A stretch of DNA of 64,000 nucleotides. Origin: Acidimicrobiaceae bacterium. Its GTDB lineage: Bacteria > Actinomycetota > Acidimicrobiia > Acidimicrobiales > Poriferisodalaceae. The stretch lies in the NCBI GenBank assembly GCA_905182565.1, contig CAJJCB010000015.1, forward strand, positions 1 through 64,000. The letters run 5' to 3'. The translations under genes and the position numbers were made by a program. This document shows, in pieces, positions 1 to 64,000 of the stretch. The stretch's first letter is position 1. The number at the start of each line of letters is the position of its first letter. The notes below the pieces were generated by a model. The model had not been told where the DNA came from. It worked only from the letters and a program-made list of their open reading frames with translations, and did no database searches.

Positions 1-1064
1 ACACCTCCGATTTGAGGCGAGATCATTTGGCCAACACCGAAAGCCAGAGTCCCAGCCGCAAAACTAGGACCATAATCGGCCAGCGAAGCATTCTGAACAA
101 AATACAACGTGATCGTTGCAGGAATACCACCGAAAATGAGGCCAAACCCCGCACAAATAATCAAGGTAGGACTGAACCATCCCGGGAGAACCAGAAGACA
201 GCATGCCCCCCAGAGCGTGAACGCTGTAGCCAAGCAGTTACGAGGACCAAACCTTCCCACCAATTTCATGAAGAGAGGCCCACCAAAAATCATAGCGATA
301 CCAAGAATCGTGAACGCAAGAGAAGCGCGCCCGCTTGTCCAGTCGCTGTCATCTTCAAGCCGAGTTGTTAGGAAGCCAAGCACCAAAATGTACATGCAGC
401 CAAATGACGTATAAGCCAGCGTTATCGGCAGCCAACCCTTTAGTCGTTTAAGGGCCCCGAAACCCCCAAAGCCTCCTTTGGTTGGCGTGTCTTTTTGTTT
501 ATGTTCAACAAACAGAAAAGTTATTACTGTTACTGCAATCGCGATGGTTGCTTGAACTAGGTACACGGTCCGCCAGCTGCTGGCGCCTGAAAGTGATCGC
601 ATGAAACCGCTCAGTTGACCTGAAAAAACTACGCCAAGTCCGATGCCAGCGCCTGCCAACCCAACTGCGAATGCCCTTCGTTCAGGAGCTAATGCACCAG
701 CTGCTATCACCGGTGATGGGATCCAGATGCAAGCTCCGCCAAGGCCACACAAAAACATGGCGATTGCTAGAGAAGTAACTCCTGAAGATGCAGCGGCGAG
801 ACTTAACCCTGTCGTAGAAAATATAAGCCCGACTCGCATGATAGTAAACAGTTTCAGCTTGCTCGTGGCGGCCGCCACAAGAACTGTGCCAACTAAATAC
901 GCACCGACATTTACCGTCGATAGTGACCCAGCGATGGTATTAGATAATTGGAGGTCATCTCTAACTGCGGGAAGTAAAACACCGTAAGTGAAGCGACCGA
1001 AAGCTTGAGCTACTCCGGCACATAAAGCGATGATGAAGACGGCAGTTAACCCCCGTGCCTTCAT
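1..1064 (-). CDS. MFS transporter, 3' part cut by window edge
   Basis: The reading frame is open from an ATG at 1064-1062 down to the left edge, so the C-terminus lies outside the window. The N-terminus (MKARGLTAVF) runs into a first transmembrane segment containing GRFTYGVLLP. The protein matches its upstream neighbour along its whole visible length, including the GGACIWIPSPVIA stretch. It is therefore a Major Facilitator Superfamily permease, resembling YbfB/CynX-type carriers, with about 12 membrane helices expected. The ATG overlaps the upstream paralogue's TGA as ATGA, so translation is probably coupled. The substrate is unknown. An organic anion would suit the acyl-CoA genes nearby, but that is inference. 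Confidence 0.85.
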   Translation of the reverse strand, partial: MKARGLTAVFIIALCAGVAQAFGRFTYGVLLPAVRDDLQLSNTIAGSLSTVNVGAYLVGTVLVAAATSKLKLFTIMRVGLIFSTTGLSLAAASSGVTSLAIAMFLCGLGGACIWIPSPVIAAGALAPERRAFAVGLAGAGIGLGVVFSGQLSGFMRSLSGASSWRTVYLVQATIAIAVTVITFLFVEHKQKDTPTKGGFGGFGALKRLKGWLPITLAYTSFGCMYILVLGFLTTRLEDDSDWTSGRASLAFTILGIAMIFGGPLFMKLVGRFGPRNCLATAFTLWGACCLLVLPGWFSPTLIICAGFGLIFGGIPATITLYFVQNASLADYGPSFAAGTLAFGVGQMISPQIGG

Positions 1065-2284
1065 CGGCGACTGACATCAAAAACGAGGGGAGGCATGAGG
1101 GGCTTGATTAACGAAACTTTAGGTGGTTTCGGTAGCGACAGGGCGGCGATACAGCCACCAAAAGCAAAAACCGCAGAAAACACCAGAACTAAAGCAAATG
1201 ATCCCGTCAGGTCAGCAACGACACCTCCGATTTGAGGAGAAATCATTTGAGCCACCCCGAACGCCAAGGTCCCAGCAGCGTAGCTAGGGCCGTAATCAGC
1301 GAGCGAAGCGTTCTGAACGAAATACAACGTGACTATTGTTGGGATCCCACCAAAAATAAGACCGAATCCCACACAGAGAACCAAGGTGGGACTAAACCAT
1401 CCTGGCAGAACCAGAAGGCAGCACAATCCCCAGGCAGCAAATGCGGTAGCGAGGCAATTGCGAGGACCAAACTTTGCGACCAGTTTCATGATCAATGGCC
1501 CACCAAATATCATGGCAATGCCAACGAGAGTAAACGCGAGAGAAGCTCGACCACTTGTCCAGTTGCTATCATCCTCGAGTCGTGTCGACAAAAAACCAAG
1601 TACGAGAATGTACATGAAACCAAAGAATGAATAGGCCATCGTTATTGGGAGCCATCCACGCATACGCGTTAACGCAGAAAAACCGCCGAACCCTCCCTTG
1701 GAAGGGGCGCTTTTTTGGTTGTGTGCAATGAAGAAAAAAGTTAATAGTGCTATAGCTAATGCTATGGCTGCCTGAATTAAGTAGACCGTGCGCCATCCAC
1801 TGTCACCTGAAACTGACCGCATGAAACCGCTGAGCTGCCCTGCGAAAACAATACCTAAACCACCACCAGAAAAAACGAGCCCAATAGCTAACCCCCGACG
1901 CTCTGGTGATAATGCATCAGAAGCGATTACAGGTGATGGAATCCAAATGCAAGCTCCACCAAGCCCACACAAAAACATAGCAACACCTAACACGAGCGCC
2001 CCTGGAGCTACTGCTGCAAGAACGAGACCGCTGGTCGAAAAGAGGAAACCTATTCGCATTACTGCCAGTAGTTTCAGTCTGCCGGTAGCCGCTGCTACCA
2101 CGATTGCCCCGATTAGGTAAGCGGCGACGTTGATAGTTAAAAGTGACCCCGCAATAGTGTTAGAAATTCCAAGATCATTACGAACCGCAGGCAGCAATAT
2201 GCCGTATGTGAACCGACCGAATGATTGAGCAACGGCGCACCCAAGTGCGATCAGCGCAACGACTCCAAAGCCTTTTAACTTCAT
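1061..2284 (-). CDS. MFS transporter, tandem paralogue
   Basis: Hydrophobic permease of about 407 residues with MFS features: GRFTYGILLP in helix 1, a GLGGACIWIPSP stretch near helix 4 and repeated Gly-rich helices. It lies in the inner membrane and the substrate is unknown. A longer frame reaches 2350, but I chose the internal ATG. It aligns with the start of the downstream paralogue (MKLKGFG against MKARGLT) and has an AAAGG ribosome site about 5 nt upstream. DNA similarity to the neighbour is obvious by eye at an offset of about 1,220 bp, which indicates tandem duplication. The two genes share ATGA and form one transcription unit read leftward. Confidence 0.88.
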   Translation of the reverse strand: MKLKGFGVVALIALGCAVAQSFGRFTYGILLPAVRNDLGISNTIAGSLLTINVAAYLIGAIVVAAATGRLKLLAVMRIGFLFSTSGLVLAAVAPGALVLGVAMFLCGLGGACIWIPSPVIASDALSPERRGLAIGLVFSGGGLGIVFAGQLSGFMRSVSGDSGWRTVYLIQAAIALAIALLTFFFIAHNQKSAPSKGGFGGFSALTRMRGWLPITMAYSFFGFMYILVLGFLSTRLEDDSNWTSGRASLAFTLVGIAMIFGGPLIMKLVAKFGPRNCLATAFAAWGLCCLLVLPGWFSPTLVLCVGFGLIFGGIPTIVTLYFVQNASLADYGPSYAAGTLAFGVAQMISPQIGGVVADLTGSFALVLVFSAVFAFGGCIAALSLPKPPKVSLIKPLMPPLVFDVSRR

Positions 2285-2700
2285 GTACCTTTTCCAGATG
2301 TCTTGACCGGGAGTATGGCTATAGGTGGCACTTTGATGTCGCAACGTCAAGTGGGGCGCAAAAATCTTTCATCTAAGCAGATGGAACAGCCGACGCTCCT
2401 GTTTGCAGAACCACATCAAAGACTAAGTTAGTCTAACTTTTATGACTTAATGTTTGCTTCACTCGCTCTAGATAAAACCGACTGGCTACCATATTTCAGT
2501 TACTAACTAAATGTTCGTTACGAAACGCGATTCATTATCGAATCCGACGCCGTAATCAGATTGCTGATCTATCGTAAGAGCAGCTAACAAAACAGCAACA
2601 AATTCTCTACCAGCAATATCGAACAAGACAGTTTTGAAATGACGGTAAGCATGAACGCAGGTCACACCGAACGCGTTCCTATATCGAGGGGAAGATAGTT
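2285..2700. other. Divergent intergenic region between MFS pair and amidase
   Basis: About 416 bp without a convincing gene. It must hold the promoters of the leftward MFS pair and the rightward amidase. The only clear structure is the 15-bp palindrome annotated separately. No tRNA-like fold or small ORF with a good ribosome site was seen. Confidence 0.6.
2420..2434. promoter_or_regulatory. Operator-like 15-bp palindrome
   Basis: AGACTAAGTTAGTCT is a perfect inverted repeat with 7-bp arms around one G. It lies between divergent genes, as expected of a dimeric repressor's operator. No regulator gene sits next to it and no run of T follows it, so a terminator is unlikely. The binding role is inference. 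Confidence 0.4.
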
Positions 2701-4086
2701 ATGTTGAGCGGAGTAACTGAACTAGCAGAGGCTTTCAGAAATGGATCCTCGAGCCCGTCTAAGGCTGTTGAACACTGCCTTACGAAAATAGGTGAGGTCG
2801 ACTCCTCTATAAAAGCGTGGCAATCAGTATTCGGTGAAGAAGCTCTCGCCGCAGCAAAAATAGCCGACCAAGCATTCGAATCTGGTGAGGCACAAGGGCC
2901 TTTTTTTGGGATTCCGTTTGCCTTAAAAGACATTGTCGAAGTTGAAGGCAAAATTGCTACTGCGGGCTGCGCAGAGAGAAAAAACATAGTTTCTGACCGC
3001 AGCGCAGATGTCGCCAAGCTCCTACTCCAAGCAGGCGGAATTCTCGTAGGAAAAACCAAGACCGTAGAATTCGCTTTCGGTGGCTGGGGAACAAATCAAC
3101 ACATGGGAACACCGCTAAACCCATGGGATCTTCAGAACCCTAGAACTCCAGGCGGCTCATCCTCGGGATCCGGAGCCGCTGTCTCCTCGGGAATGATTCC
3201 GTGCGCTATAGGAACAGATACTGGAGGGTCAGTAAGACTACCGGCAGCTTTTTGCGGAATCGTAGGACTTAAAACCACTAAAGATTTAATTTCAACTGAT
3301 GGAATTGTTCCGTTGTCGCACACTCTAGACACTCCTGGCCCTTTAGCGCGCAGCGTCAACGACGCAGCGTTAATGTTTCTTGCCTTAACAGGATCTAGCG
3401 GTCCGCAAGACTACGAAAATTGGCTGAACAAAAATGGAATATGGGCTGTAGTGGCTGAAAGCATTGCGAAACTAAGAATGTGTTCCCTTGGAGATCGAGA
3501 GCGTGAAGGAGTCGATGCAGAAGTATTAGAAAGCTACGACGAGTCCATTGAAGATCTTCGTCGGTTGGGAGCAGAAATTACGCCTCTTGACCCGCCGAAA
3601 CCTTTTGAGGAACTTAAGGAAGCTAACGGCATCATCACGACCGCTGAGGGCTATTTCTATCACGGGGATTTAATGGCTAACCCAGAGTCGCAAGTAGATG
3701 AATATGTAAGGCAGCGTTTTCTGGCTGGCGTTAACTTGACTGCAAAAGACTATATTTCAGCAATACAACAACGAGTCGAGGATCAAAAAGAGTTTTTCGC
3801 AGCGATAGCTAATGCAGATGCGTACCTGACACCAACTACACCGATGCTTCCTATGCCATTAGACGGCCTTAACGAGAATGAAACGCCAGCACGTTTCACT
3901 CGGCCAGGAAATTATCTCAACATGTGCGGAATCAGTGTTCCTGGGAAAGTATCAAAAACAAATTTGCCGACCGCTCTGCAAATTTTGTGTCGACCTAATG
4001 AAGAGGCTCTGGCTTTACGAATTGCAGCTGCGTACGAAACGCAACGTGGGCCGCTCGCCGACCCGCCAGGCTTCGCCAGTATCTAA
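2701..4086 (+). CDS. Amidase signature family hydrolase
   Basis: A 461-residue soluble enzyme of the amidase signature family (GatA, fatty acid amide hydrolase and relatives), hydrolysing C-N amide bonds. The Ser-cisSer-Lys triad can be read: Lys76 in FALKD, Ser153 in GGSSSGSG and nucleophile Ser177 in GTDTGGSVR. The 24-residue spacing between the two serines is the family's usual one. A GAGGGGAAG ribosome site precedes the ATG. No gatB or gatC is nearby, so this is more likely a catabolic amidase than the tRNA amidotransferase subunit. It leads the plus-strand run into the carboxyltransferase gene 67 bp downstream. The substrate is unknown. Confidence 0.9.
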   Translation: MLSGVTELAEAFRNGSSSPSKAVEHCLTKIGEVDSSIKAWQSVFGEEALAAAKIADQAFESGEAQGPFFGIPFALKDIVEVEGKIATAGCAERKNIVSDRSADVAKLLLQAGGILVGKTKTVEFAFGGWGTNQHMGTPLNPWDLQNPRTPGGSSSGSGAAVSSGMIPCAIGTDTGGSVRLPAAFCGIVGLKTTKDLISTDGIVPLSHTLDTPGPLARSVNDAALMFLALTGSSGPQDYENWLNKNGIWAVVAESIAKLRMCSLGDREREGVDAEVLESYDESIEDLRRLGAEITPLDPPKPFEELKEANGIITTAEGYFYHGDLMANPESQVDEYVRQRFLAGVNLTAKDYISAIQQRVEDQKEFFAAIANADAYLTPTTPMLPMPLDGLNENETPARFTRPGNYLNMCGISVPGKVSKTNLPTALQILCRPNEEALALRIAAAYETQRGPLADPPGFASI

Positions 4087-4153
4087 TGAGTATGAAGTTA
4101 TTGCAGTTAGCCGTATCGTCTATGAACCGCTGTCATCTAGAAGGGCTTTTGCT

Positions 4154-5707
4154 ATGAGTTGGAAACAAGAAGTTGCAGAATTAGAGCGGCGACTGGGTCT
4201 GGTTCAACAAATGGGTGGCGAAGAAAGCGTCAATTTTCACCATGGGCGAGGAAAGCTGACAGTTCGCGAAAGAATTGAGGCGCTTCAAGACCCTGGAACT
4301 TTTCGTGAGATCGGGGCTCTTGCCGGGACCCCTGTGTTCGATGAAAATGGTTTATTGGAAAGCCTTACACCGGCTAATTATGTCATCGGTACAGCTGAAC
4401 TCGATGGCCGACGGGCTGTTCTTTGTGGAGGGGACTTTACAATTCGTGGCGGCGCGGGAGATGGCAACATCGGCCAAAAATACATAGTTGCAGAAAAACT
4501 GGCACGAGATCACCGAATGCCGCTCATAAGGCTTCTAGATGCCACAGGAGGAAGCGTCAAAACATTCGAAAAATTAGGACACACGTATTTGCCAGATATC
4601 GAATCTCCAGATTTATCAACCGAGATTTTAAGTCAAGTCCCCGTCGTGTCAGCTGTTCTGGGATCGGTCGCAGGACTTCCAGCTATTCAAGCATGTCTGT
4701 CCCATTTCAGCATAATGGTGAAGGACACTAGCCAAGTATTTGTTGCCGGACCTGCTGTAGTCAAAGAAGGAGTCGGTATTGACATCACTAAAGAAGACCT
4801 CGGTGATGAACGAGTCCAAATTCCTAATGGCGTGATCGATAATTTAGCCGAAAATGAACAGGACGCCTTCGAACAAACTCGAAGGTTCCTCTCTTACCTC
4901 CCTTCAAACGTCTGGGAAATGGCGCCGCGATCTGAGCCCAAAGATCCGGTAGGTCGCAGGGAAGAGATGTTGTTAGAAGTAATACCTCGTATCAAGAGAA
5001 GGATCTATTACCCGCACAAGATCCTTGATGCTGTCCTAGACATTGACTCTTTTTTCGAGATAGCGCCTCTGTCAGGAAGGGCCCACATAACCGGCTTGGG
5101 TCGAGTAGATGGTTATCCCGTTGGGGTAATGATTAACAACCCTCTTTATTATGGTGGAGCAATGGGCCCACTCGAAGCCGAAAAGGCAATGCGATTAGTC
5201 CAGCTATGTGACACCTTCCACCTTCCACTAGTTTGGCTATGCGATGAGCCGGGTTTCCATGTCGGGCCCGAAAATGAAGCGCAAGGAATCCTTCGCGGCG
5301 GAGCACGAGCCCTGACGGTCTTCTCAGCCTCGAAAATGCCTTATATATCATTCCTTATGAGGCAATGTTATGGAGTCGCCGGCGGCCTTCACGTCCGACA
5401 TAGCGGCATGTACCAAAGGTACGCGTGGCCATCAGCTCATGCAGGTTCGATGCATATAGAGGGCGGAACAATGGTCGCATATAAGAGAGAAATCCAGAAC
5501 GCTGAAGATCCGAAAGCGAAACGAGAAGAGATAGAGGCACGATTAGAAGCCATCGCTTCTCCGTTTAGGAACGCACACGCAATGGATATTGAAAATTTGA
5601 TTGATCCGCGAGAAACAAGGCCCCTACTTTGCGAATTCGTGCAACAAGCTCAAACCATTCTTAAGACTCAGCTCGGACCAACGGCGGGAGCATCTTTTAG
5701 GCCGTAA
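4154..5707 (+). CDS. Acyl-CoA carboxylase carboxyltransferase (beta) subunit
   Basis: A 517-residue protein of the biotin-dependent carboxyltransferase family (propionyl-CoA, methylcrotonyl-CoA or acetyl-CoA carboxylase beta). It would transfer CO2 from carboxybiotin to an acyl-CoA. N- and C-terminal crotonase-like halves are visible, with Gly-rich acyl-CoA and biotin stretches such as IRGGAGDGN, GVGIDITKEDLG and LPLVWLCDEPGFHVG. The frame extends upstream into the amidase gene, but I chose the ATG at 4154 because AGAAGGG lies 8 nt before it and family similarity starts there (MSWKQEVAELERR). It carries no biotin carboxylase or biotin domain. It may borrow them from another subunit outside the window, or possibly from the fused carboxylase at about 17-20 kb. 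Substrate not assigned. Confidence 0.9.
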   Translation: MSWKQEVAELERRLGLVQQMGGEESVNFHHGRGKLTVRERIEALQDPGTFREIGALAGTPVFDENGLLESLTPANYVIGTAELDGRRAVLCGGDFTIRGGAGDGNIGQKYIVAEKLARDHRMPLIRLLDATGGSVKTFEKLGHTYLPDIESPDLSTEILSQVPVVSAVLGSVAGLPAIQACLSHFSIMVKDTSQVFVAGPAVVKEGVGIDITKEDLGDERVQIPNGVIDNLAENEQDAFEQTRRFLSYLPSNVWEMAPRSEPKDPVGRREEMLLEVIPRIKRRIYYPHKILDAVLDIDSFFEIAPLSGRAHITGLGRVDGYPVGVMINNPLYYGGAMGPLEAEKAMRLVQLCDTFHLPLVWLCDEPGFHVGPENEAQGILRGGARALTVFSASKMPYISFLMRQCYGVAGGLHVRHSGMYQRYAWPSAHAGSMHIEGGTMVAYKREIQNAEDPKAKREEIEARLEAIASPFRNAHAMDIENLIDPRETRPLLCEFVQQAQTILKTQLGPTAGASFRP

Positions 5708-5709
5708 AA

Positions 5710-6639
5710 CTAGGCAGTTACTTCATCGACGATGGAGTCAATCATCGCTGAAACGTCATAAGCCGGTTCCCAACCCCATTCATCTCGAGCAAATTTGTCA
5801 TCGATTCGCACATTCGCTGCAGGGGAATCTGCCGAATGTGAAAAAGATATTTCGGATCCAGGGATCCTATTTGCCACAGCTTCAGCTAATTCAGCTGCAG
5901 TAGGTGTTGGTCGTGGTCCATCAACCAAATAATTGATTGAGCGGATTGCCTCAAACGGCGCCTCAGCCAATTCAACAGCAGCCCGAGCAGCGTCTTTGTA
6001 GTGCATGATCGCTATTACAGTCTCAGGTGGTACCCAAACCTCAAATGGTTCACCTGCGGCAGAACGTTCAATCATCCAACTCGTGTATTGGGCAAGACTC
6101 CAAGTTGTAACCCCAGGCCCAACAATCGACGGGTACCGCAAGCTTCTAAAGTCCAATCCGTATTTCGACCTGTAATAAGCTCCAAGGTTCTCTGCGAAGA
6201 CCTTGGTAACACCATAAATAGTGTTAGGCCTCTGCAGAGAAAGATCATTTAAAGGCTCTGAACCAACATCACGCCCATAAGTACCAATAGAACTGGCGAA
6301 AATAAATTGCTCAGTGCCGACAGTACGAGCAGCCTCAATAGTTTCTATAAAACCAACAGCGTTTATTTCTAATAATGACTGAGGATCATTTTCTCCCGGC
6401 CCAGTCAATATTGCCCCAAAATGGTAGATAGTAGACGGCGCAATCTTTTCGATAAGACCCCCTGTGCTTCCAGGAGTAGCTAAGTCAAACTGATGTAACT
6501 GAACCTGATCCGCTACACCTTCAAGGCGCCCTAAATTCCCAGACCTATGACCAACATGGACTTCTTCACCCTTGTCGAGCAAAATTCGAACAATTTCAGC
6601 GCCGATGAAGCCGGTACCACCAGTAATAAGTGTTGACAT
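5710..6639 (-). CDS. NAD-dependent epimerase/dehydratase (extended SDR)
   Basis: A 309-residue extended short-chain dehydrogenase/reductase. The N-terminal Rossmann motif TGGTGFIGAEI binds NAD(P). A YGVTK stretch near residue 142 supplies the Tyr-x-x-x-Lys catalytic pair, and FASSIGTYG gives the preceding serine region. Relatives act on nucleotide sugars or on small hydroxy acids such as threonine, and the sequence does not decide between these. It ends 3 bp from the convergent carboxyltransferase gene and is divergent from the peptidase gene. No strong ribosome site is seen before the ATG. Confidence 0.85.
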   Translation of the reverse strand: MSTLITGGTGFIGAEIVRILLDKGEEVHVGHRSGNLGRLEGVADQVQLHQFDLATPGSTGGLIEKIAPSTIYHFGAILTGPGENDPQSLLEINAVGFIETIEAARTVGTEQFIFASSIGTYGRDVGSEPLNDLSLQRPNTIYGVTKVFAENLGAYYRSKYGLDFRSLRYPSIVGPGVTTWSLAQYTSWMIERSAAGEPFEVWVPPETVIAIMHYKDAARAAVELAEAPFEAIRSINYLVDGPRPTPTAAELAEAVANRIPGSEISFSHSADSPAANVRIDDKFARDEWGWEPAYDVSAMIDSIVDEVTA

Positions 6640-6682
6640 AGCTACAGGATGACATGATCTGGCGGTGAAGCGCTTCGATTAG

Positions 6683-6688
6683 TAGCTT
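6683..6688 (+). promoter_or_regulatory. Possible -10 box for a leaderless transcript
   Basis: TAGCTT, fitting TANNNT, lies 6 nt before the ATG of the M24 peptidase gene, and no ribosome site is seen in between. This spacing suggests transcription starting at or next to the start codon, which is common in Actinomycetota. No clear -35 element is visible. Confidence 0.3.
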
Positions 6689-6694
6689 TAAGGT

Positions 6695-7966
6695 ATGACT
6701 TCCATAGATAGTCGAAGAAAACGTGTAGTGAAGAACTGGGGACTGACAGATGAAATCATCATCGTCCGTTCTGGGTCCCTTGTGCCAATCGATGGTACTG
6801 ACATGCACTACCCCTATCAGCCCCACCCTAATTTTGCGTATCTCGCTGCCGTTGGAGTTCCCGAGGCTCTGCTAGCTTACGATGCTCAACAAAATCATTG
6901 GGAAACCTTCGGGCCAAGAGCTACAGCTGATGAGTTAGTTTGGGAGCAATCAGCGCAGAACCTCGGCATTCCGGTAGCTGAACTAGAAGAATGGCTTGCT
7001 AGCAGACCTAACCGCAAAATCTGCGAGGCGAACACTGATCCAAGATTGAATCAAGGAATCGGTGAGGCTCGAATATACAAAGACGAAGATGAATTAGAGG
7101 ATTTGCGCAGCGCAGCGTTAACTAGCCAAGCCGGCTTCGATTGGGTTTTCGCAAATGCATCGGTCGGGATGACTGAACGCGAGATACAAGTTGGTATGGA
7201 AGCAGAATTCTTTAAAGCCGGAGCTCCGCGAACGGCATATCAGAGCATCGTTGCAAGCGGACCAAACGGTGCATTCCTGCATTTTTTTTACGGTCAAGAT
7301 GACACCTTACGCCCCACAAGCAGAAGCCTCGAAGCGGGCGATATGTTGCTGATCGATGCAGGTGGCCAAATCGGCGGATACGCCAGCGATGTGACTCGAT
7401 CCATGGTCGTTGGGGCTGAACCAACAGACATCCAAAACTTTCTTTGGCATCTCATCCAAAGAACCCAAGAAGTTGCAATAGACAGATGCCGCCCCGGAGC
7501 TGAATGGAGAGAAATCCATTTGGAGTCAGCGAAGATAATCGGAAGTGGGCTTATAGAACTAGGACTTATGAAGGGTGACATAGATTCGTTAGTGTCATCT
7601 GGTGCGGTCGCATTGTTCTACCCTCATGGTCTCGGTCACCTCATCGGGTTAGCTGTTCATGACTCTGGTGGATATCAGAAAAGCCGCGAACCAAGCTCGC
7701 ACCCACAACTGCGCTACCTAAGGACTGACAGAGTATTGGAAACCGGCATGATCACAAGCGTTGAGCCGGGTGTCTACTTCATCGAGGCTCTACTAGGAGA
7801 TCCAAAGAATCAGCACAAATTCGCTGACGAAGTAAACTTCAAATTAGCCGACGACATGAAAAATTTTGGTGGTATCCGCATCGAAGATGACATTCATATC
7901 ACCGATAAAGGACCAGAAAACTTAAGCTCGGCGATAGCCAAACCATTAGTAATCAACTGGCGATAA
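6695..7966 (+). CDS. Xaa-Pro peptidase-like M24 metallopeptidase
   Basis: A 423-residue pita-bread metallopeptidase resembling prolidase and aminopeptidase P. All five expected dinuclear metal ligands are present: Asp221 and Asp232, His315 in HGLGHLIG, Glu357 in VEPGVYF and Glu397 in GIRIEDD. The first 120 residues form an AMP_N-like domain with a HPNFAYLAAVG stretch. Activity is expected on imido bonds before proline. Creatinase belongs to the same fold but lacks these metal ligands, so I reject that call despite the flavin amine-oxidase-like gene downstream. The gene is divergent from the epimerase gene and about 40 bp before the flavoprotein gene, likely in one operon with it. Confidence 0.88.
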   Translation: MTSIDSRRKRVVKNWGLTDEIIIVRSGSLVPIDGTDMHYPYQPHPNFAYLAAVGVPEALLAYDAQQNHWETFGPRATADELVWEQSAQNLGIPVAELEEWLASRPNRKICEANTDPRLNQGIGEARIYKDEDELEDLRSAALTSQAGFDWVFANASVGMTEREIQVGMEAEFFKAGAPRTAYQSIVASGPNGAFLHFFYGQDDTLRPTSRSLEAGDMLLIDAGGQIGGYASDVTRSMVVGAEPTDIQNFLWHLIQRTQEVAIDRCRPGAEWREIHLESAKIIGSGLIELGLMKGDIDSLVSSGAVALFYPHGLGHLIGLAVHDSGGYQKSREPSSHPQLRYLRTDRVLETGMITSVEPGVYFIEALLGDPKNQHKFADEVNFKLADDMKNFGGIRIEDDIHITDKGPENLSSAIAKPLVINWR

Positions 7967-8008
7967 ATCATAACTTGAATTCCCTTGAAGGTTAAGAAAC
8001 GAGCCAAA

Positions 8009-9319
8009 GTGACACAGGTAAAGCACTCTTACGATGCCGTAATAATTGGGGCAGGAATAATTGGTTGCGGGATCGGGTTCGAGCTGAGCAGACGGGGAGT
8101 CAGAACAGCAGTAATCGAAAAAAATGTTGGACCTGGTGAGGGTTCAACGAGTGCCTCCTCCGCTATTATCCGTTTTACCTATTCAACGTATTCAGCGGTA
8201 GCTATGGCGTACGAAGGTTTAAGATACTGGGAAAACTGGGAAGACTATCTACAAAATAAAAATCGGGTTACTACTCCAAGCTTTCATCAATGCGGCATGT
8301 TCGCTGTCAAAAGTAAACAAGTCCACTACCTTAAATCGTTGCCGCACTTTGATCAGATAGGCATCCCATATGAGCATTGGGGAATCGACGACATAAAAAA
8401 TCGTATACCCAGTTTTGACTCTCGCATATTTGGCCCTCCGAGCCGTCCGAGCGATGATGCGTTCTGGGATGAGCCAACCGAAGTGATGGAAGGCGGATTG
8501 TTCACCCCCGAAGCCGGTTATATAAGCGACCCAAGGCTCGCTGCTCAGAATCTTTATCAGGTAGCCGAACAGAAAAATTGTTCGTTCTACTTCAAAAGCG
8601 AAGTCGAACAGATCTTGACAAAAAGTAACAGGGTTCAAGGAGTGAAGCTTGCAGATGGCACCAACATTGATGCTCCTATCATTATTAACGCTGCCGGTCC
8701 CTACAGCGGAACTATCAATGCGATGGCTCACGTTCTTGAGGACATGTCAATAAAAACGCGACCGTTGCGTCAGGAGGTTTGTGTAGTTCCTTCCTCGGAA
8801 GACCTTGATTTTGAAAAAATGGGTATGGCGATAGCAGATGATGATGTCGGGATTTACCTACGCCCTGAAACTGGGAATAATATTTTAGTAGGAGGAACTG
8901 AACCGGAATGTGATCCGTTGCGGTGGGTATCCGCAGATCATCAAGGTGAAATTGACCCAGAACAATGGGAAGCGCAAGTTTTACGATTAAACCGAAGAAT
9001 CCCAAGTACAGGTGTGCCTCACCAAAAACTTGGAGTAGTAGGCGTTTACGACGTTTCAGACGACTGGAGTCCTATCTACGACGCTACAAGTTTGGATGGC
9101 TTCTATGTAGCTATTGGAACCAGCGGAAATCAATTCAAAAATGCGCCAATAGCTGCTCATTGCATGGCGGAGTTAGTGCTCGCAGTGGAGAGTGGATATG
9201 ACCACGAGACACAACCGCTTGTTGTGACCGGACCGCACACAAATCTAAAGATAGATATGGGTACTTTTCGTCGTAACCGACCAATTAATCCTGACTCTCC
9301 TATGTCTGTGCATGGATAG
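8009..9319 (+). CDS. FAD-dependent oxidoreductase, DAO family
   Basis: A roughly 436-residue flavoprotein of the D-amino acid oxidase family (glycine and sarcosine oxidase, dimethylglycine dehydrogenase relatives). The N-terminal GAGIIGCGIG is the FAD-binding GxGxxG motif, followed by the acidic end of beta-2 (VIEKN). The C-terminal GFYVAIGTSGNQFKNAP stretch resembles the family's second FAD contact. It probably oxidises a secondary or primary amine; the substrate is unknown. The start is uncertain. A TTG at 7985 would add 8 residues, but I prefer the GTG at 8009 because it sits close to the flavin motif. Neither has a strong ribosome site. Confidence 0.85.
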   Translation: MTQVKHSYDAVIIGAGIIGCGIGFELSRRGVRTAVIEKNVGPGEGSTSASSAIIRFTYSTYSAVAMAYEGLRYWENWEDYLQNKNRVTTPSFHQCGMFAVKSKQVHYLKSLPHFDQIGIPYEHWGIDDIKNRIPSFDSRIFGPPSRPSDDAFWDEPTEVMEGGLFTPEAGYISDPRLAAQNLYQVAEQKNCSFYFKSEVEQILTKSNRVQGVKLADGTNIDAPIIINAAGPYSGTINAMAHVLEDMSIKTRPLRQEVCVVPSSEDLDFEKMGMAIADDDVGIYLRPETGNNILVGGTEPECDPLRWVSADHQGEIDPEQWEAQVLRLNRRIPSTGVPHQKLGVVGVYDVSDDWSPIYDATSLDGFYVAIGTSGNQFKNAPIAAHCMAELVLAVESGYDHETQPLVVTGPHTNLKIDMGTFRRNRPINPDSPMSVHG

Positions 9320-9328
9320 CCAACAAAT

Positions 9329-10081
9329 CTATTTCCAAGCAAAAACAGGTTGTTCGAGATGGTCAATACGAACATTATTTCCCTCGTAGGCCACAGCCCG
9401 AAACTGATACAAAAGCGCCCCAGTCGGAGCATGAATCAAATCACCTCCAATGGGAAGCTGGACGACTGGGTCTGGGCTCTCAGGAATTTTCACAAAACGA
9501 GGGGAATCAGGTCGAGCTAACTCGCGAATAGAAACCCTGTGAATAGATGCCACTTCATCAGGGTTTGCTATTGGTTCGACTCCGTCTTCAATCCAAAATA
9601 CGAATGGTGAAATGACATAACCTGAGCGAGTTGAATAATCATCGAGACGCCCAAGGAAATTAGCAGCACTCAACTTAAGACCGACTTCTTCGTGGGCCTC
9701 GCGCATGGCTGCGTCAAGTGAAGTTTCAGAACCATCGACCCTGCCTCCGGGAAGAGCCCATTGACCCGGGTGGTCCTTAAGCCTCGCCCCTCGCCGAGTC
9801 AAGAGCACCGCAGCGCCACCTGCAGTGCCCTCAATAGACCCCGTCAAAGTGTCATCTTCACGAATCCCAGGAATATCGGACATTAATTTCAGCCGTTGTT
9901 CGGCACCGAATTTTGCGGCGCTTTCGTCGTAACCATGAACTGAGTTATCACTATCAAGAATTATGAGGCATACCGAAGCACGGATAAGTCCTTCAGTGTC
10001 AGACTCTCTGACTTCATGCTGGTCTAAATTTTTCACTATTCGCGCACGAAGGTCTTGGTCAAAAACTACATCGTTAGTCAT
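9329..10081 (-). CDS. NUDIX hydrolase, CoA pyrophosphatase-like
   Basis: A 250-residue protein with a complete Nudix box from Gly113 to Gly134: Glu119, Arg127, Glu128, Glu131 and Glu132 fit Gx5Ex7REUxEExGU. Just before it, LLTRRGARLKDHPGQWALPGG resembles the extra CoA-pyrophosphatase motif of NudL and Nudt7 proteins, although the spacing is not exact. The likely reaction is cleavage of a diphosphate in CoA or acyl-CoA. The first 85 residues form an N-terminal region that I do not recognise. The gene is convergent with the flavoprotein gene and divergent from the dioxygenase gene. Confidence 0.85.
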   Translation of the reverse strand: MTNDVVFDQDLRARIVKNLDQHEVRESDTEGLIRASVCLIILDSDNSVHGYDESAAKFGAEQRLKLMSDIPGIREDDTLTGSIEGTAGGAAVLLTRRGARLKDHPGQWALPGGRVDGSETSLDAAMREAHEEVGLKLSAANFLGRLDDYSTRSGYVISPFVFWIEDGVEPIANPDEVASIHRVSIRELARPDSPRFVKIPESPDPVVQLPIGGDLIHAPTGALLYQFRAVAYEGNNVRIDHLEQPVFAWK

Positions 10082-10159
10082 TTAGGAAGTATCGCGCACT
10101 ACCGCAAGGTGCGGAGTTGACTATTCTCTATTAATAAGACTCTGAAAGGCGATATTGGC

Positions 10160-11020
10160 ATGCAAGTTAAAAATCTTGACGACGTGAGTTTCGGAGCAGT
10201 TGTTTCAAATATCGATTTAGAAAATCTTGATGAAGAACAATTTGATGAGTTACATCAACTGTGGCTAGACAGAGCACTTCTAATATTTCCTGGAGCGAAA
10301 CTGACTCTTGAAGCGCAAGATACGTTCGCGAAACGTTTTGGAAAACTGGAATTTCCTAGAGCAGTACCAATATCAAATATTGATAAAGATGGAAAAGTTC
10401 ATTCGCAGGGAAATGATGACGTGGTGAAATCTCTGAGAGGAAACGAGGGATGGCACCATGATTCGACGTACATGCCCATCCAAGCAAAGGGAGCTGTTTT
10501 CAGCGCAGAAATTATTCCTGAGGAAGGCGGATCAACTGGATGGGCCGACATGCGCGCCGCATATGAGCAACTCGATGACCAATTACGAAAAAAAATTAAT
10601 GGATTGACTGCGTACCACTCCCTGTATTACAGCCAAGGTCGAGCAGGCTATTTACCTTCGAACCAAAACGAAGATGGCACATACGAGATGTATGGTTACC
10701 ACGACCAAGAAGTTCCGTTGCGGCCGTTAGTGAAGGTGCACCCAGAAACCGGCCGTCCGAACCTTGTTATTGGAAGGCATGCGCATGACATAACGGGAAT
10801 GGACGCTCAAGAGTCAGAATCCCTACTTGACGAGTTAAACGACTGGGCTTGCCAAGAACCACGCACCTACCATCACCAATGGAAGGTAGGAGACGTGGTT
10901 ATCTGGGATAACCGGCGCCTTATGCACCGAGGAACACCATTTGATATGTCCAAACCGAGAAGAATGTGGCACACCCGGATAGCGGGAGAACCACAAACCG
11001 AATTAGCCCTCAACCACTGA
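10160..11020 (+). CDS. TauD/TfdA-family 2-oxoglutarate dioxygenase
   Basis: A 286-residue Fe(II)/2-oxoglutarate dioxygenase of the taurine/2,4-D dioxygenase family. The iron facial triad can be read as His99 and Asp101 in EGWHHDST and the distal His256 in RLMHRGTP. An arginine near the C-terminus (MWHTRIAGE) is placed to bind the 2-oxoglutarate carboxylate. Relatives hydroxylate sulfonates, aryloxyacids, trimethyllysine and similar small molecules. No sulfonate transporter lies next to it, so taurine is not assumed. GAAAGGCG before the ATG is a fair ribosome site. yqeY follows after 7 bp. Confidence 0.88.
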   Translation: MQVKNLDDVSFGAVVSNIDLENLDEEQFDELHQLWLDRALLIFPGAKLTLEAQDTFAKRFGKLEFPRAVPISNIDKDGKVHSQGNDDVVKSLRGNEGWHHDSTYMPIQAKGAVFSAEIIPEEGGSTGWADMRAAYEQLDDQLRKKINGLTAYHSLYYSQGRAGYLPSNQNEDGTYEMYGYHDQEVPLRPLVKVHPETGRPNLVIGRHAHDITGMDAQESESLLDELNDWACQEPRTYHHQWKVGDVVIWDNRRLMHRGTPFDMSKPRRMWHTRIAGEPQTELALNH

Positions 11021-11027
11021 AAATCCT

Positions 11028-11477
11028 ATGAGCCTTATTAAAAAAATCCGATCCGATATGACAGATGCCATGAAGGCAAAAAATAAGTTAACTGTCTCTA
11101 CTCTGAGGTCGGTGATAGCAGCAGTTCAACAAGCAGAAGTAGCGGGTTCTGCATCATCAACTCTCACAGATGAAGAAGTCCTAAAAGTTATTAGCGCTCA
11201 AGCTAAGCGTCGCGTCGAAGCAGCAGAAGCATTCGACGCAGGGAATCGACCAGAACAAGCTGAAGCAGAGCGCCTCGAACTCGAAATTTTGACAACTTAC
11301 TTACCAACCCAGCTTGATGAAAGTGAAGTTAAAATCATAGTTGCAAAAATTTTAGCCGAAGGAAGTTTCTCATCAATGAAAGATATGGGCGCAGCGATGA
11401 AAGCTGTAAACGAAAAAATTGATGGACGAGCCGAAGGCCGACTAATTGCCGACCTGGTCAAATCAGAACTCTCATGA
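11028..11477 (+). CDS. GatB/YqeY domain protein
   Basis: A 149-residue YqeY-type protein: an N-terminal helical region (LIKKIRSDMTDAMKAK) and a C-terminal GatB-tail-like domain (MKDMGAAMKAVNEKIDGRAEG) that in GatB contacts tRNA. Stand-alone YqeY proteins are widespread and of uncertain function. Length is typical. It sits between a dioxygenase gene and a monooxygenase gene, and its last bases overlap the next start as ATGA, so it is probably translated with them. That company is unusual for the family. Confidence 0.88.
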   Translation: MSLIKKIRSDMTDAMKAKNKLTVSTLRSVIAAVQQAEVAGSASSTLTDEEVLKVISAQAKRRVEAAEAFDAGNRPEQAEAERLELEILTTYLPTQLDESEVKIIVAKILAEGSFSSMKDMGAAMKAVNEKIDGRAEGRLIADLVKSELS

Positions 11478-12826
11478 CGAAACCTAAGCACATCGTCCTC
11501 ATAGGGTTTCTCCAAGCCCAAAACTGCACCACAATTCCAGCCGCCTGGCGGCATCCAGATGCTCGCCATGACGTGACGAGCGCAAGTTTTTACCAACATG
11601 TAGGACAAACTCTAGAACGTGGAAAATTTGACTTAGGCTTTTTCGATGACAGGCTTGCTATGCCAGACCTCTACGGAGGAGATCACCGCCATACCGTCGA
11701 AAACGGCATTCGCTGCGTCAAACTTGACCCGGTTACAGTTCTGACAGCTATGGGCATGTCAACTGAACGCCTCGGCTTAGGTGCGACATACTCAACCTCT
11801 TACTACGAACCGTTTCATGTAGCTCGAGTTTTCGCCACTTTAGACCATATGAGCGAGGGCAGAGCAGCATGGAATGTTGTCACCTCAGTTAACGACAATG
11901 AAGCCAAGAACATGGGTCTATCAGAAGCGCCTGCCCATGACGTTCGCTATGACCGCGCCGATGAGTTCATGGAAGTAGTCCATGGTCATTGGGACAGCTG
12001 GGAGATAGACGCTATCGAAGCCAATAGAGAAACAGGTCGATACGCCGACGGTGACAAAGTCCACCGACTAGACCATGAAGGAAAATTTTATAATTCGCGT
12101 GGCCCATTCACCGTGCCGCGCACACCCCAAGGGCATCCCGTGGTCATCCAAGCAGGCCAAAGCGGCCGAGGTGTCGATTTCGCCGCTCGATGGGGAGAAC
12201 TATTATTCATGAGTAACCCATCTTTAGCTGGCGCCAAAGCCAACTATGCGGCGACCAAAAACGCAATCGCAGCTGCGGGACGCGACCCGGAGCAAGTAAA
12301 GATAGCGAATCTTACGTTTCCAGTTGTTGGGCGCACCATGGCCGAAGCTGAAGATAAACGGGCGGCATATGACGAGCTGCCAAATCTGATAGACGACTTG
12401 TCCTTACTGTCAGAGGGACTTAATTTCGACTTTTCAATTAAAGACTTAGACACACCGCTTAGCGATACAGATGTCCAAGAAATGACAGGAATCCAAGGTA
12501 TCAGAAATCAAGTCCTAGAAGTCACAGGGAAAGACAACCCAACAGTCAGAGATTTCGTTAATGTGTCCGGCAGAGGCCGGTTGGCTCACCCGGTAGTTGG
12601 TGGCCCAGTCGAACTAGCTGACCATTTCGAAGAATGGTTTACCAGCTCAGCCTGCGACGGTTTCGTGATTGCTGGAACGCACATGCCGGGAGCTTTCGAA
12701 GACTTCGTGGACTTAGTTGTACCGGAACTCCAAAAACGAGGGCTCTTCAGAAATGAATACCAAGGGACGACGCTGCGAGATCACCTAGGCATAGATTTAC
12801 CGGAACGCGGAAGTTGGCGTCGTTAG
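11474..12826 (+). CDS. LLM-class flavin-dependent monooxygenase (NtaA/DszA-like)
   Basis: A 450-residue bacterial-luciferase-like enzyme. The N-terminus (IVLIGFLQAQN) and the stretch FDLGFFDDRLAMPDLYGG match the NtaA/SnaA/DszA/DmoA branch. These enzymes use reduced FMN supplied by a separate reductase to oxygenate substrates such as nitrilotriacetate, dibenzothiophene sulfone or dimethyl sulfide. ARVFATLDHMSEGRAAWNVVTS and the Gly-rich QAGQSGRG stretch fit the family's flavin site. No flavin reductase gene is seen nearby. Use of F420 instead cannot be excluded, since an F420 reductase gene occurs elsewhere in the window. The gene overlaps yqeY by 4 bp and its stop overlaps the convergent deacetylase stop. 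Substrate unknown. Confidence 0.88.
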   Translation: MTKPKHIVLIGFLQAQNCTTIPAAWRHPDARHDVTSASFYQHVGQTLERGKFDLGFFDDRLAMPDLYGGDHRHTVENGIRCVKLDPVTVLTAMGMSTERLGLGATYSTSYYEPFHVARVFATLDHMSEGRAAWNVVTSVNDNEAKNMGLSEAPAHDVRYDRADEFMEVVHGHWDSWEIDAIEANRETGRYADGDKVHRLDHEGKFYNSRGPFTVPRTPQGHPVVIQAGQSGRGVDFAARWGELLFMSNPSLAGAKANYAATKNAIAAAGRDPEQVKIANLTFPVVGRTMAEAEDKRAAYDELPNLIDDLSLLSEGLNFDFSIKDLDTPLSDTDVQEMTGIQGIRNQVLEVTGKDNPTVRDFVNVSGRGRLAHPVVGGPVELADHFEEWFTSSACDGFVIAGTHMPGAFEDFVDLVVPELQKRGLFRNEYQGTTLRDHLGIDLPERGSWRR

Positions 12827-13740
12827 CTAGCAGAGAGATTCTCGGCGAACGAATCAACAATCTGTGACCCGGTAGCCATAAATATTGGATCGAGCGCAGC
12901 CAAGGATCTTAATGCGTTACCCAAAGCCTGGATCCTGAAAGGCTGTCCTGTGAGCCAGGGACGTAAAGTCAGCATCAGAAGGCGACCTGTTTGCTGACCA
13001 TCTGCATGCATCTTCGAACCAGCCGCAACAATCATTCGCTCCCAGCTATCTAAAGAAGCGCGACGAGTCCATAAAGCGAACTCATCGTCTAACTCTAAAA
13101 ATAATGGCAACGCAGTCAGATCACCATCTGCCGTTGACATCTTGTAGGGCTGCTCGTCGTTAGGCCAATCGCACAGATAGCTAAGGCCTGCAGAGGCAGC
13201 TAGCTGAGGCGTTCGTGATGACTCAACACCTTCGGGTGATAGCCACCCTCGAGGACGCAGGCCAGTCTGTTGCTCCAAGATATTCAGCGAAGAACCAATA
13301 GTTTCAATTTCTTCATCAGCACTCATTTTTGAGGTAATCAGTTGGCTAGCAGCAATTCCATGTCCAATAAGCTCACAGCCCCTTTGCATGCAATGCTCTA
13401 TTAGCCAGGGATATTGCAAAGCTGTAGTTGCGTCAACAGCTATCGTGGCGGGAACACCGTGCCGGTCTAACATATCTAAGACTCTGAATATGCCCACCCT
13501 GTGCCCATATTCGCGATGTGTAAGTTGAACATAGTCAGGAGTGGGGAATTTGATGAGCCCTCCGCTGGGGGACCGCAGACCGTAGGAGCCTTCAGGAGGC
13601 TCCCATTCATAATGTTCTAAAATGACAAGAGCTCCGAGCGCTAGAGGAGCATTTTTTGGCCAACGTAAGATTGGCCGTTCAGGAAGCGGTGACCAATCGT
13701 AGTGCTGGTGATCCATACCTTCTTGCCGGTTAGCAGGCAT
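12823..13740 (-). CDS. Polysaccharide deacetylase-fold protein, PuuE-like (copy 2)
   Basis: About 305 residues of the NodB/polysaccharide-deacetylase fold, closest in layout to the allantoinase PuuE branch. Recognisable stretches are ILEHYEWEPPEG, HREYGHRVGIFRVLDMLDRHGVPAT and IGHGIAASQL. The Asp-Asp pair of classical metal-dependent deacetylases is absent; Glu-His stands near its place, while the first His of the HxxxH region remains. I chose the ATG at 13740 because AGGGGA lies 5-6 nt upstream. A longer frame to 13845 would add an unlikely hydrophobic leader inside the upstream gene. It overlaps that paralogue by 11 bp. Substrate unknown, probably a C-N bond in a small molecule. Confidence 0.8.
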   Translation of the reverse strand: MPANRQEGMDHQHYDWSPLPERPILRWPKNAPLALGALVILEHYEWEPPEGSYGLRSPSGGLIKFPTPDYVQLTHREYGHRVGIFRVLDMLDRHGVPATIAVDATTALQYPWLIEHCMQRGCELIGHGIAASQLITSKMSADEEIETIGSSLNILEQQTGLRPRGWLSPEGVESSRTPQLAASAGLSYLCDWPNDEQPYKMSTADGDLTALPLFLELDDEFALWTRRASLDSWERMIVAAGSKMHADGQQTGRLLMLTLRPWLTGQPFRIQALGNALRSLAALDPIFMATGSQIVDSFAENLSAS

Positions 13741-14653
13741 TTGGTTCCCCTGAAATATGAGCAGCATGCTCAACAAAATGGTCGTAGCTGTGCTCAATGA
13801 AATGGTCAGCGATCTCTGACGCCGTTGGCTGCCAAACATCAGCATGACCCAAGACGTAATCCAGCATTTCGTCTAAGGCATCAATTCGGTGAGGCATCCC
13901 CATTAAATAAGGATGAATAGCTAGAGCCATTACACGGCCAGACTGGCCGCCCTCTTCGTAAAGCGTGTCAAACTGGTTCTTGACCATCGTTACAAAATCT
14001 TGAGGATCATGATGCTGTAAAAAAACAGGCACATCGTTTAATTCGATGCTGTAAGGAACCGAAACAAGCTTGCCGCTTTGGACCTTGATAGGAACTGGCT
14101 GATCGTCATGTAACCAGTCGGCGTGGTAAGTAAGTCCGGCTTCGGCCATGAGGTCCGGAGTTCTTACAGTATTTGAAACTGCAGGACCAAGCATTCCGCG
14201 CAGATCCTGTCCCGTATGTCGTTTAAGAGATGCAATACAATCAACGTAAAATTCTTGCTCTTCGCTCTCAGTCAAAGAGGAGAGATACCGGGTGTTGTAA
14301 ATTCCATGACTCATAATCTCCCACCCGCGATCAGCCATGGCTTTGCCGATCTGTGGGTAATGATCAAAAACCGCCAAGTTAGTTGAAGCCGTGCATCTCA
14401 CATTGTAACTATCGAGCACATCAAGCATCCGCCAGAACCCGACACGGTTACCGTAATCGCGATGTGCGTACCCTTGAACATCAGGGTGCGGGGAACGCGG
14501 CCATGGATTCCGTCGAGGGTCACGGGGAGGCAAGTATTCGTAATGCTCAACGTTTGGGGCTACCCAAAAAGCCACGCGTGCTCCATCAGGCCACGAAACA
14601 ATCGGCCGGTCCACCATTGGAAGATAACCGATCCTGTTTGGGGGCAAATCCAT
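13730..14653 (-). CDS. Polysaccharide deacetylase-fold protein, PuuE-like (copy 1)
   Basis: 307 residues, a tandem paralogue of the gene downstream: PNVEHYEYLPPRDPRR, HRDYGNRVGFWRMLDVLDS and IMSHGIYNTRYL align with its stretches. The Asp-x-Asp pair of chitin and peptidoglycan deacetylases is missing, as in PuuE-type allantoinases and related amidohydrolases. There is no signal peptide, so it acts in the cytoplasm and is unlikely to modify cell wall. The pair is read leftward and is divergent from the CoA-transferase gene. A deacetylase with the canonical motifs occurs at about 33.6 kb for comparison. Confidence 0.82.
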   Translation of the reverse strand: MDLPPNRIGYLPMVDRPIVSWPDGARVAFWVAPNVEHYEYLPPRDPRRNPWPRSPHPDVQGYAHRDYGNRVGFWRMLDVLDSYNVRCTASTNLAVFDHYPQIGKAMADRGWEIMSHGIYNTRYLSSLTESEEQEFYVDCIASLKRHTGQDLRGMLGPAVSNTVRTPDLMAEAGLTYHADWLHDDQPVPIKVQSGKLVSVPYSIELNDVPVFLQHHDPQDFVTMVKNQFDTLYEEGGQSGRVMALAIHPYLMGMPHRIDALDEMLDYVLGHADVWQPTASEIADHFIEHSYDHFVEHAAHISGEPNAC

Positions 14654-14754
14654 AACTGAACAGTATCCAATAGAAACGCTTTAAGACGAGCGTGCTAGCT
14701 AAATGTCTATGAGCAGCTAATGTCGAAGATATTCAATTGAAGACGGGGAACGAG

Positions 14755-17190
14755 ATGCTTGACCAATACAGGGTTCTTGACCTAACAGACGAACGAGGAC
14801 ACATCGCCGGTTTTATGTTGGCTCAAATGGGGGCAGAAGTAATAGCGATAGAAGGCCCCGAAGGTTCCCCAGCCAGGAAACTTGCCCCATTTGCGCACGA
14901 CGTAGAAAGTGAAGATACGTCTCTTCATCACTGGGCTTATAACCGAGGCAAAAAAAGTGTTGTGCTTGACATCACAACGACGCAAGGACAGCAGACGCTT
15001 AAAGATCTGGCAGCTGGCGCTGACATTCTTATCGAGTCGTCCGGAACCGGTACTTTGAACGAGTTAGGACTCGGTTACCAACAGCTATCGGAGATCAACC
15101 CATCTTTAATTTATGTTTCCATTACGGCCTTTGGAAGCGAAGGACCCAAAGCAACTTGGGTCTCATCAGATATTTCAATCCAAGCTTCCGCAGGAAACAT
15201 GGTTTTGACGGGTGAACAAGACCGCGCTCCTTTGAGGGCTGGAGGAACTATCCCTCAAGCGTACGCAAATGCTGCATCGGAGGCAGTTGGTGCGGCTCTC
15301 ATAGCAATGCATGAACGCCAAACTGTTTCAGGACTTGGTCAACACATTGACATTTCAGCCCAACAAAGCATGAACCAAGCTACACAGTCATCTTCGTTAG
15401 CGACTCCGTTAGGAGCATCGCTAGTAACGAGAATCGCAGGCGGAGTGATGCTAAACGGAATGAAAGTGCAGCTCATGTGGCCATGCACCGATGGGTATGT
15501 ATCTGTAAGTTTCCTGTTCGGACCAAGTTTTGGCGTTTTCAGCAAAAACCTCATGGATTGGATTTTCGAAGAAGGTTTCTGCGATGAACCCACTCGAGAC
15601 AAAAACTGGTTTGAGTATGCCTTTATGCTTGTCGATGGGCGCGAAACGCCGGAAGAATACGAACGCGTAAAGCATGTTATTGGTACTTTTTTGCTAACTA
15701 AAAGTAAAGATGAGTTACTTGCGGCAGCGCTGTCTCGCAGGCTCCTAATAACCCCCATAACAACAACCGCGGAAGTAGGGAAAAGCGAACAACTAGATTT
15801 CCGTGACTACTGGGAATATGTGGAGCAGGGTGAACATGGCACTATCAAATACCCAGGGCCATTTGCGAAATTCAGTGAGTCGCCTCTAACCAAATTAAGT
15901 GCCCCTCCAACGTTGGGTGAACACACCAAACAAATACTTGAAGGACCTCAAAGAAATCCGACTAACGCCGTTAAAGCAAAAGTAAATTCAACTGCTCGGC
16001 CGCTAGAAGGACTAAAAATTCTTGACTTTATGTGGGCAATGGCGGGACCTGCAGCTTCGCGCGTTCTTGCTGATTATGGTGCTCAAATAGTTCGGGTTGA
16101 ATCATCCAACAAAATTGATGCAGTCAGGACGCTCGCTCCATTTCCAAATGACGTCGCTGACCCAGAGCTTTCAGGAATTTTCCATAACATGAACGCTGGG
16201 AAACGCGGGCTAACCCTTGACATGGGGAAACCTGGCGCAATTGATGTTGTCTGGGATCTCATCGAGTGGGCCGATGTCATTATGGAGTCATTCTCGCCCA
16301 AAGCTATGGTCGCTTGGGGAATCGATTATGCTCAAATCGCTGAGCGATACCCTGAAAAAATTATGACCTCGAGCTGTTTAATGGGGCAAACCGGCCCTCT
16401 GTCACTACTCGCAGGTTTTGGAACAATGGCATCCGCGATCTCAGGATTCTTTTACCCCGTTGGCTGGGCCGACCGTCCGCCGTGCGGACCTTATAGCGCC
16501 TACACCGACTACACATCACCTAGATGGTTAGTCGCATCAGTGATGGGCGCCTTAGAGCATAAACGTCGCACCGGAGACGGCCAATATGTGGATCTATCTC
16601 AAGCAGAAGCTGCATTACACCTGATGAGCGCAGCGCTCCTGGAGTACTCAATTAACGATCGGATCTGGGAAAGAGCAGGTAACCGTGACTTAGTCTTTGC
16701 GCCTAATGGTGTCTACGCCACAGCAGGCGAAGACCGTTGGATCGCTATTACCTGCACCAATGACTCAGATTGGCTTGCGCTCGTAGAAGAAATGAAAAGA
16801 CCCGACTTAGCTTCTATTCCTTTAGATGAGCGACATAGACGTCATGATGAAATCGATGAGATCATCACCCAATGGTCGGCGCTCCTCGAAGGAGAAGCGC
16901 TCATGCATCGGCTCCAAGAGTTGGGGATAGCTTCGCATGTAGTCCAAAACTCGCCAGAGCTCTTAGCTGACCCACAGCTAATTCACCGCAACCAGTTCGT
17001 TGAAGTCAACCATGCAAGCCACGAACCTTTCTTCGTAGATGGAACGCGATTTAAACTTTCTCGCACTCCAGCAGAAATAACTGATTCGGGACCAAATTTT
17101 GGTCAGCACACTTTTGAGATACTGGCTGACTATCTCAAATACGATGGTGACAAAATCGCAGAGCTTGCGATCGCAGAACTCCTCGAATAG
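14755..17190 (+). CDS. Fused two-domain CaiB/BaiF CoA-transferase
   Basis: An 811-residue protein made of two class III CoA-transferase domains. Domain 1 covers about residues 1-390 (RVLDLTDERGHIAGFMLAQMGAEV, GLGQHIDISAQQ). Domain 2 covers about 410-800 (GLKILDFMWAMAGPAASRVLADYGA, GDGQYVDLSQAEA). Most family members are 380-450 residues and act as dimers, so this is a natural fusion. It would move CoA between an acyl-CoA and a free carboxylic acid. I chose the ATG at 14755, preceded by GGGGA at 6 nt, over an upstream TTG at 14737. It is convergent with the fused carboxylase gene, and the hairpin between them probably ends both transcripts. Substrate unknown. Confidence 0.9.
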   Translation: MLDQYRVLDLTDERGHIAGFMLAQMGAEVIAIEGPEGSPARKLAPFAHDVESEDTSLHHWAYNRGKKSVVLDITTTQGQQTLKDLAAGADILIESSGTGTLNELGLGYQQLSEINPSLIYVSITAFGSEGPKATWVSSDISIQASAGNMVLTGEQDRAPLRAGGTIPQAYANAASEAVGAALIAMHERQTVSGLGQHIDISAQQSMNQATQSSSLATPLGASLVTRIAGGVMLNGMKVQLMWPCTDGYVSVSFLFGPSFGVFSKNLMDWIFEEGFCDEPTRDKNWFEYAFMLVDGRETPEEYERVKHVIGTFLLTKSKDELLAAALSRRLLITPITTTAEVGKSEQLDFRDYWEYVEQGEHGTIKYPGPFAKFSESPLTKLSAPPTLGEHTKQILEGPQRNPTNAVKAKVNSTARPLEGLKILDFMWAMAGPAASRVLADYGAQIVRVESSNKIDAVRTLAPFPNDVADPELSGIFHNMNAGKRGLTLDMGKPGAIDVVWDLIEWADVIMESFSPKAMVAWGIDYAQIAERYPEKIMTSSCLMGQTGPLSLLAGFGTMASAISGFFYPVGWADRPPCGPYSAYTDYTSPRWLVASVMGALEHKRRTGDGQYVDLSQAEAALHLMSAALLEYSINDRIWERAGNRDLVFAPNGVYATAGEDRWIAITCTNDSDWLALVEEMKRPDLASIPLDERHRRHDEIDEIITQWSALLEGEALMHRLQELGIASHVVQNSPELLADPQLIHRNQFVEVNHASHEPFFVDGTRFKLSRTPAEITDSGPNFGQHTFEILADYLKYDGDKIAELAIAELLE

Positions 17191-17231
17191 CCCTACCCAG
17201 GGATTTCATTAGTGACAAATCTTATGTTGCA

Positions 17232-17264
17232 GCGATGAGAGGGAACTAGTTTCGCTCTCATCGC
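17232..17264. terminator. Hairpin between convergent genes
   Basis: GCGATGAGAG and CTCTCATCGC form perfect 10-bp arms around a 13-nt loop that itself contains AACTAGTT. It lies between the convergent CoA-transferase and carboxylase genes, where a two-way terminator is expected. No T-run follows on either strand, so the termination mechanism is inferred. Confidence 0.6.
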
Positions 17265-17306
17265 CGCCACCTGAAAAGCTTTTGATCACGAGACGAGATC
17301 AAGGAC

Positions 17307-20300
17307 CTACCAGGTGTCAACCATCGGCCGCTTTTTGCCCTTGCGAGGTTCAGGGGCAGGGGCTGACTTCAGAGCCATCGATATCCAGGTGCGACTCTCC
17401 GCTGGGTCAATCACATCATCTAATTCAAATGATGTGGCAGTGCTTACTGCTTTTCCGCTTTCGTATAGTTTCGCTACCATCATCTCGTAGTAAGCAATTC
17501 GCTCCTCAGGGTCTTCGATAGCTTCCATTTCTTTGCGGTAGCCCAGTTTTACGAAGCCTTCTAATCCCATTCCGCCAAACTCCCCAGTAGGCCAGGAGAC
17601 ACAAAAAATAGGTGCCTTGAAGCTGCCGCCAGCCATTGCCTGAGCTCCTAGACCGTAGCCTTTTCTTAAAACAATCGTCATAAATGGCACTGTGACGCTA
17701 GCGGATGTGACAAACATTCTAGAAGCATGACGCACTGTCGCAGCGTATTCCGCTTCGGGCCCAACCATGATTCCCGGGGTGTCGCATAAAAAAATGAGAG
17801 GGATATCATGAGCATCGCACAGTTGCATAAAACGGCTGCCTTTATCGCCAACGTCAGCGTCTATAGCGCCGCCTAGGTGATGATTATTGTTAGCGATAAT
17901 ACCGACGGAACGTCCTTCTATCCGACCAAATGAGGTGACGCAGCCAGGTCCCCAGCCTTTACGAATCTCTAGCACAGAGTCAACATCACACATTTTGTCA
18001 ATAATGTGGCGCACATCGTAAGCACGCAGTCGATTCTCGGGAATTGAGTGCCGCAGCTCACGTTGGTCATGCGATTCCCATTCAGATGTGGCGCCTTGGA
18101 AGTAAGAAAGATATTTTTTAGCTACTTCGACCGCTTCCTCTTCATCCTTTACAAGGATATCTATTACTCCATTTGGGTATTGAACGTCAGTTGGGCCAAC
18201 TTCTTCTGGCCGAAAGACTCCGAGGCCTCCGCCTTCAATCATCGCTGGCCCACCTATCCCGATGTTTGAGCCTTCAGTAGCGATAATCACATCGCAACAC
18301 CCCAAAAGAACAGCGTTCCCGGCGAAGCAGCGACCATTGGTGATTCCTACTAGCGGTACTAGTCCGCTGAGTTTCGCAAACAGTGTAAAAGCCCAGCAAT
18401 CGAGTCCAATGCCGATGCCATCTGTGTCGCCAGGCCGCCCGCCTCCGCCTTCGGCAAACAAAACAGTCGGAAGTTTATTAAGTTCTGCAACTTCGAAAAG
18501 GCGGTCTTTTTTTCGGTGGTTGTATAAACCTTGGGTTCCGGCAAGAACCATGTAGTCATAAGACATGACCATTGTTTGGGAAACTTTTTCGTCGAAAAGA
18601 TGGCCATTGACGCTTCCGACTCCGGCCACCATTCCGTCGCCCTGAGTATTAGCAATTAGATCGTCCATGCTTCGTCGTCGTCTTTGAGCTGCGACCATCA
18701 AAGCCCCGTACTCAATGAACGTGTCCGGATCGACCAGCTGAGCGACGTTTTCCCTAGCTGTACGATGTCCTCGGTCATGGCGCTTTTCCACCGCCGTAGG
18801 CTTTGATTCGTCAAGACCTACCCGGTGACGGTCGAATACTTCTTGAAGGTCAGGGCGAACATAATCAAGGTCTATGGAGGAGTCAATTTCTTGGGCTTGG
18901 AGGTCAACATCGGCTTCTTCAATAAACAAAAGTGGGTGTGACTCGTAAACGGTGTCACCTGGTTTAACTCCAACTAATCGAACTATGCCACTGAGTGTGG
19001 ACGCAATAACATGCTCCATTTTCATTGCTTCCATAACCAGAATCGCGCTCCCTTCAGCTACAAGATCGCCTTCTTGGACCGAAAGTGAAACAATTGTTCC
19101 TTGAAGTGGCGCCTCGACAGCCTGACTACCCGCAGGACCCATTGGGCTAGCAGCTGACCTCTCTGCTGGCGCCGGAGAAGCTGAGGTAAGCGATGAATTA
19201 GAACCACCAATATCGCCATGTTCAAGCACTGCAAGCGGGTCTCTGCTGACTTGTACTCCTGCTAATGGCGACGCAGAAATAGGTAGTTGGTGCTGTTCAT
19301 TCTCGCTAGCTGCTTCAACAAGATCAGCACCGTTTTCGCTAATGAAATTAGTAGTTAGGTCATTTTCTTGAACTTCTGTCCGGTCTAATAACGCCATTAA
19401 GTAACTGATGTTCGTTTCGACTCCTTCAATATGGAATTCTTCCAATGCTCGACGGGTTCGGCGAATGGCATCTGAGTAGGAGGAGCTTGATGAGTAACCA
19501 ATGACTTTCGCTAGAAGAGAATCATAATTTGGGCTCGTCGAATATCCGGTGTATCCATATGTGTCAACACGAACTCCAGGTCCGCTAGGTGGGTTGAACG
19601 TCGTAAGGGTGCCACCGGTGGGACGAGCGGTTCCTTCAGGAGTCATTGTCTCGGTATTGACTCGGCACTGGATCGCGTGACCACGCGGTTGAGGAATTTC
19701 GGATTGTGTCAATCCGAGGTCCGAAAGCGATTCTCCTCCAATGATTCGAATCTGACTTTGAACTAGGTCTACTCCAGTCACAGCTTCGGTCACAGTGTGC
19801 TCAACCTGCAGGCGCGCATTGGTTTCAATGAAAGCGACATTGCTAGGGTCGTCTGCGTCGACGAGGAACTCCCAGGTGCCAAGGCCTCTATAGCCAGCGT
19901 GCTGAGCCATCTTGACGGCGGCATTAGCTAAAAGTGTGCGCGTGTCGTCAGGAAGAGTAGGAGAGGGCGCTATCTCAATAATTTTCTGATTCTGTCGCTG
20001 GATAGTGCATTCTCTCTCGCCTAAATGGCTGACTTGATTCCCATCACCAATGATCTGAATCTCAATGTGTCGCGCCGCTTCGATAAGTTTTTCTACGTAA
20101 ACGTCCCCATTGCCAAATGCAGCTTTTGCTTCGCTTTGACAACGCTCATAGGCAGATGCCAAATCACCACCTACTCGGACTGGGCGCATGCCCCGGCCTC
20201 CGCCGCCGGCAATAGCTTTGATCATAACTGACCCGTGTTTATCGGCGAATGCTCGAACTTCTTCAAGCGTCGTAGGGCCAGACGTAGCTGGAGCTAAAGG

Positions 20301-20684
20301 TACGTTGAGTTCAGTCGCTAAGGCGCGAGCGGCAGTTTTATCTCCGAAAAGAGCTAAATGCTGCGCCGAAGGCCCAATAAAGTTTAGGCCGTTTACCTCT
20401 GTAGCTTCTGCGAAATCAGCATTCTCAGCTAGGAAACCATAACCAGGATGAATTGCATCGCAGCCTTCTGACAAGGCGCTTTGGATAATTTGGTTTATAT
20501 CCAAGTAGGCAGATGCTCCACTTCCTACGAGAGAAACAGCAGCGTCTGCCATCTGCACATGGAGCGATTGGGCATCGTCTTGACTATAAACAGCGACGGC
20601 GGTGATCCCTAAATCGCGTGCAGCCCGGATAATCCGGACAGCTATTTCGCCCCGGTTAGCAATTAGTAACTTCTGAACGCTCAT
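17307..20684 (-). CDS. Single-chain acyl-CoA carboxylase (BC-BCCP-CT fusion)
   Basis: A 1,125-residue enzyme carrying every activity of a biotin-dependent acyl-CoA carboxylase. Residues 1-445 are biotin carboxylase (KLLIANRGEIAVRI, ATP-grasp GGGGRGMRPV, ETNARLQVEHTVTE). About 520-595 is the biotin carrier domain with EAMKMEH; Lys555 is the biotinylation site. About 605-1125 is the carboxyltransferase. Single-chain carboxylases of this kind are known from Actinobacteria and act on acetyl- to long-chain acyl-CoA. I chose the ATG at 20684, preceded by GAGGAG at 6-8 nt, over one 18 nt upstream. Leftward downstream of the MaoC-like group's promoter direction, it is preceded by that dehydratase gene after 61 bp of spacing. 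Confidence 0.93.
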   Translation of the reverse strand: MSVQKLLIANRGEIAVRIIRAARDLGITAVAVYSQDDAQSLHVQMADAAVSLVGSGASAYLDINQIIQSALSEGCDAIHPGYGFLAENADFAEATEVNGLNFIGPSAQHLALFGDKTAARALATELNVPLAPATSGPTTLEEVRAFADKHGSVMIKAIAGGGGRGMRPVRVGGDLASAYERCQSEAKAAFGNGDVYVEKLIEAARHIEIQIIGDGNQVSHLGERECTIQRQNQKIIEIAPSPTLPDDTRTLLANAAVKMAQHAGYRGLGTWEFLVDADDPSNVAFIETNARLQVEHTVTEAVTGVDLVQSQIRIIGGESLSDLGLTQSEIPQPRGHAIQCRVNTETMTPEGTARPTGGTLTTFNPPSGPGVRVDTYGYTGYSTSPNYDSLLAKVIGYSSSSSYSDAIRRTRRALEEFHIEGVETNISYLMALLDRTEVQENDLTTNFISENGADLVEAASENEQHQLPISASPLAGVQVSRDPLAVLEHGDIGGSNSSLTSASPAPAERSAASPMGPAGSQAVEAPLQGTIVSLSVQEGDLVAEGSAILVMEAMKMEHVIASTLSGIVRLVGVKPGDTVYESHPLLFIEEADVDLQAQEIDSSIDLDYVRPDLQEVFDRHRVGLDESKPTAVEKRHDRGHRTARENVAQLVDPDTFIEYGALMVAAQRRRRSMDDLIANTQGDGMVAGVGSVNGHLFDEKVSQTMVMSYDYMVLAGTQGLYNHRKKDRLFEVAELNKLPTVLFAEGGGGRPGDTDGIGIGLDCWAFTLFAKLSGLVPLVGITNGRCFAGNAVLLGCCDVIIATEGSNIGIGGPAMIEGGGLGVFRPEEVGPTDVQYPNGVIDILVKDEEEAVEVAKKYLSYFQGATSEWESHDQRELRHSIPENRLRAYDVRHIIDKMCDVDSVLEIRKGWGPGCVTSFGRIEGRSVGIIANNNHHLGGAIDADVGDKGSRFMQLCDAHDIPLIFLCDTPGIMVGPEAEYAATVRHASRMFVTSASVTVPFMTIVLRKGYGLGAQAMAGGSFKAPIFCVSWPTGEFGGMGLEGFVKLGYRKEMEAIEDPEERIAYYEMMVAKLYESGKAVSTATSFELDDVIDPAESRTWISMALKSAPAPEPRKGKKRPMVDTW

Positions 20685-20745
20685 GAGATCTCCTCGGCAC
20701 ACACGGCGAACAAAGTTTTAGTGCATAGCGGGACTCAATGCGCTC

Positions 20746-21591
20746 CTAACTGCGAGGTAATGGATCCAAAATAACCACAACCTGACGAATATGGCTTAGC
20801 TCAAGGCCTCGATCGTCAATAAAAACAGCGTCAGTCGTTGACCAATGTTTCCCTTTCCTTAGTTCAACGCCTCTCCAGCGTCCGGCAACTGTTACTGAAC
20901 CCCCAGCCCTGTGTGCCGATAAATGCTGAATCTTGCCAGAAGCATGAATACCAGCAGGAAACCTGTAGCTATGCCGGATTAGGGGCGTCATCTGTCCTGG
21001 CGCCCATGAAGGATGGACAAGAGGTGCGACGGACGGATCATCTGACTGCCATCGAAAGTCATCATCAACAATTCGAGAAGTCATCCATTCGTTGTGTTCT
21101 CTCAGCCCAATGGGCACCGACATCGCTGGGTAGTCAGTATCGGTTGGGATCTGGTCGGGGCCGGTGAAAGTGGGTTTAGTCGCGGGAGCAACTGGGTTTC
21201 GAGAAGTCGGTAAAACAAAGTCTGGCCTCCAAGGGCCATCGCCGAGACCGATAGTCCCTTCGATAGTGATTCGGTTGTCGCTACCGGCGCGTTGGGTGAT
21301 AATTCCTACGCTTGAGTCTGACGGGTCAGGAATGACCTCAGTGTGAAGCTCATCACCAGCAAATACTGGTCTGGGGAATTTGATGTCCGCCCAACCATGT
21401 GAAAGCCATGAATCGCCTGCGGCGTCGAGAATCGCAGGAACCATCCAGCCGTAGGTATGGATACCTGCCACAATCGGCCCGGCGTAACCGTAGCCGCCAG
21501 CTTTTTCATCATGAATCGGGTTTGCGTTAACTACCTCGGGAGGATCTGGAAGAGCAACCTTTGAGCATCCAGACCGAATAATTTCAGACAT
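20746..21591 (-). CDS. MaoC-like hot-dog acyl dehydratase/hydratase
   Basis: A 281-residue double hot-dog protein. Near residue 24 NANPIHDEKAGGYGYAGPIVAGI matches the hydratase-2 catalytic pattern NPxHxD with a following glycine-rich helix. The second half (PAGIHASGKIQHLSAHRAGG) looks like a second hot-dog lobe without an evident active site. It would hydrate an enoyl-CoA or dehydrate a 3-hydroxyacyl-CoA. Its ATG directly abuts the stop of the dienelactone hydrolase gene (TAAATG), so the two are translated as one unit. Together with the carboxylase gene it suggests acyl-CoA catabolism. Confidence 0.85.
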   Translation of the reverse strand: MSEIIRSGCSKVALPDPPEVVNANPIHDEKAGGYGYAGPIVAGIHTYGWMVPAILDAAGDSWLSHGWADIKFPRPVFAGDELHTEVIPDPSDSSVGIITQRAGSDNRITIEGTIGLGDGPWRPDFVLPTSRNPVAPATKPTFTGPDQIPTDTDYPAMSVPIGLREHNEWMTSRIVDDDFRWQSDDPSVAPLVHPSWAPGQMTPLIRHSYRFPAGIHASGKIQHLSAHRAGGSVTVAGRWRGVELRKGKHWSTTDAVFIDDRGLELSHIRQVVVILDPLPRS

Positions 21592-22326
21592 TTAACTGTT
21601 TCTTAAGGTGCGGTTAAACATCGAAGAAAGCAACTCCCAGTGTCTTTCAGCAGCCGACTTATTGAATAACGGTCTCTGTGGGAAGACGAAACCGTGGTCA
21701 ACGTCTATGACCCACTCAGAAGTGTGTTTCACGCTGGCATTATCTAACGCATCGACGAGTCGATCAAAGTGCGGTTTGTCCACATAATGATCTCGCTCAG
21801 CAGCCATAACCAATACTTCAGCAGATATTTCAGAAGCACGCGAATGCGGCGAGTCCTCTCCATCAACCGCTAGACGAACCCCATGAATGGTCGCTGCGGC
21901 TTTGATCACACTTGGGAACTCTGCGGCGACCCACAAAGCAAACGGCCCACTCATACAATACCCGGTTACGCCAACCGCTGAGGCGTCTGCAACTTCGGCC
22001 GTTTCTGCGTATTTAATTAGATCCCCGACATCTTCGGCGACCATTCTGTTAGTCAGATTCCCCATAAGTTCATACATGTATTGAGCGCTAGCTGGGTCCT
22101 CGCGGTGAACAGTAAAAGAGGCTGTGTCGCGGTAATACAAGTTAGGGAGCATCACATAATATCCGTTAGCGCTAATGCGCCGAGCCATATCATGAAGTTC
22201 TTCTCGTTTACCAGGAGCATCCATCAAAAATAGAACCACAGGGAATGGGCCACCTGTCTCAGGGTGCGTAACGAAAGTAGACATTGTTCCGTTACCAGTA
22301 GCGAGGTCTAAATTTTGTTCAATCAT
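21592..22326 (-). CDS. Dienelactone hydrolase family protein
   Basis: A 244-residue alpha/beta hydrolase. The catalytic triad can be read as Cys124 in TGYCMSG, Asp179 in ERDHYVD and His211 in DVDHGF, the Cys-Asp-His set typical of dienelactone hydrolase rather than a serine esterase. No signal peptide, so it is cytoplasmic. The substrate may be a lactone or ester from ring-cleavage or acyl catabolism; the sequence does not settle it. It overlaps the SnoaL-like gene by 4 bp (ATGA) and abuts the MaoC-like gene. Confidence 0.9.
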   Translation of the reverse strand: MIEQNLDLATGNGTMSTFVTHPETGGPFPVVLFLMDAPGKREELHDMARRISANGYYVMLPNLYYRDTASFTVHREDPASAQYMYELMGNLTNRMVAEDVGDLIKYAETAEVADASAVGVTGYCMSGPFALWVAAEFPSVIKAAATIHGVRLAVDGEDSPHSRASEISAEVLVMAAERDHYVDKPHFDRLVDALDNASVKHTSEWVIDVDHGFVFPQRPLFNKSAAERHWELLSSMFNRTLRNS

Positions 22327-22763
22327 TGAGCGGCCTTAAGCTCTTGGCCCATGGACCGGGCTGCATAGAGTGTGTCGGCGTATTCTTCCATACGGACTAT
22401 TTTGCCATCCCCGCAGGTGTAGACCCAACAATACTGATTGTCGTAATCGCTTCCGGTTGCTTTAGCTGTAGCCAATAGCCGTTGTTGCACCACGGCCATT
22501 TCCCCATCGACAATGATGTTACGAATCTCAAGGTTAAACGGCTTAGATAGATCAAAGTTGTTTTTAACAGTCCGACCGCCTAACTCAGCTGCCACTTCTT
22601 CGCCAAAGACTTGACGGTTCTCATCCGACGGAACAGTAGTAACGCTTTGAGGTAACTGCCACACAACGTCATCTGCTAAGCAGTCCTTGACTGTTTTCAA
22701 ATCTCCAGTAGTTAAGGCTTCATAATACCGAGCGATTAACGATCGAGTTTGTTCAGTGTTCAT
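22323..22763 (-). CDS. SnoaL-like NTF2-fold protein
   Basis: A 146-residue single-domain NTF2-fold protein. The layout IARYYEALTTGDLKTVKDCLADDVVWQLP is the usual first helix pair and strand. Such proteins act as small isomerases, cyclases or dehydratases, or have no catalysis at all. It is the first gene of the leftward run ending with the fused carboxylase, and shares ATGA with the hydrolase gene. Specific role unknown. Confidence 0.78.
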   Translation of the reverse strand: MNTEQTRSLIARYYEALTTGDLKTVKDCLADDVVWQLPQSVTTVPSDENRQVFGEEVAAELGGRTVKNNFDLSKPFNLEIRNIIVDGEMAVVQQRLLATAKATGSDYDNQYCWVYTCGDGKIVRMEEYADTLYAARSMGQELKAAQ

Positions 22764-22887
22764 GAGTGACAGTTCATCATGTCATGGCTCTAGTCTGTCG
22801 AAAAAGTTAAGAAAAGCCTGAAAGTAGTTATAAAATTTCGTTGGCTTAATCCCGTGTTTTGTTTACCGCGACTCCACTATTTGCGAT

Positions 22888-22907
22888 GACTATAGGGCCC
22901 TATCGTC
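22888..22907. promoter_or_regulatory. Operator-like palindrome around ATAGGGCCCTAT
   Basis: The perfect 12-bp palindrome ATAGGGCCCTAT (22892-22903) extends to 20 bp, GAC...GTC, with one mismatched pair. It is between divergent catabolic genes, which fits a repressor site. No T-run follows it. Confidence 0.4.
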
Positions 22908-23000
22908 AATTTCGTTATTAGCTAAGTGCGCAAAGACCGCTATCAACAAAATTCCTTGAACGTAAGTCTCGCCACCTTCAGCACGTCAGCCAGCAACGGC

Positions 23001-23027
23001 AACTATCTGCACAACAGGCGGATAGTT
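23001..23027 (+). promoter_or_regulatory. Stem-loop upstream of enoyl-CoA hydratase gene
   Basis: AACTATCTGC and GCGGATAGTT form a 10-bp stem with one G-U wobble around a 7-nt loop. It lies about 70 bp before the hydratase start and could be in its leader RNA or be a DNA operator. No T-run follows. Confidence 0.35.
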
Positions 23028-23035
23028 CAATGCAG

Positions 23036-23049
23036 TAATGCTTGCATTA
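23036..23049. promoter_or_regulatory. Palindrome TAATGCTTGCATTA
   Basis: Six-bp arms around TT, 46 bp before the hydratase start and 8 bp after the preceding stem-loop. The close pairing of the two repeats suggests a regulatory site; the binder is unknown. Confidence 0.35.
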
Positions 23050-23094
23050 ACGCAGACCGGAGTTAGCTACGCCGGGGTGTGTTAGGAAATAAGT

Positions 23095-23910
23095 ATGCAA
23101 TCATTACCGTGGACGCCTCAATATTTTCTATATGAAGAGATTCGACCAGAAGTAGCTCGAATCACTATTAATCGGCCCGAAGTTCGAAATGCTATAAATA
23201 CCCCAGCGCATAAAGAATGGAGCGACCTTCTCGACTTCGCAGCTGATGATGACAGCATCTCGATAATTGTTGTAACAGGAAGCGGTAAGCAAGCTTTCTG
23301 TGCGGGTCGTGATCTAAAATATTTGTCAAAAATTCAAAACTCATCTGATGAAGAAAAAGCTGAAGATGCTGAAACCATGTCTCAGGTGACAAAACTCATA
23401 GAACGGTTTGATTACCCGAAACCGTTGATAGCGCAAGTGAATGGTGTTGCTCTAGGCGGTGGATTCGAAGTTGCTATGGCATGTGATTTGGTTGTGGCGG
23501 CCGACCACGTACTGTTTGGGCTCCCTGAGCCCCGCCGAGGCATATATGCCGGTGGTGGGGGAGTTCATCGACTTCCACGTCAGGTTCCGTTGAAACTAGC
23601 GATGGAGTATCTGTTAACCGGGAATTCCCTTACAGCAAAGCGAGCTTTAGACATCGGTTTAGTGAATCGAGTCGTGCCCTTCGAACAGTTAGAAAGTAGC
23701 GTCAATGAGCTAATCGATGACATTTTATTAGGTGCGCCATTATCAATCCAGGCCACGAAGCAAGCTTCAGCCAGGGGCCTTGACCTTCCCTTGAAAGAAG
23801 CTTTTTATGGTAGGTACCCAGCAGTTCAGAAAATGATGGCAAGCGATGATGCTAAAGAAGGACCGAAAGCTTTCGCAGAAAAACGAACCCCACTTTGGAA
23901 AGGCCGATAA
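23095..23910 (+). CDS. Enoyl-CoA hydratase/isomerase (crotonase family)
   Basis: A 271-residue crotonase-fold enzyme. Both acid/base glutamates of enoyl-CoA hydratase are in place: Glu125 in GGGFEVAMACD and Glu145 in FGLPEPRRG. The oxyanion-hole stretches AFCAGRDLKYL and NGVALGGG are also present. It would add water to a trans-2-enoyl-CoA in fatty or branched acid oxidation. TTAGGAAAT about 7 nt before the ATG is a moderate ribosome site. Transcribed alone, away from the carboxylase run. Confidence 0.92.
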   Translation: MQSLPWTPQYFLYEEIRPEVARITINRPEVRNAINTPAHKEWSDLLDFAADDDSISIIVVTGSGKQAFCAGRDLKYLSKIQNSSDEEKAEDAETMSQVTKLIERFDYPKPLIAQVNGVALGGGFEVAMACDLVVAADHVLFGLPEPRRGIYAGGGGVHRLPRQVPLKLAMEYLLTGNSLTAKRALDIGLVNRVVPFEQLESSVNELIDDILLGAPLSIQATKQASARGLDLPLKEAFYGRYPAVQKMMASDDAKEGPKAFAEKRTPLWKGR

Positions 23911-23939
23911 AAAACAGGTCTACGAAACTCGCTGAAGGG

Positions 23940-24827
23940 TTAGTCCTTGCTAACCCCATGAGATTGGCCCATAACTAAACAAGCTAAGGCGCCCAGAACG
24001 ATTGCCATCCCTACGAATTGTAAAAAAACAAGGCTCTCACCGAGAAATAGCCACGCCAAGATACCCGAAGTAACAGGAATTACCAAAGTTAAAGTTGACC
24101 CCAACCAAGCCGGAATTCTTCCTAAAGACCAGTTCATCAGCATGTGCGAAGCGAACCCAGGACCAATCGCCAAGACCACAAGCCACGTCCAAGCATTGGC
24201 AGAAGGCATAACGAACAGCTGCCCAGAGAATAAGGCGAAAGGTGTGGCAAAAAGAGCACACACTAGAGCGCTTGCCCCTGTGTACTGAGACGACTCTATA
24301 TGTTCCGAGCTTCGTTTCGAAAAAATAAAATAACCTGTCCAAGCTATTACAGTAGCGATCGAGAGAAGGTCACCTTTCGGGCTCCATTCTGGAAGACCCG
24401 ACGAACCAAATAAGACCACTGCCACTCCAACGAGGGCGACCATCGCCAAGCCCCAATCGCGACGCTTCGGACGTTCTCCGAAAAGCCTGCCAGCGATTAA
24501 AAGCATTATTACAGGCTGACATGAGCCAATTACTGTGGCGTTAGCAACCGTAGTCATTCTCAAAGCCGTGAAAAAAAGCATGATGTCAGCACCGAGCGCA
24601 ACTCCACCCATCCAAGAAAATTTGAATGAACTTAACCTGAGCGGCGTTCCGCGTACCCACAGAAAAACTAAAACGATTATCGCGTAAATCCAGATCCTCC
24701 AAAAAGTAACTGAAAGAGGGCCTAGCTCATCTATGCCTTTGGCAATGACACCGGACGCGGCCCAGCCGACCATCGCCAAGCCGGCAGCTGGTAATCCACG
24801 AGAAATATCTTGAGGAGGAGCGCTCAC
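23940..24827 (-). CDS. EamA/DMT-family permease
   Basis: A 295-residue membrane protein with two EamA repeats of about five helices each (GLAMVGWAASGVIAKGI; ATVIAWTGYFIFSKR) and about ten transmembrane segments. The drug/metabolite superfamily exports or imports amino acids, nucleosides and small metabolites. Its ATG overlaps the stop of the ATC-hydrolase-like gene as ATGA, so it may move that enzyme's substrate or product. That link is inferred from the overlap alone. Confidence 0.88.
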   Translation of the reverse strand: MSAPPQDISRGLPAAGLAMVGWAASGVIAKGIDELGPLSVTFWRIWIYAIIVLVFLWVRGTPLRLSSFKFSWMGGVALGADIMLFFTALRMTTVANATVIGSCQPVIMLLIAGRLFGERPKRRDWGLAMVALVGVAVVLFGSSGLPEWSPKGDLLSIATVIAWTGYFIFSKRSSEHIESSQYTGASALVCALFATPFALFSGQLFVMPSANAWTWLVVLAIGPGFASHMLMNWSLGRIPAWLGSTLTLVIPVTSGILAWLFLGESLVFLQFVGMAIVLGALACLVMGQSHGVSKD

Positions 24828-25354
24828 TCTTTTTCAGATAACTGCACTGCAATGGGTTCAGGGTCGATCGAGTATCGGAAATCGCAATGAGATGCACCAT
24901 TCATAATGGTTTGTGTTCGTTCAAATTTGATATCTGAATTGAACCCTTCAACCATCGTTCCATCACGATTACAAGAGAACAAAGCGCCAAGCTCAGGAAT
25001 ACCTAGTCCCGTGTACATCTCGGCGTAATGGCAGCGAACAACATTGAACGCAAAAACATTTTCAGTTTGCTCAATTACGTCTATTTCGAGTGCTCCACCT
25101 TTTGTCCAGTTCTCAAGAGAATCAGCAAAGGCTCCAATATCATTTGCCCCAAGAGCTTTAGCGAGTTCAGCTCCTTGTGATTTGGCAACTGAAACAACCA
25201 CCTCTCGCGCTATTGCTTGGACCTTCTCTTCGCCGAACTCCTCGCCGAGCCGCTCTATCAAAGGCGCAACGATCCGTGCTTCTATCTCTCGTCGCTTCAG
25301 TACGCCAATATCATTTAGCGTGTCTGGTGGGCTTATTGGCTGGTTGTCGTTCAC
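24824..25354 (-). CDS. L-2-amino-thiazoline-4-carboxylate hydrolase-like protein
   Basis: A 176-residue protein with the conserved C-terminal pattern of the ATC hydrolase family: VVRCHYAEMYTGLGIPELG, FSCNRDG and the closing GASHCDFRY with its cysteine. The characterised member opens the thiazoline ring in the route from ATC to L-cysteine in Pseudomonas; most relatives are untested. Three conserved cysteines (in VVRC, FSC and SHC) are visible. Coupled to the permease gene by ATGA. The assignment is at family level only. Confidence 0.8.
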   Translation of the reverse strand: MNDNQPISPPDTLNDIGVLKRREIEARIVAPLIERLGEEFGEEKVQAIAREVVVSVAKSQGAELAKALGANDIGAFADSLENWTKGGALEIDVIEQTENVFAFNVVRCHYAEMYTGLGIPELGALFSCNRDGTMVEGFNSDIKFERTQTIMNGASHCDFRYSIDPEPIAVQLSEKE

Positions 25355-25407
25355 TACTCCAGGCTGCCATCTAAATAGCGCCTTAGGAAATCAAATATAG
25401 AAAACTT

Positions 25408-27357
25408 TCAAAACGTAATCTTTACGTCGGGGTGATCTTTGAAATTTAGGAGAGCATCGGGTTGATCAATCGCTTCCAAGTTGTGAACTGGCCTCCCATG
25501 CACTGTTTCTCGTACAGCTAGCTCCACTAGTTTCCCACTGCGTGTTCTTGGGATCAGCGGCACCTGCGCTATGACCGACGGAACATGTCTAGGCGATGCT
25601 CCAATTCGTATCTGCTGCTTAATTCGCTGTCGTAACTCATCATCAAGAACAAGATCAGGTCGGAGCCGTACGAATAAGACAACTCGAGTATCAGCTCCAA
25701 TATTTTGGCCAATGACCACGCTCTCTAAAACTTCATCAACTACATCTACTTGTCTATAGATCTCAGCAGTTCCGATCCGAATACCACCGGGATTCAAAGT
25801 TGCATCTGAGCGCCCAGAAATAATCATGCCACCAGATTCGGTCCATTCGGCGAAATCGCCATGATGCCAAACGTTCGGAAAACGCTCAAAATATGCGGAA
25901 CGATATAATTGATCATCTTTGTCCTTCCAAAACTGTAGAGGCATAGACGGGAAAGGGTTGGCGCAAACTAGCTCTCCTCGGGTCCCTGCTCCAGCAGAAG
26001 TCCCATCGTCGTTAAATACCTGCATATCCAGGCCTAAAGAAGAACTTTGTATTTCACCAGAATAAACAGATTGCACAGGGTTACCTGTTACGAAACATCC
26101 GCAGATATCAGTGCCGCCAGAAAATGAAGTTAGGTGAACATCTTTTTTGATGTTCTCATAAACATACTCGAAACCTTCAGGAGCGAGAGGAGAGCCACAG
26201 GAGGCAACCACTTTCATGTCGGTGAAATCGTGTGTGTCTAATGGCCTTAACCCCTCCTTCATAACCGCCTCGATGTACTTAGCGCTTACCCCAAAAAACT
26301 GAGGCTGTGTCTCTTGAGCAATATCGAAAAGTCGGTTAGGCGTCGGGTGAAAAGGTGAGCCATCGTAAAGAACTAAAGACACACCGCACGAAAGTCCTGC
26401 AATTAACCAGTTCCACATCATCCAACCAGTCGTGGTGAAATAAAACATTCGGTCACCGAATGACAAATCGCAATGAAGTAACAGCTCCGACCAATGTTTC
26501 AGAAGAATGCCACCTGAACGGTGAACAATGCACTTAGGTTTTCCGGTGGTACCTGATGAGTAGAGAATATAAATCGGGTGATTGAATGGCAACCGAGTAA
26601 ATTCTGGTTGTTGCATATTTGACTCATCAACCCAGTCAAGCCAAGGAGTCATTTTCGAACTTAAACCGGCCCTTGCTGTTTGAGGGTCGTAAGGTGCAAC
26701 GACTACTTTTTGGATAGACGGGATGCTTTCAGCAACAGCTAAAATTTTTTCCGTAATATCGTGCCTGACGCCAGCATAAAAGTATGCGTCGGTAACGATA
26801 AGAACTTTTGGCTCAATTTGACTGAAGCGGTCAATAATACCGTTAGCGCCGAAATCAGGGCTAGTCGACGAATAAACAGCACCTAAGCTCGCCGCTGCTA
26901 AGAAGGCGATTATCGCCTCTGGGCCATTAGGTAAGACCGTCGCTACCCGGTCTCCAATTGTCACTCCTTCTGCCAATAATGCTCGTTGAGTTCTGCCAAC
27001 AGAGAGCCTTAGTTCTGAGAACGTAAGCGAACGTTTGACAGCGTTTTCTCCGAAATAAGTGATTGCTATTTGCTCATCATTTCGTTGCAGGTAGTTCTCA
27101 GCAAAATTCAATTGTCCCTCTGGAAAAAAAGACGCTGCAGGTCCTAAATCATCTTTTATGTCGACGTCCCCTAAGTCTCCGATTCCATTTGCGTGTGCCC
27201 ATACCTGGCGCCAGAAAGTTCCTGGTTCGGCTACCGACCAGCTGTGCAGATCTGAGTAGTCGAACTCACCCAACGGTAATTTGGCGTTGTTTGCGAACTC
27301 CCACATGTTAGTTGAGCAAATTCTGGGTAGATCGGGTGTCCACAATCGTTTGCTCAT
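25408..27357 (-). CDS. aacS: Acetoacetyl-CoA synthetase
   Basis: A 649-residue ANL-superfamily acyl-CoA ligase of the acetoacetate-CoA ligase type. The length, the N-terminal MWEFAN region and FTTTGWMMWNWLIAGLSCG are typical. The ATP-binding loop YSSGTTGKPK is at residues 266-275. RTRSGKLVE near the C-terminus holds the adenylation lysine. It would activate acetoacetate to acetoacetyl-CoA using ATP, salvaging ketone bodies into central metabolism. Transcribed leftward, 53 bp before the ATC-hydrolase-like gene, and divergent from the coaE run. Confidence 0.93.
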   Translation of the reverse strand: MSKRLWTPDLPRICSTNMWEFANNAKLPLGEFDYSDLHSWSVAEPGTFWRQVWAHANGIGDLGDVDIKDDLGPAASFFPEGQLNFAENYLQRNDEQIAITYFGENAVKRSLTFSELRLSVGRTQRALLAEGVTIGDRVATVLPNGPEAIIAFLAAASLGAVYSSTSPDFGANGIIDRFSQIEPKVLIVTDAYFYAGVRHDITEKILAVAESIPSIQKVVVAPYDPQTARAGLSSKMTPWLDWVDESNMQQPEFTRLPFNHPIYILYSSGTTGKPKCIVHRSGGILLKHWSELLLHCDLSFGDRMFYFTTTGWMMWNWLIAGLSCGVSLVLYDGSPFHPTPNRLFDIAQETQPQFFGVSAKYIEAVMKEGLRPLDTHDFTDMKVVASCGSPLAPEGFEYVYENIKKDVHLTSFSGGTDICGCFVTGNPVQSVYSGEIQSSSLGLDMQVFNDDGTSAGAGTRGELVCANPFPSMPLQFWKDKDDQLYRSAYFERFPNVWHHGDFAEWTESGGMIISGRSDATLNPGGIRIGTAEIYRQVDVVDEVLESVVIGQNIGADTRVVLFVRLRPDLVLDDELRQRIKQQIRIGASPRHVPSVIAQVPLIPRTRSGKLVELAVRETVHGRPVHNLEAIDQPDALLNFKDHPDVKITF

Positions 27358-27439
27358 TTTGCTTCCGCTTTCGCAATTTGTTGTCTCGTGAAAATATTAG
27401 CCCTTTGAACTTACGGGATCCAGGAGCACTAACCGGTGT

Positions 27440-28237
27440 ATGGTCTTAACCATGAAGGCTATTTGCGATGACTTGAACGATGAAACGGCTGCTTTGGGAG
27501 CGATAACCCGGACGCTCACAGAAGACCAATGGAAGCTTCCCACCCCGGCAGAAGGCTGGGATACACGAGAAACTATAATCCACCTCGGAATGGCAGATGT
27601 AGCTGCCAGCATGGCCGTGCTAGAGCCAACAAATTTTTTGGCGTTGCGAGAAAAAATGAGCCGAGGCGAGTCAGATCTGCACGAAATTTCCGATGTTGAT
27701 GTTCATGGACTCTCAGGAGAAAAGCTTTGGGATTGGTTTGCTTATGAACGCAACCGGATGACAGACGCTTTTCGAAACTTGGAGCCTAAAGCTCGAATCC
27801 CATGGTTCGGACCCGATATGGGAGCGTTGTCATTCGCTACGGCTCGTCTAATGGAAACATGGTCACATGGTCACGATGTTGCAGACACATTTGGTCATGA
27901 ATTTCCCAGAAGCGACAGGCTCAGACACGTCGCTCATATCGGCGTCACCACTAGGGGCTGGAGCTACGTCAATCGGGGATTAGAAGTACCAGACGTTGCT
28001 GTGCGAGTGGAACTCAACGCTCCGAGCGGCGAAACGTGGACCTGGGGACCAGAAAACTCAAATGAAATTGTGAGAGCGGAAGCCTATGAGTTCTGCCTGG
28101 TGGTCACTCAACGCCGGCGCGCTTCGGAAGCCACTATGGACGTAGAAGGAGAAGCAGCAAAGGAATGGATGGAGCTAGCGCAAGCATTTGCTGGCCCCCC
28201 TACTGATGCGAACGAAGGCAGAGTCGCTAAGGTCTGA
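27440..28237 (+). CDS. TIGR03084-like DinB/mycothiol-associated protein
   Basis: A 265-residue protein with an N-terminal maleylpyruvate-isomerase/DinB-type four-helix region (EGWDTRETIIHLGMADVAAS) and METWSHGHDVAD, which carries metal-ligand histidines. This matches the TIGR03084 family of putative metal-binding proteins. Relatives use mycothiol as cofactor, and a mycothiol ligase gene (mshC) is in this window, which fits. A second possible start is the ATG at 27452. First gene of a tight run with coaE, thioesterase, VOC and SDR genes. Exact reaction unknown. Confidence 0.75.
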   Translation: MVLTMKAICDDLNDETAALGAITRTLTEDQWKLPTPAEGWDTRETIIHLGMADVAASMAVLEPTNFLALREKMSRGESDLHEISDVDVHGLSGEKLWDWFAYERNRMTDAFRNLEPKARIPWFGPDMGALSFATARLMETWSHGHDVADTFGHEFPRSDRLRHVAHIGVTTRGWSYVNRGLEVPDVAVRVELNAPSGETWTWGPENSNEIVRAEAYEFCLVVTQRRRASEATMDVEGEAAKEWMELAQAFAGPPTDANEGRVAKV

Positions 28238-28240
28238 CTA

Positions 28241-28858
28241 ATGCTCATTATCGGACTTACCGGCGGAATCGGTGTTGGAAAAACGACCGTATGCTCACTC
28301 CTCGCAAAACGAGGTGCCCACGTCATCGATGTGGATGAACTTGGTCGTCAAATTATTAGGCCTGGGGGAATCGCTGTCGATACTCTTAAAGCCCATTTCG
28401 GAGATAGCGTCGGCGACAATCAAGGCGGAATCGACCGCCCTGCTTTGGCTTCAATAGTTTTCGAAGACGAAGAACAGTTAGCAGCTCTCAACGCAATAAG
28501 CCACCCATTTATCAATGAGCTTCTAGACGAGAGAGTAGAAGAATCTTCGAAAGATTCAATAATTATTTTTGATATGGCAGTGCTTGTTGAAAGCTCGCTC
28601 GGCTACGGAACCAGAAACCCGTATGAAATTGTGGTTACGGTTGAAGCACCTATGAAAATCCGTATTGAGCGGCTAGAACAAAGAGGCCTATCTGCTCAAG
28701 ACGCTAATTCCCGCATCGAATCACAAGCGTCAGACGAGGACCGTCGAGCCGTGTCGCAGTTCATTGTCACTAATGGTGGAGATATAGACGAACTCGAAGT
28801 TGCAGTAGATGAGCTATGGGTTGCTCTTCGAAAACTTGACCTGGAGAAGAACAGTTGA
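28241..28858 (+). CDS. coaE: Dephospho-CoA kinase
   Basis: A 205-residue P-loop kinase that phosphorylates dephospho-CoA at the 3'-hydroxyl, the last step of CoA synthesis. The Walker A loop is GLTGGIGVGKTT at residues 5-16, followed by the CoaE-typical VIDVDELGRQI. Length is normal. It starts 3 bp after the DinB-like gene, so the two are in one operon. Cytoplasmic. Confidence 0.95.
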   Translation: MLIIGLTGGIGVGKTTVCSLLAKRGAHVIDVDELGRQIIRPGGIAVDTLKAHFGDSVGDNQGGIDRPALASIVFEDEEQLAALNAISHPFINELLDERVEESSKDSIIIFDMAVLVESSLGYGTRNPYEIVVTVEAPMKIRIERLEQRGLSAQDANSRIESQASDEDRRAVSQFIVTNGGDIDELEVAVDELWVALRKLDLEKNS

Positions 28859-28870
28859 AAGTCGACATGC

Positions 28871-29680
28871 ATGGCTAGCGACTATCCACCGACTCGCCAC
28901 ATACTCCGACATCTCCGCCTATCTCATACCACTGATGAAAACGGAAACATATCTGGCTCTATGCCGATACTTCCGGACATGCTAGACGCTGGCGGTTGGC
29001 TTCGACTTGGAGTCATGGCGACTTTTGTTGACTCAGTCGCAGGTCATCATGGGGTTATGCAAGTGCAGCCTGACTGGGTTGCAACTTTACAACTTGGAAC
29101 GGTTCTGTCTGCCCAACCTTCTGGGGACGAAGTTCGCGCATACTGCGAACCAATGCGTATAGGCAGAAATAATGTGGTGACTGAAACACGCATAGAAGAT
29201 CAGCACGGATTGATAGGACATTCTATTTGTACTTTTGCGCGTTTACCGGCACGTCCAGGATTTGAACTGCCAAAAATTGCTACCCGAAACCGAGTAATAG
29301 ATTACACAGAAGAAAACGAAGAGTCTCCTCGTCCGAATTTTGATGATTACCTTCAAATGAACATCAACCCAGATAAACCCATTATTGAATTGCCTCATCA
29401 CTCAAGGATTCACAACTCATTCGGCTCTATCCAAGGAGGAGCCGTAGTTGTCCTAGTGGAGAGAATGGCGCGACATATCGCCGAGCTAGAAGATGAACGT
29501 GACGCCCGTTGTATCACTGCAAATGTTCACTACCTAGCACAAGCTAAGGATGGGCCTTTCAAAGTCGAAGGAGAAGTGCTTCGCAAAGACCCTATGGGAG
29601 TCACCAGTCAAGTAACCATCACAGACCTCGGGAGCGGACGGCTACTAGATGTAGCAACTGCTACAGCGGTTTACCTTTAA
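28871..29680 (+). CDS. Double hot-dog acyl-CoA thioesterase-like protein
   Basis: A 269-residue protein with two hot-dog repeats. The first, about residues 30-130, has LGVMATFVDSVAGHHG. The second, about 150-269, has HNSFGSIQGGAVVVLVERMA, the PaaI/4HBT pattern with a His, Asn and Gly-Gly before the central helix. It would hydrolyse acyl-CoA thioesters. Located 12 bp after coaE and 11 bp before the VOC gene, probably one operon. Confidence 0.82.
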   Translation: MASDYPPTRHILRHLRLSHTTDENGNISGSMPILPDMLDAGGWLRLGVMATFVDSVAGHHGVMQVQPDWVATLQLGTVLSAQPSGDEVRAYCEPMRIGRNNVVTETRIEDQHGLIGHSICTFARLPARPGFELPKIATRNRVIDYTEENEESPRPNFDDYLQMNINPDKPIIELPHHSRIHNSFGSIQGGAVVVLVERMARHIAELEDERDARCITANVHYLAQAKDGPFKVEGEVLRKDPMGVTSQVTITDLGSGRLLDVATATAVYL

Positions 29681-29691
29681 GGGGAATTTGA

Positions 29692-30156
29692 ATGCCTATA
29701 AAGGCTATTTTTCATGTAAACGTGAATTGTTCTAATCTAGATATTTCTAGGCCTTTCTATGAAAATCTTGGATTTCAGACCGTTCTAGATTTACCAACAG
29801 GCGGCGACTCAGATCTCGCCGCCGGATTAGCTATGCCGGATTGTTCAGGTAGAGCTGCAATAATGATGTTGGACCCATCGGAAAGCCGGCAGGCACGTCT
29901 GGACCTAATCGAATGGGCATCCCCGTTAGATGACACGAGCCCCTACGAGCATTTAGCCAGGCTTGGAATTAACCGAATCGCATTGTGGACTATTGGTCTC
30001 GATGAAGAGTACCAACGTCTGAAAACAGACGGAGTGGAGTTTCTGTCTGAACCTCTATTTATGGGTGGTCATACAAAGTTTGTCTGTTTCAAAGACCCTG
30101 ACGGAGTGATTATCGAACTAATCGAATTTCATAAAACCCCAACTGAACTCAACTGA
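29692..30156 (+). CDS. VOC/glyoxalase family protein
   Basis: A 154-residue vicinal oxygen chelate protein. The start IFHVNVNCSNLDISRPFYENLGF and the end FKDPDGVIIELIEF mark the two beta-alpha-beta-beta-beta modules, with a candidate metal-ligand His8 and a Glu in IIELIE. Relatives include glyoxalase I, methylmalonyl-CoA epimerase and ring-cleavage dioxygenases. Methylmalonyl-CoA epimerase would suit the carboxylases, but the sequence does not prove it. GGGGAA precedes the ATG. Confidence 0.82.
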   Translation: MPIKAIFHVNVNCSNLDISRPFYENLGFQTVLDLPTGGDSDLAAGLAMPDCSGRAAIMMLDPSESRQARLDLIEWASPLDDTSPYEHLARLGINRIALWTIGLDEEYQRLKTDGVEFLSEPLFMGGHTKFVCFKDPDGVIIELIEFHKTPTELN

Positions 30157-30169
30157 TAGGACGAACACA

Positions 30170-30961
30170 ATGGATCTTGGATTAAAAGGCAAGGTTGTTC
30201 TCATCTCCGGCGGTTACCGAGGAACTGGAGCCGGTACAGCTCAGGTACTCGCTGCGGAAGGCGCAAAAGTGGCAGTCCATGGTTTCCATGTAGCTCAAGC
30301 AGACGAGGTAGTGTCAAAGATTACTGCTGTCAATCTTGATGCGGCTTCTGTTGACGGTGATTTAACTACCGATGCAGGAGCGAAAAGAATCATTGACCAA
30401 ACCACAGAAGCCTTCGGACCAATAGATATTTTGGTGAATAACTACGGTGCTCCCAGCAAGACTAATTGGGACACCTCGCCTGACATGTGGTTAGAAGGTT
30501 GGGACAAGAATGTGCTGAGTGGTGTGAGGCTGACGCAGGCCGTGATCCCCAGTATGCGCGAGAAGAAATGGGGTCGAATTGTTTTCGTTGGAACCATCGG
30601 GACTGAGAAGCCAAGTAACATAAACCCTGACTATTACAGCGCTAAAGGAGCTTTGCCAACCTTGGTTAGAAGCCTCGCCAAAGAACTCCAAGGAAGCGGA
30701 GTTACTGCGAATTTGGTCAGCCCAGGCATGATAGCAACAGACGAAGTGAGAGAAATGGTGCTTCGCCGAGCTGCTCGCGAAGGAATCGACACATGGCAAG
30801 AAGCTGAAAAATGGGCAGTTGCGAATATGATGCCAAACCTGACAAGGCGCATACCAACTCCGGAGGACATAGGCAAATTTATTGCATTCGTGGCCAGCGA
30901 AGCAGCATGGCACTTAACTGCAGCCGATCTAAAAGTCGACGGTGGCGCGGTAGACGCCTAA
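30170..30961 (+). CDS. Short-chain dehydrogenase/reductase
   Basis: A 263-residue classical SDR. The cofactor loop is SGGYRGTGAG at residues 13-22, the NYG stretch is near 91-93, and the catalytic pair Tyr155 and Lys159 is in YYSAKG. The serine usually found about 13 residues before Tyr is replaced by threonine in GTIGTE. The C-terminal VDGGAVDA is typical of 3-oxoacyl reductase relatives. Last gene of the coaE run. Substrate unknown, possibly a hydroxyacyl compound. Confidence 0.88.
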   Translation: MDLGLKGKVVLISGGYRGTGAGTAQVLAAEGAKVAVHGFHVAQADEVVSKITAVNLDAASVDGDLTTDAGAKRIIDQTTEAFGPIDILVNNYGAPSKTNWDTSPDMWLEGWDKNVLSGVRLTQAVIPSMREKKWGRIVFVGTIGTEKPSNINPDYYSAKGALPTLVRSLAKELQGSGVTANLVSPGMIATDEVREMVLRRAAREGIDTWQEAEKWAVANMMPNLTRRIPTPEDIGKFIAFVASEAAWHLTAADLKVDGGAVDA

Positions 30962-31008
30962 AAAGAGCAAAAACTTAAAGTCCCACGTCGCAGATACCAT
31001 CTCACATC

Positions 31009-31833
31009 ATGGACACTCAGATTACGCGAATGCTTGCCTTTGATCTTGATGGCACTCTTCTCAAATCAAATGGTTCACTATCCCTAAGAGCCGAGACGGC
31101 CATCCATGAAGCTCACAATCAAGGGTTAATTATTGTACTCGCAACTGGCCGTCCATGGGCCATGACGAAACCAGTGGCGGATCTACTCGGTTGTGTCGAC
31201 TACGGCGTTTGTCTCAATGGGGCAGTCGTTGTAGATGCAAGCAACGAAAAAATTATAGATGTAAGTTCGATGAGTAAAGAACAAGCAGTAGATGCCGCTG
31301 TTATCGCTAGAAATCTGCTGGGCAAAGTCGCCTTAGCGGCTGATATGGCTGATGGTTCGCACATTTGGGAACACTCTTTTGTCTTTGATTCCCCGCCCGG
31401 CCTAGTAATTGAAGCCAAAAAAGTCGACGATGCTGTCAGCGCCATAGACGGGCCTGTGTTGACATGGCTAGTTGATACACCTAACCACCCCGGCCTGTCA
31501 GCGATAGACATTCTCCAAGGGCGACTGCCTGAGGGCACTGAGGTCCGCCCATCAGGGCTAGGAACGCCAGAGATTGTTCTAGTAGGCGTCTCGAAAGCGT
31601 CTGGGCTAGCGCTTATTTCAAACACTCATTCAATAGATAGCAGTGAGGTAATGGCTTTCGGAGATGGGCTCAACGATTTAGAAATGCTGAAATGGGCTGG
31701 TCGGTCTATAGCCATGGGTAATGGTCATCAGCTAGCTCGCGATTTAGCGACAGAGATAGCGCCCTCAAATGATGCTGACGGGGTAGCCGAAGTTCTTGAA
31801 GCTCTGCTAGCGCAAAAAAAACTTGGGAACTGA
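31009..31833 (+). CDS. Cof-type HAD-IIB phosphatase
   Basis: A 274-residue haloacid dehalogenase-superfamily phosphatase. Motif I FDLDGTLL holds nucleophile Asp12 and acid/base Asp14. Motif IV is GDGLNDLEML near residue 220. The inserted region between them fits the IIB cap. Relatives dephosphorylate sugar phosphates, FMN or pyridoxal phosphate. A TACCAT hexamer lies 8 nt before the ATG with no ribosome site, so a leaderless transcript is possible. Confidence 0.9.
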   Translation: MDTQITRMLAFDLDGTLLKSNGSLSLRAETAIHEAHNQGLIIVLATGRPWAMTKPVADLLGCVDYGVCLNGAVVVDASNEKIIDVSSMSKEQAVDAAVIARNLLGKVALAADMADGSHIWEHSFVFDSPPGLVIEAKKVDDAVSAIDGPVLTWLVDTPNHPGLSAIDILQGRLPEGTEVRPSGLGTPEIVLVGVSKASGLALISNTHSIDSSEVMAFGDGLNDLEMLKWAGRSIAMGNGHQLARDLATEIAPSNDADGVAEVLEALLAQKKLGN

Positions 31834-31838
31834 ATTAT

Positions 31839-32147
31839 TTAGGAAGCTCGCAGAAACATTGCAGTTCTCGGAGCAAAATAAATTCGCCAAGCCTGTAGCA
31901 AGCCACCGTTGGGTCCTGTCTCTAAATGTAGATCTTGACCCTCTTCCAAGGAGACAGAAATTTTTGGACTAGCTATCCACATTAAGCTGATCTGAACGGA
32001 ATGTTCACCCGGAGTGACCTCGAACGAGACCTGCTTATCGTCTTTCACGACTCCAACGGATTTTCCGTCGACGCGCACCGAGTAGCCCCTAATCGTGTCT
32101 CGATAGTGATGTATCCGCTTAATAGTGAGTAACGATCGTTCAGACAT
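31839..32147 (-). CDS. Small beta-rich PEGA-like protein
   Basis: A 102-residue protein with no close match that I can name. The stretch YSVRVDGKSVGVVKDDKQV followed by VTPGEHSVQISL resembles one PEGA-type beta repeat. No signal peptide; the C-terminus ends FAPRTAMFLRAS. It is convergent with the HAD gene (5 bp apart). Similar small proteins are common in Actinomycetota without known function. Confidence 0.65.
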   Translation of the reverse strand: MSERSLLTIKRIHHYRDTIRGYSVRVDGKSVGVVKDDKQVSFEVTPGEHSVQISLMWIASPKISVSLEEGQDLHLETGPNGGLLQAWRIYFAPRTAMFLRAS

Positions 32148-32296
32148 TTAATCTCCAGGATTCGATATATACGAAGATACCTCCAATATTACAATTACTC
32201 GAGTTTGTGGCTTCTGGGAAAGGTCTTCGCCTTAAGAGTTTTGGCTATGGGTGATCACACGATAGCTTGTCGTACAACCCTTATATGGAGAGTGTT

Positions 32297-33541
32297 GTGA
32301 CTGACCAATTACGTGCAGAGCTTCTCACCTGGATCGATGAAAATTGGGATCCTGAAATTTCAGTCGAAGAGTGGTGGCGACGCCTCTCAAACGCAGGGCT
32401 GTCTAACCCGACACTGGGGGAGCCTTTTGGCCGAGGTTGGGACAGGACCAACACACGGCTTTTAGCCTCAGCTATAAGAGAACGAGGGGCAGTAGGTTCA
32501 CCCGCTGGCTTAGGAATGATGCTGGCAGCCCCAACGATATTGTCCTTTGGAACCGAAGAACAAATTAACCGCTATGTGCCCAGAATCCTTGATGGCACAG
32601 ACTCATGGTGTCAACTCTTTTCCGAACCTGGAGCGGGTAGCGACCTAGCAGGGTTGCAAACCAAAGCCATACGTGATGGCGATGAGTGGGTTATAACAGG
32701 CCAAAAAGTCTGGACCTCTGAAGGGCAGCACGCTGACTGGGGAATGCTCATAGCCAGAACGGACTTGGATGCTCCCAAACACAGAGGCATCAGCTGGTTT
32801 GCTTTCCCAATGGCTCAAAGCGGTGTAGAAGTTAGACCCTTGAGAGAGATGACAGGACGAGCTCTTTTCAACGAAGTCTTTATTGATGAAGCTCGAGTCC
32901 CTCACGCGAACCTAATAGGCGATCTCAATGATGGTTGGCGAGTTGGAAACGCAACCCTGATGATAGAAAGAGCTGGAATTGGTGGAGGGCATGGAATTGC
33001 TTACGCAGCCGCTCACCCGGGAAGTATCGCTAAACATTTAGACCGACCAGTCGGGTCCTTTGTTGGGAAAAGGCTTGCGCTAGCAGCCGGCGGGGTCGGT
33101 CCGGGGACATTGCACCAACTAACTGACCTAGCAAGAGACCGAAAAAAAATAGACGAGCCAGTTATACGTCAAGAACTAGCAGGCCTCCACTCAGATCTTG
33201 AGATCATGCGTCTTAATTCGATGCGCAGTCGAGAAAAAAATCAGCAAACTGGAGCCGAAGGTAATTTAGCAAAACTCAATATGACGTCAGCCTTACGAAG
33301 GACCCGAGAATTAGCTGGCGCCATTCTGGGAGCCGACATGACACTGTGGGGTAAAGAAGCCGCTTCGGGAGGAGTGCTTCAAGAAATGACTGTATTCTCT
33401 CCAGCCCCATCGATATATGGAGGAACTGACGAGGTGCAACGAAATATCATTGGCGAGAGAGTGCTTGGGCTCCCTAAAGAACCGGGAACTGACAAAACCA
33501 CTCCTTTCAATGAGCTGTTGCAGAATAGAACCAATTGGTGA
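32297..33541 (+). CDS. Acyl-CoA dehydrogenase
   Basis: A 414-residue FAD-dependent acyl-CoA dehydrogenase. Visible marks are FSEPGAGSDLAGLQT, the flavin stretch VWTSEGQHADWGML and the C-terminal APSIYGGTDEVQRNII. The position that is the catalytic glutamate in medium-chain enzymes (YEGT) is glycine here (YGGT). Many actinobacterial FadE proteins share this, and then either use a glutamate elsewhere or pair with a catalytic partner. I chose the GTG at 32297, with GGAG 6 nt upstream, over a TTG at 32267 and an ATG at 32285. Substrate chain length not assigned. Confidence 0.9.
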   Translation: MTDQLRAELLTWIDENWDPEISVEEWWRRLSNAGLSNPTLGEPFGRGWDRTNTRLLASAIRERGAVGSPAGLGMMLAAPTILSFGTEEQINRYVPRILDGTDSWCQLFSEPGAGSDLAGLQTKAIRDGDEWVITGQKVWTSEGQHADWGMLIARTDLDAPKHRGISWFAFPMAQSGVEVRPLREMTGRALFNEVFIDEARVPHANLIGDLNDGWRVGNATLMIERAGIGGGHGIAYAAAHPGSIAKHLDRPVGSFVGKRLALAAGGVGPGTLHQLTDLARDRKKIDEPVIRQELAGLHSDLEIMRLNSMRSREKNQQTGAEGNLAKLNMTSALRRTRELAGAILGADMTLWGKEAASGGVLQEMTVFSPAPSIYGGTDEVQRNIIGERVLGLPKEPGTDKTTPFNELLQNRTNW

Positions 33542-33581
33542 ATTCGAAACAAAACACACGGTGAAGTGAGAAGATGTAGGT

Positions 33582-34412
33582 GTGAACAAGCCTTCTAAAG
33601 TTTCGTTATCATTCGACGTTGACACGATCTCTATCTGGATGGGATCACCAGATGCAACGGCTTTTAGTCGCGGTGAGTTTGGAGTGGTGGGCACTCGACG
33701 AGTCCTTAGGCTGTTGAAGCAACATAATATTTTGGGAACGTTCTTCGTCCCCGGTTTAACAGCGAAGACGTACCCTCGACTTGTTGAAGAAATAGCTCAA
33801 GAAGGTCATGAAATAGCTCACCACGGTAATCATCATGAGAGTCCAGCTCGCTTGAGCCGTGAGCAGGAGCGCCAAGTATTGGAAGATGGAACGAAGATCC
33901 TAGAGGAGATTACGGGGAAACGGCCAATGGGATGGCGATCACCTGGTTGGTATGTAAGTGAAAATTCTCTCGAATTACTTGTCGAGGCAGGATTTTCATA
34001 CGATTCATCTCTTATGAGTCATGACGTTCAGATCTCACGTTGCAGAGCAGGCGATCGGTGGACAAAGGGTGAAGGCGTTACCTTCGGCAATGAAGTGGAT
34101 CTCATAGAAGTCCCCATCGCTTGGCACCTAGATGATTTTCCGTGGTTTGAGTATATTCCGCCCAAAGGTGGCAATCTGACGAACCCCTCAGCGGTTCTCG
34201 AAACATGGTTAGGTGATCTCAACTATGCCCGGAAATATGAGCCCGGAGGAACTCTTACTTATACCATGCACCCGCAGGTAATTGGGAGAGGACACCGCAT
34301 GTTAATGCTTGAGCAATTAATTGAAGAAATCGAAACAATGGAAGATGTGCAGTTCACAACTATCGAAGCAGCTGCTTCGCAATGGAGAAAAGAAAATCCT
34401 TTCCAAAAGTGA
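33582..34412 (+). CDS. Polysaccharide deacetylase family protein (canonical motifs)
   Basis: A 276-residue NodB-fold protein. Unlike the tandem pair at 12.8-14.7 kb it keeps the metal motifs: SFDVDT near the N-terminus and HHGNHHE around residue 78. RSPGWYVSENSLELLVEAGFSYDSSL matches the family's substrate loop. No signal peptide is visible, so an intracellular substrate is more likely than cell-wall glycan. GTG start; 41 bp after the acyl-CoA dehydrogenase gene, likely the same operon. Confidence 0.85.
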   Translation: MNKPSKVSLSFDVDTISIWMGSPDATAFSRGEFGVVGTRRVLRLLKQHNILGTFFVPGLTAKTYPRLVEEIAQEGHEIAHHGNHHESPARLSREQERQVLEDGTKILEEITGKRPMGWRSPGWYVSENSLELLVEAGFSYDSSLMSHDVQISRCRAGDRWTKGEGVTFGNEVDLIEVPIAWHLDDFPWFEYIPPKGGNLTNPSAVLETWLGDLNYARKYEPGGTLTYTMHPQVIGRGHRMLMLEQLIEEIETMEDVQFTTIEAAASQWRKENPFQK

Positions 34413-34427
34413 GCAGGAGCCAAGCGT

Positions 34428-35093
34428 CTATTTTCTCGCAATAATGAATAGACCTCTAGCGACGATAACCGGATCTGTGGCTTCGAAATCGTCAACCGGC
34501 CCCAAACTGACCGTCAGCTCTACACTCAACTTACGTCCTACCCTCGACGACTCCCGCGCATGAAACCAAACAGTTTCGCCAACCGGCACGCCGCCTAAAT
34601 AATCAACTTCCAGTTTTGCTGTATACGCAGCCTCACCGAGCACAATCATTAGGTAACCCATTACATCATCGACCACTGCAGAAATGGCTCCTCCATGCAC
34701 ACGACCAGGTGCACTCTCGAAAGAGGACCCAAAGTTTGCAGATGCCACAACAGATTTATCTCGCCGTGTTAACCGAATCTCCATACCCATGGGGTTAGCT
34801 GGTCCACTGAAAGTCCGATCTGAAAACGCTATTACCTCTTGTCCATCAAGGGGAATTGGATCGGTGTATCGTTTCTCGAAATAGTCTGTAGGTCTTTTGA
34901 CCGGATCAGAAGACCGCAGAGTTTGAGTAGCTTCTTCAGCCCAGCGAGTTATTGAAGCTAAAGTTTCCTCGTCTGTTCTATGACCTACAAAAGCATTACC
35001 GAGCTCTCGAAGCGCAGTCGCAGCTTTCCGACGAGACTCGAATTGCGGATCGACGTACACAAAATGTACTTGTTGGGCATCATGTTCAGCCAA
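34428..35093 (-). CDS. PaaI-type hot-dog thioesterase
   Basis: A 221-residue protein with a C-terminal PaaI hot-dog domain, marked by GRVHGGAISAVVDDVMGYL near residues 130-148. The N-terminal 90 residues are helical and not recognised. It would hydrolyse an acyl- or aryl-acyl-CoA. It overlaps the SnoaL-like gene upstream by 8 bp and is convergent with the deacetylase gene. Confidence 0.82.
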   Translation of the reverse strand: MAEHDAQQVHFVYVDPQFESRRKAATALRELGNAFVGHRTDEETLASITRWAEEATQTLRSSDPVKRPTDYFEKRYTDPIPLDGQEVIAFSDRTFSGPANPMGMEIRLTRRDKSVVASANFGSSFESAPGRVHGGAISAVVDDVMGYLMIVLGEAAYTAKLEVDYLGGVPVGETVWFHARESSRVGRKLSVELTVSLGPVDDFEATDPVIVARGLFIIARK

Positions 35094-35508
35094 AGGACTT
35101 ATCCTCTAAACGTCCCGACTCGCCGTAGGGATACCTGATGAGGCCACCACCGGGATTACTGGAATCAAATGTCCAATACTGACGTATTTCAAAGATCAAG
35201 CCATTCTTGAATTCGTAATGCTCACTGCCATGAATCACAAAACTAGCCTCTTGGGAATCACCGGTCATTGCCCACTCAATAGCCGCTGTCTCACCATCCT
35301 CAACCACCCGATGAACAAACCATTTAGCATTTTGCCATTTGCTCCGGATCTTGAGCCAGAAAACTCCGATTTCGGACTTCCCCACAACCGGAGGATGGTT
35401 GGTATCGAAAATAGTCGCGTCTTCTGAGAAGTGAGCGGAAATATCAGTGTCTTTGCCTTCGCTGCAAGCATCAAAGTATGACCGAATTAATTTTTCGTAA
35501 GGTCCCAT
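35086..35508 (-). CDS. SnoaL-like NTF2-fold protein
   Basis: A 140-residue single NTF2-fold domain: IRSYFDACSEGKDTDISAHFSEDATIFDT and the closing GLIFEIRQYWTFD are characteristic. Some members are isomerases; others lack activity. It overlaps the thioesterase gene by 8 bp, which suggests they share a substrate, but this is inference. Unrelated in detail to the other SnoaL-like gene at 22.3 kb. Confidence 0.78.
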   Translation of the reverse strand: MGPYEKLIRSYFDACSEGKDTDISAHFSEDATIFDTNHPPVVGKSEIGVFWLKIRSKWQNAKWFVHRVVEDGETAAIEWAMTGDSQEASFVIHGSEHYEFKNGLIFEIRQYWTFDSSNPGGGLIRYPYGESGRLEDKSFG

Positions 35509-35521
35509 GTGTCAAAGTTTC

Positions 35522-36355
35522 TCAGGTTGATCGCATGGCTGCATAAGCATGCGTATTAAAAGTTTGGATATATGAACCGCCATGTGAGTTAATCACATCG
35601 GTGATCCCGTCGAGAAGCCGAGAGCGATGCTCTGAGGGCAGTAATCGATGAGTGGACTGGGTAAGTAAATTTTCGACGTGCGACTGAGAGGTCACTTCTA
35701 AGTCCCAACTAAAATTGAACTGCTCCACCGAACCGAAACACTTGCTTTCATCGAATTCGTCTGCAGGTGACGCTGCTGTGATAGCAGATTTGCTGCCTGG
35801 CAGGCGGGCACCATCAAATGCCTGTTTAATATCTGAAGGAAGAAGGTCATAGATCTTATCGATGTCCCTATGGATCTGATCATAATGACCTTCTGGCTGA
35901 TTCCAAAAAACGCAAAGCCATCCCTGGTTCTTGAGTGTTGCATGAGCTGAGTGAAACCTAGTTAGTGGATCAGCCCAGTGCCATGCTTGGCCGGAAATAA
36001 CTAGATCTGCTGGCTCTGCCAGCCCAAGCCAATTCTGAAACTCAACAGTCTCTACGGTAAAATGATTGGACTCATGCAGTTTCGCTGAGGCGATAACTGC
36101 CATTCTCGGATCAGGTTCTATTCCGACGACCGTATGCCCATTTCTCACGAACCATTCTGAACTTTTTCCAGTACCACAGCCCACGTCTACGACGAGTGCA
36201 GAATTGCTAATATCAGAAACGGCGCTTATCCAGTCGAACAATTGTGCCGGATATGAGGGCCTTGATTTTTCGTACAGATCTGCGACCTCCCCAAAAACAG
36301 TCGACTGATTTCGCGCCGGGTCAAGTGCCTGCTCGCGGCTTATGTCGCGGCCCAC
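35522..36355 (-). CDS. Class I SAM-dependent methyltransferase
   Basis: About 277 residues with the SAM-binding motif VVDVGCGTGKSSEWF and an acidic end of beta-2 (VVGIEPDP). DLVISGQAWHWADP is typical of the small-molecule methyltransferase branch related to UbiE. The N-terminus FGEVADLYEKSRPSYP also fits. A longer frame begins at 36406 inside the ABC gene; I prefer the GTG at 36355, which gives the usual N-terminus and a 16-bp overlap. Substrate unknown. Confidence 0.82.
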   Translation of the reverse strand: MGRDISREQALDPARNQSTVFGEVADLYEKSRPSYPAQLFDWISAVSDISNSALVVDVGCGTGKSSEWFVRNGHTVVGIEPDPRMAVIASAKLHESNHFTVETVEFQNWLGLAEPADLVISGQAWHWADPLTRFHSAHATLKNQGWLCVFWNQPEGHYDQIHRDIDKIYDLLPSDIKQAFDGARLPGSKSAITAASPADEFDESKCFGSVEQFNFSWDLEVTSQSHVENLLTQSTHRLLPSEHRSRLLDGITDVINSHGGSYIQTFNTHAYAAMRST

Positions 36356-37137
36356 GATAGCCACCGTCCTTCGCGATGCTCCAGTCGTAATTTCAATCCG
36401 AAACACTCGGACAACGCCTCTGCAGTGAGAATATCTTCTAGCGGACCGGTTGATAAAGGACGTCCATCGCGTAACAGCAACCCATGAGTAAACGAAGGAG
36501 GAATCTCATCAGTGTGGTGAGTGACAAGCACAGTCGCCGGAGTTGATGGCATCGACGCGAGACTCGAAAGGCTTGTGACGAGTTGCTCTCTTCCAGAAAG
36601 ATCTAAACCTGCAGTGGGTTCGTCGAGGATTAGTAAACCAGGGTCACCCATTAAAGTACGAGCCAGCTGAACTCGCTGTTGTTCACCTGAAGACATGGTT
36701 TCAAAATTTCTAGTGGCCAAACTCTCTGCTCCGACTTGAGCTAAACAACTTCTAGCAGCGTCAAGATCGGTTTCGCTATAGGTATGCCACCATGTTTCTA
36801 GGGCAGCATGCCTGGCTGTCACGACAATTTCTAACCCTGTAATGTCTGCTCGAAATTGGTCCCGCAAAGACGAACTAGCTAGTCCTATTCGCTTGCGTAG
36901 CTCTCTGACATCGGTTTGCCCCCAGCGTTCACCCAATATTTGAACTGAGCCAGTAGTTGGGTAACGGTACAGCGACAAAATTTTGACCAAGCTAGTTTTC
37001 CCACTGCCGTTTGGCCCAAGGACTATCCACCTTTCATCTGAACGAATTTCCAGATCTATGGGACCAAGCACGGTTCGATCCTCGTACTTAACTGAAACGC
37101 CTTCTAAGACGACGGAGGCAGAAGATGTATTTGACAC
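36340..37137 (-). CDS. Stand-alone ABC transporter ATP-binding protein
   Basis: A 265-residue ATPase. Walker A is GPNGSGKTS at residues 41-49, the signature is MSSGEQQR near 148, and Walker B is LLILDEPTAGLD. No permease gene is next to it. Short single-domain ATPases of this kind, such as the YlmA branch, are often found alone and their partner is not known. GTG start with AAGGA immediately before it, so initiation may be weak. It overlaps the methyltransferase gene. Confidence 0.85.
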   Translation of the reverse strand: MSNTSSASVVLEGVSVKYEDRTVLGPIDLEIRSDERWIVLGPNGSGKTSLVKILSLYRYPTTGSVQILGERWGQTDVRELRKRIGLASSSLRDQFRADITGLEIVVTARHAALETWWHTYSETDLDAARSCLAQVGAESLATRNFETMSSGEQQRVQLARTLMGDPGLLILDEPTAGLDLSGREQLVTSLSSLASMPSTPATVLVTHHTDEIPPSFTHGLLLRDGRPLSTGPLEDILTAEALSECFGLKLRLEHREGRWLSWAAT

Positions 37138-37585
37138 TCCTTCAGCTTGCCAGAAGCCAAGGTGTTGGCAAGTGCTTAGCCCATTGAAATAAAATATTTG
37201 AGCTTAGACATTGAAAACTTAGGCTCTACGAAGCAGCCCATAACTCAGATCCCGAAGCCATGATGTTTCCTCAAATCAGGGCCAAGGTTTTTGCCATGCA
37301 GTGAGAGAACGCTCTGGTTTGCCTAAAAATCTTCCAAAATTGACCAAACACTGGGATGGTAATCAGCCACCTACCTTAAATCGAACCAACTTAAAACTGT
37401 GGCACTCGGGCAGCGGTTCGGCTGAGCTTCGAAGTTTAGAAGGTGTGTCAATGATGAAATAAGAGCTCGGCGATCGAAGCCTCAAAAAATAACTGCCAAG
37501 CTAAGCACATATGCATTGTCAAAAAGCGGCAAAGGACCTTCGGGCTGACAGAATGTCTTCGTACGACGAAGAGAGTTGTAAAAAC
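37138..37585. other. Divergent intergenic region before the cupin gene
   Basis: About 450 bp without a convincing gene if the cupin starts at 37586. It should hold promoters for the leftward ABC ATPase gene and the rightward cupin gene. One hairpin at 37146-37172 is noted. I see no tRNA. Confidence 0.5.
37146..37172 (-). promoter_or_regulatory. Hairpin just upstream of ABC ATPase gene
   Basis: CTTGCCA and TGGCAAG form a 7-bp stem around a 13-nt loop, beginning 9 bp before the ABC ATPase start. It could be a leader structure or an operator. Only the repeat is observed; function is guesswork. Confidence 0.3.
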
Positions 37586-37942
37586 ATGAAATTTGAGTTT
37601 GTAGCTGGTGCGCCGATTTCCGAAGAACAAGCGCTCAGAGAAGCCGCAGAGTTGGGACTGCACGCTATTGCGTACGACAGTCACCAGACCGAAGACTCAG
37701 AAGTTCACTTTCATGAGTTCAATCTCAATATTTGGTTGATCTCAGGTGAAGCAGCATTTGCTACTCCTGATGGTGAAATTTATAAGGCGAAATCTGGTTG
37801 TCGTCTTAGCGCCCCCGCAGGTTGGCTGCATCAAGAACTCGTCAGCCCAACTCACCGACTTGTACTCGGAACTAACATTCCTGCATCAGAGTGGACTCAA
37901 CCAATTGATAAAACTGGGCCAGCTGTGTCGGCACATAATTAA
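37586..37942 (+). CDS. Small cupin-domain protein
   Basis: A 118-residue single cupin. HFHEF at residues 41-45 gives metal-ligand histidines, followed by WLISGEAAFATPDG and the second motif APAGWLHQE. Single cupins may be dioxygenases, isomerases or simple binders. The start is uncertain: ATGs at 37511 and 37553 are also in frame, but none has a good ribosome site, and MKFEF gives a compact domain. Convergent with the ABC exporter genes. Confidence 0.7.
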   Translation: MKFEFVAGAPISEEQALREAAELGLHAIAYDSHQTEDSEVHFHEFNLNIWLISGEAAFATPDGEIYKAKSGCRLSAPAGWLHQELVSPTHRLVLGTNIPASEWTQPIDKTGPAVSAHN

Positions 37943-37955
37943 AATCTGCAGGTAA

Positions 37956-39887
37956 CTAATCTGCTGTATCGAAATCATTCCCGGTGTGCGAGGACCAAGT
38001 TCGGTACATGTCGGCGTACCTGCCGTCTAGTTCTATCAACTGGAGATGGCTGCCAAGCTCAACAACATGACCCTCATGGATTACTGCAATGCGATCCGCC
38101 TTCATTGCGGTAGCTAACCGATGAGCAATCAAGATTGCTGTGCGTCCCTCAAGCAAACCATCCAAACCTGTTTCAATATGAGATTCGGATTTAAGGTCAA
38201 GACTCGAAGTCGCCTCATCCAGAACTATTACACGAGGGCGGGTTATAAATGCTCTTGCCAGAGCTATGAGCTGGCGTTCTCCAGCTGATAAGGAAACTCC
38301 TCGCTCGTGAATAAGGGTGTCGAGACCCGCCGGTAATTGTTCCGTTATTTTATCTAAACCCACTTGAGCAGCGGCTTGGGTGACTTCTTCATCGGTGGCA
38401 TGAGGAGCAGCGAAAATAATGTTTTCCTTGATCGTGCCGTGAAATAGGAACGGTTCCTGGGGGACTACCCCTAGTTGGCTGCGCAAAGAATAGATTTCCA
38501 AATCTTGTAAATCCATGCCGTCGATAGTCACTCGGCCACTAGACGGGTCATAAAATCTAGTAATTAACTTAGCGACAGTACTTTTGCCTGCACCAGTCGC
38601 CCCAACCAAGGCAAACGTTTCCCCAGGCTCAATTACCAAGTTGACGTTTTTTAGAACTTCGTTTCCAGATGAATAACTAAAACTGACATCCTCGAAGGCA
38701 ATACGCCCCTCGATCGGGGGCATTTGAGTTGCCCCTACTTTTTGCTGAACGGTTGGCTGAGTTGTTAACACAGACGATATTTTTTGAAGAGCTGATTGTC
38801 CTTGTTGGTAGGTGTTGTAGAGCTGAACCATTTGCTGAATAGGAGCAAAAAAAGTAGTGACAAAAAGCACGAAAGCAGTCAGCTCTCCGATTTTTAACTC
38901 TCCATCGAGAACCATCCAGCCGCCGACCAACAAAACCACCGCTTGGGAAGCAATTCCGACAGCTTCAGTCGCAGGCCCGTAAATTGCACCCGCTCGAGCA
39001 GTGAACAAATTCGCATCCAAATAGTTGTTCGTAATTTGCTGATGGGCTTGGTTGTTCCTTCGTCTTCTGTTGAGAGCCGATATGACACGAATGCCCGACA
39101 GGTTTTCTGAAAGATCAGCTAGAAGGTCGGCGATGCGATCTCGTACCGCCGCATAGCCCTTTTGGCTTACGCTCCTGAACCATATAGTTAATACGATTAA
39201 TGGCGGAAGAACTAGCCCCAGAAGCAGTAATGCCAGTGAGGGACTGTAAATAAAAAGGATAACAGTCACGACACCGACCGTTACCCCTTGAATAACTAAG
39301 TTCACGAAGCCTTCATTGATCAGAAGAGTTAATGCCTCTACGTCTGAGGTCATACGACTTAGCAAAACTCCAGATTTCTCTGATGTGTACCAGTCAATTC
39401 CTAAACGCTGGAAATGACTAAATAGCTTAATGCGGAGGTCGTACAAGAGATCTTCACCGAGGCGGCCGTTCCATCTTTGGCGCAAAAAACTGATCAAAAT
39501 ATTTAGACCGATTACCGCAAGGAAGAGATAAACCACTGTGTTAAGAAAATTCTTGTCTTTAGCAATTACGCCGTTGTCGATACCTTGTTGAGTTAAGACT
39601 GGGCCAAGGAGCGCTGTGCCTGTCTCCAAGATGAGCAGGAATAAGCCAACGAAGGCTGCTACCCACCGAGGACGGATGAGAAGCCATAACCCGTACTTTT
39701 GCTGTTTCATGCTATTGGGGGAAAAAATAATATTGGGCGCAGCGTGTTCTGGTTCTTTAACCAAGATTTTATCTGCGCCTTCTTGCATCTCAGTCGGCAC
39801 ACCGGCGAACGGAAGCCCAGCGGTCGCACTAGATTGCGTGGCAGTCGGCCCCATGAAAGCGCCCCCTCCGCCACCCATCATCACCAT
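37956..39887 (-). CDS. ABC exporter half-transporter, subunit B
   Basis: A 643-residue membrane-ATPase fusion. Residues 70-360 hold six membrane helices; the ATPase follows, with Walker A GATGAGKST (Lys435), a variant signature LSAGE at 533-537 and Walker B VIVLDEAT with the catalytic Glu558 intact. It starts with an unusual Gly-rich stretch (MVMMGGGGGAFMGP). It starts one base inside the preceding gene's stop (TAATG), with GGAGG 5 nt before. It pairs with the 629-residue partner as a heterodimeric multidrug- or lipid-type exporter. Substrate unknown. Confidence 0.92.
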   Translation of the reverse strand: MVMMGGGGGAFMGPTATQSSATAGLPFAGVPTEMQEGADKILVKEPEHAAPNIIFSPNSMKQQKYGLWLLIRPRWVAAFVGLFLLILETGTALLGPVLTQQGIDNGVIAKDKNFLNTVVYLFLAVIGLNILISFLRQRWNGRLGEDLLYDLRIKLFSHFQRLGIDWYTSEKSGVLLSRMTSDVEALTLLINEGFVNLVIQGVTVGVVTVILFIYSPSLALLLLGLVLPPLIVLTIWFRSVSQKGYAAVRDRIADLLADLSENLSGIRVISALNRRRRNNQAHQQITNNYLDANLFTARAGAIYGPATEAVGIASQAVVLLVGGWMVLDGELKIGELTAFVLFVTTFFAPIQQMVQLYNTYQQGQSALQKISSVLTTQPTVQQKVGATQMPPIEGRIAFEDVSFSYSSGNEVLKNVNLVIEPGETFALVGATGAGKSTVAKLITRFYDPSSGRVTIDGMDLQDLEIYSLRSQLGVVPQEPFLFHGTIKENIIFAAPHATDEEVTQAAAQVGLDKITEQLPAGLDTLIHERGVSLSAGERQLIALARAFITRPRVIVLDEATSSLDLKSESHIETGLDGLLEGRTAILIAHRLATAMKADRIAVIHEGHVVELGSHLQLIELDGRYADMYRTWSSHTGNDFDTAD

Positions 39888-41776
39888 TAGAGGCCTCCAT
39901 CTTCAGAAAAAATTGCTTGAGTTTTTGCAGCAGTCGGCTTCTTGTCAGCATCGCCCGATGCAAGCGTTTGTGCATACAAAGGCACGGTTTCCATTAAATC
40001 CGAATGAGTTCCTTTGGCGACTACGGCCCCATTGTCGATAAGTACAACTGAGTCAGCTAGAGCAATCGTTGACAGTCGGTGAGCGATAATTATAGTCGTC
40101 CTGCCCTTCAGGAGCGTCAGCAAATTTTTGTGGATCGCTTCCTCGACAGCAACGTCAATAGAACTAGTTGCATCGTCAAATATGAGAATCTGAGGTTTCA
40201 TTAGAAAAAGTCGAGCTATAGCTATGCGCTGACGCTGACCGCCAGAAAGGTCATAGCCCCGTTCCCCAACGACTGTGTTATATCCACTTTTGAGATCACA
40301 AATGAAATCGTGAGCTTGAGCTGCCCGAGCTGCCTCTTCAATCTCTGTCGACGTGGCTTCCGGCATTCCGTAAGCAATATTTTCTTTAATGGTGGTTGAA
40401 AATAGAAATGGTTCGTCAGATACAAGGCCTACCCGATTGCGCAAACTGCTTTGAGTAAGTGACCGAACATCTGAACCGTCTATCGTGATTTGCCCTGACT
40501 CAACATCGTAGAACCGCATCAAGAGCCGACTTACAGTCGATTTACCTGTTCCTGTTCGCCCGACAATGGCGGTAATACTTCCGGGTTGAAGAACTAAATT
40601 AAACTCATGGAGAATGGGAGGCGAGCTAGTCGATCCAGCTGAATCTCCTATCGTTTCAGTTCCGTAAGTAAAAGAAACATTATCGAAACGAATTAACCCG
40701 TTGCCCGAAGGAAGGTCAATAGCTCCTGGGCTATCAGTCACTGAAGGCGACTCATCAAGAATCTCATACATGCGCGCTGCGGAAGCTTTTGCTCTCTGAC
40801 CAAGAATCAAAAGCATCCCAATAAATCTGAATGGTGCTTGAAGCAGAATTATGTAGAGGTTGAATGAAATAAGATCTCCGATGGTGAGAGTGCCATCAAT
40901 TACCTGTCTACCCCCGATGAGAAGCACAAGGGCAAGCGCAACTCTTGGAAGGTTCTCGATAAAAGGAGTGTGAGCTGCTCGAGCATAGTGCTGAAATAGA
41001 TTTGCCCAGCGAAGCTTTACTGCTGCAACGCCGAGCGAGTTGATCTGATGCCGCTCTGCAGCGAAAGCTTTTACGACCCGTATCCCGTTAATATTTTCGT
41101 CGACGACAGTGGCAACCTCTGCCTGGCGGGACTGGACAATCCAGGAAAGCGGAAACATTATTTTTCTGAGCCGTTGCCCAACTATAAATACTGCGGGAAG
41201 AGCCACCATCGTTATTGCTGTTAAGGGAAGACTGATTGCTGACATCAACAAAATAGCGATAATGAAACTCATGAATTGGACTGCCATAATTGGAGCGAAC
41301 GCCAAGAACATTTGCACTGATCGAATATCAGAATTGGCACGGCTAATTATCTGCCCACTTTGGACTCGATCGAAAAATGAAAATGATAAACGACCCAGAT
41401 GCTCGAAAAGTAGATTCCGTAACTGATTTTCAACTTTGAAAGCCATTCCATATAGGCCGTATCGGTAGGCGAAAGTAAAAACCCCGCGAGCCACGGCCAG
41501 AGCAATCAATACAGCGACGAAGGGCCATAAAGACTTGTTTCGCTCCGATAAGCCTTGATCTATTGCGAGGCCAACAACACGAGGCACGAGAATCTGGACA
41601 ACCATCGCAATTATGGCTGCCGCTACTGATAGCAAAAGACGCTTCCGATGAGTAGCGAGAACAGGCCCTAAGCGTTTTAGCCAGCCAAGAGATCGGTCTT
41701 TGCGAATAGTCGGGTTCGGTTCCGTCTCACCTATAGAGGAGCTCGGGTCTTCGGGAGTAGTGGCGCCGTATGACAT
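39887..41776 (-). CDS. ABC exporter half-transporter, subunit A (degenerate site)
   Basis: A 629-residue partner of subunit B: membrane domain at about residues 45-330, then ATPase. Walker A is GRTGTGKST (Lys412) and the signature LSGGQ is intact. In Walker B, ILIFDDATSS, the catalytic glutamate is Asp535, and the Q-loop glutamine is Asp454 in LVSDEPF. Heterodimeric exporters such as TM287/288 likewise keep one weak ATP site, formed by a non-Glu Walker B and the partner's variant signature, exactly as seen here. First gene of the pair, read leftward. Confidence 0.92.
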   Translation of the reverse strand: MSYGATTPEDPSSSIGETEPNPTIRKDRSLGWLKRLGPVLATHRKRLLLSVAAAIIAMVVQILVPRVVGLAIDQGLSERNKSLWPFVAVLIALAVARGVFTFAYRYGLYGMAFKVENQLRNLLFEHLGRLSFSFFDRVQSGQIISRANSDIRSVQMFLAFAPIMAVQFMSFIIAILLMSAISLPLTAITMVALPAVFIVGQRLRKIMFPLSWIVQSRQAEVATVVDENINGIRVVKAFAAERHQINSLGVAAVKLRWANLFQHYARAAHTPFIENLPRVALALVLLIGGRQVIDGTLTIGDLISFNLYIILLQAPFRFIGMLLILGQRAKASAARMYEILDESPSVTDSPGAIDLPSGNGLIRFDNVSFTYGTETIGDSAGSTSSPPILHEFNLVLQPGSITAIVGRTGTGKSTVSRLLMRFYDVESGQITIDGSDVRSLTQSSLRNRVGLVSDEPFLFSTTIKENIAYGMPEATSTEIEEAARAAQAHDFICDLKSGYNTVVGERGYDLSGGQRQRIAIARLFLMKPQILIFDDATSSIDVAVEEAIHKNLLTLLKGRTTIIIAHRLSTIALADSVVLIDNGAVVAKGTHSDLMETVPLYAQTLASGDADKKPTAAKTQAIFSEDGGL

Positions 41777-41847
41777 CGATGCAAGGGTAGCGTTGCGAAT
41801 GTCAGGTTTAGTGCGACAGCAACTTCGATAGGTGGGAGGAGACGAAT

Positions 41848-43164
41848 ATGAACCCGTTGATCGGCCTCTTATCCGTCTCTTTGCTTATAGCGTTGAATGC
41901 AGTATTCGTAGCAGGCGAGTTTTCACTCGTCGTAGTTGACTCGAAACGACTTGAACTACTTGCCGAGAATGGTAATCGTCGGGCTCGTATTGCACGTAAC
42001 CTATTGAGTCGGCTGAGTTTCCATTTAGGAGGGTCTCAGCTTGGGATCACTTTAACTTCCCTTCTGATGGGGGTTATAGCGGAAGACGCCATTGGCTCCA
42101 TCTGGCGTTTTGTCACTAGGGCAAACGACTCAAACGGGGTTGTCGTAGCAGCTATAGCAGTCGTTATAGCGGCGCTGGCCCAAATGATCTTTGGCGAGCT
42201 TGCACCAAAAAATTTAGCAATTTCCAGGCCGATGGGAGTTGCGCTTGGGCTCGCTCCGATACTTCGACTATATGGATTAGTCGGTTCGCCGCTCATTCTT
42301 TTTTTTAACAACATCTCAAATGCGATAGTGCGACGTCTGGGAATTGAACCAACAGAAACATTGGGCTCAAGCCGATCCTTAGACGATCTCGAATATTTAG
42401 TCCGGGCTTCGCAAGAGGAAACTTTATCTGAAACTGACGCATTATTGATAACCCGCACACTGAGACTTTCGCGTAAGACAGCGGCCGATGCGTTAACTGC
42501 ACGACCCGCCATGGTGTGCCTGAATGAAAATAACACGGTTGGCGACCTTCTCGATATCGCTCGTGAGTCGGGATACTCAAGATTTCCCGTTCTCGGCACC
42601 ACTGTGGACGACATCGCTGGCGTCGCCGAAGTCAGTGATATCTTCGGACTCGATACCAGCGACAGACGAACAACTCCGTTACGAACGATTATGAGAGTGG
42701 CGCTTGCCGTTCCAGAACAGCGCGAACTTGATGGAGTCCTGCTGGATCTTGAAAGAGGCGCTTGTCGGTTGGCAATAGTGGTAGACGAGCATGGAGGCAC
42801 AGCGGGTTTGATAACGCGAGAAGATATTCTCGAGGAACTCGTCGGGGACATCGAAGACGAATACGACAACCCGGTGATTCTGACTAGAGCGCAGTCAGGT
42901 AACCGCTTCCGAGTTGAGGGAACAACTTCTCCCGATGAATTAGCTGAGTTAGCGGGCTTCAATCTGCCCGATGGCCCCTATGAAACATTAGCGGGGTTTG
43001 CCTTGCAGCAATTTGGAAATATCCCAAACGAAGGAGACTCCTTTGAATGGAGCGGCTGGTTGTTTAGCGTTGTTAAAAGAGATCGACTTCGCCTAGCAGA
43101 AATATCTATTCGACCAGCGCCATTATCCAAAGAAACCGATTCAATCGAAGAGGCTAAGCCATGA
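41848..43164 (+). CDS. CNNM/CorC-type membrane protein (DUF21-CBS-CorC)
   Basis: A 438-residue protein with an N-terminal DUF21 membrane domain (about 1-190), a CBS pair (about 200-325) and a C-terminal CorC/HlyC domain (about 345-425). Marks are GSQLGITLTSLLMGVIAE, ELAPKNLAI and IVVDEHGGTAGLITREDILEELVGDIEDE. The family is implicated in magnesium and cobalt transport; the older name haemolysin is misleading. GGGAGGAG precedes the ATG. It overlaps its paralogue by ATGA. Confidence 0.92.
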   Translation: MNPLIGLLSVSLLIALNAVFVAGEFSLVVVDSKRLELLAENGNRRARIARNLLSRLSFHLGGSQLGITLTSLLMGVIAEDAIGSIWRFVTRANDSNGVVVAAIAVVIAALAQMIFGELAPKNLAISRPMGVALGLAPILRLYGLVGSPLILFFNNISNAIVRRLGIEPTETLGSSRSLDDLEYLVRASQEETLSETDALLITRTLRLSRKTAADALTARPAMVCLNENNTVGDLLDIARESGYSRFPVLGTTVDDIAGVAEVSDIFGLDTSDRRTTPLRTIMRVALAVPEQRELDGVLLDLERGACRLAIVVDEHGGTAGLITREDILEELVGDIEDEYDNPVILTRAQSGNRFRVEGTTSPDELAELAGFNLPDGPYETLAGFALQQFGNIPNEGDSFEWSGWLFSVVKRDRLRLAEISIRPAPLSKETDSIEEAKP

Positions 43165-44210
43165 GCTTAGTTGCTGTATTAGTGGGGCTCGTTCTGATTT
43201 CGTTCAATGGCGCATTTGTCGCATTCGAATTCGGAGTTCTAGGTGCAAAACGTGCTGCGATTGACGCCGGAGTCGCGTCCGGAGAGCGCAGTTCAATAGC
43301 GGCGCACCGCTTACAAAGTGATGTCCTTCTGAGTCTTGGTGGTGCGCAACTCGGGATAACTATTTGTTCAATAGTCGTCGGTAAAATTATGGAACCAGCT
43401 ATCTCCGAGGTTATCGAAAACCTTATAAATCGATTCTTCGAAATTTCTGAAACACTTCTTCATAGCATTGGTTTTGCTGTAGCGCTCGCACTCGTGGTCC
43501 TCATTCACATGGTCATGGGCGAAATGGTTCCTAAAAACCTTGCATTAGCGGGACCAGAGAAGACGCTTCTCTATTTGTCGCGGCCGATGTCCGGGTACCT
43601 GCTACTAGCTCGCCCAGTTGTCCGAGCTCTGTTATGGCTATCGAATGGGTTGCTTACTGTATTGCGAGTTAAACCTACGAGAGAATTATCTGAAGTTGTT
43701 ACTGCAGCAGAACTTGGACTCATGGTCAGAGATTCTCATCAAGAAGGTTTAATTGATGCGGAAGAGCGCAGTCTCATCGAAAGCGCGCTCCAATTTAGCA
43801 ACACATCAGTACTCGAAGTCATGATGCCTTTTGAGCGAGTTAACTTCGTTCATCTCAACGCCCAGCTCACCGATATCGAAAAGTGTTTTGACGAGACTCA
43901 GCACACTCGACTAGTCGTCGTGGGTCAAGATAGCAATGATGTGCGAGGGTTTGTCCACGGGAAAGACCTACTGCAACTCCCAGCAGGGGGACCATCTGGA
44001 AAGCTTGAAGCTTCATCGATTAGGCCAATGCTGCGAATTTCCGGCCAGAGCAACCTGCCAGAAGTCTTACAACTAATGCAGAAATCTCGAGTTCACTTAG
44101 CGCTTGTGACCGACGACAGAACCAGCCTCGGAGTAGTCACTTTAGATGACGTAATGAGAGGACTGATCGGACGACTTTCAGAAGACATTGACCATTCAGC
44201 TGAAAATTAA
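43161..44210 (+). CDS. CNNM-type membrane protein without CorC domain
   Basis: A 349-residue paralogue of the upstream gene. The DUF21 domain (GGAQLGITICSIVVGKIMEP, GEMVPKNLALAGP) and a CBS pair ending VTLDDVMRGLIG are present, but the protein stops there and lacks the C-terminal CorC domain. Paired long and short copies overlapping by ATGA are common in actinobacteria and may act together. Membrane protein, probably divalent cation transport. Convergent with the fabI gene. Confidence 0.9.
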   Translation: MSLVAVLVGLVLISFNGAFVAFEFGVLGAKRAAIDAGVASGERSSIAAHRLQSDVLLSLGGAQLGITICSIVVGKIMEPAISEVIENLINRFFEISETLLHSIGFAVALALVVLIHMVMGEMVPKNLALAGPEKTLLYLSRPMSGYLLLARPVVRALLWLSNGLLTVLRVKPTRELSEVVTAAELGLMVRDSHQEGLIDAEERSLIESALQFSNTSVLEVMMPFERVNFVHLNAQLTDIEKCFDETQHTRLVVVGQDSNDVRGFVHGKDLLQLPAGGPSGKLEASSIRPMLRISGQSNLPEVLQLMQKSRVHLALVTDDRTSLGVVTLDDVMRGLIGRLSEDIDHSAEN

Positions 44211-44220
44211 CTAACGCTGA

Positions 44221-44991
44221 CTACGCGCCCATGGCATGGTAGCCGCCATCAACATGAATGATTTCTCCCGTGGTCATGGGGAACCAATCAGACATCAAGG
44301 CCAAAGTTGATCGGGCCACAGAATGCTGATCATTTACATCCCAACCCAAAGGCGATCTTTCTTGCCAAGTATCTTCAAAGGCAGAGAATCCAGGAATAGA
44401 TTTTGCAGCCATTGTTCGAATCGGACCAGCCGAAATTAAGTTCACCCTAATTCCTTGGCTACCTAAAGATTTCGCAAGATAGCGAGCCGTGGACTCAAAC
44501 GCTGCTTTAGCTACCCCCATCCAGTCATAGACAGGCCAAGCAACAGTCGCGTCGAAAGTGAGCCCAACAACATTCCCCTTAGCTTCTCTCAATAATGGCT
44601 CCATTCCAGCAGCAAGCGCCTTGAGGCTAAAAGCGGAGATATGGACAGCTACCGCTACATCTTCCCATTCGGCATTCATGAAATTGCCACCCAAACAAGC
44701 TTCGGGAGCGTACCCAATAGCATGCAGAACGCTGTCTAGTCGACCCCAACGCTCCAACAATTCATCACGAACAGCCGATATCTCTTCGGGGGAAGTCACA
44801 TCTAAAGGGAGCACATCGCACGGCACCGGGAGCTTACGAGCGGTTCGTTCCGTTAGCTTCATCGCCCTTCCAGCGCCAGTCAGTACGATCTCCGCCCCCT
44901 GCTCCTGAGCTAATTTTGCGACCTCGAACGCTAACGAAGCATCAGTCAACACTCCAGTTATGAGTAGCTTTTTACCGTCCATTAAGCCCAT
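44221..44991 (-). CDS. fabI: Enoyl-ACP reductase, InhA/FabI type
   Basis: A 256-residue atypical SDR that reduces trans-2-enoyl-ACP with NADH in fatty acid elongation. It resembles mycobacterial InhA closely: start MGLMDGKKLLITGVLTD, HAIGYAP, then Phe146, Tyr155 and Lys162 in the Tyr-x6-Lys arrangement matching InhA Phe149, Tyr158 and Lys165. The end GEIIHVDGGYHAMGA is also typical. I chose the ATG at 44991, with GGGAGG 8 nt upstream, over a TTG 6 nt earlier. No fabG gene is adjacent. Divergent from npdG. Confidence 0.93.
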   Translation of the reverse strand: MGLMDGKKLLITGVLTDASLAFEVAKLAQEQGAEIVLTGAGRAMKLTERTARKLPVPCDVLPLDVTSPEEISAVRDELLERWGRLDSVLHAIGYAPEACLGGNFMNAEWEDVAVAVHISAFSLKALAAGMEPLLREAKGNVVGLTFDATVAWPVYDWMGVAKAAFESTARYLAKSLGSQGIRVNLISAGPIRTMAAKSIPGFSAFEDTWQERSPLGWDVNDQHSVARSTLALMSDWFPMTTGEIIHVDGGYHAMGA

Positions 44992-45067
44992 CAGCAAGAC
45001 CTCCCAAAGCCCAGTTGTAAGAGGAAATTTTTAACAGTTTGGAAGTTCCTCATAAAGGCAAGTTACC

Positions 45068-45739
45068 GTGCTGAGTATGCAGATTGGGATAGTAGGTGGA
45101 ACTGGGCCCGCCGGAGCAGCCCTGGCGACTCGTTTAGCGGACGTTGGTTACGAGATTATTTTGGGTTCTAGGTCCAAATATCGTTCCATGGAAGTGGTCG
45201 ACAAGATCAAACAAAAGTGGCCCGACCGGCAACTTACTATCGTCCCAGGTGATAATTCTGCAGCAGCTGAATGCGAGTTTGTCATCATAGCTACGCCATG
45301 GGATGCAGCATCAATTACCGCTCGGACGGTCGAAAGTCATCTTCGTGGAAAAGTTGTTGTTACGATGTCAAACGCTTTAGCCAGAGTTGATGATGAATTT
45401 GTGTCTCTTATCCCGCCTCGCGGGTCAGTCGCAGCATCCATGCAAGCAACTTTGCCTGAGTCAAAAGTAGCTGCCGCATTGCAGCATGTGCCAGCTCATG
45501 AGCTTGGTGACCTAGCGCGCCCCCTGGACAGCGACATCCTAATTTGTAGCGATCACAGCGATGCTACGTCCAAGGTTGCGGAAGTCATAAACGCCATTCC
45601 TGGTGCCCGAGCCCTAGATAGCGGAAACCTCTCTAACGCAACGGCAATAGAAGCTTTTACCGCCGTTCTGCTTCAACTGAACATGAGATACAAAACTCGC
45701 GTCGCTCTTAAGCTCACAGGTCTGGATGCAGTCCGCTGA
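45068..45739 (+). CDS. npdG: F420-dependent NADP reductase
   Basis: A 223-residue Rossmann protein of the NpdG family, moving hydride between coenzyme F420 and NADP. The N-terminal GIVGGTGPAGAALA binds NADP, with GSRS as the 2'-phosphate-binding turn. TPWDAA and HVPAHELGDL fit the family's F420 site. It implies that the organism makes F420. The start is uncertain: GTG at 45068 with AAAGG 9 nt upstream, or ATG at 45077. A 6-bp inverted repeat (GAGGAA, TTCCTC; 45021-45051) lies in the divergent gap before it. It overlaps mshC at CTGA. Confidence 0.88.
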   Translation: MLSMQIGIVGGTGPAGAALATRLADVGYEIILGSRSKYRSMEVVDKIKQKWPDRQLTIVPGDNSAAAECEFVIIATPWDAASITARTVESHLRGKVVVTMSNALARVDDEFVSLIPPRGSVAASMQATLPESKVAAALQHVPAHELGDLARPLDSDILICSDHSDATSKVAEVINAIPGARALDSGNLSNATAIEAFTAVLLQLNMRYKTRVALKLTGLDAVR

Positions 45740-46863
45740 GCACAAATTTTCGGTTATATGAGACCCGCTCCAAAGAGATCGTTAAATTCTCAACTGAATC
45801 AGACTTAGTCAAAATTTATACCTGCGGAATCACGCCATATGAAGTTACCCACATGGGCCATGCATCAACGTTTATAGCGTATGACGTGTTACAGCGGAGG
45901 CTACGATCGATTGGTTACCTGACCCAATGTGTACGAAACGTAACTGACGTTGACGATGACTTGCTAAGTCGAGCGCGCAGCCTTGGCGTCCACTACCTTG
46001 ACCTAGCAGCTCGGTCTCTAGCTGTTTTCGAAGAGGATATGAAAGCTTTAGGCTTATTGCCCGCTCATAGCGAACCTCGAGCCACGTCAGCGATATCAGA
46101 AGTGCGACAGCTAGTTGGTCAAGTTCTTGACTCAGGCCATGCATATATCAGCGGCGGTTCAGTTTATTTTGACGTATCAACGGCACCACGATTCGGAGAG
46201 CTCTCAAGTCTGACGAATGACGAAATGCTTCAGCTAGCTAGCACCTCAGGCGGAGATCCGAACGACAAGAATAAACGAAATAAACTCGATTTTGTTCTCT
46301 GGCAGAGATCATTACCTGGAGAACCGGAGTGGACTTCTCGATGGGGCCCTGGCCGTCCAGGATGGCATATCGAATGCTCAGCCTTGGCTTTACGCGAGTT
46401 TGGAAACACGATTGATATCCATGGAGGTGGATCAGACCTAATTTTTCCCCATCATGAGTGTGAGCAAGCGCAGTCAGAGGCTGCCACTGGGAAAATTTTT
46501 GTCAAGCATTGGATGCACTCCGGAAGTGTTAACTTCGCCGGCGAAAAAATGTCTAAATCCCACGGAAACTTAGTGTTCGTATCCGAAGTAATAAAAACAT
46601 GGGACCCAATGGTCATTAGATTGGCGATCTTAAGTAATCACTACCGGTCATCGTGGGAATGGGATAGTGAGCTTTTAGTGCAAGCTCAAGAGCGTTTAAA
46701 TAGATGGAAAAAAAATGACAAAAAAGAAGCTGGGCTTTCCGAGGTGGGTGCCTGCTTAGACAATGACTTGGATACACAGAGTGCGCTAAAAGAAATTGAT
46801 CGAATTTCGAGAGCGGGCAACAACGTGTCTGAAGCTGCTTCGTTACTGGGTATTTTTTGGTGA
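45736..46863 (+). CDS. mshC: Mycothiol cysteine ligase MshC (CTG start inferred)
   Basis: About 375 residues, homologous to cysteinyl-tRNA synthetase but with marks of MshC, which joins cysteine to GlcN-inositol in mycothiol synthesis: CGITPYEVTHMGHA (zinc Cys30; HIGH-like His39 to His42), GRPGWHIEC, IHGGGSDLIFPHHE and KMSKS at 271-275. It has no long tRNA-binding C-terminus, as expected of MshC. The open frame begins after a TAA at 45709, and no ATG, GTG or TTG occurs before Met40, which is beyond the zinc cysteine. The CTG at 45736 overlaps the npdG stop as CTGA and gives the normal N-terminus (FRLYETR). A sequencing error remains possible. Confidence 0.85.
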   Translation: MSTNFRLYETRSKEIVKFSTESDLVKIYTCGITPYEVTHMGHASTFIAYDVLQRRLRSIGYLTQCVRNVTDVDDDLLSRARSLGVHYLDLAARSLAVFEEDMKALGLLPAHSEPRATSAISEVRQLVGQVLDSGHAYISGGSVYFDVSTAPRFGELSSLTNDEMLQLASTSGGDPNDKNKRNKLDFVLWQRSLPGEPEWTSRWGPGRPGWHIECSALALREFGNTIDIHGGGSDLIFPHHECEQAQSEAATGKIFVKHWMHSGSVNFAGEKMSKSHGNLVFVSEVIKTWDPMVIRLAILSNHYRSSWEWDSELLVQAQERLNRWKKNDKKEAGLSEVGACLDNDLDTQSALKEIDRISRAGNNVSEAASLLGIFW

Positions 46864-46963
46864 TACTTAAGAGAGTTCGCAGTTGTAACATGAACGAATT
46901 AGCTAGGTTCGGTATCAGATCAACGGACGAAGACACTATTCGTTTCGTGATGAAAGGGATCCA

Positions 46964-47464
46964 ATGGATGGCTTAGAGCGTCTATGGGCGACCTGGAGAC
47001 AAGATTACGTAATGGGTAAGCCAGCCAGCAGCGAACAAACCAGCTGTATTCTGTGCGACGTAGCGAGAATTCCGGATGCCTCGGAGCAAAACACACACGT
47101 CTACTCTGGGACATACTCTGCAGTGGTGCTAAATGCCTTTCCCTACACAAACGGGCATGTAATGGTTGTGCCATACGAGCATGTTGAAGGCTTGGATCAA
47201 CTGACAGCAGATGCTCGAAGTGAAATATTCGATCTTATATACAGAACGACCCTCGCCATCCAAGGTGCCTATTCCCCGGATGGCCTCAATATAGGCGCAA
47301 ACATTGGTCAAGGTTCCGGCGCCGGAATTCCCGATCACCTTCATTTCCACGCTCTGCCTCGCTGGAATAGCGATACTAATTTCATGACTACGATCGCTGG
47401 AACAAGAGTTATCCCAGAAGATCTTGAACTGACCCTAGAAAAACTACGTCTCAATTTTAAATAA
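46964..47464 (+). CDS. HIT-family nucleotide hydrolase/phosphorylase
   Basis: A 166-residue histidine-triad protein. HLHFHALPRW gives the triad His125, His127 and His129, and a CILC pair (Cys28, Cys31) may bind zinc as in Ap4A phosphorylase-like HIT proteins. It would act on diadenosine polyphosphates or nucleotide phosphoramidates. In actinobacteria a HIT gene commonly precedes the PIP synthase/PimA block, and the same order is seen here. A 28-codon reading frame overlaps its start, but it is not convincing. Confidence 0.92.
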   Translation: MDGLERLWATWRQDYVMGKPASSEQTSCILCDVARIPDASEQNTHVYSGTYSAVVLNAFPYTNGHVMVVPYEHVEGLDQLTADARSEIFDLIYRTTLAIQGAYSPDGLNIGANIGQGSGAGIPDHLHFHALPRWNSDTNFMTTIAGTRVIPEDLELTLEKLRLNFK

Positions 47465-47535
47465 ATTTATCGATAGAACCCAAGCACAACCGAAATAGAG
47501 CAGCCATATCGAATTAGTCCGATAGCGTATGGGTC

Positions 47536-48078
47536 GTGGAAGACGGAGATGTACGCGACGCGTTGCCAGAGGATCTCGACCGAGGGTTCGTAGGGGCGTA
47601 TATCTTCCCTGATAATCGTCGACGCCGCACAACTGGGGTCTTGTATCTAGTCGTTGGTGCCCTAGTCCTGGGTATGTCCAGTGCCTACAGCCCCGACGCA
47701 GTTCTGGCGAACGCGGGCCTCAGCATAGGTGCAGTCGGGCTGGTGTTATTCGGCTTATACAGCATTCTAGCGGGTCGGAAATTCGGACTAAACGAAAATG
47801 AAGCACTCGTCGCCGCAAGCAAAGAACTAGGTTTCGCCGTGGGTCACGCATCGGCGCAACTTGGCTGGCGAGGTTTTTTGAGTCGTCCGACGTGGCGAAT
47901 ATTGGCCTACTCGGCTGAAGATCCGCCCATAAGTCGCAGCCTCGTCCTCATTGACGCTATCGATGGGACGACTATTGACGCCTATATTGAAGATAACCCT
48001 GAAGATTGGATATCAACATCGAATGAGCTTGATGGCCTAGAGAGTGAAGCCGGACTGCCTGAGGGTGAAGATGTTTGA
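47536..48078 (+). CDS. Unknown protein with two membrane helices
   Basis: 180 residues that I do not recognise. An N-terminal acidic and Arg-rich stretch is followed by two hydrophobic segments (VLYLVVGALVLGM; AGLSIGAVGLVLFGLYSIL) and a roughly 90-residue soluble tail rich in acidic residues. It sits between the HIT and PIP synthase genes and overlaps the latter by 8 bp, so it belongs to the phosphatidylinositol-mannoside operon. Possibly a membrane accessory factor. GTG start, with TAGCGT 7 nt upstream. Confidence 0.75.
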   Translation: MEDGDVRDALPEDLDRGFVGAYIFPDNRRRRTTGVLYLVVGALVLGMSSAYSPDAVLANAGLSIGAVGLVLFGLYSILAGRKFGLNENEALVAASKELGFAVGHASAQLGWRGFLSRPTWRILAYSAEDPPISRSLVLIDAIDGTTIDAYIEDNPEDWISTSNELDGLESEAGLPEGEDV

Positions 48079-48679
48079 TGGCAATCTACGTTTTGGAGTG
48101 GATCGAGTAACTAGCCCTATTGGAAAGTTGCTAGTTCGAGTTGGTGTTAGCGCCGACCAAATCACTGTTGTGGGTTTGCTAATGTCGGTAGCAGCAGCGG
48201 TAGCCATCGGAATGGGACGCCTTCAGTTTGGCCTTTGTCTTCTCATATTGACGGCGTTACCCGATTTACTTGATGGTGCCGTAGCTAAAGCGGCCGGTAC
48301 ATCATCGAAAAGAGGCGCATTTTTTGACTCGACAGCAGACAGGGTTACCGATGCGTTGCTCTTAGGCGCTATTGCCTGGCATCTCCTTGAAACTGACAGG
48401 GGAAGGCTAGTGATCTTACCAATGGCACTTTTAGGAGTGTCTGCATTGATTTCATATGAAAGAGCGAAGGCCGAACTACTCGGATACGAAGCCAAAGGCG
48501 GCTTAATGGAGCGCGCCGAACGAATGATAGTTCTTGGCTTCGGGCTTTGTTTCAATGCAATTCTCATCCCAGTTCTATGGGTAATGCTTGCGCTAACCTC
48601 GATTACTGCTGTTCAACGGTTTTGTAAAGTTTGGTCACAGGCAACTCGAGAAATATCTGATTCTGAGAACCAAAAATAA
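48071..48679 (+). CDS. pgsA: CDP-alcohol phosphatidyltransferase (PIP synthase-like)
   Basis: A 202-residue membrane enzyme that joins CDP-diacylglycerol to an alcohol phosphate; the neighbours point to inositol phosphate. The family motif is visible with Asp65, Asp68, Gly69, Gly82, Asp86 and Asp90. The usual Ala-Arg is Ala72-Lys73. I chose the ATG at 48071, with GAGGGTGAAG directly before it, over an upstream ATG at 48044. It overlaps the unknown membrane-protein gene. Product would be the anchor for PatA and PimA. Confidence 0.88.
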   Translation: MFDGNLRFGVDRVTSPIGKLLVRVGVSADQITVVGLLMSVAAAVAIGMGRLQFGLCLLILTALPDLLDGAVAKAAGTSSKRGAFFDSTADRVTDALLLGAIAWHLLETDRGRLVILPMALLGVSALISYERAKAELLGYEAKGGLMERAERMIVLGFGLCFNAILIPVLWVMLALTSITAVQRFCKVWSQATREISDSENQK

Positions 48680-48703
48680 AAACTGGAGCTTTGGAAAATC
48701 GCA

Positions 48704-49612
48704 ATGCTGAAACTAAAGAATTTAGCAGTTACTTTTTTCTATAAAAGCGGCGCTTCGATAGCGCGCCTCCTCCCGAAACAGTTGGCTGCTTCGGTACCAA
48801 TATTGGCCGCAGTGCTACTGCCTTCGATTTTGCCGACAAAAAAGAAAATGGTATCTCGCCATATGAGGCGAGTCATGGGCCTACAAGTCTCAGAGCAAGA
48901 AATCAAAAAGTCGGTAGGTCAAGCATTCGGTTCCTATGCCCGCTACTGGATTGAGTCTTTTAGATTACCTAAGGAGACCGGCGCAAAATTGGAGGCTGGC
49001 ATAGAAGTGCCAGATTATCACCATGTCCGTGAGGGTCTAGAAAAAGGTAAAGGAGTTATTCTGGCGCTTCCCCACTTAGGAGGTTGGGAGTGGGCAGGGT
49101 TCTGGATGGCCACGGTGAAAAAAGTACCAATCTCCGTAGTTGTTGAACCTCTTGAGCCACAAAAACTATTTGATTGGTTCGTTAAATTTAGGAGCGAACT
49201 CGGCATGAACGTCATACCGTTAGGGCCATCTGCGGGTGCCTTAGTCGCCGCTGCATTGAAACGAAACGAAATTGTTTGTCTGCTCAGCGACAGAGATATC
49301 TCTGGCGGGGGAATCAAAGTTGAGTTCCTAGGAGAAGAAACAACACTTCCAGGTGGGCCGGCGCTGCTGAGTATAAGAACTGGTGCAACTCTCCTACCGA
49401 CAGCAGTCTACTTTAAGCCAAATGGTAGCCATCTAGGTATCGTTCGCCCTCCCATAGACACCTCTCGACTTGGCAAAGTAAGCGCAGACGTGTCTCGTAT
49501 CACTTCGGACTTAGCAGAAGAGCTTGGACATCTAATAAGCAGAGCTCCCGATCAGTGGCATTTGATGCAACCAAATTGGCCAACTGATCACGAACCAGTG
49601 GATAAAGACTAA
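48704..49612 (+). CDS. Phosphatidylinositol mannoside acyltransferase-like
   Basis: A 302-residue acyltransferase of the LpxL/HtrB fold, like mycobacterial PatA that acylates the mannose of PIM. The active-site motif HLGGWE holds His124 and Glu129. VCLLSDRDISGGG and FLGEETTLPGG match the family's second block. The first 45 residues are a membrane-associating hydrophobic stretch. It lies between pgsA and the pimA-like gene, the order found in actinobacteria. Confidence 0.9.
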   Translation: MLKLKNLAVTFFYKSGASIARLLPKQLAASVPILAAVLLPSILPTKKKMVSRHMRRVMGLQVSEQEIKKSVGQAFGSYARYWIESFRLPKETGAKLEAGIEVPDYHHVREGLEKGKGVILALPHLGGWEWAGFWMATVKKVPISVVVEPLEPQKLFDWFVKFRSELGMNVIPLGPSAGALVAAALKRNEIVCLLSDRDISGGGIKVEFLGEETTLPGGPALLSIRTGATLLPTAVYFKPNGSHLGIVRPPIDTSRLGKVSADVSRITSDLAEELGHLISRAPDQWHLMQPNWPTDHEPVDKD

Positions 49613-49619
49613 CGATGGT

Positions 49620-50789
49620 GTGGACGCAGAGTCCAGACCACCTAACGTAAACAGTGTGCGCATCGGAATTATTTCCCCATACAGCTTGACTGTGCCTGGC
49701 GGTGTGCAATCTCAAGTGATTGGCTTGGCTAATTCATTATCTCGATTAGGCCACAGAACTCGAATACTCGCTCCATGTGATGGAGCGCCCCCTGAGAAAG
49801 GCATAACACCGCTCGGGGCAAGCATCCCCACATTTGCAAACGGTTCCGTTGCCCCAATCGCTCCCGACCTAGCTTGCACTCTTCGCACGATTAGAGCTCT
49901 GCGCGACGAAACCTTTGATGTCATCCATGTTCACGAACCGATTTGCCCTGGACCGTGCCAAACAGCGCTATTCCTCAAAAACGCTCCAATCGTTGGGACA
50001 TGGCACGCTGCAGGTGGTAGCAAGGCCTACCTTACTCCTGGAGTTCAATGGCTAGCTTCGCGTATGGAAGTACGCGTTGCGGTATCTGAAGACGCACGAG
50101 AAATGGCCGATCAAGCTCTGGGTGGTTCTTATGAGGTGGCATTCAACGGAATCGAAGTGGCAAAATTTCAAGAGATTGAAGCAGCTGAGTCGCCCCAGCC
50201 AACGATCGCCTACGTTGGCAGACATGAGCCTCGTAAAGGCCTCGAAACACTTTTGCAGGCGCTAACAAATTTGCCTGACGCAGTGAAATTGTGGGTTATG
50301 TCAGAAGGGCCACAAACCAGCGAACTCAAGTCTCGTTACGGTGCGGATCCCAGAATAGAGTGGCTCGGCTCTGTCACAGACGAAGAAAAAATAAGCAGGC
50401 TAAAAGGAGCTGATGTGTTCTGCGTGCCTTCACTGCGAGGTGAAAGTTTCGGAATTGTCTTGCTAGAGGGAATGGCCGCCGGAACTCCGATTGTTGCTAG
50501 CAACATCGCAGGGTACAAAAACGTTGCTACTCACGAAAAGCATGCCGAACTTGTTGAGCCCGGCAACCCTGAACTGCTTGCGGCTGCGTTGACTCGAGTC
50601 CTAGAAGACAAAAAGTACTCTGCATCGTTAATTTCCGCTGGGCACGAGCGCGCTGCAGAATTTTCAATGGATCGCTTAGCACAGCTGTATCTTCGCTACT
50701 ACCAAGTCGCCATAGACCAGAGTGAGAAAGCGACCAAAAAACCGAGCCGATGGGGCGAGCTTACAAAGTTTGGATCTTTTTCAAAGTGA
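49620..50789 (+). CDS. pimA: PimA-like phosphatidylinositol mannosyltransferase (GT4)
   Basis: A 389-residue GT4 glycosyltransferase. RIGIISPYSLTVPGGVQSQV is the PimA signature region that contacts donor and acceptor. The C-terminal donor domain shows GRHEPRKGLETLLQAL and the E-x7-E motif in GESFGIVLLEGMAAG. It would transfer mannose from GDP-mannose to phosphatidylinositol at the membrane face. Start: GTG at 49620, though a GTG at 49656 (RIGIISPY) would match PimA length better. 7 bp after the acyltransferase gene. Confidence 0.9.
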   Translation: MDAESRPPNVNSVRIGIISPYSLTVPGGVQSQVIGLANSLSRLGHRTRILAPCDGAPPEKGITPLGASIPTFANGSVAPIAPDLACTLRTIRALRDETFDVIHVHEPICPGPCQTALFLKNAPIVGTWHAAGGSKAYLTPGVQWLASRMEVRVAVSEDAREMADQALGGSYEVAFNGIEVAKFQEIEAAESPQPTIAYVGRHEPRKGLETLLQALTNLPDAVKLWVMSEGPQTSELKSRYGADPRIEWLGSVTDEEKISRLKGADVFCVPSLRGESFGIVLLEGMAAGTPIVASNIAGYKNVATHEKHAELVEPGNPELLAAALTRVLEDKKYSASLISAGHERAAEFSMDRLAQLYLRYYQVAIDQSEKATKKPSRWGELTKFGSFSK

Positions 50790-50882
50790 TGCATACGACA
50801 TGAACTTGCCCCGTGCCTGTGTTTCGGCTCTTCGAGGCCTAAACTCGCACAGTCAGCCTCACCACACCAGATTGTTTTACGG

Positions 50883-51707
50883 ATGAATGACCTCAAGAAA
50901 ACTTATAACGCACGTGCACGGCGACTAATCATCAATTTTTGGTTATATAACGTCGGAGTACTGGGGCTAATCGCATTGATTATCGGCGTTATTAATCAAA
51001 GCCTCTCCGCAAAATTCCTAGTGCCTTCATTAATGCTTGTCCTGCTAGTCGGAACACTAGTTACAAAATTTCTCCTGACGCGTGCGAATAAACTCGTAAT
51101 GGCAGAAATCGGAGGTGCTCAGAGTTCTGAACACGCCGAACCACGACTTTTCAACCTCCTTGGTTCTATCTGTATGAGCACCGGCGTCTCACTCCCAGTA
51201 GTGAGAGTGATCGATTCGGAAACCAATAATTTAGCAGTTGCTGAATTAAACAAGGACACCGTAAATTTCTCGATAACACGGGGTTTACTAGAAAATAGTT
51301 CGCTTATAGAGCTAGAAGCTCTGCTCGCAGCGAGCATCGCCCGAGTTAGCTCAAATGAGGCGCGCCATTCATCCTTAGCGGTTACGACTATTGGGTTGCC
51401 ATTGCTCGTAAAACAGAATGGAACGGCGATAGATCGGATTTTGACTCTGCATTATCTGTCACCTTCATTAGCTCAGCGAAGGTTAAAAAAAGAGCTTCAC
51501 AACGATCGCGACTTTAATGCCGATAGTGCTGGAGTGGGAGTTACAAGGTACCCGCCAGGTTTGATCTTGGCATTAGAAAAATTTGCACACAGCTCAAGGA
51601 TTGATCCTTCGTTTGGGTCATTACCACTATGGGCAATCAACGCCGATAGCGATGGATATGGCCGTCCTGAAATAGAAGACAGGGTTGCGGCCCTGCGCGA
51701 ACTGTAA
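50883..51707 (+). CDS. Peptidase M48-like protein lacking the HExxH motif
   Basis: A 274-residue membrane protein with two N-terminal helices (about 17-37 and 45-65) and an HtpX-like soluble part. The helix that should carry HExxH reads LEALLAASIARV, so both zinc histidines and the catalytic glutamate are lost (Ala150, Ser151, Arg154). The third ligand position is Asp (RDFNAD). The surrounding fold, including TRYPPGLILALEKF, is well conserved, so this is a maintained pseudo-protease rather than a decaying gene. It follows pimA after 93 bp and precedes the DUF3048 gene. Confidence 0.8.
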   Translation: MNDLKKTYNARARRLIINFWLYNVGVLGLIALIIGVINQSLSAKFLVPSLMLVLLVGTLVTKFLLTRANKLVMAEIGGAQSSEHAEPRLFNLLGSICMSTGVSLPVVRVIDSETNNLAVAELNKDTVNFSITRGLLENSSLIELEALLAASIARVSSNEARHSSLAVTTIGLPLLVKQNGTAIDRILTLHYLSPSLAQRRLKKELHNDRDFNADSAGVGVTRYPPGLILALEKFAHSSRIDPSFGSLPLWAINADSDGYGRPEIEDRVAALREL

Positions 51708-51712
51708 GAGCG

Positions 51713-52825
51713 TTGCCTCAGAAACGTTTTCTTCAAATTCTAATCTTCCTAGGTGCAGTGATTGGAGGGTTACTAGGTTGTTCATCCGAAGAGAGCTCAA
51801 AAGTTCAAAGCGAAATTCCTCTCGACACCAAAGAACAAACTGACTCTAAAGACTCTCAAAAAAAGTCTGAAACGCTACAGGCAACGAATACAACAATCGA
51901 CCCCGACACCGAGTTCCCTAAATTTGTTGCACCGCTCACAGGGTTAGCGCTTGTTGATGAAGGAGCTACAAAAAAAGCAATCACTGCCGTAAAAATTGAT
52001 AATTCAGATTCGCTGACTCAGCCCGTGGGTATAGGCAAAGCAGACATTGTGTATGAGTATCTCGGAGAAGAAAAGGCCACCAACTTCCTTGCTCTTTTTC
52101 AGTCACGAAATGCTGAAAATGTTGGACCAGTTGGCGAGGCTCAGCTCAGCGATATCCACACTCTGATGAACCAACCGGCGGTCATGCTGGCAACAGCGCA
52201 AACAAAATGGGCTGTGCGCGAAGTTTTGAAAGTAAGCGGGATCCAAGATGTAAGTGCAGAATCATTCCCTGCGAACTACATCGAAGTAAACGATGATTCA
52301 GGCAGAGAAAAAATCTACGTGTCATTAAACGAAATTCGAAACCCAGACACGGAAAATAGACTGAATCCATTGGCGCCATGGAAATTCACAGACAGACCGG
52401 ACGTAACTTCGGCCGAAAAAAAGCAAGTAGATGAAGTAAGCATTGACTGGGGAGAAACAAAAACAGTCTTTAAGTGGATTCCAACTGAAAAGCATTGGGC
52501 AAGATATAAAGAAAACGCTCCCTCTCTTGACGCTGAGGGCATCACCATCGACACACAAAATCTTGTTGTCCAATTCGTTCGCTACTCATTAAGTAACGAA
52601 CTTGACCGGCAAGGCGAGCGAATACCAGTATTTGAAGCAGACGTTGGCATCGGTGAAGCTTGGATTTTCAACGGTAGTTCGAGACTTGAAGCGGTATGGA
52701 GCAAAGATAATCTCACTGCGCCGACCGTATTCTCAGACAAGCAGGGAAACATTGTTCAATTTAGTCGAGGATCTTCGTGGGTTCTACTTGCTAAGTCGGG
52801 CTCAGCAACAATTCTAGAGAAATAA
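51713..52825 (+). CDS. DUF3048 lipoprotein (YerB-like)
   Basis: A 370-residue exported lipoprotein. The signal peptide ends in the lipobox LLGC with Cys23 as the acylation site. A Ser/Lys-rich linker then leads to the DUF3048 core (TGLALVDEGATKKAITAVKIDN; GKADIVYEYLGEE; FLALFQSRNAENVGPVGEAQ). The family (B. subtilis YerB) is of unknown function. TTG start, 5 bp after the M48-like gene, so the two probably form an envelope operon. The tail is well preserved. Confidence 0.88.
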   Translation: MPQKRFLQILIFLGAVIGGLLGCSSEESSKVQSEIPLDTKEQTDSKDSQKKSETLQATNTTIDPDTEFPKFVAPLTGLALVDEGATKKAITAVKIDNSDSLTQPVGIGKADIVYEYLGEEKATNFLALFQSRNAENVGPVGEAQLSDIHTLMNQPAVMLATAQTKWAVREVLKVSGIQDVSAESFPANYIEVNDDSGREKIYVSLNEIRNPDTENRLNPLAPWKFTDRPDVTSAEKKQVDEVSIDWGETKTVFKWIPTEKHWARYKENAPSLDAEGITIDTQNLVVQFVRYSLSNELDRQGERIPVFEADVGIGEAWIFNGSSRLEAVWSKDNLTAPTVFSDKQGNIVQFSRGSSWVLLAKSGSATILEK

Positions 52826-52886
52826 TGGAGAGAGTTTAAGGTAACTCGAAACCCCTTTTTAGCGTATTTAACGTTCACGTTGCTTC

Positions 52887-52892
52887 TAGACT
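52887..52892 (+). promoter_or_regulatory. Possible -10 box before pdxS
   Basis: TAGACT (TANNNT pattern) lies 6 nt before the pdxS ATG with no separate ribosome site. This fits a leaderless transcript. No clear -35. Confidence 0.3.
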
Positions 52893-52898
52893 AGAGGC

Positions 52899-53798
52899 AT
52901 GTCTGATATGCACAGCGACAATTATGAAATAGGAACTTTCCGTGTGAAGCGAGGCCTTGCTGACATGTTGCGCGGAGGCGTAATAATGGATGTGGTCAAC
53001 GCCGAAGAGGCAAAAATAGCCGAAGATGCGGGAGCTACAGCCGTAATGGCACTTGAACGTGTCCCAGCGGACATAAGACGAGATGGGGGAGTCGCTCGAA
53101 TGAGCGACCCAGTCATGATCGAAGATATTCAAAAAACAGTCACCATTCCAGTTATGGCTAAAGCAAGAATTGGACACTTTGCTGAAGCGCAAATTTTGCA
53201 ATCTTTGGGTGTCGATTATGTTGACGAATCTGAAGTCCTAACCCCAGCAGACGAAGCACACCACATCGACAAATGGGCATTTACAGTTCCGTTTGTTTGT
53301 GGAGCCACAAACCTAGGTGAAGCACTCCGACGAATTTCCGAAGGTGCATGCATGATTCGTTCCAAGGGCGAAGCAGGAACAGGGAACATCGTCGAAGCAG
53401 TAAGGCACCTGCGGTCAATCCTCGGAGATATCCGAAAGATCACACAAGCAGACGCCGCCGAGCTTTTCGAATGGGCTAAAAGGCTTCAAGCCCCCTTGGG
53501 TTTGGTGCAAGAAATAGCGCAAACAGGAAAACTGCCAGTGCCGATGTTCTGCGCAGGAGGAATTGCGACTCCAGCTGATGCATCACTAGTGATGCAGCTA
53601 GGCGCCGAAGCAGTGTTCGTAGGATCGGGTATCTTCAAAAGTGAAGACCCAGCCCCAAGAGCACGAGCGATTGTTGAGGCGACAACTCATTTCCGAGACG
53701 CCGCCGCGGTAGCTAATGCAAGTCGAGGGCTAGGGGAAGCTATGCCAGGTCTCGAGATCAGCACGTTGGAAGTTAAACTCGCTGAACGCGGCTGGTAG
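52899..53798 (+). CDS. pdxS: Pyridoxal 5'-phosphate synthase lyase subunit
   Basis: A 299-residue TIM-barrel enzyme that makes PLP from ribose 5-phosphate, glyceraldehyde 3-phosphate and ammonia from PdxT. The lysines of the mechanism are in place: Lys88 in MAKARIGH and Lys156 in [10 protein letters not shown]. Asp31 in MDVVNAEEA is also conserved. Length normal. Starts the downstream run with pdxT. Confidence 0.97.
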
Positions 53799-53806
53799 CA
53801 ATTCAC

Positions 53807-54397
53807 TTGTCAAGTCTCGTAGGCGTGTTGGCGCTTCAAGGTGCTTTTTCCGAGCACGAACACATGTTGACGTCACTAGGTACCAAAAGCGTAGCTGTGC
53901 GGACCCCAGATGACCTAGCAGGTATCGACGCCATCATCTTGCCAGGCGGGGAATCAACAACAATCTCGATGCTTCTCGAATCTAGTAAGGTCTTTGACCC
54001 GCTTAAGCAAATGATTGATGAAGGCCTACCAGTATTAGGCACTTGTGCCGGAATGATTCTCTTAGCGAACGAAGTAAGCGACGGCCGAGCAGACCAAAAG
54101 AGTTTCGCAGCCATTGACATCTCTGTTCGGAGAAACTCATTTGGCCGACAAATAGCAAGTTTCGAGAGTGATCTTAAAGTTAAGGGTTTAACGAACTCTT
54201 TTCGAGCAGTCTTTATACGAGCTCCCGGAGTAGAAAAAGTTGGAGATTCAGTAGAAATTCTTGCGACTGTCGACACTCATGGGCAAACAGAAGTGCCAGT
54301 GCTCTGCAAATCAGGCCCAATACTCGTATCCAGCTTTCACCCCGAGCTAACTGCTGATAGTCGAATACATCAAATTTTCTTGAGCCTAATAAAATAG
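53807..54397 (+). CDS. pdxT: Pyridoxal 5'-phosphate synthase glutaminase subunit
   Basis: A 196-residue class I glutamine amidotransferase that supplies ammonia to PdxS. Cys80 in GTCAGM, His178 and Glu180 in SFHPEL form the triad; LPGGEST is the oxyanion loop. TTG start, 8 bp after pdxS; no better start occurs before the conserved VGVLALQG. The two subunits form a 12+12 complex in the cytoplasm. Confidence 0.95.
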   Translation: MSSLVGVLALQGAFSEHEHMLTSLGTKSVAVRTPDDLAGIDAIILPGGESTTISMLLESSKVFDPLKQMIDEGLPVLGTCAGMILLANEVSDGRADQKSFAAIDISVRRNSFGRQIASFESDLKVKGLTNSFRAVFIRAPGVEKVGDSVEILATVDTHGQTEVPVLCKSGPILVSSFHPELTADSRIHQIFLSLIK

Positions 54398-54469
54398 ATC
54401 CTTACTAATCTGAGTCATGGCTCCCAAGCAGGGATCAAGAATGGCAGAATGGCGTCTGGAGGTTCACTG

Positions 54470-55222
54470 GTGTCAGGTCATTCCAAATGGGCAACAATCA
54501 AACACAAAAAAGGTGCGGCTGACAAAGCGCGAGCGAAGCTCTTCGCGAAGTTAATTCGGCAAGTGGAAGTTGCTGCCAGAGAGGGCGGTGGCGATCTCGA
54601 TGCCAACGCCAACCTTCGCACTATGTACCAAAAAGCGCGTGACAGCTCTGTTCCTCTTGAAACCATAGAAAGAGCCATCAAGCGCGGCATCGGCGAGCTA
54701 GAAGGCGTTACTTATGAGCAAGTTATCTACGAAGGTTACGCACCTCATGGAATAGCAATGTTCGTTGATGTTCTTACTGACAACCGCAATCGAACTGGAG
54801 CTGAGATCAGAAGCGTTTTTGCTCGGGCCGGAGGCTCTCTCGCAGAGCCAGGGGCAGTAGCTTGGCAATTCGAAAGAAAAGGAATTCTACTCGTCGACGT
54901 TTCGATAGACGAAGACGAGCTAATGCTCTCAGCGCTGGATGCCGGCGCAGAAGATGTGACATTTGATGATGATAGCTGGAGGGTAGTAACAGAGCCTTCG
55001 GACGCGATGACCGTAAGGAGCGCCCTTGAGGACCTTGGCATTACAATCGCCTCAACCGACATAACATACGTACCTCAAAACTTGATCGAACTGGACAAGA
55101 GCGAAGATGCTAGGCAAGTTCTGGCGGTTATGGACGCATTAGATGACAATGACGATGTCCAAGGCGTGTATGCAAATTTCGACATATCTGATGCAGTTCT
55201 GTCAGAGCTAGCCGCTGATTGA
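54470..55222 (+). CDS. yebC: YebC/PmpR-family DNA-binding/translation factor
   Basis: A 250-residue YebC-family protein. SGHSKWATIKHKKGAADKAR at the start and the three-domain length are typical. Members act as transcriptional regulators, and recent work ties YebC to relief of ribosome stalling. I chose the GTG at 54470, with GGAGG 8 nt upstream, over an ATG 21 nt earlier. It commonly precedes ruvC, as here. Confidence 0.95.
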   Translation: MSGHSKWATIKHKKGAADKARAKLFAKLIRQVEVAAREGGGDLDANANLRTMYQKARDSSVPLETIERAIKRGIGELEGVTYEQVIYEGYAPHGIAMFVDVLTDNRNRTGAEIRSVFARAGGSLAEPGAVAWQFERKGILLVDVSIDEDELMLSALDAGAEDVTFDDDSWRVVTEPSDAMTVRSALEDLGITIASTDITYVPQNLIELDKSEDARQVLAVMDALDDNDDVQGVYANFDISDAVLSELAAD

Positions 55223-55245
55223 TCCTAAGAATGCCTCAGAGCCGG

Positions 55246-55251
55246 TACTAT
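55246..55251 (+). promoter_or_regulatory. Possible -10 box before ruvC
   Basis: TACTAT lies 7 nt before the ruvC ATG with no ribosome site between, again suggesting a leaderless start for the ruvCAB run. No clear -35. Confidence 0.32.
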
Positions 55252-55258
55252 CGAACCT

Positions 55259-55762
55259 ATGTTCGTTCTAGGGATTGATCCGGGTTTATCTCGCTGCGGT
55301 TTTGCCGTGGTCGAGAAGCTGGGACGTCACACCGAAGCTGTAACGCTGGGAGTTATTCGAACCCCCCCGAAAGACCCGATCCCCAGACGTTTAGCACTTT
55401 TACAAACTGAAGTTCGAGCGCTGATCCAAGAATTTAAGCCTGAAGAGGTCGCACTGGAAAGAGTTTTCTTCCAGGTCAACGTCAAAACAGCAATAGGTGT
55501 TGCTCAGGCCAGCGGCATTGCCATGGCTGAAGCAATAGCTCACGGAGCCGAAGTTACTGAGTACACGCCCAACCAAATTAAAGAAGCTGTGGGAGGATGG
55601 GGCGCTGCCGATAAGAAACAAATACAAAAAATGGTTCAAACACTTTTACAGCTACCTTCGTTACCAACCCCGGCAGACGCGGCAGACGCGGCAGCTACAG
55701 CGCTATGCCATATAGCGCACATGTCTATGCAGAAGATTGAAACCGTAAGTAGAAATAAATGA
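55259..55762 (+). CDS. ruvC: Holliday junction resolvase RuvC
   Basis: A 167-residue endonuclease that cuts Holliday junctions made by recombination, using RNase-H-fold acidic residues: Asp7 in GIDPGL, Glu67 in VALERV, and Asp140 and Asp143 in PADAADA. Length is normal. It overlaps ruvA by ATGA, so RuvC, RuvA and RuvB are made in step. Confidence 0.97.
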   Translation: MFVLGIDPGLSRCGFAVVEKLGRHTEAVTLGVIRTPPKDPIPRRLALLQTEVRALIQEFKPEEVALERVFFQVNVKTAIGVAQASGIAMAEAIAHGAEVTEYTPNQIKEAVGGWGAADKKQIQKMVQTLLQLPSLPTPADAADAAATALCHIAHMSMQKIETVSRNK

Positions 55763-56355
55763 TTGGATCTTTGAGAGGAACGCTGCTCGAAACACAGCAG
55801 AGCGGCGAAGTTTTGATTGAAGTAGGTGGTATCGGCTACCGGGTTTCAGTTAATCCTGCCGCTATCAACATGCTCCCTAAAATTGATGAAACTGTATTCA
55901 TGTACATACACCATCACATCCGAGAAGGTGCGCAGCAACTCTACGGATTTACGGCTATTGATGAGCGCCAATGTTTTGAGTTACTTCTTGATGCCCATGG
56001 AGTCGGCCCTTCCTTAGGAATGGCGATATTAGCTGTTCTGCCTCCGAACGAGTTGCGACGTGCCGTTGCAGCAGATGACATAGACGCATTATGCATGGTC
56101 GCAGGGGTAGGCAAAAAAACAGCTCAACGACTGTTGCTGGAAATGAAAAGTCGACTTGAGGAGCCATACGAGCCGACTGTTTCTTCTGGTAATTCTGGAA
56201 ATGGGAATGAGCCGGGAGCATTAGCTGACGTGCGTGCAGCGCTGTCAGGTATGGGATTTGTTTCCGATGAAATTCGGGTCGCCGTTAAAGACCTTGATGA
56301 CTCTGATAGCTCAGCACTATTAAGAAAAGCACTGCAGCGTCTGGCCTCCCGATGA
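55759..56355 (+). CDS. ruvA: Holliday junction DNA helicase subunit RuvA
   Basis: A 198-residue protein that binds the four-way junction and loads RuvB. The OB-like N-terminus ([11 protein letters not shown]), the helix-hairpin-helix motifs ([27 protein letters not shown]) and the C-terminal RuvB-contact domain ([12 protein letters not shown]) are all present. Overlaps ruvC and ruvB by 4 bp each. Confidence 0.97.
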
Positions 56356-57437
56356 GTGAGCAGGAATGGGGAAGAGAAGAGGGCTTTCGAAGAGATGATG
56401 AAAGTCACGCTAAGCGCGAAGAGGTACTTAGCTCAGAGCACACTGCAGATGATTCCGAAGACTTAGGGCTTCGCCCAAAAACCCTAAACGAGTTCGTGGG
56501 GCAAAATGAACTCAAAGAACATTTAGGCATAATTCTCGAGGCAGCAAGGGCTCGAGAGCAAACTCCAGACCACCTGTTGTTTGCTGGGCCACCTGGTTTG
56601 GGGAAAACTACGTTAGCGGGAATTGTTGCATCGGAACTCGGGGTCGCGATCCATGTCACTTCAGGTCCGGCCATCGAACGTGCCGGAGACTTAGCGGCAA
56701 TTCTCACAAACCTAAATGATCGCGATGTTCTATTCATAGATGAAATTCACTCGCTCCCTAAACAGGTAGAGGAAGTTCTCTACCCAGCGATGGAAGATTT
56801 TCAACTTGATGTCATCCTTGGTAAAGGACCGGCTGCGCGATCGATCAGATTTGATTTACCTCCGTTCACGTTAGTAGGGGCAACAACGCGAACAGGACTA
56901 ATCGCTGGACCGCTTCGAGATCGCTTCGGCCTAGTGGAAAGACTCGACTACTACTCAGCGGATGAACTTCAGGCAATTGTTTCTCGAGCGGCAGATATTT
57001 TAGATGTCTCGATTGATAATGAGGGAGCTGTCGAGATAGCGGGAAGAAGCCGTGGAACTCCACGAATTGCTAACCGCCTCTTGCGAAGAGTCAGAGACTA
57101 TGCCGAAGTCAGAGCTGATGGTCGTGTTAACAAAGAGGTAGCCAAAGAGGGGTTAAGGATCTTTGGCGTTGATGAGATAGGGCTAGATAAAGTAGATCGA
57201 GCCATTTTAGAAGCGATAACTGTCCTACACGAAGGAGGCCCAGTCGGCCTTTCGACGTTAGCTATCAGCGTTGGCGAGCAAACTGAAACCGTAGAAGACG
57301 TTTATGAACCTTTCCTGATACAACAAGGTTTGTTGCAACGTACCCCCAGAGGTCGAGTGGCTACCCGCGCTGCGTTTGCTCATCTTGGTTTGCCAATCCC
57401 AGAGCGTGGTTCCGCTGGACCATCATTGTTTGATTGA
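56352..57437 (+). CDS. ruvB: Holliday junction branch-migration ATPase RuvB
   Basis: A 361-residue AAA+ motor. Walker [10 protein letters not shown] is at residues 79-87, Walker B is LFIDEIH, and [17 protein letters not shown] holds sensor 1 and the arginine finger. The C-terminal winged helix ([13 protein letters not shown]) binds DNA. Overlaps ruvA and the next gene by ATGA. Confidence 0.97.
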
Positions 57438-58075
57438 TGTCTAGCCCTCCCAGGAGAGTTTGGTACGCGTCCTACGGCTCAAACTTATTAGAAAAAAGAT
57501 TTCTGCTGTACCTAAGAGGAGGGCGATTCAGCCCAGGACATACCAGCCATCCTGGTGCGCGTGATCAGGCATTGCCGTTAAAGCCTCCGATATTACTAAA
57601 AGCTAATTACGAACTCCTTTTTAGTAAATGGTCTGAGCGGTGGGGTGGAGGTGTCGCGTTTATAAAACCAAACCCGCAAATGGCAAGTTGCTGGATACGT
57701 TGCTGGGATGTCACTGAACAGCAATTTTTTGACATAGCGGCTCAAGAGAATCAGCTATCCCCAGGCCATTTAAATCTTGACATATCAAAACTAGTTAAAG
57801 AAAAACAATTAGATCTTGGCGCTGGTTGGTATAACGAGGTTCTTCATCTTGGCGACTTAAATAACCAACCCATACTTACTTTTACCGCAAGTAGCGTTGT
57901 TGGCCACATGAAGCCAAGCACAGCGTATTTAAGTGTGCTTATCGCTGGTTTAAAAGAAGCATCTTCATTAAGTAACACTGAGATTCAAGAATACCTCGTT
58001 GGGGTAGCCGGAATTCATGGCCAGTGGACACAGCAGGAGCTATACAAAGTCATTTCTCAAACTGTTGACCCTTAA
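57434..58075 (+). CDS. Gamma-glutamylcyclotransferase-like protein
   Basis: A 213-residue protein opening with [15 protein letters not shown], the YGSN substrate loop of the GGCT/AIG2 fold. It is then GGRFSPG and a WGGGVAF stretch. Similar proteins are sometimes labelled histone deacetylase in databases, which nothing here supports. It is translationally coupled to ruvB (ATGA) and lies 13 bp before queA; this odd position suggests co-transcription, not shared function. Substrate unknown. Confidence 0.72.
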
Positions 58076-58088
58076 AGTAGGTAGCAGT

Positions 58089-59114
58089 ATGAAAATGATT
58101 GAGTTCGACTATGACCTTCCTGAGCATGCGATAGCGCAATTTCCGGCAGAGCCGCGAGATAGCGCCCGGCTGTTAGTCGACCAAGGGTCACAGATTGCTC
58201 CGCTGCATGCGCAAGTAAAAGATCTAATTGACTATCTAGAGCCAGGAGATCTACTTGTAGTAAACGAAACAAAAGTAATCCCAGCACGAATACCGTTAGT
58301 GAAAGAAACTGGCGGTTTGGCAGAGGTCCTTCTCCTCGAACCCCAGGGCGACGTTTGGGAGGCCATGGTTAAACCAGGTAGACGCTTAAAAGCAGGGACA
58401 GAATTACGATCGCTCCGAGACCCTGCGCTTATCGTCGAAGTTGGTGAAGAAACGTCGAGGGGAAGGCGCCTTGTATCAATTATTCACGACGGGAAAAAAA
58501 TATCTGGACTAAATGAAATCTCTGCCTTAGATAAAGCTGGTGAAATGCCGCTGCCGCCTTACATCAAGAATTACGAAGGAAGCTCAAAAGAGCGGTATCA
58601 AACTGTGTACGCCAAAAAACTTGGCTCAGCAGCAGCTCCAACAGCAGGGCTGCACTTTACAGACGAACTTATCGAGAACATCTCGCTAAAGGGCATCGAA
58701 ATAGCCACCGTAGAATTAACCATTGGAATAGATACGTTCCAGCCAATAACCGTAAGTGACTCTACCGATCATGTAATGCATTCAGAGTCCTACAACGTTC
58801 CTGACGCAACGTGGAATGCCTGCCAATCAGCAAAGAGAGTAGTAGCTGTGGGAACTACTACTGTTAGGTCATTAGAATCAGCAGCTCGCGGAAATTTAAG
58901 TGGCCGAACTGATCTCTTTCTCAGAAGGGGAGAAAAATTCGAAATCGTCGACTGTATCTTCACCAACTTTCATCTCCCGAAATCGTCATTACTGCTGATG
59001 ATCGACTCATTCGTTGGAGAGCGCTGGCGGCACCTTTACTCTGAAGCGCTAGCAAAAGGGTATCGCTTTCTGTCTTATGGCGATGCAATGTTTTTGCAGA
59101 AAGCAGTTGATTAA
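58089..59114 (+). CDS. queA: S-adenosylmethionine:tRNA ribosyltransferase-isomerase
   Basis: A 341-residue enzyme of queuosine synthesis; it transfers the ribosyl moiety of SAM onto 7-aminomethyl-7-deazaguanine in tRNA to form epoxyqueuosine. Family marks are FDYDLPEHAIAQFP, LLVVNETKVIPARI and GAAAPTAGLHFT-type SAAAPTAGLHFTDEL. I chose the ATG at 58089, which gives the normal N-terminus; an upstream start lies inside the GGCT-like gene. tgt follows. Confidence 0.95.
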   Translation: MKMIEFDYDLPEHAIAQFPAEPRDSARLLVDQGSQIAPLHAQVKDLIDYLEPGDLLVVNETKVIPARIPLVKETGGLAEVLLLEPQGDVWEAMVKPGRRLKAGTELRSLRDPALIVEVGEETSRGRRLVSIIHDGKKISGLNEISALDKAGEMPLPPYIKNYEGSSKERYQTVYAKKLGSAAAPTAGLHFTDELIENISLKGIEIATVELTIGIDTFQPITVSDSTDHVMHSESYNVPDATWNACQSAKRVVAVGTTTVRSLESAARGNLSGRTDLFLRRGEKFEIVDCIFTNFHLPKSSLLLMIDSFVGERWRHLYSEALAKGYRFLSYGDAMFLQKAVD

Positions 59115-59183
59115 GCGCTTTGTTTACACCGATCAGGAAGCGCAAAGTTATCGTATGGAACTATTAACACCCTTGGAGAATCA

Positions 59184-60287
59184 GTGTCTTTAAGTTACGA
59201 GCTAATAGCCAATGATGGGAGCGCTCGTCGAGGTCGCGTCACTACACAGCGCGGAACTTTCGAAACTCCAATTTTCATGCCTGTCGGCACTCGAGGGGCC
59301 GTGATCCATCTCGATGCGAGAGATTACGCTGATTTAGGAATGGAAGTAGTCCTAGGCAACACTTACCACCTAATGCTCCGTCCCGGTGCAGAAGTTATTA
59401 AGGACATGGGAGGCCTTCACTCGTTCACTAATTGGGATGGCCACATGCTCACAGACTCGGGCGGCTTCCAAGTAATGTCTCTTCGTGACAACGTCAAAAT
59501 TGATGACGAAGGCGTGGATTTCACTTCGATCTACGACGGAAAAAAAGTTAGATTCACTCCAGAAGTTGCAGTCAAGACTCAGGAGGACCTAGGTGCCGAT
59601 ATCCAAATGGTGCTAGATGTTTGTGCTGCTCTGCCAGCCACTGACGATCAGGTCATCATGGCGATGAAACGAACACACCAATGGGCGGAGCGAGCGAAGG
59701 CCGCTCATAGCAGGCCGGATCAGGCTCTTTTTGGAATCGTGCAGGGTGGCATAAATCCTGATCTTCGTCACGAAAGCGGAGCAGCTTTAGCTAATTTAGA
59801 TTTTGAAGGATATGGCATCGGAGGGCTTTCAGTCGGAGAGACCCACATGGAAATGATGCCAGCGTTAAGAGCGGCGCTGGAAGAGTTGCCAACCGACCGA
59901 CCTCGTTACCTCATGGGTGTAGGTGACCCAGTTCGAGTAGTGGATGCAATTGGCGCCGGCGTGGACATGTTTGACTGTGTATTACCTACTCGTTTAGCTA
60001 GACATGGAACTGCATTAACTGGGAACGGCAAACTTAATATACGTAACGCTAAACACGCGCGTAGCGAAGATCCTTTAGACCCAAATAACCCATTTTCTAA
60101 CCAATTCAGTCGCAGCTACTTGCGGCATTTGGCGCAGGTAAAAGAACCTTCTGTGGCTCGCATCATGACGCTTCATAACCTTTGGTTCCTAATTGATCTA
60201 GTGAAACAAGCCCGCAGAGCGATCGAATGTGGCGGTTTTGACGATTTCCGGGCACATGTTTTTGAAGTATGGGCTGAGAAAGCATGA
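59184..60287 (+). CDS. tgt: tRNA-guanine transglycosylase lacking zinc cysteines
   Basis: A 367-residue enzyme that swaps guanine 34 of certain tRNAs for preQ1. Catalytic residues are intact: Asp91 in LTDSGGFQ and Asp264 in DMFDCVLPTR, matching E. coli numbering closely. In typical bacterial Tgt a C-x-C-x2-C cluster plus His binds structural zinc; here the segment reads DPNNPFSNQFSR (residues 299-310), two residues shorter and with no cysteine, while the His331 position remains. GTG start with GGAG 6 nt upstream. Confidence 0.95.
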   Translation: MSLSYELIANDGSARRGRVTTQRGTFETPIFMPVGTRGAVIHLDARDYADLGMEVVLGNTYHLMLRPGAEVIKDMGGLHSFTNWDGHMLTDSGGFQVMSLRDNVKIDDEGVDFTSIYDGKKVRFTPEVAVKTQEDLGADIQMVLDVCAALPATDDQVIMAMKRTHQWAERAKAAHSRPDQALFGIVQGGINPDLRHESGAALANLDFEGYGIGGLSVGETHMEMMPALRAALEELPTDRPRYLMGVGDPVRVVDAIGAGVDMFDCVLPTRLARHGTALTGNGKLNIRNAKHARSEDPLDPNNPFSNQFSRSYLRHLAQVKEPSVARIMTLHNLWFLIDLVKQARRAIECGGFDDFRAHVFEVWAEKA

Positions 60288-60385
60288 TTTTTGATCTAAC
60301 GAATAGCAGATAATCAATCGCACTTGCCCCGGCGCGCAGTACCATAACTGCTTGGTTTCGGTACCTACATTCCTGGAGATAACTC

Positions 60386-60712
60386 ATGGCATTGCTACTA
60401 CCTCTAATCGTCTTCATCGGTATGTATTTTTTGATACTTCGCCCGCAACAAAAACGGATGAAAGAACGAGAACGCATGGTCCGAGCCGCAGCGATAGGCG
60501 ATGAAGTGGCTACCGTAGGCGGGGTTATTGGCATAATAGTTGCAGTGGAAGAAGGCGACGCAGTCGTCGCCCTTGAAGTTGACACAGATGTCGAGCTCCG
60601 AGTTCAGAGACGCTCCATAGGAGAAATTATTACAAAATCGTCAGATCTTCAAGACGATGTTGCCTCAGACGATGTTGCCTCAGATGGCGATGACGATAAA
60701 AATGATGATTGA
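60386..60712 (+). CDS. yajC: Preprotein translocase subunit YajC
   Basis: A 108-residue single-span membrane protein of the Sec accessory complex. The N-terminal helix (LLLPLIVFIGMYFLIL) is followed by RPQQKRMKER and GDEVATVGGVIG, all typical. The last 20 residues are very acidic and contain a duplicated DDVAS unit. GGAGAT precedes the ATG. secD and secF follow. Confidence 0.93.
   Translation: MALLLPLIVFIGMYFLILRPQQKRMKERERMVRAAAIGDEVATVGGVIGIIVAVEEGDAVVALEVDTDVELRVQRRSIGEIITKSSDLQDDVASDDVASDGDDDKNDD
60653..60682 (+). repeat. 15-bp tandem duplication in yajC tail
   Basis: GACGATGTTGCCTCA occurs twice in direct succession, adding five residues to the acidic C-terminus without a frame change. 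It looks like a recent slippage event. Confidence 0.85.
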
Positions 60713-60746
60713 AATTACTTGGCTACCGAATCGGAGTCTCTAAGCT

Positions 60747-62165
60747 GTGCGTCGTTCCCATCTAATTTCCCTAATCCTTGTTGTAGCAATGTCAGCGAGC
60801 GCTTTTGTCGCTGTCCTTAGCGCTGGGTGGGCTCCTGTCCTCGGCGTGCAGCTGCAAGGCGGCGTGGAAGTCGTTCTTAGGCCAGCAAACGAAGTGTCAG
60901 AAGAACAATTCGAACGCGCCATAGAAATTATTCGTAACCGAGTTGACGCAATCGGCGTCGCTGAACCCGATATCACCAGACAAGGCAACCAAGTTGTCAT
61001 CCAATTACCTGGTGTGAAAGACAAGCAGCGAGCAGTTGACCTTGTTGGGCAGACCGCAGCTCTGGAATTCCGGCCAGTTGCTGGAATCTACCCAGCCGAA
61101 ACAAACCCGGCTGACCTCGGCCTTAGCTCAGAATCGTTAGCGCTTCTAACTGATATAGATAGTGATTCGTTAACTGAGTTAACGCTGTCAGATATTATTA
61201 CTGATTCAAACGGCGATGAAGACACGGTTGACAGCGAAGTATTATTTACTGACAAAGCCGGCGCTTATGTCTACTTTTTGAATGCTTCGGAACTAACCGG
61301 TGATGCCGTAGAGAATGCAGCGGCAACATTCGAGGGGCAATGGATTGTCAACGTAGAATTTAATGATGAAGGCGCTGCAGGCTTTGATCGAATGGCCTCT
61401 GCCTATTTTGGGCAGCAAGTAGCCATTGCTCTGGATGGAGTTGTTGAGTCATCGCCAACGATTAACGCTCAAGAATTTGGTGGTACGGCAGTTATCAGTG
61501 GTTCATTCACAGAGCAAGAAGCTAAAGATCTTGCCCTGGTGCTACGATTTGGCGCTCTCCCAGTTGAGTTCGAACAAGACGACGTCCGAACTGTTTCAGC
61601 CACCCTTGGCGATGGAACTCTGCGAGCGGGAGTAATTGCTGGAATAGTTGGCCTCGGGCTCGTCGCTTTGTACATGCTTTTCTACTACAAGTTACTTGGG
61701 TTAGTAGCAGTCTGCAGCTTGGCTATTAGTGGCTCTATTCTCTGGTCTATAATTGCCTGGCTTGGCGAACGTCAGGGACTAGCTCTGACTCTTGCAGGCG
61801 CCACAGGAATTATTGTGTCAATCGGTGTTCAAGTGGACTCGAATATTGTTTATTACGAGAGAATTAAAGAAGAAGTGCGTCGTGGTAGAGCCGTGAGAAC
61901 AGCGGCTGAAAAGACATTCAGCGGTGCTTTCTCGACCATAGTATGGGCAGACCTTGCTTCGCTCATTAGCGCTGCAGTGCTCTACCAGCTAACCACTGGA
62001 ACTGTTCGCGGATTTGCGTTGTATCTAGGGATAGCGACGCTTATTGACATTGCAGTGTCCTACTTCTTTATGCGACCTCTGGTAGTAGTGATTGCGCGTA
62101 AGCTAGTCGGAGAAAAACCAAAACGAATAGGCATGTCTCATATCGATGCTGAGGTGACCCAGTGA
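60747..62165 (+). CDS. secD: Protein translocase subunit SecD
   Basis: A 472-residue membrane protein that, with SecF, uses proton-motive force to help proteins leave the SecYEG channel. One N-terminal helix, the P1 region (GVQLQGGVEVVLRP, IRNRVDAIGVAEP) and a C-terminal five-helix bundle from about residue 290 are present. The extracytoplasmic region is short, as in actinobacteria. GTG start; shares GTGA with secF. Confidence 0.95.
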   Translation: MRRSHLISLILVVAMSASAFVAVLSAGWAPVLGVQLQGGVEVVLRPANEVSEEQFERAIEIIRNRVDAIGVAEPDITRQGNQVVIQLPGVKDKQRAVDLVGQTAALEFRPVAGIYPAETNPADLGLSSESLALLTDIDSDSLTELTLSDIITDSNGDEDTVDSEVLFTDKAGAYVYFLNASELTGDAVENAAATFEGQWIVNVEFNDEGAAGFDRMASAYFGQQVAIALDGVVESSPTINAQEFGGTAVISGSFTEQEAKDLALVLRFGALPVEFEQDDVRTVSATLGDGTLRAGVIAGIVGLGLVALYMLFYYKLLGLVAVCSLAISGSILWSIIAWLGERQGLALTLAGATGIIVSIGVQVDSNIVYYERIKEEVRRGRAVRTAAEKTFSGAFSTIVWADLASLISAAVLYQLTTGTVRGFALYLGIATLIDIAVSYFFMRPLVVVIARKLVGEKPKRIGMSHIDAEVTQ

Positions 62166-63217
62166 TTAAAATACTTCGATCGATGTACCGAGGCGATAAC
62201 AAGTGGGACTTTATGTCTGCTTGCCGACGCGTCGCCATTGGGTCAGCAGCGGTAGTTCTTGTTTGCCTGATAGCTATTCTAGCCAGAGGGCTCAATCTCG
62301 GAATTGAGTTCGAAGGTGGTTCCGTTTGGGAGATTCCCGCCAAGGCCTCTGTTGAACTAGAAACAATTGAAAATGCTGCTTTAAATGCCGGCCTTACAGA
62401 CTCTCGCGTTCAAAAAATAACCGGAGGCGAAGATATCTTTAGAGTACGAGCAGGGTCGACATCAATAGAGAAAGAAAATTCTATTGTTTCTACTTTGGCC
62501 ACAGCTGCTTCAGTAGATGCAGAGTCGATCAGCACGCGAGCAGTTAGCGCTTCCTTCGGTGATCAAGTGGCCGGTAAAGCCCGCAGGGCCTTAGCAGTAT
62601 TCCTTGTTTTGATATCTTTGTACCTGACACTTCGATTCGAATGGAGAATGGCTTTGGGAGCTCTTGTAGCTCTGTTTCATGACCTCGCAATCACGGTTGG
62701 TGTATATGCCATATTCCAAATTGAAGTCACTCCAGCAACCGTTGTCGCCTTCTTGACGATTATGGGTTACTCGCTGTACGACACAATCGTTGTGTTCGAC
62801 CGCGCTAGTGAAAATAAAAAATCGCTGTCGGCGAAAAGTCGGATTACATACCGAAACTTGGCGAACGTCTCATTGAACCAAGTAATAATGCGATCGATAA
62901 ACACCACTATTACTTCGGTTCTACCGGTTGTCTCACTTCTAGTTGTTGGCTCTTTAATCATGGGTGCTACAAGCCTTCAAGAGTTTGCTATTGCCTTGCT
63001 TGTAGGACTTGTAGCCGGAGCTTATAGCTCTTTGTTCGTGGCGATGCCTATTGTGACTGTGCTCAAAGAAAGAGAGCCGCACTGGGTGGCGATGCAAGAA
63101 GCTGCCGATATTCGAGGAACAGAGGACACTTCCAGCGAAGCAGCTGCATTGTTAGCAGCTGGTCAATACAAACGGAACGTGTCACCGCGCCCTCGCAAGA
63201 TCGGTAAAAAACGCTAA
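62162..63217 (+). CDS. secF: Protein translocase subunit SecF
   Basis: A 351-residue partner of SecD: six membrane helices, with GLNLGIEFEGGSVWE near the first loop and the family motif VVAFLTIMGYSLYDTIVVFDR in the bundle. A basic tail (PRPRKIGKKR) ends the protein. Its GTG overlaps the secD TGA. The next gene starts 220 bp later, so the operon may end here. Confidence 0.95.
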   Translation: MIKILRSMYRGDNKWDFMSACRRVAIGSAAVVLVCLIAILARGLNLGIEFEGGSVWEIPAKASVELETIENAALNAGLTDSRVQKITGGEDIFRVRAGSTSIEKENSIVSTLATAASVDAESISTRAVSASFGDQVAGKARRALAVFLVLISLYLTLRFEWRMALGALVALFHDLAITVGVYAIFQIEVTPATVVAFLTIMGYSLYDTIVVFDRASENKKSLSAKSRITYRNLANVSLNQVIMRSINTTITSVLPVVSLLVVGSLIMGATSLQEFAIALLVGLVAGAYSSLFVAMPIVTVLKEREPHWVAMQEAADIRGTEDTSSEAAALLAAGQYKRNVSPRPRKIGKKR

Positions 63218-63343
63218 ATAGTCAATCAAGTTATGAGTCAGTAATCCAGTTGCAGATGACCTATACGAGCTCTTTGTTAGCTATAGAAATAAAAGCGGAT
63301 CTGGTCCCGAAGACGGCTCCTCAAGAAAACTAATTTTTCGCGT

Positions 63344-63415
63344 CCGAAGGAATAGATACCCACAAGAGAAGATTTGTGATCCACTATGACTCATACCTAT
63401 TTCTTATTCCTTCGG
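63344..63415 (+). promoter_or_regulatory. Structured leader upstream of relA
   Basis: CCGAAGGAATA (63344-63354) and TATTCCTTCGG (63405-63415) are perfect 11-bp complements enclosing 50 nt, in which CACAA and TTGTG (63361-63378) can form a second stem. The outer stem ends 11 nt before the GGAGG ribosome site of relA. No T-run follows, so it is more likely a 5' leader structure or protein site than a terminator. Function unknown. Confidence 0.5.
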
Positions 63416-63437
63416 CCTAAGTGGAAAGGAGGTAACG

Positions 63438-64000
63438 ATGGCGGCTGTTTCGAGAGTACTTCCATGGCGACGCGCATCTGCACCTGTTCACACTGAGATC
63501 CAAGGAGTGGTTGATCGCTATAAAGCCAGATGGCCTCGCTACCCAACAGATCTGATTAACGATGCCTATGGAACCGCACTATTAGCCCATCAAGGTCAAC
63601 GAAGAAAATCAGGCGAAAGTTACATCATTCACCCAGTCGCGGTGGCGTCGGTAGTCGCTGAAATGGGGCTTGATGACGTGTCGATAGCCGCGGCGCTGCT
63701 TCACGACGCAGTCGAAGACACAGGAATTGAACTAATTGAAATACGGAATAAGTTCGGCGCGGACGTAGCAGCAATAGTCGATGGGGTAACCAAACTTGAT
63801 CGAGTCAGTTTCGCTACGAAAGAGGCGCAACAGGCAGCGACGCTGAGAAAAATGCTTTTGGCAATGGCACGCGATATGCGGGTCCTGTTAATAAAACTTG
63901 CAGACAGATTGCATAACATGCGAACGATAGGAGCGTTAGAAATATCTAAACAAGAACAGATAGCAAGAGAAACGTTGGATATATACGCTCCGTTAGCTCA
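63438..64000 (+). CDS. relA: RelA/SpoT (p)ppGpp synthetase/hydrolase, N-terminal part
   Basis: The first 187 residues of a bifunctional stringent-response enzyme; the gene runs off the right edge. The HD hydrolase domain is visible: His65 in IIHPVAVA, His89-Asp90 in LLHDAVEDT and LIKLADRLHNMRT. The synthetase and C-terminal regulatory domains lie beyond. AAAGGAGGT before the ATG is an excellent ribosome site. In actinobacteria relA regularly follows secDF, as here. Confidence 0.95.
   Translation, partial: MAAVSRVLPWRRASAPVHTEIQGVVDRYKARWPRYPTDLINDAYGTALLAHQGQRRKSGESYIIHPVAVASVVAEMGLDDVSIAAALLHDAVEDTGIELIEIRNKFGADVAAIVDGVTKLDRVSFATKEAQQAATLRKMLLAMARDMRVLLIKLADRLHNMRTIGALEISKQEQIARETLDIYAPLA

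Follow-up and report, generated by a model that had tools for sequence, protein, structure and literature searches.

A tRNA-guanine transglycosylase without its zinc-binding cysteines in 16 families of Acidimicrobiales

A Cys3His zinc site is described as a hallmark of bacterial and eukaryotic tRNA-guanine transglycosylase (Tgt), one that joins the barrel in providing the scaffold to which tRNA binds (PMC6165067); the passage of PMC9508795 that cites Chong 1995 describes Tgt as zinc-requiring. The window, a stretch of 64,000 nucleotides from an Acidimicrobiaceae bacterium, encodes a Tgt from which the three cysteines of this site are missing. This raises the questions of whether the loss is real, whether other ligands have taken the place of the cysteines, and whether such an enzyme could function with no structural zinc.

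The gene, tgt, lies at 59184..60287 on the forward strand, as do queA and the tgt residues described below, with a GTG start at 59184 and a stop ending at 60287. Its product of 367 aa matches PF01702 with 449 bits and TIGR00430 with 421 bits (421.4 bits vs a curated cut-off of 306.75). Alignment with solved Tgts, from which all Zymomonas mobilis residue numbers given here are derived, identifies the two catalytic aspartates, both invariant, as Asp91 (59454..59456; Asp102 of the Z. mobilis enzyme) and Asp264 (59973..59975; Asp280). The preQ1-pocket residues D145, C147, Q187, G214, V217 and M244 are all present. At the start of the dimer-interface helix (60105..60128), alignment and conservation reveal that F308, Y312 and H315, the counterparts of Trp326, Tyr330 and His333 of Z. 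mobilis Tgt, are kept; in the Zymomonas enzyme, Tyr330 and His333 belong to an aromatic dimer-interface cluster (PMC5395182). A whole-genome search found this to be the sole Tgt copy, ruling out a second, zinc-type Tgt in the same genome.

Between residues D299 and R310, where a typical Tgt reads DPxCxCxxCxxFSR, the window protein reads DPNNPFSNQFSR (60078..60113). Direct reading of the codons and alignment with solved Tgts and relatives reveal no cysteine in this segment and a length two residues shorter than usual. The former fourth zinc ligand, His331 (60174..60176, slightly beyond the coordinates of the preliminary description), is kept, and it is invariant in the 86 cysteine-less and 72 cysteine-bearing Tgts that we read from the order. 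When the protein is compared with the full Cys3His pattern (CxCxxC plus His), the three cysteines are absent and the histidine is present. These observations bear out a preliminary description of the locus, which reported a cysteine-free loop with a two-residue deletion and the persistence of the catalytic aspartates and a nearby histidine (D91, D264 and His331). It also allowed for a cysteine set elsewhere in the protein, and none was found: the only cysteines are C147, C265 and C349, and a check of the whole protein identified no CxC or CxxC anywhere else. Replacement cysteines are likewise excluded across the clade, in which no Cys or His column has been gained and D338, at 63%, is the one new acidic column. 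Its sequence, its fold and its catalytic residues place the window protein with Tgt, and it is not a Cys3His zinc Tgt.

In an order-wide survey of Acidimicrobiales, Tgt was found in 153 of 198 genomes, and we then read the zinc loops of the genes retrieved. In the window's family, every complete Tgt that we read is without the three zinc cysteines. Order-wide, CxCxxC is missing from 86 sequences in 42 genera and 16 families (f1, f13, f17, f18, f25, f27, f28, f35, f36, f40, f44, f51, f52, f54, f56 and f57) and is present in 72 sequences in 60 genera and 31 families. One cysteine-bearing relative, L038, is 60% identical to the window Tgt. The motif occurs in 43/43 Tgts read from other orders of the class, including 13 from genomes of about 1 Mb (f64), and in 41/50 Tgts from the rest of the phylum; of the remaining nine, 8 (f100) have HxCxxC and 1 (L334) has lost the zinc cysteines. 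Among hits from other phyla, the only broken Tgt zinc site is that of a Chlamydiae MAG (L067). Because the loss is common to relatives in the window's family and to 16 families of the order, this alignment across Acidimicrobiia and the rest of the phylum rules out the sequencing or assembly error that the preliminary description had considered.

Several of these Tgts depart from the common pattern in ways of their own. The first zinc cysteine is a histidine throughout f100 (L294, L295, L297, L298, L300-L303). In L334 (G360, f107), from the same phylum, neither the three cysteines nor the zinc histidine remain (LTVLN); here the site was lost independently. The zinc site of L067 is partly lost (DPDLDCYTSQ) and its zinc histidine is replaced by glutamine. 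Within the window's family, Tgts of genus g5 (L027, L033-L037) carry an insertion, about 30 residues long, that follows residue 100 or so and is predicted to be disordered (in the L034 model, pLDDT is below 50 at 101-126). In these proteins the zinc motif is replaced by a longer loop rich in arginine and glycine.

Conservation elsewhere in the cysteine-less Tgts is strict. D91, D145, C147, Q187, G214, V217, M244 and D264 are invariant in 86/86 sequences, as are Y312, H315, H331 and N332, and E219 is kept in 85/86, with a lone E219A exception. Close pairs within the window's family have dN/dS values of 0.04-0.09, and amino-acid change in the zinc-loop replacement is low among them. We conclude from these alignments that the cysteine loss is real and held under purifying selection, and that the enzyme of this clade very probably works without structural zinc. 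An origin of the cysteine loss in sequencing or assembly error, or in a decaying pseudogene, has next to no probability given a dN/dS far below 1, an intact open reading frame, a conserved gene order and the presence of the same loss in many genomes of 16 families.

Modelling of the loop, also raised by the preliminary description, gave a confident prediction. The AlphaFold2 model of the window Tgt has a mean pLDDT of 94.6, with 95 for the loop block at 301-310, and superimposes on the Thermotoga Tgt 2ash at 1.1 A over 359 residues (Z 54.3) as a TIM-barrel Tgt fold, although the method is blind to bound metal and prone to reproducing a known fold. L034, with its long replacement loop, was also modelled as a Tgt (pLDDT 81-87 around the loop and 93-98 in the following helices).

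We consider it likely that the window gene encodes a functional homodimeric Tgt that would lack the Cys3His zinc and in which a small packed turn would replace the metal clamp. The preliminary proposal of a zinc-independent Tgt gains considerably from the comparison: zinc independence is well supported because 42 genera share the lack of the cysteines, a search for substitute ligands found none, the gene is under strong purifying selection, and both the catalytic and the dimer residues have been preserved. Zinc independence itself is what we infer from that comparison. Like other Tgts, the enzyme would exchange guanine-34 of tRNA for preQ1. The ordinary zinc clamp fastens the loop in front of the dimer-interface helix to the long helix that follows; at the C-terminal Cys3His site of the window protein, a short packed turn would take over this role, with side-chain packing and turn hydrogen bonds substituting for the metal and the retained His331 probably holding the turn through hydrogen bonds.

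The replacement turns and the residues around them have changed together. Asn-Pro-(Phe/Met)-Ser-Asn is the prevailing turn in the window's family, with F or M usually at the second cysteine position, and most other families of the clade have a hydrophobic residue at the first cysteine position followed by a Ser-Pro-Ala type turn. Across all cysteine-less Tgts, F, N, L or V usually occupies the first cysteine position. These hydrophobic replacements accompany coordinated core changes at 302/304/306, 327, 330 and 336: at position 327, 67% of cysteine-less Tgts have Ile, whereas 98% of cysteine-bearing ones have Leu, and 330 and 336 are mostly Leu in the cysteine-less proteins, all of which have N285. 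Two positions of the loop that corresponds to the beta1-alpha1 dimer-contact loop, 39 and 42, are altered alongside the zinc loop.

The distribution of remnant cysteines suggests how the site was lost. The third zinc cysteine is absent in every cysteine-less member of the order, whereas f25 retains the first cysteine with a histidine at the second position (ASCPHPASQ) and f40 retains the second cysteine (DAVCPLT), and on this account the alignment suggests a stepwise erosion of the zinc site. A free maximum-likelihood tree of 119 Tgts with the loop columns removed requires six changes, with weak branch support. In a 64-row set, a tree that holds the cysteine-less Tgts as one clade beats the free search by 20.9 lnL (p-AU 0.69). 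The trees are thus compatible with one ancestral loss, short of proof. Columns co-evolving with zinc loss could group rows artificially. The likeliest separate loss is that of f44, because its ribosomal protein L31 is of the zinc type.

The preliminary description read the change as perhaps a metal-saving one in a planktonic lineage. Restriction to one planktonic lineage is out: the loss tracks phylogeny across 16 families whose genomes span about 1.7-6 Mb, and the f64 genomes of about 1 Mb, probably those of marine Actinomarina-like bacteria, retain CxCxxC. The metal-saving part fares better, in that zinc-free L31 coincides with the cysteine-less Tgt, but L36 and S14 of the window's genome are zinc-binding forms that keep their cysteines. 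L31 was typed by its sequence in most of 16 genomes and by match length in all other cases; 14/15 scored families with a cysteine-less Tgt, vs 1/25 with a cysteine-bearing one, have no L31 other than the zinc-free form. The exceptions are f44, in which a cysteine-less Tgt goes with a zinc-type L31, and f12, which has the opposite pairing; f20 probably also has this opposite pairing, since the Tgts read from it have cysteines and two other f20 genomes have a long L31. As the comparison of Tgt and L31 yields only one independent pair on well-supported branches, the coincidence may be one event with a single shared history. The sole ribosomal L31 of the window's genome (G000:C18:110105-110341) is of the cysteine-free type, as in relatives from nearly all families with a cysteine-less Tgt. 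Two genomes of about 1 Mb (L370 and L377, f64) have the reverse of the window's combination, a cysteine-free L36 with a cysteine-bearing Tgt.

The gene order around the window Tgt is queA-tgt-yajC, and we read the two ORFs that come next as secD and secF. The queA ORF (58017..59114), for the next step of queuosine synthesis, matches PF02547 with 362 bits from residue 29, and its true start is probably about 25 codons inside the ORF. A 213-aa ORF between ruvB and queA (57434-58075) has no Pfam match; read by eye, its start contains a YASYGSNL motif reminiscent of gamma-glutamylcyclotransferase-like proteins. QueF is encoded in the window's genome (G000:C22:54180-54533), a TIGR00364 search found no convincing QueC in this genome or in the family members tested, and none of the 16 genomes tested for QueH, the window's included, has it. 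QueC is also missing from some genomes with a cysteine-bearing Tgt. Given that QueF is present and QueC absent, the window Tgt probably acts on a salvaged precursor, preQ0 or preQ1.

How, then, should the loss be explained? It is very unlikely that zinc or another metal still sits at the old zinc site, held by His331 with ligands other than cysteine (Asp299, Asn, Ser or backbone) or by a ligand that the dimer partner supplies. Such a site would account for the invariance of His331 and N332 in 86/86 cysteine-less Tgts and for the first cysteine with a histidine at position 2 in f25 and the second cysteine in f40, yet the loop positions are not conserved as ligands, the loops vary in length and sequence between families, and the gained columns hold no Cys or His and a single acidic one, D338. 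A still smaller chance attaches to an altered function, in which the barrel chemistry is kept and the dimer form, tRNA range or partner has changed, so that the protein is no ordinary Tgt. The joint change of the zinc subdomain and the beta1-alpha1 dimer-loop equivalent (positions 39 and 42) would fit this, but the pocket and catalytic residues are kept bar one E219A, Y312 and H315 are invariant, and tgt still adjoins queA. A working zinc-free Tgt is favored by the adjoining queA, by QueF in the genome and by the GluRS precedent described below. Against it stand the description of E. coli Tgt as requiring zinc, given where PMC9508795 cites Chong 1995, and the lack of QueC in the pathway.

Two accounts of the cause are each compatible with a working zinc-free Tgt. 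Neutral erosion, in which altered packing made zinc redundant and the cysteines drifted off stepwise, the third first, has to our mind about an even chance: it agrees with the remnant states in f25 and f40, the many unrelated replacement loops and the independent losses in L334 and L067, but leaves the coincidence with zinc-free L31 unexplained. That coincidence (14/15 vs 1/25 families), together with the lack of QueC, another zinc enzyme of the pathway, in the window's family, is what favors zinc economy, in which scarcity of zinc drove translation-linked proteins throughout the lineage to forms that need none. We regard zinc economy as rather doubtful, as the L36 and S14 of the window's genome retain their zinc cysteines, the genomes of about 1 Mb combine cysteine-free L36 with cysteine-bearing Tgt, the Tgt/L31 association has a single independent pair on well-supported branches, and QueC is missing from some cysteine-bearing genomes too. 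We are similarly tentative about a broader reading, in which the translation-related proteins of an order-level clade of Acidimicrobiales became zinc-free in a coordinated way (Tgt and L31, along with the loss of QueC) and the Tgt zinc, for a long time regarded as required, would be a clamp that evolution can dispense with and replace by several unrelated short turns.

Compared with the bacterial Tgts of Z. mobilis (1pud) and Thermotoga maritima (2ash), the window protein is alike in fold, catalytic aspartates, preQ1 pocket, dimer-cluster Tyr and His, and queA neighbor; it differs in lacking the cysteines of the Cys3His site and in a loop two residues shorter. The f100 Tgts, including L294, likewise have a changed zinc motif within the phylum, but HxCxxC plus His can still bind zinc, and the window loop has no such ligands. 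The closest parallel in kind is GluRS, likewise a tRNA enzyme, in which structural zinc has given way to side-chain contacts in some lineages only, with the fold kept, and in which a zinc-free domain supports full activity (PMC4381286). GluRS is another enzyme with another domain and was tested at the bench, whereas the window Tgt is known from sequence and model. Zinc-free ribosomal paralogues such as L31p (PMC9825181) are also translation-related proteins without zinc cysteines; in E. coli, L31p is a Zur-controlled second copy swapped with the zinc form, whereas the window Tgt is the sole copy.

A search of the open-access literature, with subscription papers outside its scope, found no description of a cysteine-less Tgt clade; a paper on Tgt in BREX-related systems has no bearing on it. 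The protein family and the kind of change are known; the scale and the enzyme in which it occurs are new as far as this search shows. A deep clade whose Tgt does without zinc would be a natural experiment on the role of that zinc. Its zinc-free enzymes would lend themselves to metal-dependence assays, and the clade would matter for the annotation of Tgt and for drug work on the dimer interface that adjoins the site.
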